From Methanobacteriota archaeon (GTDB lineage: Archaea > Thermoplasmatota > Poseidoniia > Poseidoniales > Thalassarchaeaceae): a DNA stretch of 39,826 nucleotides. The DNA lies in contig BPDA01000009.1 of NCBI GenBank assembly GCA_019654055.1, positions 1 to 39,826 of the forward strand. Direction: 5' to 3'. Made by a program: the position numbers and the translations under genes. The first letter of the stretch is position 1. Each line of letters starts with the position of its first letter. Below the pieces are notes generated by a model. It was not told the origin of the DNA. It saw only the letters and a program-made list of their open reading frames with translations, and searched no databases. Positions 1-39,826 of the stretch are shown here, one piece after another.

Positions 1-602
1 AAGTTGTCCCGGGTCAGGACAGTCGGGCGAATCATCTCCGAGGAAACGATCTCGCCGTTCAGCAGCCGCAGGAAGATCTCTGAGGCCTCCGCGAACACCT
101 GTCCGCGCAAGGCCGGCCATGCAGCCTCCTCGACGACATCGCGCGGCACGATGCCGTACGGTCGCGCCATGAACTCGAATCGCCCGGCGGAGAACCCGAT
201 GTGCAACCTACGGGACTCGTCCGGATCAAGTCCGTGCAGGGCTAGGAACGACCCTACTCTCTCAGCCTGAGCTATCGGGCCGCCTGAGGCCAGAATCGAC
301 ATGACGGCGCTTCCGACCTCGATGCTACTGGTCCTAGAGAACATCTCGCTTGCGACCTGGAAGAAGTCGGTGCACAGTCCGACCTCACCGGGATAGTGTG
401 GGACAACGGGCTTGGAGTTACGCTTCTGGACCTCTGTCGACAGGTGCGCCTGAGCGACCCATCCTACTCCGAAACCCAGTTCGTCAGCCAACTCAACTTG
501 ATCAAAGAAGTTGGCGAACATCTCGCTCTCGCTGGGAGTGTGACCACTCGTGTCAGGGGTCTGGGAGATTGAGAAGAAGACGTCGAAGCGCAAGCGCACC
601 AC
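1..602 (-). CDS. LLM-class (luciferase-like) flavin-dependent oxidoreductase, partial
   Basis: The ORF track misses this gene because it runs off the left edge without a stop. I translated the minus strand by hand and found about 200 uninterrupted residues. The N-terminus contains a strand with FDVFFSISQTPD, followed by EMFANFFDQVELADELGF and a GWVAQAHLS stretch. This is the first beta-alpha unit and the His-containing loop typical of bacterial-luciferase-like TIM-barrel monooxygenases that use reduced flavin (FMNH2 or F420). The C-terminal part lies outside the window. The stop of the SDR gene (606-608) is in the same frame, so translation must begin after it. Two consecutive GTG codons follow, at 602 and 599, giving a gap of 3-6 bases. 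It is probably co-transcribed with the SDR and formyltransferase genes upstream. The substrate is unknown, and the cofactor cannot be told from this fragment. Confidence 0.8.
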   Translation of the reverse strand, partial: MVRLRFDVFFSISQTPDTSGHTPSESEMFANFFDQVELADELGFGVGWVAQAHLSTEVQKRNSKPVVPHYPGEVGLCTDFFQVASEMFSRTSSIEVGSAVMSILASGGPIAQAERVGSFLALHGLDPDESRRLHIGFSAGRFEFMARPYGIVPRDVVEEAAWPALRGQVFAEASEIFLRLLNGEIVSSEMIRPTVLTRDN

Positions 603-605
603 CAA

Positions 606-1403
606 TCAGATTGACCTCATCCTTCCGCCGTCGATGGCTAGGCTCACTCCGCGAATCGCCCCGCTCGAGGGCAGGCACAGGAAGGTGACCGCGACAGCAG
701 TCTCCAAGGGGTCGACCAATCGCTGGATGGGGACTCCGCTGAGCCATCCCTCGGTGATGTCCTCGACCGGACTACCGGTCCTCTCTGAGATCGATGACGC
801 CAACGAGTCGAGCCGGTCGGTGTCGGTGAATCCGGGAAGGATGTTGTTGATGGTGATACAGGGATCGAGTTCGCGCGACAGAGACTTCGACCAGGATGCC
901 ATCGCTCCTCTCAGGGTGTTCGACAGACCGATGTTGTCTATGGGCTCGCGCACCGATGTCGAGATGATGTTGACTATCCTACCGCTACCGGCCTTCTTCA
1001 TGCCCGGAGAGAGCATCTGCACTATGGTGTGGGCAGCGTGGAGGTGCCTGCGGAACGGCCCCTCAAAATCCTCGAGAGTGTTCTCCAGCAGAGCTCCTCC
1101 AGGAGGCCCTCCCGAATTGTTAACGACGATTTGTACTCCTCCCATTGAGGACATGGCTCGCCGAACCGCCTCGATGTCCTCGAGGTCTAGAACCACGGCC
1201 TCGTGCCCGTCACCGTGCATCTCGGACACCAACGAGTCTAGGTCGGTCTGCGAGCGTGCACACGCGACAACACGCGCACCCGCGCGGGCGAGCATCAGGG
1301 CACATGCCCGACCGATGCCCTTCGAGGCACCGCAAACTAGGGCAGTTTGCCCCCCAAGCACGTCTTCTGCGAACGGAAATCCATCATCGAGCAATTCTTC
1401 CAT
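606..1403 (-). CDS. SDR-family oxidoreductase, divergent (beta-ketoacyl-ACP-reductase-like) subgroup
   Basis: This is a 265-aa Rossmann-fold protein. The nucleotide-binding motif GASKGIG is intact and preceded by a beta strand (TALVC). An NNSG motif (the NNAG equivalent) and a NIIST strand are also present. However, the usual catalytic YxxxK is absent. The equivalent stretch reads GLSNTLRGAMASWSK, with Ser and Arg near the expected Tyr/Lys positions. This resembles the SDR subgroup annotated as beta-ketoacyl-ACP-reductase-like with an imperfect catalytic tetrad. Nucleotide binding is therefore well supported, but the reaction is not. It starts 8 bases after the formyltransferase stop and ends 3-6 bases before the flavin monooxygenase start, so the three genes form a tight cassette. 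The long plus-strand ORF over the same bases is a shadow. Confidence 0.85.
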   Translation of the reverse strand: MEELLDDGFPFAEDVLGGQTALVCGASKGIGRACALMLARAGARVVACARSQTDLDSLVSEMHGDGHEAVVLDLEDIEAVRRAMSSMGGVQIVVNNSGGPPGGALLENTLEDFEGPFRRHLHAAHTIVQMLSPGMKKAGSGRIVNIISTSVREPIDNIGLSNTLRGAMASWSKSLSRELDPCITINNILPGFTDTDRLDSLASSISERTGSPVEDITEGWLSGVPIQRLVDPLETAVAVTFLCLPSSGAIRGVSLAIDGGRMRSI

Positions 1404-1411
1404 TTAATCAC

Positions 1412-2149
1412 CTAATCCATGTAGTGCGCGTAAGTCTGGTCCCTCAGTTTCCGAGCCACGACCTCGAGTACCTCCTCCGGCGCGTTGCGGAAGGTGGGGT
1501 GCTCGCTTTCACCTTGTGGTCTGCGCATCTCGTCCCATCGGCCGGCATCGTATGCCATCAATGCCTCCTTCATCAGAACTCCCGCGAGGACCAGCGTCTC
1601 GTAGCACAGGTCTTCGTAGGTCATCCCCCTCCTGACGGAAACTTCCCTCCTAAGTAGCAACTGGCCGGTGTCTATGCCGTTGTCACAGAAGTGGGTTGAG
1701 GAGCCGATTGGAATGTCGTGGTAGACGCTCCAAGCGGGGGAGGCCGAGCCACGGCAATCGGGAAGCAGTCCCGGGTGCGAGTTGATGACTCCGTCAGAGG
1801 GGTGGTCGAGAATGTCACCACGGATGATCCTAGTGCCACCAAAGACGATGAGGTCCAGCTGCATATCCGTGATGTGCGGCATCACCTGCTCGGAGTTGTG
1901 GATTGGCACCTCGACGTGCGGCACGTTCACTCCCGAGTCCGCCAGTTCGGCTAACTGCGAAGCTATCGTCGGAGCAATGGGATTCCCCTCGATGCGCTTG
2001 AGGAACTTCTCACGCTCCTCGTCCCCAATGGCCGAGTCCTCTGTAATGACTATCGCAGGGACGAATCCCTCCGAGAGGATTTGGCGCAGCATCTCGCGTC
2101 CGTACGGGTGCTCCTTCAGGAGCAGGTACGCGAATCTCGGCTTGGCCAT
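1412..2149 (-). CDS. Formyltransferase-family protein (GART / Fmt-like catalytic domain)
   Basis: This 245-aa protein consists of a single formyl-transferase domain, without the C-terminal domain of bacterial methionyl-tRNA formyltransferase. The N-terminal half is Rossmann-like, starting with FAYLLLKEHPYG. The family signature is NSHPGLLPDCRGS, giving the catalytic Asn and His, and a later DTGQLL supplies the conserved Asp. Family members transfer a formyl group from N10-formyl-tetrahydrofolate to an amino group. Archaea do not formylate initiator tRNA, so a role as Fmt is unlikely, and a nucleotide-sugar or small-molecule amine is more plausible. It lies 44 bases downstream of aspS, behind a hairpin, and 8 bases before the SDR gene. 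The three downstream genes suggest a small modification pathway, but the substrate is unknown. Confidence 0.82.
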   Translation of the reverse strand: MAKPRFAYLLLKEHPYGREMLRQILSEGFVPAIVITEDSAIGDEEREKFLKRIEGNPIAPTIASQLAELADSGVNVPHVEVPIHNSEQVMPHITDMQLDLIVFGGTRIIRGDILDHPSDGVINSHPGLLPDCRGSASPAWSVYHDIPIGSSTHFCDNGIDTGQLLLRREVSVRRGMTYEDLCYETLVLAGVLMKEALMAYDAGRWDEMRRPQGESEHPTFRNAPEEVLEVVARKLRDQTYAHYMD

Positions 2150-2158
2150 AATCCTCGC

Positions 2159-2177
2159 TCTGCGGAGGGGCCGCAGA
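2159..2177 (-). promoter_or_regulatory. Hairpin between aspS and the formyltransferase gene
   Basis: A 7-bp perfect inverted repeat (TCTGCGG / CCGCAGA) with a 5-base spacer lies in the 44-base gap after the aspS stop, about 10 bases before the next start codon. No clear T-run follows on the minus strand. It could attenuate read-through, be an mRNA processing site, or hide the downstream ribosome-binding region. The structure is visible; the function is inference. Confidence 0.35.
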
Positions 2178-2193
2178 TACCCGTTATTTTCGG

Positions 2194-3603
2194 TCAGGGA
2201 GTGACTCTGCTCCGGTCCCTCGGGAACAGGACGACCTCACGCACGTTTCCAGCTCCTGTCAGCACCATCAGCAGCCTAGCAACGCCTAGGCCCCAACCGG
2301 CATGCGGCGGCGCACCGTAGCGGAAACCATCGGTGTAGAACGTGAAGTCAGCGGGCTCGAGGCCCATGTTGCGCAAGTTCTGCTCGAGAACATCGACCCG
2401 ATGCTCTCGCTGGCCGCCACTGGTCATCTCGTCGCGCCCGTAATTGAGGTCAAACCCACGACTCAACTGACCTCCTGAAGAGCCCTCCTCCCCCTCCTTG
2501 TGGTGGATATAGAACGGCTTCATCGACATCGGCCAGCGCGGGATGAAGTGAAATCCGGGGTACTCAGCCGCTATGATGTCGCAGTGATGACTCTCAATGT
2601 CGTCGCCCCACCCTATCTCGCCGCCTCCTGCCTTGACGATCTCTATGGCATCGCAGTACGGGATGCGCGGGAACGGCACGTCGGGAACCTCGAGTATGAC
2701 CGGGTCCCGGCCTTGACTGGCGTGGTACTCGTTGACCACGTCGATGAGGCTCTGATCATTGGCAGCGACCTCGCCCCAGATGTGATGGATCATGCGCTCC
2801 TGCACGCCCATCACGTCCTCGTCATCCATCCAAGCCCCCTCGATGTCGAAGGAGATGAACTCGTTGAGGTGCCTGTAGGTGTCGTGTTTCTCGGCCCTGA
2901 ACGCTGGCCCGATTTCGAACACCCGCTCAAGCCCACCCAGCACTGCCAGCTGCTTGTACAGCTGAGGACTCTGCGAGAGGTAAGCATCGGTCTCGAAGTA
3001 CTTCATAGGGAACAGGTTGGTGCCGCCTTCGGCGGCAGCGGCGATGATCTTCGGCGTGTTGATCTCCTGGAACCCTTCTGAGATTAGGTGGTCACGGCCG
3101 TATTGCAGCACCTTGCTGCGAAGTTGGAACATGGCGTTCACATGGGCTCGCCGCAAGTCGAGGTGGCGGTTGTCAAGCCTGACGTCAAGCCCCACATGGA
3201 CGTCATCAGTCACGCCCACCGGCAGAGGTGCGGCTGCATCTGCGAGCACCGCAGCAGCAGTCACGTTGACCTCGTACTCGGGCGGCGGCACGGGCTCGCC
3301 CTCGGCCACCTTGGGGGGGCGCTTCTGGGCCACCGTGCCGGTGACTTGGATGGTCGACTCGCGGGTCGCCGATTGGATGGAGCCGAACAGGGACTCGTCC
3401 ATGTTGTCCCTCTTCAGGAACGCCTGGATGTGCCCGGTCCCGTCGCGCAGCATCAGGAAGCAGACACCCCCTCGCCCACGCACCGTCTCCGCGTAGCCCG
3501 CGACGGTCACCTCGGAACCAATCATGTCGGCGCCGTTGGACGCCACCTCTCCGATGGTATGGGAGCGGTAGGCCGTAGGCCTCCACTCGCTGCTGTCTCT
3601 CAT
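2194..3603 (-). CDS. aspS: Aspartyl-tRNA synthetase, archaeal/eukaryotic type
   Basis: This 469-aa class IIb synthetase charges tRNA with aspartate. The N-terminal OB-fold anticodon-binding domain covers about residues 20-120 (VTVAGYAETVRG, FLMLRDGTG). The catalytic core follows. Motif 2 is in FRAEKHDTYRHLNEF, and motif 3 is GWGLGVARLLM followed by FPRDRSRVTP. The length is slightly above the usual 430-450 for archaeal AspRS. In many archaea this enzyme is non-discriminating and also makes Asp-tRNA(Asn). At the position where archaeal enzymes carry the specificity-linked Trp or His after the GWV motif, this protein has Glu in GYAET, so specificity cannot be read from that residue. It begins 48 bases after the GtrA-like gene stop and appears to lead the operon that continues into the formyltransferase cassette. 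Confidence 0.95.
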   Translation of the reverse strand: MRDSSEWRPTAYRSHTIGEVASNGADMIGSEVTVAGYAETVRGRGGVCFLMLRDGTGHIQAFLKRDNMDESLFGSIQSATRESTIQVTGTVAQKRPPKVAEGEPVPPPEYEVNVTAAAVLADAAAPLPVGVTDDVHVGLDVRLDNRHLDLRRAHVNAMFQLRSKVLQYGRDHLISEGFQEINTPKIIAAAAEGGTNLFPMKYFETDAYLSQSPQLYKQLAVLGGLERVFEIGPAFRAEKHDTYRHLNEFISFDIEGAWMDDEDVMGVQERMIHHIWGEVAANDQSLIDVVNEYHASQGRDPVILEVPDVPFPRIPYCDAIEIVKAGGGEIGWGDDIESHHCDIIAAEYPGFHFIPRWPMSMKPFYIHHKEGEEGSSGGQLSRGFDLNYGRDEMTSGGQREHRVDVLEQNLRNMGLEPADFTFYTDGFRYGAPPHAGWGLGVARLLMVLTGAGNVREVVLFPRDRSRVTP

Positions 3604-3651
3604 GCCCTCTCGTGTCGGGACGGGGTTTTGAATGGTATCGGGCCAGGAGGC

Positions 3652-4131
3652 TCAATCATCCGACAATCGTTCGAGATATGCGTCGTCGAGCTCGGGAGGG
3701 AAGGCTATCCAGCGGATGAGCACGAAGTTGAAGAATCCGAACAAGCAGGTGTTGATCACCCAAGCGACGTAGTGGTTGATGAGCCACTTCTCTATCATGA
3801 TGTACTCGAGAGTGGTCGTCACCACCAGTTGCGCCGTGTAGCACCAGAACGCCCTGTTGAGACTGGTGGAGTAGGTAAATGTCGACTTGAAGGTGAATCT
3901 GTAGTGCATATAGTGGGCTTCGACGTTCCCTATGATGTTGGACACAACCCAAGCTGACACTGCAGTGTGAGCATCCCAGAGATTCACCCAGTACAGAATC
4001 TGGTAAATCGTAAAAGCGAACGCGGTGTTGAAGCAGCCAGTGACGTTGAACCTCATGAACTCCCGGAAGACTGTGCCTGAAGTCCAGCCGACATCGGCGA
4101 TCCTGCCCCTGAAGTTCCTAGCCCATCCCAC
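3652..4131 (-). CDS. GtrA-like integral membrane protein
   Basis: This is a small membrane protein with four predicted hydrophobic helices. The family signature is visible as FMRFNVTGCFNTAFAF near the N-terminus, an aromatic RFTF segment after helix 2, and a closing FFNFVLIRW helix. These match the GtrA/DPMS3 fold, whose members help flip or position polyprenyl-phosphate-linked sugars for surface glycosylation. The track start at 4176 would overlap trmI by 35 bases. A GTG at 4131, with a GAGGGG element about 6 bases upstream and 10 bases after the trmI stop, is a better start and gives 159 aa. No glycosyltransferase is adjacent, so its partner is unknown. The assignment rests on topology and signature residues. 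Confidence 0.75.
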   Translation of the reverse strand: MGWARNFRGRIADVGWTSGTVFREFMRFNVTGCFNTAFAFTIYQILYWVNLWDAHTAVSAWVVSNIIGNVEAHYMHYRFTFKSTFTYSTSLNRAFWCYTAQLVVTTTLEYIMIEKWLINHYVAWVINTCLFGFFNFVLIRWIAFPPELDDAYLERLSDD

Positions 4132-4141
4132 GAGTGGCCCC

Positions 4142-4954
4142 TCACTCTTCTTCGTAAGGAGCAATCTTCGCCGCAATCAGCAAGAAGGCGGTATGCCCCA
4201 TCGGCTGGTTGCCGGGCCTCACCCCTCCCTTGCTCGCCTTCACCCACTTGCGCTCGATCATCTCGCCGGCCCATTCGATGACCAGACCCTGCCTCTGGGC
4301 AGACTCCCAGGACCTCTCTAACTGGATGGTGGTCGGGCAGTAGCAGGCCAGCCTGCCTCCTGCCCTCAGCAGCGGCTCAATCGCCGGGACGACACGCCAC
4401 GGCTCGGCCACATCAATGACGGCCGCATCGAGCGATTCGCAGATCTCCGATACCGAGGGCCCGATTTCGCTTAGGTCGCCATCGATTAGGTGCCAGTCGG
4501 GGAACTCAGGAAGGACCTCGGCCAGACGCTCCATGTTGGCTCTCCCGACCTCGGCATGCTCAGGCCGCGACTCTACAGAGACGAGGGTACCGGAAGAGCC
4601 GAGGACGTTCGCCAGATGCATCGCCAGTCCCGCTGAGCCATGGCCGCCCTCGAGGACCCTGGATCCGACGCCTATTCCCATCCAAGAAATCAGGAAGCCA
4701 GCATCCTTGGCACCGATGACCTGGGCTCTTCTGGCCATGTTCCTGCGAGCCTCGGGCAGCGCCGGGTCGACTATGGTCAACGACTTCTGGCCGACAGTAA
4801 TCCTGTCCCCTATCGAATAGCCATTCAGGAGCTGTTCGGCATCGAACCTGCCAAGTCCTCTGACCTTGACCTCGCCCGGTACGCGATGCAGCAGGTATGC
4901 CCTGCCGTCATCTTCCCTGAGAGCAACCCACTCGCTGCCCGATTCCCCACTCAC
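4142..4954 (-). CDS. trmI: tRNA (adenine-N1)-methyltransferase, TrmI family
   Basis: This 270-aa SAM-dependent methyltransferase is expected to make m1A at position 58 (and 57 in some archaea) in the T-loop of tRNA. A small beta-rich N-terminal domain is followed by the Rossmann MTase core. The SAM-binding loop is VLEGGHGSAGLA (usually E-x-G-T-G-S-G), and the acidic end of strand 2 is in VSVESRPEH. The family C-terminal signature appears as MIERKWVK, then RP, then MGHTAFLL. The Thr-to-His change in the SAM loop (GGHGS) is slightly unusual. It is the first gene of the minus-strand run trmI-gtrA-like-aspS and is divergent from the large surface-protein gene. Confidence 0.9.
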   Translation of the reverse strand: MSGESGSEWVALREDDGRAYLLHRVPGEVKVRGLGRFDAEQLLNGYSIGDRITVGQKSLTIVDPALPEARRNMARRAQVIGAKDAGFLISWMGIGVGSRVLEGGHGSAGLAMHLANVLGSSGTLVSVESRPEHAEVGRANMERLAEVLPEFPDWHLIDGDLSEIGPSVSEICESLDAAVIDVAEPWRVVPAIEPLLRAGGRLACYCPTTIQLERSWESAQRQGLVIEWAGEMIERKWVKASKGGVRPGNQPMGHTAFLLIAAKIAPYEEE

Positions 4955-4988
4955 GCTCAGGCGGCTGACTACGCCTAATCAAGCTCTT

Positions 4989-5006
4989 CGGCTCTCTAAA
5001 GAGCCG
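4989..5006. promoter_or_regulatory. Inverted repeat in the divergent trmI / surface-protein intergenic region
   Basis: A 7-bp perfect inverted repeat, CGGCTCT-CTAA-AGAGCCG, lies 34 bases upstream of trmI and 58 bases upstream of the surface-protein gene. Neither flanking gene ends here, so it is not needed as a terminator. It is better explained as an operator or a 5'-UTR hairpin. Function is inferred from position only. Confidence 0.35.
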
Positions 5007-5064
5007 TTTCCCATACAGTCTAGAATGCAACACGGTTATACGGCGCCGCACGGGGGAGATACCG

Positions 5065-8000
5065 ATGACTACAGTGAGAATCCTGTCAATAGTCCAGCCG
5101 CTGGCTCTGGCAGCTCTGGTGGTAGTGATGTCCTTCACAGGCTTCATGGCGATGGACGAGAGGGTCGACGAGAGAGAGCAACTGAAGCAGAAGGAAATCC
5201 CACTTTACGCTACCAGTCCGGGCCATCCGGTGTTCGGCGAGTACGTCGGCGCACACTGGTGCGGACCGTGCATGAGCAGCGCCTCCCCTTCGTTGACTAA
5301 CCTGAAGACATCGAATCCAGAGGATTTCACCTTCGTCTCCATATTCGAGTCGGATTCGGGGGGCTGGCCGTCTGACAGCCCGATCAACCGCCAGAACCAC
5401 GTCATGGCTGCATCCAGCGGCTACCCGACGTTCTCGTTCGCGGACAAGCAGAGCACGACCTGCTACAAAGTCGGTTCCGCCGGAACCAACTATTACGACG
5501 CAGACTACTCAGCCGGCGGCTGCATGAGCTCGGACGTCGCTGACTACGTCGTCGAGCTCTCGATTGCCCTCGATCAGGCCGGTGAGGACGTCACCGTCAC
5601 AGTCGAGTCGACCTACCTCGGCTCGTCCTCGTCCGTGACCGTCTACCTGTACGCGGCCGTCACCGAGAAGGTGGGTGGGGACGCCTACGACAATGGCGTT
5701 CGCCCCCACCACAACTGGAGAGAGTGGCTGCTGAACAGCAATGGAGACGGCTTCGAGGAATTGACCCTGACTCCCAACAACGTGGTGGAGAGGACCTGGA
5801 CCGTCCCGCTCAACACTGTCAGGGCAGCATCCGGCAACACCCAGTACGAGAACTTCTGGCCTGTCGTCGCTTTGATGGATGGCCCTCACACCTCGTATAA
5901 CGAAGTCCTGACGGCGGCCGACCTCGACATGGCGCCGCTCATCGATGTCAGTGTTTCCGACTTCTCAGCCAGCAACCGGAACGGCAACCTTGGATTTGTG
6001 CCGGGCGACACGCTCGACCTCTCGGTCGAGGTCACTAACCTTGGCGTCGACCCCTACGAAGACGGCGGCGAGATCTCCATCTACGAGCTCGTCGGTCTCG
6101 ACGAGGTTTACGTCGGTGGCTCGTCCATAGGCAATCTAGCCTCTGGAGACACCCAGACGCTGACTATCGAGTTCGACACCTCTAGCATAGAGACATACGC
6201 GTCCGGCTCCACCACCTTCAGAGCGAGGCTCTCGGGCCTCACTGGCGACCGAGTCTCGTCCAACGACTACTCGGACGACAACGCCCTGCACGACATGGCC
6301 CCGGTGGCTAACCAACCGACGGCCATAGCCTCGACCTCAATCGAGAGGGGAGGAAGCATCCAGTTTGAGTCCACTGCGCTACCGAATGACATGGTCGACG
6401 ACATGACCACGATGACACCCACTCTGCACTACGCCGCTTCGGGCACCGAGTTGTGGGACAACTCGTGGTTAGCCTCCTCCGACTTGGTTGGCAGTGGTGG
6501 CAACGCCCGCTACGTGCAAACCATAGACGCGCCACTCAACGCCGAAGTAGGGGACTACGACATCAGGGTCCGCTGGGTGGACGCCGGCGGTCAGTACGGG
6601 GACTGGTTGGTCTCCGAGGCGGCCTTCGAGCTGCGCAACGCCCTTCCCACTGTGCTGAACAGCGACCACTCGCAGTACGCGGGAATCCCGACAGTCAAGG
6701 TCGAGACCCAGGAGAGGGTTTCCATCTTTGGGCTGGTTCACGATGCGGAGACACCACTCTCGATGCTACAAATCGACAGCAATTCGCCCGAGTTCATCGA
6801 ATGGGACCCGTCCTCGCTCGAGCTCGTAGTGGAGTTCGACGAGGTCATCAGGGACAGTCAGGGAAATCCGATACCCCAAGGCATGTTCGTCACGGTGGAT
6901 GACGGCGATGACAGCAACTCCGGCATGATGATGTTCAACGTCGTCGAGAACGGCGCCCCAAGATGGGCGCCAATCCCATCGCAGTCCTTCGAGGAGGGAG
7001 GCTCGGCGAGTATCGGACTGACCGAGTACCTGTCGGATACCGACGACAACGGATACCCCGTACCGGTCTCGGGCCTGACGCTGGAGATCCTGGAGAACTC
7101 CAACGAGGACCTAGTCGAGGTCAGCGTCTCCGGTCACACCCTCTCCGTCAGCGCGCTGGACGACGACTCGACTGGAAGCTCCGACCTCACCCTGAGGGCC
7201 AGCGACGGCGTCAAGTCCTCGGACACGGTGATCACCTTCCACGTGCTGAACGTGAATGACGCCCCTCGGATGGACATGACCGGGATTGAGGAGTTCACAG
7301 TCGAGATCGGAGACAGGATTACCCTCGAACTACTCGACCGGATGACGGACATAGACGACTCGGATGAGGAGATCTGGGCCTCGGCGATGACCTTCGTTCC
7401 CGGAGCAGCGCAGTACAACCCGATAACCGGAGTACTGACGATGGCATGGGAGGAGGCCGGAACCGAGGTAGTGACCGTCACCCTAGAGGACAGGCACGGC
7501 GACGCCAACGCCTACATGATTACCATCACGGTCGTCGATGACATGCCCCTGTTCTGGGGTACCGATATGGTAGCGACATTCAGCATCACTGAGTACGGCT
7601 CCAATCCCTCGGTCAGCATTCAGAACATCGGTCAGCACGTACTCAGCGACATCAGGGTGACATGGACTGTCTGCAACAGCATCACCGGAATCTGCCACTC
7701 CTCAGGAGTGTCTCACAACCTCGGTCCGTTCATCGTCCATCCGGTGAGCGGAGAGGGCCTCGGGGTGGGCGACTACGTCACCCTCTCGATTGAGGGCGAG
7801 GACGAGGACGGATTCGACCGGGTCACAGAGGAGCAGTACAGAGTATACGCAACAGAGCCCGAGGAGGTCATCGAGGAGCCCGAGGAGGAGGATTCCGAGA
7901 CCAAGTCCAGCGGCATCGGTTCGATGATGTCAGCCGGCCTGCTCGCCCTCGGCCTGCTGCTCGCTACAGCCCTCGTGCTAGCCCTCGCCGTCGCCCTGCG

Positions 8001-8205
8001 CCGACAGAGTATAGGGTCTGAGTCAGCCATCGACTACGCTCCTGTTGTGAGGGACGAGGACGAGCCATACTCGTCGGATTTGACGGCGGAGATCCCTCCG
8101 CCGCCCCCGATGACTCCTCCGTTGCCCCCTGAGGGCCTGCCTCCGGGGTGGACCATGGAACAGTGGCACTACTATGGCGCAGAGTATCTCCGCCGCCGCG
8201 GTTGA
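5065..8205 (+). CDS. Large surface protein: signal anchor, thioredoxin-like domain, CARDB/cadherin-like repeats, C-terminal TM and tail
   Basis: This 1046-aa protein starts with a hydrophobic signal or anchor segment (about residues 6-30). A thioredoxin-like domain follows, with HWCGPC at about residues 64-69 and a second Cys pair near 133 and 152. A CARDB-like beta-sandwich lies around 290-400 (DLSVEVTNLGVDP), and cadherin/Ig-like repeats around 630-830 with a VNVNDAP-like linker (VLNVNDAPR). A Glu/Asp-rich stretch precedes one TM helix at about 950-977. The Pro-rich tail ends in LPPGWTMEQWHYYG. This suggests an exported, membrane-anchored multidomain protein with a redox-active tip. The start is supported by a GGGGGAGAT element just upstream. 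Substrate and partners are unknown. The thioredoxin-CcdA gene at 23-24.5 kb is a possible source of reducing equivalents, but that link is speculative. Confidence 0.8.
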   Translation: MTTVRILSIVQPLALAALVVVMSFTGFMAMDERVDEREQLKQKEIPLYATSPGHPVFGEYVGAHWCGPCMSSASPSLTNLKTSNPEDFTFVSIFESDSGGWPSDSPINRQNHVMAASSGYPTFSFADKQSTTCYKVGSAGTNYYDADYSAGGCMSSDVADYVVELSIALDQAGEDVTVTVESTYLGSSSSVTVYLYAAVTEKVGGDAYDNGVRPHHNWREWLLNSNGDGFEELTLTPNNVVERTWTVPLNTVRAASGNTQYENFWPVVALMDGPHTSYNEVLTAADLDMAPLIDVSVSDFSASNRNGNLGFVPGDTLDLSVEVTNLGVDPYEDGGEISIYELVGLDEVYVGGSSIGNLASGDTQTLTIEFDTSSIETYASGSTTFRARLSGLTGDRVSSNDYSDDNALHDMAPVANQPTAIASTSIERGGSIQFESTALPNDMVDDMTTMTPTLHYAASGTELWDNSWLASSDLVGSGGNARYVQTIDAPLNAEVGDYDIRVRWVDAGGQYGDWLVSEAAFELRNALPTVLNSDHSQYAGIPTVKVETQERVSIFGLVHDAETPLSMLQIDSNSPEFIEWDPSSLELVVEFDEVIRDSQGNPIPQGMFVTVDDGDDSNSGMMMFNVVENGAPRWAPIPSQSFEEGGSASIGLTEYLSDTDDNGYPVPVSGLTLEILENSNEDLVEVSVSGHTLSVSALDDDSTGSSDLTLRASDGVKSSDTVITFHVLNVNDAPRMDMTGIEEFTVEIGDRITLELLDRMTDIDDSDEEIWASAMTFVPGAAQYNPITGVLTMAWEEAGTEVVTVTLEDRHGDANAYMITITVVDDMPLFWGTDMVATFSITEYGSNPSVSIQNIGQHVLSDIRVTWTVCNSITGICHSSGVSHNLGPFIVHPVSGEGLGVGDYVTLSIEGEDEDGFDRVTEEQYRVYATEPEEVIEEPEEEDSETKSSGIGSMMSAGLLALGLLLATALVLALAVALRRQSIGSESAIDYAPVVRDEDEPYSSDLTAEIPPPPPMTPPLPPEGLPPGWTMEQWHYYGAEYLRRRG

Positions 8206-8233
8206 CCCCATTTTCGCGGTTGTTACCGAGAAC

Positions 8234-8251
8234 GCACCTTCAAGAAGGTGC
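8234..8251. promoter_or_regulatory. 18-bp palindrome upstream of lonB
   Basis: GCACCTTC-AA-GAAGGTGC is a perfect 8-bp inverted repeat with a 2-base centre. It sits 30 bases before the lonB GTG and 28 bases after the upstream stop. The tight spacer fits a dimeric-protein operator better than an RNA hairpin. There is no following T-run, which argues against a simple terminator. A regulator of lonB is a reasonable guess, not shown. Confidence 0.4.
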
Positions 8252-8281
8252 CAGCTTCAGGAGTGACCCCGGGGGAGCACT

Positions 8282-10336
8282 GTGTCGAAGGATTCCGAGC
8301 AAGCGCAGGGCACCGAGGAGCCCGAGGAGGACGCCCTAGAATCGTGGGAGGACGGCCCGGCCTTCGGAGTCTCCGAGGACAAGGACCCTGTTTGCGAGAC
8401 CCCCGTCGAGGAATGGATCGACGGAGTCGACATCAACTCAACGGCAGACGTACCGATTCCCGACAAGCTCGTCGATCAAGTAATCGGCCAAGAGGCCGCC
8501 TCGATAGTGGTCAGGAAGGCCGCCGAGCAGAGGCGACATGTAATCATGGTCGGCGAGCCTGGGACGGGTAAGTCGATGCTGGCTCGCTCCATGACCGAGT
8601 TCCTGCCCCGCGAGAGGCTCGAGGACATCCTAGTTTTCCGCAACCAGGAGGACGAGAACGAGCCTAGGGTGAGGACCGTCCCGGCTGGGCGCGGCTCGCG
8701 AATCCTCTCCGAGAGGAAGGCCCAAATCAGGATCCAGAGGGAGAGGACAAACCGAACCCTGCTGTTCGTAGCTCTGGTGATTGGCGCCGCGCTGCTGCTT
8801 GCCACTATCTCGAGCGGCGAGATATTGACCTTCATCTTCGGCTCCTTCATACTCGTATTCGGGTACTTCTTCCTGAGGACCCGTCTGACAGCGGGCGATG
8901 ACGCCAATGTTCCCAAGCTGCTAATCAAGCACGAGCGCGACGACGAGCCGCCGTTCATTGACGCCACAGGGACCCTTGCCGGGGCCCTACTAGGGGACGT
9001 TCGCCACGACCCGTTCCAATCGGGAGCCGATCTGGCCACCCCGGCCCACGAGAGGGTAGAGCCGGGTGCTGTTCACAGGGCTAACAAGGGCGTTCTATAC
9101 ATCGACGAGATTCGAATGCTTAGGATGGAGGAGCAGCAGGCACTACTGGTCGCCATGCAGGAAAAGGAACTCTCCATCAGCGGCCGCTCTGAGCGCTCGT
9201 CTGGAGCACTCACCAAGTCCGAACCAGTCCCTACTGATTTCATACTCATCGCCGCTGGCAACCTCGACAGCATACAGAACATGCATCCCGCCCTGCGCAG
9301 CCGCATCCGAGGCTACGGCTACGAGGTCTACGTCAACACCGACATGCGCGACACGGAGCGCAACCGCCGACGCCTGATTCGATTCATAGCCCAGGAGGTC
9401 AACAACGAGATCAAGAAGGGCTCTGGTAGGCCCATCCCTCACTTCGATCGGGGTTCCACCTCCCTCATTCTAAAGGAGGCTCAGAGGCGCAGCGGACGAC
9501 GCGGCAAGCTGTCGCTGCGCCTGCGTGAGCTAGGTGGCCTCGTACGTATCGCCGGCGACCTCGCCGCGGAAGAGGGCGCTGAGCTGACCTGCGCGGATCA
9601 CGTCACAAGAGCGAGGATGATTGCCAAGCCCCTCGAGCAACAGGTCGCCGACCGCTACCTCGAACGCCAGGCCGAGTATGCCATGCTAGTGAACCGCGGC
9701 AATCGCGTTGGACGTGTGAATGGACTCGCGGTACTCGGTGCAGACAGCGGCCTGTCGGACTACTCGGGCGTCGTTCTTCCAGTCGAGGCTATGGTTACGC
9801 CCGCTCAGGGAATGTCCGGCAAAGTCATCGCCACCGGAGGCCTGTCCGACCTCGCCAACGAGAGCGTCATCAACATCAGCGCGGTCGTCAAGAAGCTCAC
9901 TGGCAAGGACATCAAGGACTACGACCTGCACGTCCAATTCCCAGGCACCCACAACGTCGACGGGGACAGCGCATCGATTACCATGGCCACTGCCATCATC
10001 AGTGCCTTCGAGGGCGTCCCGATAGAGCAGAATCTGGCAATGACCGGCTCGCTCTCGGTCAGGGGCGAGATCCTCCCGGTGGGCGGAGTCACCGCGAAGA
10101 TCGAGGCAGCCGCCAAATCGGGCATAGCCAAGGTGGTGATACCCCGGGCCAACCTGCAGGACGTGCTGGTGGACGAGAAGTGGGAGAAGAAGGTCAAGGT
10201 CCTTCCAGTAGATTCCTTGGACGAGGTGCTCGAACACGCACTCGTCGGGGCTGAGGAAAAGGTCAGCCTAGTAGAGCGCCTCGCCATGGTCATCGACACC
10301 ATCTCGAAGGGAACCGACACCCAACCCTCGGCTTGA
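8282..10336 (+). CDS. lonB: Membrane-anchored ATP-dependent protease LonB
   Basis: This 684-aa protein has the archaeal LonB layout. After an acidic N-terminal tail, Walker A is GEPGTGKS at residues 91-98. Two adjacent TM helices (about 160-205) are inserted between Walker A and Walker B, the hallmark of the archaeal membrane-bound form. Walker B is in VLYIDEIRML, followed by sensor and arginine-finger regions. The C-terminal protease domain carries the catalytic Ser in GDSAS (about S563) and Lys in VTAKIEAA (about K606). It degrades misfolded and regulatory proteins at the inner face of the membrane. The GTG start follows a GGGGGAG element. An 18-bp palindrome lies upstream. The next gene, an isoaspartyl peptidase/asparaginase, follows closely, suggesting a shared protein-turnover operon. 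Confidence 0.95.
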   Translation: MSKDSEQAQGTEEPEEDALESWEDGPAFGVSEDKDPVCETPVEEWIDGVDINSTADVPIPDKLVDQVIGQEAASIVVRKAAEQRRHVIMVGEPGTGKSMLARSMTEFLPRERLEDILVFRNQEDENEPRVRTVPAGRGSRILSERKAQIRIQRERTNRTLLFVALVIGAALLLATISSGEILTFIFGSFILVFGYFFLRTRLTAGDDANVPKLLIKHERDDEPPFIDATGTLAGALLGDVRHDPFQSGADLATPAHERVEPGAVHRANKGVLYIDEIRMLRMEEQQALLVAMQEKELSISGRSERSSGALTKSEPVPTDFILIAAGNLDSIQNMHPALRSRIRGYGYEVYVNTDMRDTERNRRRLIRFIAQEVNNEIKKGSGRPIPHFDRGSTSLILKEAQRRSGRRGKLSLRLRELGGLVRIAGDLAAEEGAELTCADHVTRARMIAKPLEQQVADRYLERQAEYAMLVNRGNRVGRVNGLAVLGADSGLSDYSGVVLPVEAMVTPAQGMSGKVIATGGLSDLANESVINISAVVKKLTGKDIKDYDLHVQFPGTHNVDGDSASITMATAIISAFEGVPIEQNLAMTGSLSVRGEILPVGGVTAKIEAAAKSGIAKVVIPRANLQDVLVDEKWEKKVKVLPVDSLDEVLEHALVGAEEKVSLVERLAMVIDTISKGTDTQPSA

Positions 10337-10372
10337 GTGGCGATCCAGGAGTTACAACGGCTAGGTGAGGGG

Positions 10373-11158
10373 ATGGCAGTACCAGCGGCAATAGCTCATG
10401 GTGGCGCGGGTCCGGGACCATCAAGACAGACCAACGTCGAGGTCTCTATCTCACGCGCAGTCGAAATCTTGGAAGCAGGGGGCTCCGCAGTCGAGGCTGC
10501 AGTCGAGGCCTGCGTGGTTCTGGAGGACGACCCGGTGTTCAACGCCGGCACAGGGGCTGTGTACAGGACAGACGGCTCTGTACTGCTCGACGCCTCGCTG
10601 CAGACCTCGGATGGCAGGATGGGATTTGTAATCGCCATGCGCGACACTCCCAATCCGATACGAGTGGCAGCCGACCTCCTAGACGAGGAGATCAACGGTC
10701 TGGCAGGCGACGGCGCTAGGGAATGGGCGGATTCAAGGGGACATCCCAAGGCGGCAGTCGAAGGTAGGCCCCCGCGCCCCGAGTCCGGAGACACCGTAGG
10801 GGTGATCGCCAGGGACTCCACGGGGGCACTGGCTTGCGCCACGAGCACGGGCGGGACCAGCTTCCGCCCGCCAGGCAGGGTTGGGGACGTCCCTCTACCT
10901 GGATCCGGGTTCTGGGCCGACCACGGACTCGCGGTAGCCGCGACCGGAGTCGGCGAGGCCATCACTAGGTCACTGCTGAGCTACAGGGTCCATGATAGGG
11001 TAATCTCGACTGGGTCATCCCTCGAATCAGCGATGCATTGGGGCGTCGGTGAGCTAATCGAGGACGACGTGTCTGTCGGACTAATCTCGCTGTCCTCGGA
11101 GGGTCCGGGCAGTGGCCACTCAAACACCGATATGCCATGGGCAGCGTGGCTTGGCTGA
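10373..11158 (+). CDS. Isoaspartyl peptidase / type-2 L-asparaginase (Ntn hydrolase)
   Basis: This protein belongs to the plant-type asparaginase family, made as a precursor that cleaves itself before a Thr to create the N-terminal nucleophile. The N-terminal AIAHGGAG matches the family opening. NAGTGAVYRTDG is the conserved NAGxGxxL-like region. The scissile site is GDTVGV, with Thr about 141. Downstream ATSTGG and RVGDVPLPGSGFWAD form the small subunit and substrate pocket. The track start (GTG 10337) abuts the lonB stop. ATG 10373, with GGTGAG just upstream, gives the normal family N-terminus and is preferred (261 aa). It hydrolyses isoaspartyl dipeptides and/or asparagine. Next to Lon, it may clear isoAsp peptides left by proteolysis, which is inference. 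Confidence 0.9.
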   Translation: MAVPAAIAHGGAGPGPSRQTNVEVSISRAVEILEAGGSAVEAAVEACVVLEDDPVFNAGTGAVYRTDGSVLLDASLQTSDGRMGFVIAMRDTPNPIRVAADLLDEEINGLAGDGAREWADSRGHPKAAVEGRPPRPESGDTVGVIARDSTGALACATSTGGTSFRPPGRVGDVPLPGSGFWADHGLAVAATGVGEAITRSLLSYRVHDRVISTGSSLESAMHWGVGELIEDDVSVGLISLSSEGPGSGHSNTDMPWAAWLG

Positions 11159-11226
11159 CTTGCTCAGGGTAGTTCCGGGGATGCGCTTAAGGACCCCTCT
11201 TTGGTGGCGGCGTCAGAGGGATATGC

Positions 11227-11502
11227 GTGACCGACATCGAAGACAGGATACAGCAGATAGCGCAGGTCATCAGACAGCTCGATGACTCGCAGGTTCCACG
11301 CAACATCAGAACATCCTCCAAGGACGCCGTCGAGCAGTGGCTGCTCAACGAGGACAAGGAAATGGACCTTAGGCTGGGCATGACCGCATCGATTCTCGAC
11401 GAGATCTTCAACGACGCCAACCTCCCCATCCACTTCGGCCCCCTATGCCTACAGGTACAGACCGCTCTGGAGACCATCTTGAACGAAGTCAGGAACTCCT
11501 GA
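11227..11502 (+). CDS. UPF0147 family protein
   Basis: This small all-helical protein of 91 aa has a GTG start. The recognisable family core is VPRNIRTSSKDAVEQWL followed by LRLGMTASILDEIFND and a hydrophobic C-terminal helix. UPF0147 proteins are widespread in archaea and have no established function. The gene follows the asparaginase by 68 bases and is separated from the aminotransferase by only three bases, so the latter two are probably co-transcribed. Confidence 0.85.
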   Translation: MTDIEDRIQQIAQVIRQLDDSQVPRNIRTSSKDAVEQWLLNEDKEMDLRLGMTASILDEIFNDANLPIHFGPLCLQVQTALETILNEVRNS

Positions 11503-11505
11503 GCC

Positions 11506-12660
11506 TTGAAGAGCGCAACTCCTGTCGCTCGCCCCGGGACCAGCATGAGGGCTTGGACAAACCTCTCCTACGCCAATGTCGCAACCACGTCACCGGCAGC
11601 GCACAAGGCATCCATGGAGTGGTCAGAAGCACTCGCTCGAGGCGGTGCCGCAGAGTTCGACGGAGAGGCGGAGAAGAACGGGATGATGCCGCTGCGCAGA
11701 GCCGCGGCCAACCTACTCTCCTGCGAGATCGAAGACGTCTGCGTCGGCTCGAGCGCGACCGAGTTGCTGTGCTCTCTCGCATGGGCTGTCTCCCCTGCCT
11801 GGGGCAGCAACATCGTATCCACCAAGGCCTCCTTCCCCTCCACCGTGTACCCCTGGCGCAGGGTGGCTGAGGCGAACGGGGCAGAGATTAGGCTGGCCGA
11901 GCACGACGAGAACCTCTACACCGATCCGGACGAAATCCTCGGGCTGATTGACGATGCCACCTCGGTGGTCACGCTGTCCCACATCGAATACTCCAACGGC
12001 CAGCGCTACAATCTGAGTAAGTTTGCCGAGGCGGCGCATTCCGCAGGCGCGCTGCTGGTGGTCGACGCGACCCAGTCGATGGGAATGGTCCCCATCGACG
12101 CTGCCTCCTCGGGAGCCGATGCCATCGTGTCCTCGGGGTACAAGTGGCTGCGTGGCACCTACGGCGCCGCAGTCGCTTACATCTCCCCCGCGATTAGAGG
12201 CGGGCTGAACCCAGGCCTGTTGGGATTCCGGAGCCACGTTGACATTTGGAACCTCAGGGCGGACCGCGTGGAGCTGCCCGACGACGCCAGCCGATTCGAG
12301 TACACCACCATCCATTTCGGTGCGGCTCTAGGGCTGGCAGCCGCGGTCGACGAGATTAATGAGATTGGGATTCAGGAGGTCTGGAGACACGACCTAGCGC
12401 TGGCTGACTCGGTAATCGACGGCGCACGTCGCCTAGGCATCGAGGTGGCCTCGCCCCTCTCGGACCCGGAGCGCAGCGCAATCGTCAGCCTAAGGCTCCC
12501 TGATGGGATTAGCAGTGAGGAAATCTCCCGCAGGCTGCAGGACGATTACTCAATCCTGGTCACGAGCAGGGCCGGACTGCTCAGGGTTTCCCCTCACATC
12601 GACAACACCGAGCAGGACGTTCAAGCGCTCCTCGAGGCACTCAGACAGATTCTCTCATAG
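11506..12660 (+). CDS. Aminotransferase class V-fold PLP-dependent enzyme
   Basis: This fold-type I PLP enzyme of about 384 aa resembles the cysteine-desulfurase/isopenicillin-epimerase group. The cofactor-binding features are VGSSATELL (phosphate-binding helix start), VVDATQSMG (Asp and Gln contacting the pyridine ring) and SSGYKWLRG with the Schiff-base Lys at about residue 213. No active-site Cys loop typical of SufS or NifS is obvious in the C-terminal half, so desulfurase activity is doubtful. The track start is a TTG three bases after UPF0147; an ATG at 11545 is an alternative and would begin close to the family N-terminus. The 3' end overlaps the convergent exporter gene by six bases. 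The substrate is unknown. Confidence 0.83.
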   Translation: MKSATPVARPGTSMRAWTNLSYANVATTSPAAHKASMEWSEALARGGAAEFDGEAEKNGMMPLRRAAANLLSCEIEDVCVGSSATELLCSLAWAVSPAWGSNIVSTKASFPSTVYPWRRVAEANGAEIRLAEHDENLYTDPDEILGLIDDATSVVTLSHIEYSNGQRYNLSKFAEAAHSAGALLVVDATQSMGMVPIDAASSGADAIVSSGYKWLRGTYGAAVAYISPAIRGGLNPGLLGFRSHVDIWNLRADRVELPDDASRFEYTTIHFGAALGLAAAVDEINEIGIQEVWRHDLALADSVIDGARRLGIEVASPLSDPERSAIVSLRLPDGISSEEISRRLQDDYSILVTSRAGLLRVSPHIDNTEQDVQALLEALRQILS

Positions 12661-13275
12661 GTGCGGTAGCAATATTGCCCCGGCAATCACGAACATGATG
12701 CAGGCTATTCCTATGTCGATGACCCTCCAGACTTCTGGCTTGTTCAGCACGTCAGACAGGCTCTTCGCCCCATAGCCGAGGGAGAAGAAGAACACGAACG
12801 AAGCGGTAGCGGCACCTATGCCGAACGCCAGCCGCTCGTCGCCGAGATACCTGCTGGAAGCCCCGCCAATCAGAAGCAGCGTGTCGACGTAGACGTGTGG
12901 GTTGAGGAAGGTGAATGCGAGGGCCGCCCCGATGGTAGGACCGAGCTCGCTCTCGCCTTCGCCCTCGGTAGTCATCCCGACCGGGCTCATCGCCGACTTG
13001 ATGCGCAGCAGGCCATAGCCAGTCAGGAACGCCCCGGCAGCGATGGCAATGACGAATTCAGCCCCTTCGATTCCTGACAGTATAGATCCCATTCCCAGCA
13101 CACCAGCGGCAATCAGGCTGGCATCAGCGAGGGAGCACACCAAACAGACCGCGAAGACATGCGAGCGTAGCAGGCCCTGCCTGAGGACGAACACGTTCTG
13201 GGGGCCTAGCGCGAGTATCAGTCCGAGACTAAGGGCGAATCCCTCGAGTCCGGCAGAGCTGACGCTCATGCTCAT
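12655..13275 (-). CDS. LysE/ArgO-family amino-acid exporter
   Basis: This 206-aa membrane protein has six predicted helices. The family signature [14 protein letters not shown] lies in the first helix-loop. [15 protein letters not shown] and [17 protein letters not shown] in later helices match LysE/ArgO transporters, which export basic amino acids such as lysine or arginine. The ATG overlaps the L40e stop (ATGA), so it is translated from the L40e transcript. The 3' end overlaps the convergent aminotransferase by six bases. The family is clear, but the exact amino acid exported is not. Confidence 0.88.
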
Positions 13276-13427
13276 GTCTTCCTGCGCTCTGCAGCCTTAA
13301 TTCGCAGACCCGTGTACCCGCACTTGCGGCATACCCTCGGCTTGCGCCCCCTATGGGTCGCGGAGCAGCGCATGCAAATCCACTTCTTGAGTAGACGAGC
13401 CTCTGCCTCTGGGTGCCTCTGAGCCAT
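13272..13427 (-). CDS. rpl40e: Ribosomal protein L40e
   Basis: This 51-aa zinc-ribbon ribosomal protein of the large subunit is recognised from [17 protein letters not shown], followed by [12 protein letters not shown]. The four Cys are arranged as CxxC and CxxC. The track ORF begins 15 residues too early. The ATG at 13427 gives [12 protein letters not shown], the normal L40e N-terminus. It is unusual only in its partner: a LysE/ArgO exporter follows with an ATGA overlap. The gene is divergent from purA, with 116 bases between. Confidence 0.93.
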
Positions 13428-13543
13428 GCAGACCGGCCGACCTGACGACCCTTCATAACCGCTTCCCAACACTAAATCACGAGGAACTATGTCTCTCCTT
13501 CCTCCAAAGCATTCATCCGCTCTTCATACTGCCCGAGGCTACG

Positions 13544-14890
13544 GTGCCTGCCAGCGTCGTGCTCGGAGCCCAGTGGGGAGATGAGGGCAAAGGCAAGGCC
13601 ATAGATCAGCTAGCAAACCATTCGACGTGGACCGTGCGCTTCCAAGGAGGCAACAACGCCGGTCATACCATCGTGCTCGGCGACACCACCCTCAAGCTTC
13701 ACCAGATACCCTCAGGAGTCTCGTACGAGCATTGCAACCTCGTCCTTGGAGACGGGATGGTAATCGACCCGTGGGTGCTAGAGGAGGAACTCGACAGGTG
13801 GCATGCCCTGACCGGCGAGAGGCCAGAGGGCAAGCGACTGTTCATCAGCGAGCGAGCCTCGATTATACTGCCCTTCCATAGGCTGTATGACGGGGCCGAC
13901 CGAGTCGTCGGAACTACCGGGCGTGGCATAGGTCCGACATACCGGGACCGGACCGAGAGGGTCGGCATCAGGTTCGCCGACCTCAGTGGTATCGTCGACG
14001 ACGTCGAGGCAGTGCGTGCCCAAGCCGAGCGCATGAACAAGCAGCTGGCTACTGTCGGCGTCAGCGAGGGCATAGAAGCAGACGCTCTTCAGTCAGACCT
14101 CAGATGGATTCTCGAGCGCTACTCGGATGCCATCAGACCGACCGGCCTGATGGTCGACCTGGCTCTGAGGAACGGCGAGAGGGTGCTGCTGGAGGGAGCT
14201 CAGGGGGCGATGCTGGACATAGACCAGGGGACCTACCCATTCGTCACCTCGTCGGTGACGAGCAGGGCCAACGCCACTCATGGCGCGGGCATCCACCCTG
14301 GGCACGTCGACCAGTGCTTCGGCATAACGAAGGCATACACGACCAGGGTGGGGAACGGCCCATTCCCCTCCGAGCTGCCCCTAGACGAGGGCCCCGGGAT
14401 GCACATGGCTCAGGTGGGCAACGAATACGGCACCACCACAGGCAGACCTAGGCGGACTGGATGGCTCGACATGGTGGCTCTGCGGGAGAGCAACAGAATC
14501 AACGGCTACACTGGCCTGGTGGTGACCAAATTGGATGTCCTAGGGGATTTGGACGAACTGAAGATATGCATCGGCTACGAGATGGATGGGCAGACCCTGC
14601 ACGTCATGCCGACCACCAGCGAGGACCTCGCCCGCTGCTCGCCGATATACGAGACTCATCCGGGATTCCCCTCCATGTCACAGGAGGACTGGGTAGCCAT
14701 GGCCGAGGCCTCGAGGTCGGAGCGCACCGGGTTCGATGCCTTCCCCGAGGTCATCAGGGACTACCTGAGGAGAATAGAGCAACTAGCGGGAGTCCCCATC
14801 GTCAGCGTGGGCGTCGGCCCAGACCGTCGCGCATCGATTGCCAGCAAGGGAGGTCCGTTCGACTTACCCGCGGACGAGGCAACCTTCTAA
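13544..14890 (+). CDS. purA: Adenylosuccinate synthetase
   Basis: This 448-aa enzyme converts IMP, aspartate and GTP to adenylosuccinate, the first committed step to AMP. The N-terminal GTP-binding loop is QWGDEGKGK at residues 9-17. FQGGNNAGHT with its conserved His follows, and TTGRGIGPTYRDR forms the IMP-binding region. The C-terminal part carries TGRPRRTGWLD and VTKLDVL (the NTKxD-like guanine-binding motif). Length and architecture are normal for the family. The start is a GTG 116 bases from the divergent L40e gene. Together with purF at 34 kb it indicates purine synthesis. Confidence 0.97.
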   Translation: MPASVVLGAQWGDEGKGKAIDQLANHSTWTVRFQGGNNAGHTIVLGDTTLKLHQIPSGVSYEHCNLVLGDGMVIDPWVLEEELDRWHALTGERPEGKRLFISERASIILPFHRLYDGADRVVGTTGRGIGPTYRDRTERVGIRFADLSGIVDDVEAVRAQAERMNKQLATVGVSEGIEADALQSDLRWILERYSDAIRPTGLMVDLALRNGERVLLEGAQGAMLDIDQGTYPFVTSSVTSRANATHGAGIHPGHVDQCFGITKAYTTRVGNGPFPSELPLDEGPGMHMAQVGNEYGTTTGRPRRTGWLDMVALRESNRINGYTGLVVTKLDVLGDLDELKICIGYEMDGQTLHVMPTTSEDLARCSPIYETHPGFPSMSQEDWVAMAEASRSERTGFDAFPEVIRDYLRRIEQLAGVPIVSVGVGPDRRASIASKGGPFDLPADEATF

Positions 14891-14914
14891 TCAGTCGACT
14901 TTGGCCAGCGCCGC

Positions 14915-15202
14915 ATGGGATTCAAGGCCAATGCGCGCAAGCGGCGCGAAGTGGCGTCAGCGGCAACCGGTCCTCAGGAGAAGGAGGCCGAGGAGTATGT
15001 GGGCGAGATCAAGTGCGACGTCGCAGGGTGCGACAACTGGGCCGACAAGAGAATCGGTGGACGTAAGCTGGCCTTCGACAGGGCGGCTGAAGTCTGGGGC
15101 GAATCGGGACTGAGCAAGGACTCGAAGAGAGTCACGGTCTGCAAACCCTGCTACAGGGCCTGGAAGAAGGCGAAGAAGGACGAGCCGACAGAGTGGACGT
15201 AG
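14915..15202 (+). CDS. Small zinc-ribbon-like protein of unknown function
   Basis: This 95-aa basic protein has two Cys pairs, CDVAGC and CKPC, about 40 residues apart, flanked by Lys/Arg-rich segments at both ends (ANARKRR and YRAWKKAKK). That fits a small zinc-binding RNA- or DNA-associated protein. I do not recognise the family. It begins 24 bases after purA and overlaps the next gene by a few bases, so it is part of the purA transcript. Confidence 0.65.
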   Translation: MGFKANARKRREVASAATGPQEKEAEEYVGEIKCDVAGCDNWADKRIGGRKLAFDRAAEVWGESGLSKDSKRVTVCKPCYRAWKKAKKDEPTEWT

Positions 15203-15831
15203 TGAACGCATCAAGTGATTCCATGGATATAGCCCCGAGAACCGGCCCGATTTTTTTGGGACTCTTCATCTTCTGCTTCGGGTTGCCTTTCACTCTAGTT
15301 CCATTCATGATGTTCAGCGACGGAGTGTTCGTCCTCGAGGACCCAGTATTCACTGTCTTCATGATTGCATTCTCGCTACCATTCCTCTTGGCCGGACTGA
15401 CAATGAATCTCACGGGACTGGGTGCTATCAGATGGGGCATCGTGGCTCCCAAGGACCCCTCCTCCGCCCCCAGACTCGGAAAGATGGGGCCCGTTAGAAT
15501 AGAAATCACCGAGCACCCATATCCCGAGTACGTGGGCGAATATGTGCGGCAGTCTGAGATCATCAATGGGAGGGATTGGTACAGGATGGGTGATAGCAAT
15601 AATCGTCTGTATTATTACGCTACAAACGAGGGAGGTAGGCCCGGATGGGCTATCGACGACAGACAAGATACAGGCGCTAGGGACTGGTTCAATGGGGGCT
15701 GGTTTTCTACGAATGGCTCGACTATCCCATTGGGCCGTCGTAAGTGGAATGCACTCGACCCACCATGGGTAGAAATCGAGGTTCTGGAATCTGCCGGAAA
15801 GAAGAGGAATTGGTGGCAGAGAAAATCCTAG
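15193..15831 (+). CDS. Two-TM membrane protein with Trp/Gly-rich C-terminal domain
   Basis: This protein of up to 212 aa begins with two hydrophobic helices (GPIFLGLFIFCFGLPFTLV and VFTVFMIAFSLPFLLAGL). A soluble C-terminal domain follows, rich in Tyr, Trp, Asp and Gly, with NNRLYYYATNEGG, WAIDDRQDTG and a late PLGRRKW. The spacing of Tyr-Tyr, Trp-Asp-Asp and Pro-Trp recalls small beta-rich modules of the 'YLYY / W.I.D / P..W' type found singly or repeated in marine proteins. That comparison is from memory and unverified. Three starts are possible: GTG 15193, GTG 15202 (overlapping the upstream stop) and ATG 15223. Its DNA is more AT-rich than purA. Function is unknown. Confidence 0.6.
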   Translation: MDVVNASSDSMDIAPRTGPIFLGLFIFCFGLPFTLVPFMMFSDGVFVLEDPVFTVFMIAFSLPFLLAGLTMNLTGLGAIRWGIVAPKDPSSAPRLGKMGPVRIEITEHPYPEYVGEYVRQSEIINGRDWYRMGDSNNRLYYYATNEGGRPGWAIDDRQDTGARDWFNGGWFSTNGSTIPLGRRKWNALDPPWVEIEVLESAGKKRNWWQRKS

Positions 15832-15890
15832 AATTCTTCTGAATTCTCAATCGGAACAATGTTAGATGGAATCTCCGAGCGAGACACATC

Positions 15891-17507
15891 ATGTCCCAGC
15901 CAATCAATGAGCCGATTCTAGGATATGTCCCCGGAAGCAGCGAGAGATTCGCCCTCATGGATGAGATGGACCGCCAGATGGGCGAAGTCGTCGAGATACC
16001 GTGCATCATCAACGGCGAAGCGGTCTACACCGGAGTCACGACTACGCAGGTCATCCCCCATGACCATGGCCACGTCATCGCAAACGTTCACTTAGCGGGA
16101 AGGGCCGAGATGGAGGCCGCCTGCGATGCGGCAGTGCAGGCCCAGCAGGACTGGATTGACATCGGTCTCGAGGGACGCTGCGCGGTTTTCGAGCGCTGCG
16201 CCGACCTTCTTGCAGGAGACTGGCGCATGAGGGTCAACGCCGCAACCATGCTGAACCAGTCCAAGACGGCCTTCCAGGCCGAGATTGACGCTGCTTGCGA
16301 ACTGATTGACTTCTGGCGCTTCAACTGCCACTACGCCCGCGGCTTCCACGACGACTTCCAACCGCTGATATCGCCTGAGGGAGTCCAGAACTCCACCGAG
16401 ATACGACCTCTCGAGGGATTCGTCCTAGCCATAACGCCGTTCAACTTCACCAGCATAGCGGCAAACCTCCCCAGTGCTCCGGCGATAGTCGGCTGCACCT
16501 CGGTGTGGAAGCCGAGCCGGAACTCGTACCATTCCAACTACGTCCTGATGCAGCTGATGATGGAGGCAGGCCTGCCGGCGGGCGTCATCAACTTCCTGCC
16601 TGGCTCGGGCGCCGAAATCACTGAGATTGCTCTGGCAAACCCCGACTTCGCTGGCCTTCACTTCACCGGTTCTACCGCGACCTTCCAAGGACTATGGCAG
16701 GAGATCGGACTCGCCCTCCCAAACCTTCGCTCGTACCCCCGTATCGTAGGGGAGACGGGTGGCAAGGACTTCGTCGTGGCCCATCCGGACTGCGACCGCC
16801 AAGGCTTGCTCGTCGCACTTCTCCGAGGGGCTTTCGAGTATCAGGGGCAGAAGTGTTCGGCGGCCAGCCGCGCCTACATCCCGCAATCGGTCTGGAACGC
16901 CATCTCGGATGACCTCTGTGCTGAGATTGGCAAGATCAAGATGGGTGACGCCCGGGACTTCACCAACTTCATGACCGCTGTGATCGACCAGCGGGCCTTC
17001 GACAAGATCACCGGATACATCGAGCGCGCTCAAGCCCGCGACTGCTGCCAAATCGTCGTCGGAGGCGGCTCTGACGACAGCGAAGGCTGGTTCATCGAGC
17101 CGACAATCATAGTCACCACCAATCCTACCTCAGAGACGATGGTAGAGGAGATATTCGGACCGGTCCTTACAGTATACGTCTACGACGACGGGGACTTCGA
17201 CGAGGTTCTGCGAATCTGCGACGAGGCATCTCCATACGCCCTTACAGGATCGATTTTTTCGAATGACGAATCCAACATACAGAAGGCGTTCGAGGCACTA
17301 CGCTTCACCGCAGGGAACTTCTACATCAACGACAAGCCGACCGGGGCAGTCGTCGGCCAGCAGCCGTTCGGAGGGGCTAGGGCTAGTGGCACCAATGACA
17401 AGGCGGGCGGCCCCCTGAACCTGCTTCGCTGGATCAGCCCGCGCTCGGTCAAGAGGGCAATCGACATCCCACAGGACTGGGGCTACCCGTTCATGGGTGA
17501 GGACTGA
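15891..17507 (+). CDS. pruA: L-glutamate gamma-semialdehyde (1-pyrroline-5-carboxylate) dehydrogenase
   Basis: This 538-aa aldehyde dehydrogenase oxidises P5C/glutamate semialdehyde to glutamate with NAD+. The catalytic Glu is in VGETGGKD (about E288) and the nucleophilic Cys in YQGQKCSAASR (about C322). ITPFNFTSIAANLP and FTGSTATFQ are cofactor-binding regions. These motifs and the length match the ALDH4 group known from mitochondria and some bacteria, not the shorter RocA form. The stop overlaps the ATG of the symporter gene (TGATGG). This suggests that the pair serves uptake and oxidation of proline or a related amino acid. Proline dehydrogenase is not in the window. Confidence 0.93.
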   Translation: MSQPINEPILGYVPGSSERFALMDEMDRQMGEVVEIPCIINGEAVYTGVTTTQVIPHDHGHVIANVHLAGRAEMEAACDAAVQAQQDWIDIGLEGRCAVFERCADLLAGDWRMRVNAATMLNQSKTAFQAEIDAACELIDFWRFNCHYARGFHDDFQPLISPEGVQNSTEIRPLEGFVLAITPFNFTSIAANLPSAPAIVGCTSVWKPSRNSYHSNYVLMQLMMEAGLPAGVINFLPGSGAEITEIALANPDFAGLHFTGSTATFQGLWQEIGLALPNLRSYPRIVGETGGKDFVVAHPDCDRQGLLVALLRGAFEYQGQKCSAASRAYIPQSVWNAISDDLCAEIGKIKMGDARDFTNFMTAVIDQRAFDKITGYIERAQARDCCQIVVGGGSDDSEGWFIEPTIIVTTNPTSETMVEEIFGPVLTVYVYDDGDFDEVLRICDEASPYALTGSIFSNDESNIQKAFEALRFTAGNFYINDKPTGAVVGQQPFGGARASGTNDKAGGPLNLLRWISPRSVKRAIDIPQDWGYPFMGED

Positions 17508-18954
17508 TGGACGTACTGGTCGCCTACGCACTTCTTCTGGGCACGCTCGGATTATTCGGTTACATCGGATACCAGGCATCGGCTGCCAAGGAAATCGAGG
17601 CTGATGAGTATCTCTCAGCCAGAGGGTCGCAGGACTGGCTGCGAATAGGGCTGAGCCTGTTCGCCTCGGGAATGGGGATATGGATTCTATTCGCCCCTTC
17701 CGAGGTCGGCTACTATGGCGGCTTCTGGGACGTCGTGGGCTATGCCGTCTCTGCCGCCACGCCATTCCTGCTGCTGGCCTATGTCGGCCCGATGATCCGC
17801 GAGAGGCTGCCTTCAGGCGTCACGCTCGCCGACTACGTACGCATCAGATTGGGCAGGCCGATGCAGGTCTATGTCGGAATAATCTCGGTGCTCTACATGT
17901 TCACCTTCCTGTTCGCCGAGTTCACTGCGATCGGGAAGGCGATGGAAACGCTATCCACAATGGAGCCGCTGATTCCGATGGCATTGGTGGGAATCGTCAC
18001 CGCGGGCTACATCTCCAGAGGGGGACTTCCCGCTTCCCTAGCTACCGATCGGGTGCAAGCATGGACCATCCTCTTTCTAGTGGTGGCCTTGCTTCTGGTG
18101 CTTTTCGGAGGTGACATCGACGGCCTGATTGCCGATGCCAAGGCATACAATCCAGAAGACTCCTGGAGCATCGGCTCGATGTCATCCATGGATTCCTTCG
18201 AATCGGGCCTAGCTCTGATAGTGGCCATCACCGCAGCAGAGATGTTCTCGCAGGGCAATTGGCAGCGGGCATGGGCATCCGAGTCCGATGAGGCCTCTGA
18301 CCAAGGGTGCATGGCTCGCTGCGGGAATGGTGCTACCGCTCGTCCTCGTGATGGGCGTCCTTGGCACCGTGGTCGCTGGACAGGGTGCGGTGGAAGATCC
18401 ATCTGCGGCATTTTTCTACCTGATAGAGGATGCAGGAACTCTCTTCGTCGCTGCATTCATCGTACTTGCCGTGGCACTAGTATGTTCCAGCGTCGATACC
18501 CTTCAGAATGCCGTGGTGGCTTCGGTCTCGCGAGACCTCAGCGACGGCTCATTGGGACTGCAAGAATGCACGCTACCTCACGATCGGCCTGATACCCATC
18601 GCGATCTACCTGGCCACCGGGCCCACAATCGCCGGATTCACGTTCGATGCGCTTAGTGTGTTCAAGATATTCCTGTTCGCCGACCTGCTCGCGGCCGCTA
18701 CTGTGATGCCCGTCCTCCTCACCCTGTGGGACAGAGTATCAGCCAAAGGCGCCCTGATGGGTGCCATCTGCGGCCTGCTATCCGTGATCGCCTACGGGAC
18801 AATCACTGAGGATATCGGGACCGGCATCGGATACGTGTTCTCGCCGACCAACGAATTCGGTCTGGCCAACCTAGATGTCTTCCTGTCGGCGGTAATCGGC
18901 TCCGCCCTCGTGACTGTGGCTGGCTCCTACGCCCTGCCCGATGAATCCGCTTGA
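17507..18954 (+). CDS. Sodium:solute symporter (SSS family), two apparent frameshifts
   Basis: This is an SSS-family membrane carrier with about 12-13 helices, probably for proline or another amino acid given its partner pruA. It is read in three frames. The frame from 17507 carries MFSQGNWQRAWASES, a typical SSS segment. The sequence continues in the next frame from about 18295 (LTKGAWLAAGMVLP) and again in the third frame from about 18565 (ARYLTIGLIPIAIY). Removing one base at each point restores 481 uninterrupted codons, and the protein reads smoothly across both joints. I therefore treat this as one gene with two single-base insertions, most likely sequencing errors, although a real pseudogene is possible. 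The stop overlaps the TTG start of the PAP2-like gene. Confidence 0.82.
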
Positions 18955-19769
18955 TTCATTTGCCTGACCGACACGCCAAGGCCGTGTTCGGCCCGCACCC
19001 ATCTAGGATTCACGCCTTGGTTATGCCTTGGAAGGGGTTCTGGCGCTCGACGTGGTCACGCCGTGAGGGGATGGGCGGATACTGGTTCCCAATCGAGATG
19101 TTCTTCTTCGGCCTGCTCTTCGTGGCCGTCCCCTACTTCGCTTCCAACAACATCGCAGCACACTACCTCGAGACTGTGTGGGACCCGGAAATCTGGCTGG
19201 ACAGGCAGATACCAGTGGTCAACTGGATGATCATCCCGTATGCCGCCCTGTACCTGTTCTACCCAGCCACACTAGCAATCAGCCCAAGGGACGACAGAGG
19301 TAGGGCCGAACTGATTCTGGCCATGCAGGGACTCATTCTCATCACCCTCTTCTGCACCTTCTTCTTCCTCGTCCTCCCTGCCGAGATTGACCTCAGGGAC
19401 CAGCTTGACATGGACTCGCTAAGTGGGATTGAGGCCTCTCTGTTCGGATTCATCCATTTCTCCGACAACCCGTGGAACGCCTGGCCCAGCCTGCACATCG
19501 TCCACTCTTACCTGCTTGCTAGGATGATGACTCTATGGATTAATCGCGAGCATGGCGAAAAGCCACTGGCGAAAGCATTCCTAGTCGTTCTTTGGGTCGA
19601 GTACGCCCTCCTGTGCGTGAGCATACTGACCACCAAGCAGCATTACCTGTTCGACCTATTTACAGGGCTCGTAACCGCCATGGTTGCTTGGAAACTGTTC
19701 GAGTACGCCCTAAGTCTCGCAGAGCGCCACTCCCCCAGCAGAATCGCTGATGAAGCGGACTGGGCATGA
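18951..19769 (+). CDS. PAP2 / Aur1-like membrane phosphatase or phosphotransferase
   Basis: This protein of about 272 aa has about six hydrophobic helices. The PAP2-superfamily active-site motifs are visible as WPSLHIVHSYLLA (motif with catalytic His) and TTKQHYLFDLFTG (second His and Asp). The first motif, with the Lys/Arg-containing stretch, is degenerate, as in the inositolphosphotransferase (Aur1/Ipt1) branch. Substrates of this group are phospholipid headgroups or lipid phosphates at the membrane. The track start is TTG 18951, overlapping the symporter stop; ATG 19023 is a good alternative. The product may act in membrane lipid turnover, but the substrate is unknown. Confidence 0.75.
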   Translation: MIHLPDRHAKAVFGPHPSRIHALVMPWKGFWRSTWSRREGMGGYWFPIEMFFFGLLFVAVPYFASNNIAAHYLETVWDPEIWLDRQIPVVNWMIIPYAALYLFYPATLAISPRDDRGRAELILAMQGLILITLFCTFFFLVLPAEIDLRDQLDMDSLSGIEASLFGFIHFSDNPWNAWPSLHIVHSYLLARMMTLWINREHGEKPLAKAFLVVLWVEYALLCVSILTTKQHYLFDLFTGLVTAMVAWKLFEYALSLAERHSPSRIADEADWA

Positions 19770-21893
19770 TTAGTTGTAAACCATCGGCAGGAAGCCGTTT
19801 GCCGCGGTTTCGCATGCATTAGATACATCGTCGAGACGTTGTAGGACTCGGTACATGTGTACGGCGGCCAGAGGATCGTCCTCGCCGATGCTGAACACGA
19901 ACCCAGCCGCCCGACTTTCTGCCAAGTCAGACTCGTGCTCAGCCAGATTGACCTGATCGATTAGATCACCTAGCTTCTCTCGGCCAGATCTGGTATATCC
20001 TGAGAGCGTCAGGTCACGCAATGCTTCGACAGTATCCTCGTAGGTAGCCGCAGTCTTAGCGACCGCTTGTGCCATTTCCTTGAGTAGGGTTTTGGCCTCC
20101 GCATTGTCATAGAGTGGTCTGAATGAGAGTTGTTCGGCGACATTTTGAGCATAGTCGGCAATTCGATCCTGGCGAGCTAGCATGTGGTAGAAATCATCAG
20201 ACCTCATCAGCAGATTCCACTTACCTGAACCGACTCTCCTTCGCAAATCATTCTTCACATTGTCAGCGTTCAATTCGGCCAATATAGTCGCCTCTATGGC
20301 TTCGCTAGGATCCTTTCCGTCTACTGCGTTGTTCACTGCATCCAACATGTGGTTGACCGTCTCCTCGACTGCCTCCGCGTGAGTGTGGAAAAGTTCGAAG
20401 TAGGTGGGAGCCCCCTTCTCAGCATCACCTCCCGCATCGGCCAGTGCGTCCTCAACGAAGATCTCGTTATCCCTAGTTACCCACATCACATAACCTACCA
20501 TCAAGAACGAAATGGGGATGATGACTAGGAGATTAATTGGATCCGACCCACTTGCCACGTATATCACCACGGATCCAAAGCCGGCAGCAGGTAGACTAGC
20601 AACCCAAGATGCTACGATTTTCCCAAATACTCTGAAATCCACATTCTTGGCACCACCTGCTAATCCAACACCAACCACTGCGCCAACAAGCGTATGAGTT
20701 GTCGAGACAGGTACCGCAAGGAACGGCATCGAGAAGAGCAGGATAGTGGTCGCTGCACCAAACTCGGCCGCGAAACCCCTTGTCGGAGTGATGTCTGTAA
20801 TCTTGTGGCCGATGGTGTCCATGACTCTCCACCCCCATGTCATCACACCAATCGCTATACCGATGCTCCCTAGGAGCACTAGCCAAGTGGGAACAGGGGC
20901 CTCGGCAGCAAGTTTTCCTCCATCGGAGAGGATTTGGTAGACCGCTGCCATCGGACCAATCGCATTAGAACGGTCATTCGCTCCGTGTGCGAATGCAACA
21001 TATGCGGCAGTGATTACCTGCAGCCAGACGAATATCCGCTCAACGCCATGGAAACCCTCCTTCTCACCCTTGAATTCGTAGTTCCTCAGAACATATGCCA
21101 GAACACCCGCGGCGATTGTCGCAATAATCAGAGCCAGAATGATGCTGTTGATCGGGAACCAGGCGTTTTCGACCATCGGATTCCAACTACCATTCTCCTT
21201 GACAGGTAACCAATCGTACTTGCTTTCTATCCAACCGTTACTCTCCGCTCTCGCGAAGAAGCCCTTCAGTGCCTTGAACTGTAGCGCGATTCCGAGGACG
21301 AAGAATGTCGGAATAGCGAGAATCGGGGCCAGCCACTTCGATCTTGCAATCGGGTCTTCGGCCTCAAGTATAGTTCCTCTAACTATGTAGAATGTGAAGA
21401 AGGCCAGCAGGCCGCCCATTAGTGGGCTCGCGACCCAAGACATCACCACCTTGCTAACGACTTCCCAGTCGATTAGTGAGGTGCTATGCTGTACCTCTAG
21501 AACTAAGCCAACTCCTAATATCCCGCCTATGATGCTGTGAGTGGTGGACACAGGAAGCCCCAGTCTGGTAGCTATGGTTAGCCAAACCGCAGCTGCCATC
21601 ATGGCAGCGATAAATGCGTACATCAGATCGTTAGCGAAGGCCGGAGATATAGTATCGAAATCCTCGATGTAGAGAATTCCCTTGCGAACTGTATCAGTAA
21701 CCGCATCCCCCGCGAAGAATGCACCAGCGAACTCAAAGATTGCAGCTACAATCACTGCTTGCTTCAGAGTTAGTGCGCGTGAGCCGACCGAAGTCCCCAT
21801 TGCATTGGCAACATCGTTGGCACCAATGTTCCAGGCCATGTAGGCACATACTGCAAGAGAGAGAATCAGAACTAGCGTCATCACTGGTTCCAT
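19770..21893 (-). CDS. PiT-family inorganic phosphate transporter with C-terminal DUF47/PhoU-like domain
   Basis: This 707-aa protein joins two modules. The N-terminal part (about 1-480) has the duplicated PiT signature: WNIGANDVANAMGTSVGSRAL in the first half and FAHGANDRSNAIGPMA in the second, with VSTTH repeated in both halves. The C-terminal part (about 500-707) is soluble and helical, with HAEAVEETVNHML, EHESDLAESRAAGFVF and LQRLDDVSNACETAANG. This matches the DUF47/PhoU-like fold usually encoded as a separate gene beside PiT. It probably moves phosphate with H+ or Na+ and contains its own regulatory domain. The gene is divergent from an AbrB-PhoU protein. Its DNA is clearly less GC-rich than most neighbours. 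Confidence 0.9.
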   Translation of the reverse strand: MEPVMTLVLILSLAVCAYMAWNIGANDVANAMGTSVGSRALTLKQAVIVAAIFEFAGAFFAGDAVTDTVRKGILYIEDFDTISPAFANDLMYAFIAAMMAAAVWLTIATRLGLPVSTTHSIIGGILGVGLVLEVQHSTSLIDWEVVSKVVMSWVASPLMGGLLAFFTFYIVRGTILEAEDPIARSKWLAPILAIPTFFVLGIALQFKALKGFFARAESNGWIESKYDWLPVKENGSWNPMVENAWFPINSIILALIIATIAAGVLAYVLRNYEFKGEKEGFHGVERIFVWLQVITAAYVAFAHGANDRSNAIGPMAAVYQILSDGGKLAAEAPVPTWLVLLGSIGIAIGVMTWGWRVMDTIGHKITDITPTRGFAAEFGAATTILLFSMPFLAVPVSTTHTLVGAVVGVGLAGGAKNVDFRVFGKIVASWVASLPAAGFGSVVIYVASGSDPINLLVIIPISFLMVGYVMWVTRDNEIFVEDALADAGGDAEKGAPTYFELFHTHAEAVEETVNHMLDAVNNAVDGKDPSEAIEATILAELNADNVKNDLRRRVGSGKWNLLMRSDDFYHMLARQDRIADYAQNVAEQLSFRPLYDNAEAKTLLKEMAQAVAKTAATYEDTVEALRDLTLSGYTRSGREKLGDLIDQVNLAEHESDLAESRAAGFVFSIGEDDPLAAVHMYRVLQRLDDVSNACETAANGFLPMVYN

Positions 21894-21940
21894 TGCACTC
21901 CCCGCATTGCCAGAGGTACTTCATGGGGAAGATGCGTAAT

Positions 21941-21948
21941 CTATATAG
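21941..21948 (+). promoter_or_regulatory. TATA-box-like element for the PhoU-type regulator
   Basis: CTATATAG, within an AT-rich run, ends 22 bases before the ATG at 21971 and is centred about 27 bases upstream. An archaeal TATA box there would place the start of transcription at or next to the ATG, suggesting a leaderless mRNA. The element is nearly symmetric and may also serve the divergent PiT gene, whose start is about 50 bases to the left. Confidence 0.5.
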
Positions 21949-21970
21949 TAATAATTAGAATCGCCGATTC

Positions 21971-23008
21971 ATGCCCATAGGGCCGGGTGAACAAGACGTC
22001 CGCAGATTGCAACTGACCGGCGGTTCGACATACACCATGAGTCTGCCCAAACCTTGGGTGTTGACGAACAATCTCTCCGCTCGGGATGGCATCCGCGTTG
22101 AATGGAGGCCAACAGGAGAACTTTCCCTTACTCCTCTAGATGTGCCAGAGGAGATAAAGACGCTCGTCGAGCTGAATCTTGACAGAATTCCCGAAGGTGC
22201 ATTGTATGATCACCTGATGGGAGCGTATCTCTCAGGGGCCCGCGAGATTTCGGCTCAAAGTGAAATTCAGTTTAGCCGAGAAATTCGCAGCGAGATACGC
22301 AGGTTCCTCCGTTCTACGAGAGGGTTTGAAATCGGAGAACAATCGGAAACCAGTGTACATCTGATTAGCCTTCTGAATGCAGGAGAGCTCCCTCTCCACG
22401 CAAGTCTGAACAGGATGTACCTACTACTATCATCCTTGGTTCGTGACACGTTTGAAGTCCTTACAGGGTCCGATGATGAGTTGATTTCTGATTTCGAAGA
22501 ACGAGAGAGGGAAGTCGATGGTCTACATTATTTGATCGAGAGACAAGTTGGTTCTATGCTGGATTCACAGCAAGTTGCTAGGTCGCTTGGATTGGGTAGG
22601 AAGCAAGGTGTTGAACACGCCAATCTTGCAAGGTCACTGGAGCGAATGATGGACCACGCGCACGAGATGGCTCGCCTAACATTGGAGACGACTCCCCGGC
22701 CACGCTTGAAGTCCGAAGAATTCCCTCTTTCCGCACTGCCTATGTGGATGGACGCGCAAAAATCTCTGATGATAAATCTGCGAACTCATGACTCCTATCA
22801 GATAGAAGAAGCACGCGATTCGCTGAAAGCCGCACAATTGTCTCTAAAAGAGCACGAAGAGGGCCTCTGGACCGGACGGAGAAAAGCCTCCCGCTTGCTT
22901 TTCGAGGATCGGATATCTGAATCGATTCGTCGGATTTGCGCCTATTCGAGAGATTTTGGGGAGATTCTGCTCAATATGATTGCATACGATTCCATCCAGC
23001 GCGAATGA
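21971..23008 (+). CDS. AbrB/PhoU-domain phosphate regulator
   Basis: This 345-aa cytosolic protein begins with a SpoVT/AbrB-like segment, VRRLQLTGGSTYTMSLPKPW, the hallmark of archaeal PhoU-type regulators. Two PhoU-like three-helix bundles follow: EEREREVDGLHYLIERQV in the first, and DRISESIRRICAYSRDFGEILLN in the second. PhoU proteins sense phosphate status through the transporter and hold it in check; the AbrB part suggests DNA binding. Both the position, divergent from the PiT gene with only 77 bases between, and the TATA-like element fit a joint phosphate regulon. The DNA is less GC-rich than most of the window (43-53% in two sampled 60-base lines against 63% in purA). It converges on the thioredoxin-CcdA gene. 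Confidence 0.85.
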   Translation: MPIGPGEQDVRRLQLTGGSTYTMSLPKPWVLTNNLSARDGIRVEWRPTGELSLTPLDVPEEIKTLVELNLDRIPEGALYDHLMGAYLSGAREISAQSEIQFSREIRSEIRRFLRSTRGFEIGEQSETSVHLISLLNAGELPLHASLNRMYLLLSSLVRDTFEVLTGSDDELISDFEEREREVDGLHYLIERQVGSMLDSQQVARSLGLGRKQGVEHANLARSLERMMDHAHEMARLTLETTPRPRLKSEEFPLSALPMWMDAQKSLMINLRTHDSYQIEEARDSLKAAQLSLKEHEEGLWTGRRKASRLLFEDRISESIRRICAYSRDFGEILLNMIAYDSIQRE

Positions 23009-23011
23009 GCG

Positions 23012-24458
23012 CTAGAAAAGGGCGGCAACCTTCTCAGGCTGGGTCAAGTAAACCAGTAGCCCTATCCCGGCGAACATCATCATCCACGCACCGGTCGCCT
23101 TGACTATCCCAGTAGACCGCCGTAGGAAATCTAGCATGGCCTGCCTCCCCATCCCGACCAGCGCTGTAACCGTAATCATGAGCAACGTCACTGAGAGGAT
23201 GAGTCCGGCCATCCCGAAGGCGAAGGCACCGTTTCCGACCACTGCGAGCCAAGCAACGAACGGGAAGACCGCCGCGGCGGTGCAGTCGACCGAGGCCGCA
23301 CTGTAGCCTATGCCCCACAGGTACATGTTGCGTCTAGGTGTGAACTGCTCATCCATCTCTGTGGTCTGATAGCTGTCCAGTGCCCCTTGGACCCAGTTCA
23401 GCAGGTGAGAGGTCCATCCCAGAAGCATCAGGGCACCGAGAATTACCAGCAACCATGCAATGGCAATCGCGATGTCATGCAAAACTCCGGAGAGGTCAAT
23501 GATTTCGTCAAGTCCGAAGATGACAGCTCCTACCGCACCGAAGAAGGTCAGTTGACCTAGTGCAGCGTAGCCGCCGACCTCAATAGGCTTGGGCATGCTG
23601 CCAGAGAGCTTGCCCGCCTCTCGCAGTTCGTCCTCCCTCATCCCGAGATTGAGGTAGTACGCGATGTATGACGGAAGGACCGGGAAGGCGCACGGCGAGA
23701 AGTATACTAGGATACCCAAAAACAGGCCGATTACGAATACCCCTGAGAGCGATCGATCGGCCTTCTCAATGCCGAAGCGCAGGTCACCCGCCTCGCCAGC
23801 ATTGGCGCTAGCAACTGCCGAGTCGAATGACGACCAACCATCAAGCGGAGTCCCGGTGTTCTCCTTGGCTACGGCATAGCCCTCGTGGTCGACCACAATC
23901 ACCAGTGGGATGGCCTGGGCCGAGTAATACTCGACCAAGTCCCCTGTGCTACCATCCTCGAGGATTACGACGTCAGGGCCCTCCGTTGGCCACGGGCCAC
24001 GGCATATGCTTGTCAGAGCCGGTGTCGCCGAAGGTCCCGTTGATGTCGTCAAAACTCTCGTAGCCGTACCAGGACCCGATTGATAGTGCCACTACCCCGT
24101 ACGGGCCGTCGAGAGCCTGCCAATCCCCGAGACTCTGGTCGATGTGTGTCTGGACGTAGTGGCAGTTGGTGCAGTCGACCGCCATGAAGTCGAGGACCAC
24201 CACGCTCCCTCGCAGGTCCGAGAGCCGTACCATACCGGAATCGTCGGCGACAGCATCGTCTATCCCCGTCCGGTTCATCGTCGCGACCTCGAAGTCAGGA
24301 ACCTGTTCTATGTCGTCGGACACCCCATATGCCGATGCTGAGAGGCCAAACAGAGACAGTGAGGCGTAACCTATGATGCAGAACAGCACGACCCCGACGC
24401 CGAACGCCTGCCAAGTCTCCTTCTGGCGCAGAACCCCGAAGTCTAGTCCCGCCACCAT
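23012..24458 (-). CDS. Thioredoxin-like / CcdA (DsbD-type) fusion protein, one apparent frameshift
   Basis: The reconstructed protein is 481 aa. A signal-anchor helix (VGVVLFCIIGYASLSLFG) is followed by an extracytoplasmic thioredoxin-like domain with DCTNCHYV as its CxxC site. A CcdA-like six-helix module follows, with the paired redox Cys motifs FSPCAFPVLPSY and SVDCTAAAVFPF. CcdA proteins pass electrons from cytosolic thioredoxin across the membrane, and the fused domain is the likely receiver. The track splits the gene at 23973/24052. Removing one base in the GGGCCC run near 23976-23981 restores the frame, joining PWPVANGGP to DVVILEDG. The track's first start (24557) would run to the base next to tRNA-Val, so ATG 24458 is preferred. 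Confidence 0.85.
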
Positions 24459-24557
24459 GAAACGCCGAATTAGGGCCGACTTTTGATTCCGGCGGGAGTA
24501 GTGCTCCCGAGACGAGTCATCACGCTTATTGCCGAATCGCGGCTGGCAACGGGCCAC

Positions 24558-24633
24558 GGGCTCGTGGTCTAGGGGTTATGACGTCGCCTTCACACGGCGA
24601 AGATCGCAGGTTCAATTCCTGCCGAGCCCACCA
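24558..24633 (+). tRNA. tRNA-Val (anticodon CAC), CCA encoded
   Basis: The cloverleaf can be folded by hand. The 7-bp acceptor is GGGCTCG/CGAGCCC. The anticodon arm is TCGCC-TTCACAC-GGCGA with anticodon CAC. The T-arm is GCAGG-TTCAATT-CCTGC. The discriminator is A at 24630, followed by an encoded CCA. There is no intron. The deoC stop on the opposite strand follows at once. Confidence 0.95.
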
Positions 24634-25338
24634 TCATCCAACAAGTTCGTCGAGCAGCGAAGATGCGCCAATCCTCAGTCTCGCCGCCCCCTTTATGGCA
24701 GGATCCTCCGAGTTGACGAGACTCAGCAGGCGCTCAACATCACTGAGGGTGCTAATCCCCCCTGATAGCTTGACCCCGGGTTTGCTTCCCATCGTCACCC
24801 CGTGCCTCATTACCTCGAAGGCCAGAATCCCGGCAGCCTCGTCGCTGCACCCTCCGCGCTTGCCAGTGGAACTCTTGACGAAGTCCGCGCCCGCTGCCAG
24901 CGCCATTCGCGCGCAGGCACGCATCCGACGCTCGTCGAGCAGGGAGGTCTCGATGATGACCTTTAGCACACAACCGGCCGAGGCCTCGCGCATGGCAATC
25001 AGCATCGCCAGCTCGGACTCCCCTGGAAACCCCTCGTCCTCGCGCGGCTCGAGGACGCAGTCGATCTCGTCCGCCCCTGCCTGAACGGCAGCGCGGATCG
25101 CATCGGACGCAGCAGCGGGGTCGCTATCACCCACGGGGAAGCCAGCGGCCACGGCAGCCACCGGTATCCTGCCGTCCAATCGCCCCTTGACGTAGGGTAC
25201 GTGCTCGGAGAAGACGCATACGGCCGCAGGACGGTGCTCGTTTGCCCTCTCGCACAGGGCATCCAGGGCAGTCTCGCTGGCACTGTGGTCGAGCAGTGTC
25301 AGGTCGAGTAGGTCGAGCACGCCTCTAGCGTCCATCAT
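24634..25338 (-). CDS. deoC: Deoxyribose-phosphate aldolase
   Basis: This 234-aa TIM-barrel class I aldolase splits 2-deoxyribose-5-phosphate into glyceraldehyde-3-phosphate and acetaldehyde, in nucleoside salvage. The three family residues are visible: Asp in EIDCVLEP, the Schiff-base Lys in ADFVKSSTGK (about K155), and the second Lys in PGVKLSGG (about K190). Length is normal. It starts five bases after the reconstructed serC stop, so it is probably co-transcribed with serC. Its 3' end abuts the CCA of tRNA-Val on the opposite strand. Confidence 0.92.
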   Translation of the reverse strand: MMDARGVLDLLDLTLLDHSASETALDALCERANEHRPAAVCVFSEHVPYVKGRLDGRIPVAAVAAGFPVGDSDPAAASDAIRAAVQAGADEIDCVLEPREDEGFPGESELAMLIAMREASAGCVLKVIIETSLLDERRMRACARMALAAGADFVKSSTGKRGGCSDEAAGILAFEVMRHGVTMGSKPGVKLSGGISTLSDVERLLSLVNSEDPAIKGAARLRIGASSLLDELVG

Positions 25339-25343
25339 ATCAC

Positions 25344-26432
25344 TCAGCCGTGACGTGACTCAAAGTCACGCATGAACCCAACTAGGGCCTCGACGCTCTC
25401 AATGGGGCATCCGTTGTACATGCTGGCGCGTATTCCACCCACGCTGCGGTGCCCCTTCAGCCCACCAAGCCCGATGCCGCGGCTTCGGCTAAGAACGCCC
25501 CTTCGAGATCCTCGTCAGATAAGCGCCATGTCACATTCATCACCGAGCGCGAGCCTCCATGCGCGTGCGGGCGCCAGAAATCACTCCGGTCGAGCTCATT
25601 GTAGAGCAGGGCCGCCTTGGCGCGATTACGCTCGATGGCGCCCTCTAGTCCGCCGTTACGCTCGATCCAGGCAAAGACTCTGTCGAGAACGAAAATCCCG
25701 AAGGTGTTCGGAGTGTTGAACATCGAGCCCTTGGAGACGTGAGTGTGGTAGTCGAGCATGGTGGGTATGCCCTGTATACCTCGGGACAGGGCCCAAGGTG
25801 AGAGGATTACCAGCGTCACGCCGCTGGGCCCGAGGTTCTTCTGCGCCCCGGCGTAGATGACATCGTGAGCGGAGACGTCCAACGGGACACCGCATATGTC
25901 CGAACTGGCATCCACGACCCTCGGCTTGCCACCGCTGTCAGGGAGGTGGTGGAACTGGGTGCCATACAGCGTGTTGTTCGAGGTGTAGTGGAAGTAGGCA
26001 GCATCCTTGCGGATGGAGTAGTCCCCGTCCTGCGGGACCGATCTGAAGCCGTTGTCTGAATCGTCCCAGACCGAAGATGCATCCCCCACCCTGCTGGCCT
26101 CCTCGAGCGCCTTCTGGGACCAGCCACCTGTGACTAGGAAATCCGCCTTCTGCCCCTCTTCCATCAGATTAAGGGCAGTCATGTAGAACTGCGTCGAGGC
26201 GCCCCCCTGTAGGAACAGGACCTCGTAGTCCTCTGGGACAGATAGAACCCTCCTGATTCGCCTCCGCCGAGTCGATGACGCTCTGGAACGTCGGGCTGCG
26301 GTGGGACACCTCGAGCAGCCCGAAACCGCTCTCATCCAGATTGGGTAGCTCCGCTGCCACCTCCTCCACCACTTCCAGAGGCAGCACAGCTGGTCCGGCG
26401 CCGAAGTTGTGGATACGACCGGCAGGTTGCAC
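25344..26432 (-). CDS. serC: Phosphoserine aminotransferase, two apparent frameshifts
   Basis: This PLP enzyme of serine synthesis converts 3-phosphohydroxypyruvate and glutamate to phosphoserine. The reconstructed protein is 362 aa, the normal SerC length. Visible signatures are [13 protein letters not shown] at the N-terminus, [25 protein letters not shown] with the Schiff-base Lys, and [15 protein letters not shown] at the C-terminus. The track shows only two fragments. One extra base near 26255-26262 joins SVIDSAEA to [11 protein letters not shown]. One missing base near 25460 joins ASGLVG to LKGHRSVGG, and the real stop is at 25344. I prefer a GTG start at 26432 over ATG 26489 because it leaves more promoter space before the divergent pdxT. 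Confidence 0.88.
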
Positions 26433-26513
26433 GCCCCGACGCGCCCGCTTCGGGCCTTTCAGCCCATCGGAGCCCACGATAGGGTTCATTTTCGGGTGGC
26501 CGGACGGACAGTC

Positions 26514-27116
26514 GTGCTCCGCATAGGCCTCGTCATGCTGCAAGGCGCCCGACACGTCCACATTGCGGCGCTACAGCGAGCCGCAGATGAGTGCGACATC
26601 GAGATTGAGGTGCACGAACTGCGCAAAGCCTCGGACCTAGCGGCAGCCGACCCTCATGCAATAGTGCTGCCCGGAGGCGAGTCCACTACAATGCGACTTA
26701 CCGGGAACCACGATACATCCAGGCTTCTACCAGCTCTTTTCGAATGGATTCGTTCGGACTCATCTCGCCCGGTGCTTGGCACCTGCGCGGGCGCGATACT
26801 GCTGGCCGACCCTCGGGATGGCGGCGACCCTCTGGTGGACGCCGACATCGACCGTAATGCGTACGGGCGGCAGGCAGACTCCTTCCAGAGCACCCTCGAG
26901 GCCACCATCCTAGGGCGCGACTTCCCAGGCGTGTTCATCCGGGCACCGCGATTCGAATCGCACAGTGAGTCGGCAACGGTGGCAGCCATGCACGGTGAGG
27001 AGGTTGTGGGAGTCAGGACTGGAAACAGGCTCGCCCTGACCTTCCATCCGGAACTATCCTCTGACACCGGCTTCCACCGCTGGCTGCTTGAGACCGCCGC
27101 AGGTGCTGGGTCATGA
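26514..27116 (+). CDS. pdxT: Pyridoxal 5'-phosphate synthase glutaminase subunit PdxT
   Basis: This is the class I glutamine amidotransferase that supplies ammonia to PdxS for PLP synthesis. Visible family elements are IGLVMLQGARHVHIAAL at the N-terminus, LPGGESTTMRLTG (the oxyanion/substrate motif), the nucleophile Cys in GTCAGAILL (about C91), and FHPELSSD with the catalytic His and Glu. The track start at 26409 lies inside serC on the opposite strand. GTG 26514 gives MLRIGLVMLQG, the expected N-terminus, and 200 aa. The stop overlaps the start of the radical SAM gene (ATGA). PdxS is not in this window. Confidence 0.92.
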   Translation: MLRIGLVMLQGARHVHIAALQRAADECDIEIEVHELRKASDLAAADPHAIVLPGGESTTMRLTGNHDTSRLLPALFEWIRSDSSRPVLGTCAGAILLADPRDGGDPLVDADIDRNAYGRQADSFQSTLEATILGRDFPGVFIRAPRFESHSESATVAAMHGEEVVGVRTGNRLALTFHPELSSDTGFHRWLLETAAGAGS

Positions 27117-28284
27117 GCGTCACACTCAGTCTGCCGCAGGTGCCAGAGTTGCACGAGCCTCCCGAGGAGGCCGACGCAGAGGGCTGTATTCAGTGCCAGA
27201 TGGGTAGCAAACTGGTCCTTTTCATCACGGGCAACTGTCACTGGCGCTGCGACTACTGCCCCCTTTCAGAGACCCGCCGCGACATCGACCACATGTTCGC
27301 CAACGAGCGTCGCTGTGAGAGTTTCGACGAGGTCATCGAGGAGGCGAGGGCAATGCGTGCCACAGGTGCTGGAATCACCGGCGGCGATCCCTTGATGGCT
27401 CGAGAGAGAACGCTCGAGGGGATTAGGCGACTGAAGGCCGAGTTCGGCACGCAGTTCCACCTGCACATGTACACCAGCATCCCGTTCCGTCCCGAGGGGG
27501 CCCGTCCGAGTTCGCCGAGGCCGGGCTCGACGAGATACGATTTCACTTCCTCGACCTCGCGGCCGAAGAGTACCGAGAGACTATCGCGGCCTGCTCCGAA
27601 TCGGGGATTCTGACTGGAGTCGAACTGCCCTGCGAGCCAGACAAGGAATCAGAACTGTTCGAGCTGCTGGACGCCCTGAGGGGATACGATATCGACTTCC
27701 TCAATCTCAACGAGCTTGAAATCACGGTGGGCAACATCGACAACATGGAGTTACGCGGATTCAACCTGTCGACCGAGATAACCGCTGGTGCCGCGGGCTC
27801 CGCAGAGCTCGCCCTAAATCTACGAGATCGCGTGATTGCCGCATCGAACGGCCTCCCCGATCCGATTGACGGAGAGACGAGAGAACCCTATGGGTATCAC
27901 CTGAAGTTCTGCACGGCGGTCTACAAGGACGCCGGGCAATTGCGGAGGAGGTTCCAACGCAGGGGCGAAGCGACCATCGCGCCTCACGAGACGCTGACTG
28001 ACGACTCCACCCTGATGTTCGGCGCCGTCTACTCCTCGGAGGAGGACCAAGAGTCGTGGAGAGGGGAAATCGCAGAGCAGACTGGCCTGCCGCAGAGATT
28101 CATGCTGTGGGACCCCGAAAACCATCGCATCGAACTCCCTCTGGTGGTGGCCGAGACGATAGCCGAGCACGTTGACGCACCAGTGGCTATGGTAGAGGTC
28201 ACCCCGACCTTCGAGAGGATGGAGGTGACCGTTGTCTGGCTCAACGACCAAGCATCGGGTGAGCACTCCTCGTTGGGTTCATAG
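27113..28284 (+). CDS. Radical SAM protein, COG2108-like, one apparent frameshift
   Basis: This radical SAM enzyme of about 390 aa (reconstructed) resembles the uncharacterised archaeal group related to pyruvate formate-lyase activating enzyme (COG2108). The cluster motif is CHWRCDYC (C42, C46, C49; CxxxCxxC). An extra CIQC pair lies just before it. ITGGDPL is the glycine-rich SAM-binding motif. The track splits the gene. Adding one G to the run GGGGG at 27496-27500 joins SIPFRPE to SEFAEAGLDEIRFHF and restores the frame through to 28284. The start overlaps the pdxT stop (ATGA), which implies translational coupling. No function is known; a link to PLP or nucleic-acid chemistry would be a guess. 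Confidence 0.83.
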
Positions 28285-28308
28285 GGTCTCGACTTTCGTT
28301 GCCTAGTC

Positions 28309-30150
28309 GTGCCGGTCAGAATCGGAGACCCAGAAGCCGCGGGAGTCAATCCGTTCCGCAGGCTCTCAGCATCGCAGGTCAACACTTGGAAATCCTGCAA
28401 TAGGCTATGGTACTACACATACATCGAGCGTCTGAAGAGCCCGCTGCCACCTCAGATAATCCGAGGCAATGCAGCCGAGGAATGTGTATGTCGAGTCCTC
28501 AGAGATTCTCCCGTTATGATTTCCGCAGACTCCCCAGATGAGATGAAATCACCCTTGTTGGATGACGGCTCCCTAGACTACGACAATCAGATGGCGTGGC
28601 CAAGCCCAGCGATGCTCGAGCTTCCCGAGGAGCAGTGGCCGGACGACAGGAAAACCCTCGAGTCTTGGGCGATGTCCCGCGTCGATGTGCACTTCGATTC
28701 GTGCTGGGACGCGGCAGTCGCAGACTGGGAATCGTCCCCCAACCGCTCCGGATCGGTGGCAGATGCAGATCCCGAAGAAGCCCTAGAAATGGTTCGGGCT
28801 GGCATCAGGATGCACCTAGATCAGGTTGAAACTTGCTTGAAGGCCGGAGGTGGGCCGAAGTTCTCAGAATGGCGCGCAGGTGGTATGAGAGGCCAGTGGC
28901 CGGCACCAGACGGCTTCCCACGTGTCTGGATAGAGAGGCACCCGGCGGCGCGTGACTCAGGCGACATCACTTGGTTCGAGGCTTGGGAGGTCGCGCGTCC
29001 GTGGTTCGTCGACCCAGATGCTGGTCAGTGGAAGCAGACCACTTCACACCCCGAGGAGTGGTTCCAGGGAGAGTACGACATGGTGTACGACTGGACCGGT
29101 GCCATTCGAATCATCGACCTCAAGGCATCGATAGGCAGGGGAGATCGCTCGGGCAGTTACATCGACCAATTACGGCTCTACTGCTGGTTGTGGTGGGAGA
29201 CTCACGGTAGGGCTGATGAGGTCGAGGCACTCGAGATCTGGTATCTTGGAACCGGTTCGGTCAAGGACGTTCCGAGGCCGACTCAGGACGAGTTGCTCGA
29301 ACTCAGTGAGGAACTTGAGGCCCTGTATGGCAGAATCCACGCTCGCGACCCAACAATCGACGAGTGCCCGCCCGAGCCCGCACCTCTGAGATACTTCGAC
29401 GAGGGCGGGGTCCCTTCGCAGACTCCCATCGACCCGGACCCACGCGCTCGTTGCAGACGCTGCGAGCTTCGTGGCGTCTGCGAGGGCAGCGAACACGACC
29501 TAGAACTCCCTCTCGAGCGCAGCATAGAGCGCTTCGGCCACAACTGGCCGGTAACCCCGCTTGGCGAGATTGTGACCCGTGTGAACGTGGTCGGGGATGT
29601 CTCGGGCTTGCGCGGTCCGAACCTAGCGGCCGATGGCTCGGTTGAACTCTCATTCATTTTGCAGGAGGGGTATGACCGAGCCAAGGTGCGACCCTCGCGA
29701 TACGGCACCCCGAGACAGATCACCCGCTCGATTGCCAATGGCAGCAGGGTCCGCATCGAGAACGCCATGGCATCGGTCTGGAAGGGCGAGGTAGTTCTCG
29801 ATTTAGACGATAAGTCCTCGGTCGCAATCGCAGATGAGTCCGACTCCGCCCCCATAGTCGACATAGAGACCAAGGTCAATGCCATCGGCAGGGTGTGGTC
29901 GGTGAACGCATTCCCAGATGGCGAGGGGGTGACCCGGTGGTCGGTGACGATGGTGGACCAGACGGGGTCTGCAGGAGTGGTTGCATTCAGACAGTTCATC
30001 CCGCTGGCTGCAGCGGGGGTGACTAGGGGTGATGAGATAGCGATTCTCAACGGGGAGATCGGCGAGTTCAACGGCCAGCCGCAGGTTCGGATCGGACCAG
30101 GGGGGCGCCTCGTGATACTGCGTGACTCCTCTGAGGTGCCTGAATTCTAG
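28309..30150 (+). CDS. RecB/Cas4-like PD-(D/E)XK nuclease with Fe-S Cys and C-terminal OB-like domains
   Basis: This 613-aa protein has a nuclease part at about residues 15-400. ASQVNTWKSCNRLWYY is the typical opening helix of RecB/Cas4 nucleases. The active site is EYDMVYDW (about E255-D257) followed by IIDLKAS (D270, K272), and then a QLRLYCWLWW helix. One N-terminal Cys (C30) and three C-terminal Cys (RCRRCELRGVC: C382, C385, C391) match the four-Cys Fe-S arrangement of AddB/Cas4. After about residue 410 come beta-rich segments, GEIVTRVNVVGDVSGL and TKVNAIGRVWSVNAF, that look like two OB-fold, ssDNA-binding-type domains. A role in DNA end processing or repair is inferred. There are no cas genes nearby. 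The start is GTG, 24 bases after the radical SAM stop. Confidence 0.8.
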   Translation: MPVRIGDPEAAGVNPFRRLSASQVNTWKSCNRLWYYTYIERLKSPLPPQIIRGNAAEECVCRVLRDSPVMISADSPDEMKSPLLDDGSLDYDNQMAWPSPAMLELPEEQWPDDRKTLESWAMSRVDVHFDSCWDAAVADWESSPNRSGSVADADPEEALEMVRAGIRMHLDQVETCLKAGGGPKFSEWRAGGMRGQWPAPDGFPRVWIERHPAARDSGDITWFEAWEVARPWFVDPDAGQWKQTTSHPEEWFQGEYDMVYDWTGAIRIIDLKASIGRGDRSGSYIDQLRLYCWLWWETHGRADEVEALEIWYLGTGSVKDVPRPTQDELLELSEELEALYGRIHARDPTIDECPPEPAPLRYFDEGGVPSQTPIDPDPRARCRRCELRGVCEGSEHDLELPLERSIERFGHNWPVTPLGEIVTRVNVVGDVSGLRGPNLAADGSVELSFILQEGYDRAKVRPSRYGTPRQITRSIANGSRVRIENAMASVWKGEVVLDLDDKSSVAIADESDSAPIVDIETKVNAIGRVWSVNAFPDGEGVTRWSVTMVDQTGSAGVVAFRQFIPLAAAGVTRGDEIAILNGEIGEFNGQPQVRIGPGGRLVILRDSSEVPEF

Positions 30151-30236
30151 TGGCGCCGAGAGAGGGATTTGAACCCCCGCGTCCAATGGACAGTGGATTT
30201 CGAATCCACCGCAATACCGGGCTATGCGATCTCGGC
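30151..30236 (-). tRNA. tRNA-Ser (anticodon CGA), CCA encoded
   Basis: This is a type II tRNA read from the minus strand. The acceptor is GCCGAGA/TCTCGGC. The anticodon arm is GTGGA-TTCGAAA-TCCAC with anticodon CGA. There is a long variable arm (GTCC-ATT-GGAC), a T-arm with GGTTCAAATCC, discriminator G, and an encoded CCA at 30151-30153. No intron is present. Its 3' end abuts the stop codon of the convergent nuclease gene with no gap. Confidence 0.95.
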
Positions 30237-30269
30237 AGCGGTTCCGCCACCTGCGGATTAGAGATAAGC

Positions 30270-30491
30270 ATGACCCGACACGCAAGGACCGTGAGGATCG
30301 AGATCAATCATGACGGAGAAACACTCTCAGTCGAATCCGAGGGGCCAATCACAATATTGGAACTACTCGAGAGGCTGGGCATCCCGTCATCCACCGTCCT
30401 CGCCGTTCATGGCGAAACGATAGTGCCTCATACGTCGCGGATTGAGTCTGACATTAGTCTCGAGCTGATAGTCGTCTCGTCGGGCGGTTGA
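30270..30491 (+). CDS. Ubiquitin-like small modifier / MoaD-ThiS family protein (SAMP-like)
   Basis: This 73-aa beta-grasp protein has VRIEINHDGETLSVES at the N-terminus, ITILELLERLGIPSSTVLAV in the middle, and LELIVVSSGG ending in Gly-Gly. The terminal diglycine is the site that E1-like enzymes adenylate, for sulfur transfer (tRNA thiolation, molybdopterin, thiamine) or for protein modification as in archaeal SAMPs. The track ORF starts 40 residues early, inside the tRNA. ATG 30270 is the sensible start. It is convergent with the PAC2 gene, three bases from its stop. Which of the two roles it has cannot be told from sequence alone. Confidence 0.85.
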   Translation: MTRHARTVRIEINHDGETLSVESEGPITILELLERLGIPSSTVLAVHGETIVPHTSRIESDISLELIVVSSGG

Positions 30492-30494
30492 GGG

Positions 30495-31258
30495 TTAGAC
30501 GTAGAAGTCACTGGAACCCTCTGACTCGCCTGCGCTGAGAACCTCCTCTATGCTGCCGCTGACCTCCATCGTCTCCATCAGTTTCCTAGCCGTCTCCTCG
30601 GTCGAATCGAGATCCAGTTCTAGTGAGAGGTCAAGCCCCGCTCCTATCCAAGAAGCCAGTCGGTCTGCTGCCAGCACGTCGGCACTGGCTCCGATGGTCT
30701 CTGCCACAAGCCCAACTGCGGGAACGCCGTACAGCGGGGAGAGGGAAATCAGCAGCCCGGCTATGCCTATCATGCCAGCCTCGGGATGCTCCCTGCTGAC
30801 CGGGATGTCGTTGGCCTCGAGGTTCTTCCTGACCTCGGGGTCGGCGCAGATTACGTGGATGCCCCTGTCGTCGCTGCCTGCTGCTAGGCCGGCCAGCACC
30901 AGCAGTTGGGAGGTGCCAGATTCCGAGGCCATCTCGAGGATTGCTTCGGAGACCTCGTGCTGACCTGCAGCCGTCATCGGCTGCAACGGCCCACCTATGG
31001 TGATCACGGTCCTGCCATCCGGGATGAGCACCGAGTCGATGTTGATGCGAGGGGGGATACCAGCCCGTCGCCATCGAGGGTCGAATGCGGGGGAAAGTCT
31101 GGGTGCAGGATCCATCCTATGGTTCGCGAGGGGTGCTTCTCGATCAGCGAGTCCACGACTATCTTGCCGACATTTCCCACTCCGGGCACAGCTTCCAGTA
31201 TCGCCGCGTGCTCAGGCAACCCCTCGCCTACGAGCCAATGAACCCTAGTTCGGTTCAT
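30495..31258 (-). CDS. PAC2-family protein (proteasome assembly chaperone-like), one apparent frameshift
   Basis: The reconstructed protein is 254 aa. It begins VHWLVGEGLPEHAAILEAVPGVGNVGKI and includes TVITIGGPLQPM, LLVLAGLAAG and VPAVGLVAETIG, all typical of the PAC2 family, archaeal relatives of eukaryotic proteasome assembly chaperones (PbaB-type). The track splits it into two ORFs. One extra base in the run of six G at 31051-31056 (plus strand) restores the frame, joining DGDGLVSP to RINIDSVLIP. The ATG at 31258 overlaps the Nop10 stop (ATGA). It is the last gene of the L44e-S27e-aIF2alpha-Nop10-PAC2 operon, an arrangement known from other archaea. Confidence 0.88.
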
Positions 31259-31473
31259 TCCTCCTCGCCCCCGTCGTCTCTGGGCGTCGGAAGGGATGCG
31301 AGCCATTCCTCGCTGCCCACATCGAGCCTCTTCCTACGCCTCGCTCCTTGAGCGTCCTCTGGCGAGTATTTCATCGGGGACACGGCAACCATCGCTCCTC
31401 CGCACTCCTTGCATCTGGTAGCCAAGCCGTACTCGCCGCAAGAACTGCAGCGCTGCAATCTGGTGCGTACCAT
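31255..31473 (-). CDS. nop10: H/ACA RNP component Nop10
   Basis: This 72-aa zinc-ribbon protein is part of the H/ACA ribonucleoprotein that makes pseudouridine in rRNA. Two CxxC pairs, CSSCG and CKECGG, are followed by VSPMKYSPEDAQGARRR, the family's linear RNA/Cbf5-binding segment. Archaeal Nop10 is usually 55-60 aa. Here an acidic C-terminal tail ending in DDGGEEE adds some 15 residues. The stop overlaps the start of the PAC2 gene (ATGA), and it follows aIF2-alpha by 61 bases, in the conserved archaeal order. Confidence 0.92.
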   Translation of the reverse strand: MVRTRLQRCSSCGEYGLATRCKECGGAMVAVSPMKYSPEDAQGARRRKRLDVGSEEWLASLPTPRDDGGEEE

Positions 31474-31534
31474 CTCATCCCCGGCCTGCTTCCGCTAGGA
31501 AGGGTCAATGAAGCCTACGGCTCGATAGGTACCG

Positions 31535-32335
31535 TCAGAGGCGTTCGGCGGAGATTGAGCCCTCGACCGAGGCCATGCGCTGCGAGGCCGCCTCCTGCGC
31601 GGCTTCCCACACAGACTCGGCAGCCTGATAGTCCGGGGCGCGGATGTCTACGCGGTAGTGAGGCGCCCCGTCGTAATGGCAAGTCAGAGTGACCTCCTCG
31701 AGTCCCTCTGCGCAGGCCTCCGCGGCCAGAAGCGCCTCCTTAATCGCAGCAACTCCCTCAGGGCCCCAGACCTGCAGGTCGAACTCACCGCGAATCTCCA
31801 CGTAGGGAGGAACGATGTTCTCGACGGCCAGTTCGGTGACCACTGTCATCCAATCACCCGTGAATCCGGACTCGCTCAGGACGGTCTCGCTCAGGGCACA
31901 CTCCTCGAGGGCCCCGTATAGCGTCCCGAAGACCTCGCGCATCTCGTCACAGACCACGTTAGTCCTGTCCTCGTCCCAGCCGACTCTCTCGGCCACGACA
32001 CGCATAATCTGTCTGGCACGCTTGCGGTTCTTCCAAGACTGCAAGGTGTCCCTCCTGCGCTCTTCGGAGACGGATTTGATTGAGAGCTCGATGCGCTCCT
32101 TGTCGCGCTTAACCTGAATGGCCTTGGCGACCACGCGCTGACCCTCTCTGAGGTGGGTCCCGATGTTCTTGACCCAGCCTGAGGCGACCTCGCCGATGAA
32201 TACGAAACCGGTCCTGCCCTCGTATCCCTCGAGGTTGAGGTAGGCACCGTTCTCCTTGACGCTCCTGACCGTGCAGATCAGCAGTTCGCCTTCTTCCGGC
32301 CATTCGTTGGAACTTATCTGGAACGCCCCCTTCAC
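31535..32335 (-). CDS. eif2a: Translation initiation factor aIF2 alpha subunit
   Basis: This 266-aa subunit belongs to the heterotrimer that brings Met-tRNAi to the small ribosomal subunit. The N-terminal S1/OB domain shows GELLICTVRSVKENGAYLN and FVFIGEVASGWVKN, followed by the helical domain (RRDTLQSWKNRKRARQIM) and the C-terminal alpha-beta domain (LTCHYDGAPHYRVDIRAPDY). The serine phosphorylated in eukaryotic eIF2-alpha lies in a loop that is replaced here by GWVKNIG. The GTG start overlaps the S27e stop (GTGA), so translation is coupled. Confidence 0.95.
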   Translation of the reverse strand: MKGAFQISSNEWPEEGELLICTVRSVKENGAYLNLEGYEGRTGFVFIGEVASGWVKNIGTHLREGQRVVAKAIQVKRDKERIELSIKSVSEERRRDTLQSWKNRKRARQIMRVVAERVGWDEDRTNVVCDEMREVFGTLYGALEECALSETVLSESGFTGDWMTVVTELAVENIVPPYVEIRGEFDLQVWGPEGVAAIKEALLAAEACAEGLEEVTLTCHYDGAPHYRVDIRAPDYQAAESVWEAAQEAASQRMASVEGSISAERL

Positions 32336-32505
32336 TCGAGGGCGTCTATGATGTCGCTGCCTGTCAGGTCCGCCCTGCCACCTGCGGGTCGAGCCAGCGT
32401 GGCTCCGCAGATTGAGCAGGAGATTGAGGTTGACGCCCTCTCGAAGATGATGGCCTCGTTACCGCAGTCCCGGCAGTTAACACGAAGGAACCTACCAGCC
32501 ATCAT
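32332..32505 (-). CDS. rps27e: Ribosomal protein S27e
   Basis: This 57-aa gene is below the length cutoff of the ORF track, so I translated it by hand. It reads MMAGRFLRVNCRDCGN, then a second Cys pair CSICG, then GGRADLTGSDIIDALE. The two CxxC pairs form the S27e zinc finger of the small subunit. Two ATG codons are adjacent (32505 and 32502), behind a GAGGTAGG element. It sits between L44e and aIF2-alpha, exactly as in other archaeal genomes, and its stop overlaps the aIF2-alpha GTG. Confidence 0.95.
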   Translation of the reverse strand: MMAGRFLRVNCRDCGNEAIIFERASTSISCSICGATLARPAGGRADLTGSDIIDALE

Positions 32506-32515
32506 CCTACCTCAA

Positions 32516-32797
32516 TCACTTGTCGACTAGCTCGAACTTCCTAGCGCGCTTCCCGGAAGGAGAGTGCGCCTTCCCGGTCTCCTGGCACCGGTAGATTAGG
32601 TTGACGCGCTTGGTCGGCTTCTCCCCCGACGGCTTCGGTCGTGGGAAACCGCGGTATCCAGAGGTAACTCGACGGAAGCGGCGCTGCCCCCACTTCAGCT
32701 CGCTGGCACGTCGCTTCCTGACACGCTCGACTGTGTGCTCGGTGTGCTTGCCAGCCGCGGGGCTGTAGCGCTTCACTGTCCTCGGCATCTTGACCAT
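32516..32797 (-). CDS. rpl44e: Ribosomal protein L44e lacking its zinc-ligand cysteines
   Basis: This 93-aa large-subunit protein is recognised by KHTEHTVERVRKRRASELKWGQRRFRR, GYRGFPRPKP and KPTKRVNLIYRC. In most archaea L44e has two CxxC pairs that bind zinc. Here the first reads YSPAAGKH and the second RCQETGK, so only one of four Cys remains. The rest of the protein is well conserved, so it is probably functional without zinc. The start at 32797 follows a GAGGTAGGG element by a few bases. It leads the translation operon. Confidence 0.95.
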   Translation of the reverse strand: MVKMPRTVKRYSPAAGKHTEHTVERVRKRRASELKWGQRRFRRVTSGYRGFPRPKPSGEKPTKRVNLIYRCQETGKAHSPSGKRARKFELVDK

Positions 32798-32861
32798 GTC
32801 CCTACCTCACGCCTTGCGACAGCGCGGCCACCGATGACCCGTTTATGAACTCTATCGAGAC

Positions 32862-32892
32862 TCCTGCGTAGCAGGAAGGCCCGGTACGGGCC
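32862..32892. promoter_or_regulatory. Two adjacent inverted repeats with GTA centres
   Basis: TCCTGC-GTA-GCAGGA and GGCCCG-GTA-CGGGCC stand one base apart in the 137-base divergent gap between L44e and a membrane-protein gene. Both are perfect 6-bp inverted repeats with the same three-base centre. A third such element occurs at 38894. They could be operators or RNA hairpins; no T-run follows. The role is unknown. Confidence 0.45.
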
Positions 32893-32934
32893 GATTGCGC
32901 AAATACGATGTAATGGCCCAACACGCACCGGGCC

Positions 32935-33474
32935 ATGTCCCTGTGGGCCACTCAAGTATGGCTCGGCCTGAGCATCGCCGTCATCGGCATCAGCATGCAC
33001 AGGACCGGCCCCGCATTCAGAAGGCATCCCTTCGGCACCCCGGTCGCGCTGCTGGGATTGGCTGTAATGCTGATTCGCGTCGAAGAGCCCCCCTCTCCCG
33101 AGTCGGAGGTGGTGTCTGCAGCGGTGGACACAGCCTTCTGGGCGATTCCGGCGCTGCTCGGATTGAGCCTGGTGCTGTCGGGGGCCCCGTTGTACTGGAG
33201 GTCGCGCCCGCTTCCGCTGCTGGCCGGCTGGGCCCTGATAGCCGCGGGATGGCTCCAGTACTACTCGACCTCGAGCCCGAGCCTCGCAGACGCGCTCGAC
33301 GCGGGAGGTTCACTAATCGGAATCCTCCTGTCCATTACGGTCTTCGTCCTGTGTGTTCGCACGGCGGAGAGGATGACTCCACAGGAGCCCGAGACTGAGG
33401 GGTTGGACGAGAAGGAGAGGAAGTATGTGGCAAGCGTCCTCAGGAGGCATCTGGAGGTGGACGATGAGCCCTGA
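32935..33474 (+). CDS. Five-TM membrane protein of unknown function
   Basis: This 179-aa protein has about five hydrophobic helices, including WLGLSIAVIGISMH, AIPALLGLSLVLSG, LLAGWALIAAGWLQ and GILLSITVFVLCV. A charged C-terminal tail (GLDEKERKYVASVLRRHL) is probably cytosolic. I do not recognise the family. The stop overlaps the next gene by 11 bases, so the two membrane proteins are made together and may form a complex. It is divergent from the L44e operon. Confidence 0.65.
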   Translation: MSLWATQVWLGLSIAVIGISMHRTGPAFRRHPFGTPVALLGLAVMLIRVEEPPSPESEVVSAAVDTAFWAIPALLGLSLVLSGAPLYWRSRPLPLLAGWALIAAGWLQYYSTSSPSLADALDAGGSLIGILLSITVFVLCVRTAERMTPQEPETEGLDEKERKYVASVLRRHLEVDDEP

Positions 33475-33820
33475 ACTCGACTCTGTAGCGACGGCCTTCG
33501 TGGGCTCAGCCGCGCTGACTTCCATGTTCGTAGTCCTTGCCATGATCGGCACCCTGAACCACTACCATCGCCCCATCATCCCGGTACTGGGCGCCCTGAT
33601 GGTTATGCTGTCCTGCACCTACCTTCTAGCATGGGCCGATGGCACCGCCGTCGACACCCTCACTCTCAGGATGACCATGTCCGAGGGCGTATTTGCCATG
33701 CTCAAACTACTTCCTTTTGTCTTCCTGATACTCACGGCCCTGCTTCTCGAGGCATCCCTGCGAAAACGCCCGGAAGACCCTTTGTTGGCCCTGCTGGAGT
33801 CCGAGTCAGGCTCCGAGTGA
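33464..33820 (+). CDS. Three-TM small membrane protein of unknown function
   Basis: This 118-aa protein has about three hydrophobic helices (VGSAALTSMFVVLAMIG, PVLGALMVMLSCTYLLAW, LLPFVFLILTALLLEASL) and a short acidic tail. The track start at 33425 is too early. ATG 33464, inside the end of the upstream gene (GATGAGCCCTGA), starts MSPELDSVA and is preferred. No family is recognised. It is coupled to the preceding membrane protein and ends 65 bases before the L37e gene. Confidence 0.62.
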   Translation: MSPELDSVATAFVGSAALTSMFVVLAMIGTLNHYHRPIIPVLGALMVMLSCTYLLAWADGTAVDTLTLRMTMSEGVFAMLKLLPFVFLILTALLLEASLRKRPEDPLLALLESESGSE

Positions 33821-33885
33821 GTCGTTTCCCTTGGGCAACTCTCATAACACCCCCTTCGGTCGCCGCGCTGTCCTAGGTGGTGGCG

Positions 33886-34071
33886 ATGTCAAAGGGAACT
33901 CCGAGCATGGGCAAGCGGCAGAAGTCCACCCACATCCGCTGTAGGCGCTGTGGCAGGCACTCGTATCACAAGACCAAGAGCGTCTGCGCCCACTGCGGCT
34001 ACGGGGCGACTGCCAGAATTCGCAAGTATCGGTGGAACAAGCGCTCTAGGTCGATGGGCGCCCGCAAGTGA
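33886..34071 (+). CDS. rpl37e: Ribosomal protein L37e
   Basis: This 61-aa large-subunit zinc-ribbon protein reads [25 protein letters not shown], then VCAHCGYG and a basic tail ([11 protein letters not shown]). The two CxxC pairs are intact. The track uses GTG 33877, but ATG 33886, behind a GGTGGTGG element, gives the standard MSKGTPS N-terminus. It lies 46 bases before purF and may share a transcript with it. Confidence 0.95.
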
Positions 34072-34117
34072 GCCGGAAAGGGCTAAGTCCCTCACTGCTA
34101 GGGCCGAATGGTATCCG

Positions 34118-35642
34118 ATGTGCGGCATCATCGGGATCTTGGGGAACCCGAACTCCCAGGTCGCAGGCTGCATCTACGACGGCATGCTCGTTCTGCAGCA
34201 CCGAGGGCAGGACGCCGCTGGGATAGTGACCAGTGATTCCGACAACATCTCGCACCGGAGGGCCAATGGGCTCGTCAGGGACGTCTTCAGGGCCAAGCAC
34301 ATGTCCAAGCTCACCGGGTCGATGGGGCTTGGACACGTGCGCTATCCCACTGCCGGCTCCAACTCAGCGGCCGAGGCCCAGCCGTTCTACACCAACACAC
34401 CGTTCGGAGGGCAGTCTGGCTCACAACGGCAATCTGAACAACACCTCTGACATCATCAACAGCCTGCTGGAGTACGACCACAGGAGGATTAACACCAGTT
34501 CCGACTCCGAGGCTCTGCTGAATCTGTTCGCCGCCGAGATCCAGCGCTCGGTGAACGGCCGCCCGGGAGGCATGGAAGCCCTCACCGAGGAAGATGTCTT
34601 CCGCGCCGTTGAGCGCACGCACCTGAGGTCAGAGGGCAGTTACAGCGTAGTCACCATGATCACCGGGTGGGGGCTGGTGGCCTTCCGCGACCCGAATGGA
34701 ATCAGGCCGCTTTTCATGGGTAGGAACGACGTCGACGGATTCACCGAGCGCCTGTTCGCATCCGAGAGCGTGGCCTGCGCAGCCCTGGGGTTCGAGACGG
34801 ATCGCGACGTCGCTCCCGGCGAGGCGGTGATTGCGAGGATGGACGGCTCCTTCTCCTCTAGAATCTGCCACTCCGAGCCGATTCACACTCCCTGCATCTT
34901 CGAGCACGTCTACTTCGCCCGCCCCGACTCCACCCTCGACGGGATATCGGTGCACGAGGCAAGGCTGAGGATGGGAGCTGCCCTAGCTAGAAGGGCCCTC
35001 AAGGAGCGCCCCGATCATGACATAGACGCGGTGATTCCCGTTCCCGACAGCGGCAGGATAGCCGCCATGGAGATGGCCAACGAGATGAGGGTGCCGTTCC
35101 GCGAGGGCTTCGTCAAGAACCGCTACATCGGCAGGACGTTCATCATGCCGGGCCAGTCCATCAGGAAGGATTCGGTGAAGAAGAAGCTCAACACGATAGA
35201 GGGAGAGTTCGCAGGCAAGACGGTGATGATTGTCGACGACAGCATAGTCAGAGGCAACACCTCGAGGAGAATCGTCGAGATGGCGAAGCAGGCCGGGGCC
35301 AAGAGTGTGTACTTCGCCTCCTCGGCACCACCCATAGTGCACCCTAACGTGTACGGCATTGACATGCCGGCGCGCGAGGAATACGTCGCCCACGGCAGGA
35401 CGATCGACGAGATAAGGAAAGCAATCGGTGCAGATTGGCTGGTCTATCAGGAGCTGCCCGACCTCGTAGATGCCTGCCTCGGAGCGGGTAACGACGGCTT
35501 GGCGAGCTTCGACTGCTCCTGCTTCAACGGCGTGTACGTGACAGGCGGGATAACCGAGGAGTACCTAGCGAAAGTCGAAGGGTCACGCAGTGATGTGGCC
35601 AAGAGCGAAGCTCTCTCCGAGCACGCGGACGCGGCAGAATGA
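34118..35642 (+). CDS. purF: Amidophosphoribosyltransferase, one apparent frameshift
   Basis: This is the first enzyme of purine synthesis, making phosphoribosylamine from PRPP and glutamine. The start ATG is followed directly by CGIIGILG, so the catalytic Cys2 is exposed after Met removal. [20 protein letters not shown] and LAHNGNLNN complete the Ntn glutaminase domain. The C-terminal phosphoribosyltransferase domain carries [18 protein letters not shown] (PRPP loop). Cys residues at HTPCIFEH and CSCFNG resemble the Fe-S ligands of the B. subtilis type. The track splits it near 34409. Removing one G from GGG (34409-34411) joins YTNTPFGG to SLAHNGNL and gives 507 aa, the normal length. Confidence 0.93.
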
Positions 35643-35667
35643 AGTCGCGAAGAACTCTCAGGAGACC

Positions 35668-37154
35668 ATGGTAGGAGTCATTGACGAACTGGTGTCCATC
35701 GAACTTGACGAGGTTGCCGGATGCGCCTGTATGCTCGATGATGGCAACTTCGCCGCAGGCTTTGACTCTGGCGAGGTTCGAGTATACGGATGCGATGGAG
35801 TGGTCACTGCCTCGGTCTCTCTGGGCAGCCGAGCCGTTGGCGTCGCTAGTCTGAGCGGCTCACTGATTACCGGCAGCAGCATCGAAGGCGTACGCGCATT
35901 CCACGACCAGCCTCTGTGGGAGCTCCCGCTCACATCAGGGTGCGAGGCGTTGGCCTCGTCGTCGTTCGGCGTAGTGGCCGCAGACGGCTCGGGGCGACTG
36001 GTCGCCATATCCGAAGACGGAAGCGAGGCCGCGCAAGCGGAGTTCGGGCACGTCACGCACCTCGCGTACTCTCCCGAGGGAGTGTGTGCGGCAGCGCTGG
36101 AGGATGGCAGATTGCTGCTGCTGGGGCCGGATCTCGCGGTGCTGCATGACTCGCCAGCAGCCGAAGACGACGTGGAGACCGTATCGGGCCTGACCTTCCG
36201 TCCCGACGGGACCCTCTTAGCAGCCCGCAACTCCCTCGGGATGACCGTCGACGACAGGCCCGAGAACAGAATTGAGTGCTGGCATCCAGAGGCAGGGCTG
36301 TTGAACGCCTCGGAACTACCATCCAAGGCCACAGCACTACTGCCGACCGAGTCGGGTGCCATCATAGGCTGCTTCGACGGCAGCATCCTGTCATTCGAGG
36401 TCGGTGAGAAAGACCACCGTCTGATTGCCGAATTGGACTACCAGGTGTCAAGAATAATCCACTGGGGTCAGGACATTCTCGTGGCTTCTTGGTTCGACGT
36501 TTTCCGAATTACCTCCGAGGGGGAGTTGGTCTGGCACTTCGAGCACATCGGGGTCGTGGAGCACATCCTTGACCTTGGCGAGAGGGCAGCCATCATGGGT
36601 GACGATAGGAAGGGAGGTAGGCCCGCTCCTCTAGTCATCATCGACCCTGACTCCCCACCTAGACACGATGACCTCCCGATCGAGGAGGAGGTTACCGCGG
36701 ACTCGGAGGGGCACTCGGGTGCCCTGTCGGAGGACGAGCTCAGACAGGTCGAGCAGAGGCCCTCCACGCACCATGAGGCCGAAGACATCCTCGACACGCT
36801 GCACGAGGAGGCCGAGGCCGAAATCGGCGACCCTGTCGTCGAAGCCGACCTGCTAGATGACCTATCGGCATCGGCGCGTGCGATCAACCTGCCTCCGGTG
36901 GCGGATGCGGGCGAGGACGTGACGCTGGGTGCCGACGAGGAGGGCAAGGCCACGGCCCTACTCGACGGTACGCGCTCCTACGACCCTGATGGCAGCATTG
37001 TGGGATGGGCTTGGGAGGACGGTGACGGAATGGTCATCGGAGACACCCCGCAGGTGCGTGTTAGGCTGTCCGCAGGAGTCCACGTTTTTCACCTCACCGT
37101 AACTGATGAAGGGCGGCCTCGAGCAGGTCGACGATCACAGTACAGGTCAAGTAA
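35668..37154 (+). CDS. Beta-propeller (WD40/PQQ-like) protein with C-terminal PKD domain, one apparent frameshift
   Basis: The reconstructed protein is 495 aa. Residues 1 to about 340 consist of repeated short beta-strand units ([54 protein letters not shown]), which look like propeller blades. An acidic linker follows. From about residue 408, LPPVADAGEDVTL, SYDPDGSIVGWAWEDGDG and FHLTVTDE form a PKD domain. The track ends it in a wrong frame. One extra G at 37111-37113 gives ASSRSTITVQVK and a stop at 37152-37154, one base from the etfA stop. ATG 35668 behind AGGAG is preferred over 35590. There is no signal peptide, which is odd for a PKD protein. Function is unknown. Confidence 0.7.
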
Positions 37155-38072
37155 TCAGAGATTTCCTAACTCCGCCTTGAGGGCAGGCAAAGCATCCTCC
37201 CAAGTGGCGACGATCCCGTAGTCGGCCACTCCGAATATGGGGGCATCTGGATCCTTGTTTATGGCGACGATGTACTTACTCGTCCTCATGCCTGCCAGAT
37301 GCTGTATGGCCCCACTTATGCCGACGGCGATGTATAGGCTCGGAGTGACCGTCTTCCCGGTCTGCCCAACCTGCATCCCATGAGGTATCTCGTCCCAGGT
37401 GTCGACTGCGGCCCTACTGGCGCCGACCGCGGCTCCTATGATGTCCGCGACCTCCTCGAGATGGGAGAAGTTCGCGGGGTCACCCATTCCCCTGCCGCCG
37501 GAGATTATGATGTCGGCTTCTGCGACGTCCAGCCTCTCGCTGGCCTTCGCGATGGCCTCTCTGACGGCGACGGCCACGTCAGCGCTCTGGTTCACCGTGC
37601 TAATCTCAGCCGAACCGCCCTCGCCTGCGGCATCGAATGCATTGGCTCGTACGGTGATGGCACATGGCGCATTCAAGTCGAGGCTCTATCGCCTTGCCCG
37701 AGTAAATCGGACGTGTCACCGATATCCCGGGGGCCAGTCCAGTCGCATCTTGGATGATGGGGATGCCCCGCATGCTGCCATAGTGGCCGCTATCTCCCTC
37801 CCTGCCGGTGTCGCTGCGGCGATGATTACATCGCCTCCGGAAACTGAGTTCAGGGCCTCGGCCCAAGCACCGCCGTCGAAGCTGCCGAAACAGTCCCCGA
37901 CGACTGAGATTACCTTGGCGACCCCTGATATCGAAGCCGCATCCTCGGCACCGAACCCCCCGGCGCACAGCACTGTGGGGGTGCCACCTATGGTCACGGC
38001 GGCCCCGACGAGCTGGGCTGTGACGGGATGCAATCTGTCTCCAGAAGACTCTGCTATCACCGTGACGTCCAT
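37155..38072 (-). CDS. etfA: Electron transfer flavoprotein alpha subunit, two apparent frameshifts
   Basis: This is the FAD-binding subunit of ETF, which takes electrons from acyl-CoA dehydrogenases. The reconstructed protein is 305 aa, a normal length. Visible parts are [18 protein letters not shown] at the N-terminus, [21 protein letters not shown] in the middle, and the C-terminal FAD site: [25 protein letters not shown] and [14 protein letters not shown]. The track shows three pieces. One missing base at CCCC 37766-37769 and one extra near 37676-37686 explain both breaks. It follows etfB by nine bases. Confidence 0.9.
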
Positions 38073-38081
38073 CTACTCACC

Positions 38082-38843
38082 TCAAATCACATTCGCCTCG
38101 TCACGCAACTTGCTGACTACGACTGCCACCGAATCAGCGCCCTCGAACCTCTGTCCGGGGGGGTTCTCGGGGGGCGGAGAGTGACTGTCGACAGAGACAG
38201 ACGAAGTCGACGTATCGACTCCCAAGTCACTCGCCTCCAGAGTCTCAGCGACCTTCTTCTTTGCCATCATGATGCCCCGGACGTTAGGCCTGCGCAACTC
38301 GGTAGTACCCTTGTCAAAGGCGAAGACGCACGGAGCCGAGACAGCGACCCGCTGGTCGCCTCCGGAGCTGGCTCGCAGGGCCATGAAGGAACCGCCTTCG
38401 GAAGCCACCTCGGAGACCATGGTGACGCATGAGGCGCCCATCAGGTGTGCCACCCCCGGCCCGGTCGAGCCGGCATTGGTGTCCGCGGCCTGCTTGCCGC
38501 AGAACACGACTTGGGCACCGCAATGGGAGGCCGCGGCAGCTAGTATCGCCTGAATCTGGGTACTGTCTAGTGCGTTTAGGTCCTCCACGAGGACGTGGAG
38601 CAAGGAGTCACCCCCTACGGCCGCGGCATCAGTCAGCATCTTCGCAGCCCTGACCGGCCCGCATGTGATTGCGACAATATCCCCCCCGCCACTCTCCTTC
38701 AGTTGGAGCGCGGACTCCAGCGCGTACTCATCGTAGGGGCTCATCGACCACTTGCTCACCGCCGACTCGTCGACCCTGCCACCTGAGACACTTATCTTGG
38801 CTGTGGTATCGGGGACCTGCTTGAGCAGAACGGCTATCGTCAT
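38082..38843 (-). CDS. etfB: Electron transfer flavoprotein beta subunit
   Basis: This 253-aa AMP-binding subunit of ETF begins MTIAVLLKQVPDTTAKISV. MSPYDEYALESALQLKE, FCGKQAADTNAGSTGPGVAHLM and LRRPNVRGIMMAKKK match the family signature. The track start (38900) is 19 codons too early. ATG 38843 behind GGTGACGAG gives the normal N-terminus. The C-terminal tail is Ser/Pro-rich. No frameshift is visible, in contrast to etfA and the dehydrogenase on either side. The order dehydrogenase-etfB-etfA suggests one electron-transfer operon. Confidence 0.93.
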   Translation of the reverse strand: MTIAVLLKQVPDTTAKISVSGGRVDESAVSKWSMSPYDEYALESALQLKESGGGDIVAITCGPVRAAKMLTDAAAVGGDSLLHVLVEDLNALDSTQIQAILAAAASHCGAQVVFCGKQAADTNAGSTGPGVAHLMGASCVTMVSEVASEGGSFMALRASSGGDQRVAVSAPCVFAFDKGTTELRRPNVRGIMMAKKKVAETLEASDLGVDTSTSSVSVDSHSPPPENPPGQRFEGADSVAVVVSKLRDEANVI

Positions 38844-38893
38844 CTCGTCACCAGTGCTTCGGCGACTAAAGCCCCCTCTATGAATTTTCGGCA

Positions 38894-38912
38894 TTCCCAC
38901 CGTAGGTGGGAA
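38894..38912 (-). terminator. Hairpin between the acyl-CoA dehydrogenase and etfB
   Basis: A perfect 8-bp inverted repeat, TTCCCACC-GTA-GGTGGGAA, lies ten bases after the dehydrogenase stop and 50 bases before etfB. It is the third element in this window with a three-base GTA centre (TAC on the minus strand). It is followed on the minus strand by CCGAAAATTC, not a strong T-run, so it could be a partial terminator, a processing site or an operator. Confidence 0.4.
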
Positions 38913-38922
38913 ACACGAGACC

Positions 38923-39826
38923 TTACTCCGTGGACTCCCTTGTGAATGCCTGTATCCCGGTGATGTGCCGGCCGAGGATGAGGTTGTGAATGTCGTGCGT
39001 GCCCTCGTATGTCTTGACCGATTCGAGGTTGGCCATGTGACGCATCACAGGATACTCGTCGAGGATTCCGTTGGCACCGTGGATGTCACGAGCCATACGA
39101 GCGATTTCCAGCGCGATGTCGACGTTGTTCATCTTGGCCAGCGAGATGTGCTCCGGGATCCAGGGTTTCCCTCGTCCTTCTTCTGGCCGAGGTGGTACGC
39201 CAGCAGCTGTGCCTTCGTAATCTCCCTCAGCATCCAGGCCAACTTGTTCTGCACTAGTTGGAAGGAGGCTATCGGGTGGTCGAACTGTATCCTGCTCAGA
39301 GCGTACTCCCTAGCAGAGTTGAAGCATGACTGAGCGGCCCCGACAGCCCCCCAAGATATCCCGTAGCGGGCGTTGTTGAGGCAGCTGAATGGCCCCTTCA
39401 GGCCCTTTACGTTAGGCAGTATCCTGTCCTTGGGTATCCTGCAGTCCTGAAACACCAGCTCGCTGGTCACGCTGGCCTTGAGGGAGTGCTTCCCCGTCAT
39501 TTCTGGAGCCGTGAATCCGGGGTCGCCCTTCTCGACGATGAAGCCGCGAATCACGCCGTCTAGCTTGGCCCAGACAACCGCAAGGTCGGCGATGGTGCCG
39601 TTGGTTATCCACATCTTGGCACCGTTGAGCAGGTAGTGGTCGCCCTTGTCCTCGGCGCGGGTAATCATGTCACCGGGATTCGAGCCGTAGTCGGGTTCGG
39701 TCAGGCCGAAGCATCCTATCCACTCTCCAGTCGTCATCCTCGGGAGATAGTGGTTCTTCTGCTCCTCGCTTCCGAAGTCCCATATCGGGTACATCGCCAA
39801 CGAGCCCTGAACGCTTGCGAAGGAAC
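38923..39826 (-). CDS. gcdH: Acyl-CoA dehydrogenase, glutaryl-CoA dehydrogenase-like, partial, one apparent frameshift
   Basis: The N-terminus is outside the right edge; about 300 C-terminal residues are visible. [17 protein letters not shown] is the FAD-binding signature. [34 protein letters not shown] and, near the end, [23 protein letters not shown] with the catalytic Glu in YEGTHDIH are close to glutaryl-CoA dehydrogenases (lysine/tryptophan catabolism, coupled to ETF). The substrate-specific Arg in the N-terminal part cannot be seen, so another acyl-CoA is possible. A missing base near the AAACCC run (39163-39170) splits the gene; restoring it gives [14 protein letters not shown]. It is followed by a hairpin and by etfB and etfA. 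Confidence 0.87.

Follow-up and report, generated by a model that had tools for sequence, protein, structure and literature searches.

We consider it probable that the gene pair described here is a phosphate-import locus of the Thalassarchaeaceae (MGIIb, order Poseidoniales) which would be controlled by an AbrB-PhoU protein via a 24-bp element, and that the chromosomal slot in which it lies evolves by recombination. The window, by which we mean the whole stretch of 39,826 nucleotides that was analysed, is contig C9 of a 1.3-Mb draft genome, 73% complete and with several frameshifts; this genome is labelled G000 and its genus, with 13 genomes, g1. The named relatives of the PhoU gene come from assemblies of Marine Group II/Ca. 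Thalassarchaeaceae. Two intact divergent open reading frames are found, a PiT-DUF47 gene on the reverse strand (positions 19770 to 21893) and an AbrB/MazE-PhoU regulator gene of type A on the forward strand (21971 to 23008), their start codons separated in the ORF list by an intergenic region of only 77 bp (21894 to 21970), the sequence of which was compared over some 50 loci. To the left lies a PAP2-superfamily phosphatase-like membrane protein (18951 to 19769, forward strand; Pfam PAP2_3) and to the right a DsbD-like membrane protein with a thioredoxin-like N-terminus (23012 to 24557, reverse strand; AhpC-TSA match), both of which are, by synteny, conserved borders of the slot. The DsbD gene is frame-split in the ORF list, as are a sodium-solute symporter (17507-18954), a SerC-like gene (25457-26561) and a radical-SAM-like gene (27113-28284); these splits are probably errors of the draft assembly, PiT and PhoU being intact.

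From its domains, motifs and structure model, PiT-DUF47 is a predicted phosphate transporter with a cytosolic PhoU-like DUF47 domain fused in the same chain. Pfam places PHO4 over the full membrane part (residues 23-439, E 9e-113) and PhoU_div/DUF47 over residues 501-704 (E 3e-18), and the PDB sequence homologues of the two halves, 6l85 (a phosphate transporter) and 2iiu (PhoU-like), are separate proteins, whereas in the Poseidoniales they are fused. Both GAND signature repeats of the PiT family are present, GANDVANAMG being invariant and GANDRSNAIGP conserved among 30 homologues, and the motifs D576xxxD580 and E652xxxD656 of the helical DUF47 domain are likewise invariant. The model consists of a membrane part (residues 1-472, the last helix ending near 472), a weakly modelled linker (473-497) and the DUF47 helical bundle (498-706). 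As no Pst system was found in the window genome or its genus (13 genomes, several of them incomplete), PiT is probably the main orthophosphate importer. A second PiT-DUF47 type, 58-62% identical, occupies the same slot without PhoU at loci L142, L150, L155 and L158 (genomes G081, G032, G016 and G014, respectively), and in G121 (C8, 88294-91754) the PiT matches are split into six pieces, the copy probably being decayed or rich in errors.

The partner protein has both the fold and the E/DxxxD motifs of a PhoU protein; Pfam assigns PhoU to residues 146-236 (E 1e-11), the model matches PhoU 1xwm with a TM-score of 0.78 by target length (Foldseek), and E179xxxD183 and E224xxxD228 are invariant. Its MazE/AbrB match, at residues 14-36, is sub-threshold in the window protein (E 0.02) and the confidence of the model is low over the first 20 residues; the match recurs, however, in 30 of 34 homologues, with a best E of 9e-10. 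Of the original prediction, a compact divergent pair and a transporter carrying its regulatory domain in the same chain (PHO4 and PhoU_div in one open reading frame) are upheld, and a partner with an AbrB-like N-terminus is probable. The fold and motifs are those of the PhoU proteins of Pst systems (PDB 1xwm, 1t72, 4q25), but here an AbrB/MazE-like domain is probably attached, and type A occurs in genomes without a detected Pst system. PstB matches were found in 21 of the 148 family genomes and in none of genus g1, and Pst was detected in none of the 26 type-A genomes but in 20 of the 52 with types B or C (Fisher 7e-5, although related genomes are not independent). A partnership with a Pst transporter was thus not seen for type A, several genomes being incomplete, and as no PstB match was obtained for the window genome, the rest of g1 or any of the 26 type-A genomes, the regulator is regarded as a PhoU-domain protein and not as a Pst-associated PhoU. 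A phosphate ABC binding subunit has been reported in only some MGII subclades (PMC6336850), and a Pyrococcus catalogue counts PhoU-like proteins among transcription factors (PMC6316755); nothing specific on archaeal AbrB-PhoU proteins was found in the open-access literature.

In relatives across the family the transporter sits between the PAP2 and DsbD-thioredoxin genes, and the divergent PiT-PhoU arrangement is also found in the Poseidoniaceae, that is, order-wide; because of this synteny and this spread the pair is taken to be long established and no mobile island, for which varying insertion sites would be expected. PhoU-A, present in both families, is old. No integrase-like ORF was noted beside the pair in the ORF list of the window. 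What does vary is the content of the slot, which may be PiT alone, PiT with a type-A or a type-B PhoU, PiT with a type-B PhoU together with pstS, pstCA, pstB and in places phoU or, in one case, a type-C PhoU with Pst and no PiT. In the sister species G005, G006, G009, G011 and G012 a PhoU match is absent genome-wide, and PiT lies about 40 bp from DsbD. Type-C AbrB-PhoU was seen at L175 (8900-14802; G120, genus g9), which is the locus without PiT and adjoins a Pst operon, and at L168 (8973-9968; G038); it clusters with Poseidoniaceae sequences, suggesting transfer between families. In g7 genomes (L099, 12800-15057; L097, 15520-17778) the phosphate genes are separated from DsbD by two thymidylate-kinase-like genes and one that resembles a membrane permease.

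The spacer contains a 24-bp element, GTAATCTATATAGTAATAATTAGA (21936 to 21959, forward strand), which includes the TATA-like CTATATAG and which genome counts, shuffles and spacing indicate to be the likely operator of AbrB-PhoU, anchored on PiT. It occurs once per genome in 28 of the 148 family genomes, always adjoining PiT or PhoU-A; no further copies were found in those 28, and thus no wider regulon was seen, whilst shuffles of the window gave 0 chance matches. All but two of the 26 type-A genomes carry it, the exceptions being G015, where the contig is truncated and the upstream sequence missing, and G036, which has a diverged copy. It is absent from the PhoU-less sister species, which retain the TATA-like element that precedes the PiT ATG by about 20-30 bp (reverse strand, 21914 to 21923 in the window; GGTACTTCAT on the forward strand); this is kept in alleles with and without PhoU, and we presume it to be the PiT promoter element. 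In both families the core of the 24-bp element, TAATCTATATAG, begins at a distance of 42-44 bp from the start of PiT, or of 49 bp where an alternative PiT start is taken. Most type-B loci have the core at the same spacing, with three mismatches or fewer in several, whilst the phoU start is about 70 bp further off, and in g8 genomes whose PhoU lies elsewhere the element is still found beside PiT, as in G074, where PhoU is 3.4 kb away. It is this fixed distance to PiT, held while the phoU start shifts or PhoU sits elsewhere, which argues for a PiT-anchored operator read by AbrB-PhoU.

The same element could instead be the core promoter of phoU alone (BRE, TATA and start region) and no PiT operator. 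In type A, CTATATAG precedes the phoU ATG by 30 bp, as would be expected of the TATA box of a leaderless archaeal gene, and as the element overlaps this likely promoter, part of its conservation may be that of a core promoter; the overlap with the likely TATA box also suggests autoregulation. A promoter of phoU would not, however, be expected to hold its distance to PiT as the type-B and g8 sites do, and the conservation runs 11 bp beyond the TATA box and shows 0 mismatches in comparisons of genera that are saturated at synonymous sites. We therefore judge the core promoter by itself to be a rather unlikely explanation and retain the operator as the preferred one.

The low GC content of the phosphate genes had been noted from the sequence, and is confirmed; GC is 50-53% over 19.5-23.0 kb against about 60% elsewhere in the window, the two genes themselves having 50-52% in a 60% GC contig. 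GC3 is 56% in PiT-DUF47 and 51% in PhoU compared with 69-77% in flanking genes and a genome median of 73%, and among 275 ORFs sampled from 16 stretches of 20 kb of the same genome PhoU ranks 9th and PiT 21st lowest. This is, however, their usual state in high-GC relatives and, contrary to what had been proposed, no sign of foreign origin: every high-GC host has a PhoU that is poor in GC, and the PiT of the PhoU-less sister species is similarly low. Across relatives the GC3 of PhoU climbs half as fast as that of neighbouring genes, and in a family-wide regression of gene GC3 on flank GC3, which led us to reject GC as evidence of transfer, the window PhoU lies 0.5 SD and PiT 1.7 SD below expectation. 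A low-GC island inserted from outside the order would account for the difference in GC between genes and contig, but the gene order is the same family-wide, relatives are found order-wide and the GC fits the gene's own trend; synteny rules out such an insertion, and we attach practically no probability to it.

The phylogeny, in contrast to the GC content, is out of line with that of the genome, as had been anticipated. In the tree of the flanks the window lies beside G006, within a group (G005, G006, G009, G011, G012 and G002) in none of which PhoU was found (SH-aLRT 99, 98). With PiT residues 1-480 it joins the PhoU-carrying clade of G001, G003, G004 and G010 (99/97), and its grouping with the PhoU-less species is rejected (AU 2e-8), whilst with residues 520-707 it is back among the PhoU-less species together with G025 and G088 of genus g4 (97/98). 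The left breakpoint falls at PiT residue 518 (position 20339; 8 of 8 parent pairs agree, permutation p<=5e-5) and its right-hand counterpart at 23060, within the final codons of DsbD (6 of 6 parent pairs agree, without a p-value). Breakpoints and discordant trees thus delimit a 2.7-kb tract (20339 to 23060) which holds PiT residues 1-518, the membrane part among them, the spacer, PhoU and the last ~16 DsbD codons, and differs in ancestry from its flanks. As the tract groups with the PhoU-carrying clade, and the flanks and the DUF47 half with the PhoU-less sisters, allelic homologous recombination in shared flanking sequence appears to shuffle the slot. Of the predicted transferable cassette, then, the transfer stands, in so far as alleles are exchanged, and the free-moving unit does not, the slot being syntenic across the family and the arrangement order-wide; to judge from the sequences, the locus stays where it is and its alleles move, the breakpoints falling within PiT and within DsbD.

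Either the window lineage regained PhoU or its sister species received a PhoU-less allele. A recent donor among the sampled PhoU-carrying species was not supported; in DNA the tract still differs by about 20%, and its synonymous distances come close to the values for the flanks (0.58 at 4-fold sites to the PhoU-carrying clade, against 0.60-0.69 in the flanks). If the direction were reversed, the window would have kept the ancestral PiT-PhoU-A, and a PhoU-less PiT allele would have reached the sisters, spread among them and entered g4 (G025/G088). In agreement with this, PhoU-A is old, and it is the PhoU-less PiT N-half which is the outlier, its 4-fold-site distance to the window (0.73) exceeding that of every flank and its grouping extending across genera to G028, G156 and G162 (g7) and to G025 and G088; in G025, moreover, the C-terminus of a PhoU-B survives in decayed form between PiT and DsbD. 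On the other hand, about three separate replacements would be needed, as G006 is the closest relative of the window, and only with the PhoU-carrying clade correctly placed (support 85) is the number of steps the same as for a gain, so that we give this direction a little less than an even chance. A chimeric assembly of two co-occurring species has also to be considered with a draft metagenome assembly and several frame-split genes in the window. Both breakpoints, however, lie within open, in-frame coding sequence, the tract is close to no sampled genome (PhoU is 75-81% identical in nucleotides to that of the PhoU-carrying clade) and the g7 genomes G161, G162 and G164 have similar breakpoints within PiT, at residues 465-488, close to the linker that precedes DUF47; a chimera is accordingly improbable, and recombination between alleles is the reading followed below.

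Further exchanges are seen at the same slot. The PhoU of G086 (genus g4) is 93% identical to that of the window whilst the flanks are 54-86% identical, its GC3 lies 2.9 SD above its host and its 4-fold-site distance to g1 is 0.46-0.49 against 0.66-0.76 in the flanks; the membrane part of PiT in this genome is native in the tree, and PhoU, from these comparisons, is evidently an import between genera. In G025 and G088 both halves of PiT are nested among g1 sequences.

In the mechanism which we propose, PiT-DUF47 would import phosphate by ion coupling, its activity probably being tuned by the PhoU-like domain fused to it, and AbrB-PhoU would act as a one-component regulator, the PhoU half of which would sense phosphate or metal status or contact the DUF47 half of PiT. 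The AbrB half is predicted to bind the 24-bp element between the two genes and, at this site just upstream of the PiT TATA region, would switch PiT on or off, and it may control its own gene through the overlap with the phoU TATA-like box. Slot alleles with or without PhoU would be exchanged between species and genera by homologous recombination at the conserved flanks. More speculatively, and with distinctly less confidence, the PAP2-DsbD slot as a whole may be a plug-in site for phosphate control, at which alleles with PiT alone, with AbrB-PhoU-A, with AbrB-PhoU-B with or without Pst, or with Pst and AbrB-PhoU-C in place of PiT are exchanged across species and genera by homologous recombination, the fixed-distance operator letting an arriving regulator control the resident PiT at once.

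The closest parallel is ‘Ca. Nitrosopelagicus brevis’, in which Pst and Pit are exchanged at one location beside phoU, the gene with the highest FST (PMC9239043). There too importers of marine archaea substitute at one locus adjoining phoU, and Pit has a DUF47 partner; however, Pit is encoded apart from DUF47 in that species and the alternatives are exchanged between its ocean populations, whereas here the two form one chain, the regulator has a probable AbrB-like domain and exchange occurs among Poseidoniales species and genera. The phosphate islands of HIMB59 alphaproteobacteria (PMC10734472) resemble the slot in their fixed position, alternative phosphate gene sets and horizontal replacement, but they are bacterial, always have pst and mostly PhoRB, and their distribution tracks phosphate. 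Proteorhodopsin in Ca. Poseidoniales (PMC6461757) is a case from the same order of replacement at the same location, with homologous recombination proposed; its function is different, and here the breakpoints have been located inside genes. No description of the AbrB-PhoU/PiT slot or its element in Poseidoniales was found in the open-access papers searched.

The uncultured archaea of Marine Group II abound in surface oceans, and we know of no mechanism by which they sense phosphate. The locus supplies a regulator, a 24-bp candidate site and natural gain and loss variants for phosphate control in this group, and with these in hand such control becomes testable in vitro. It also gives a second archaeal lineage in which the importers of phosphate are swapped at a single fixed position.
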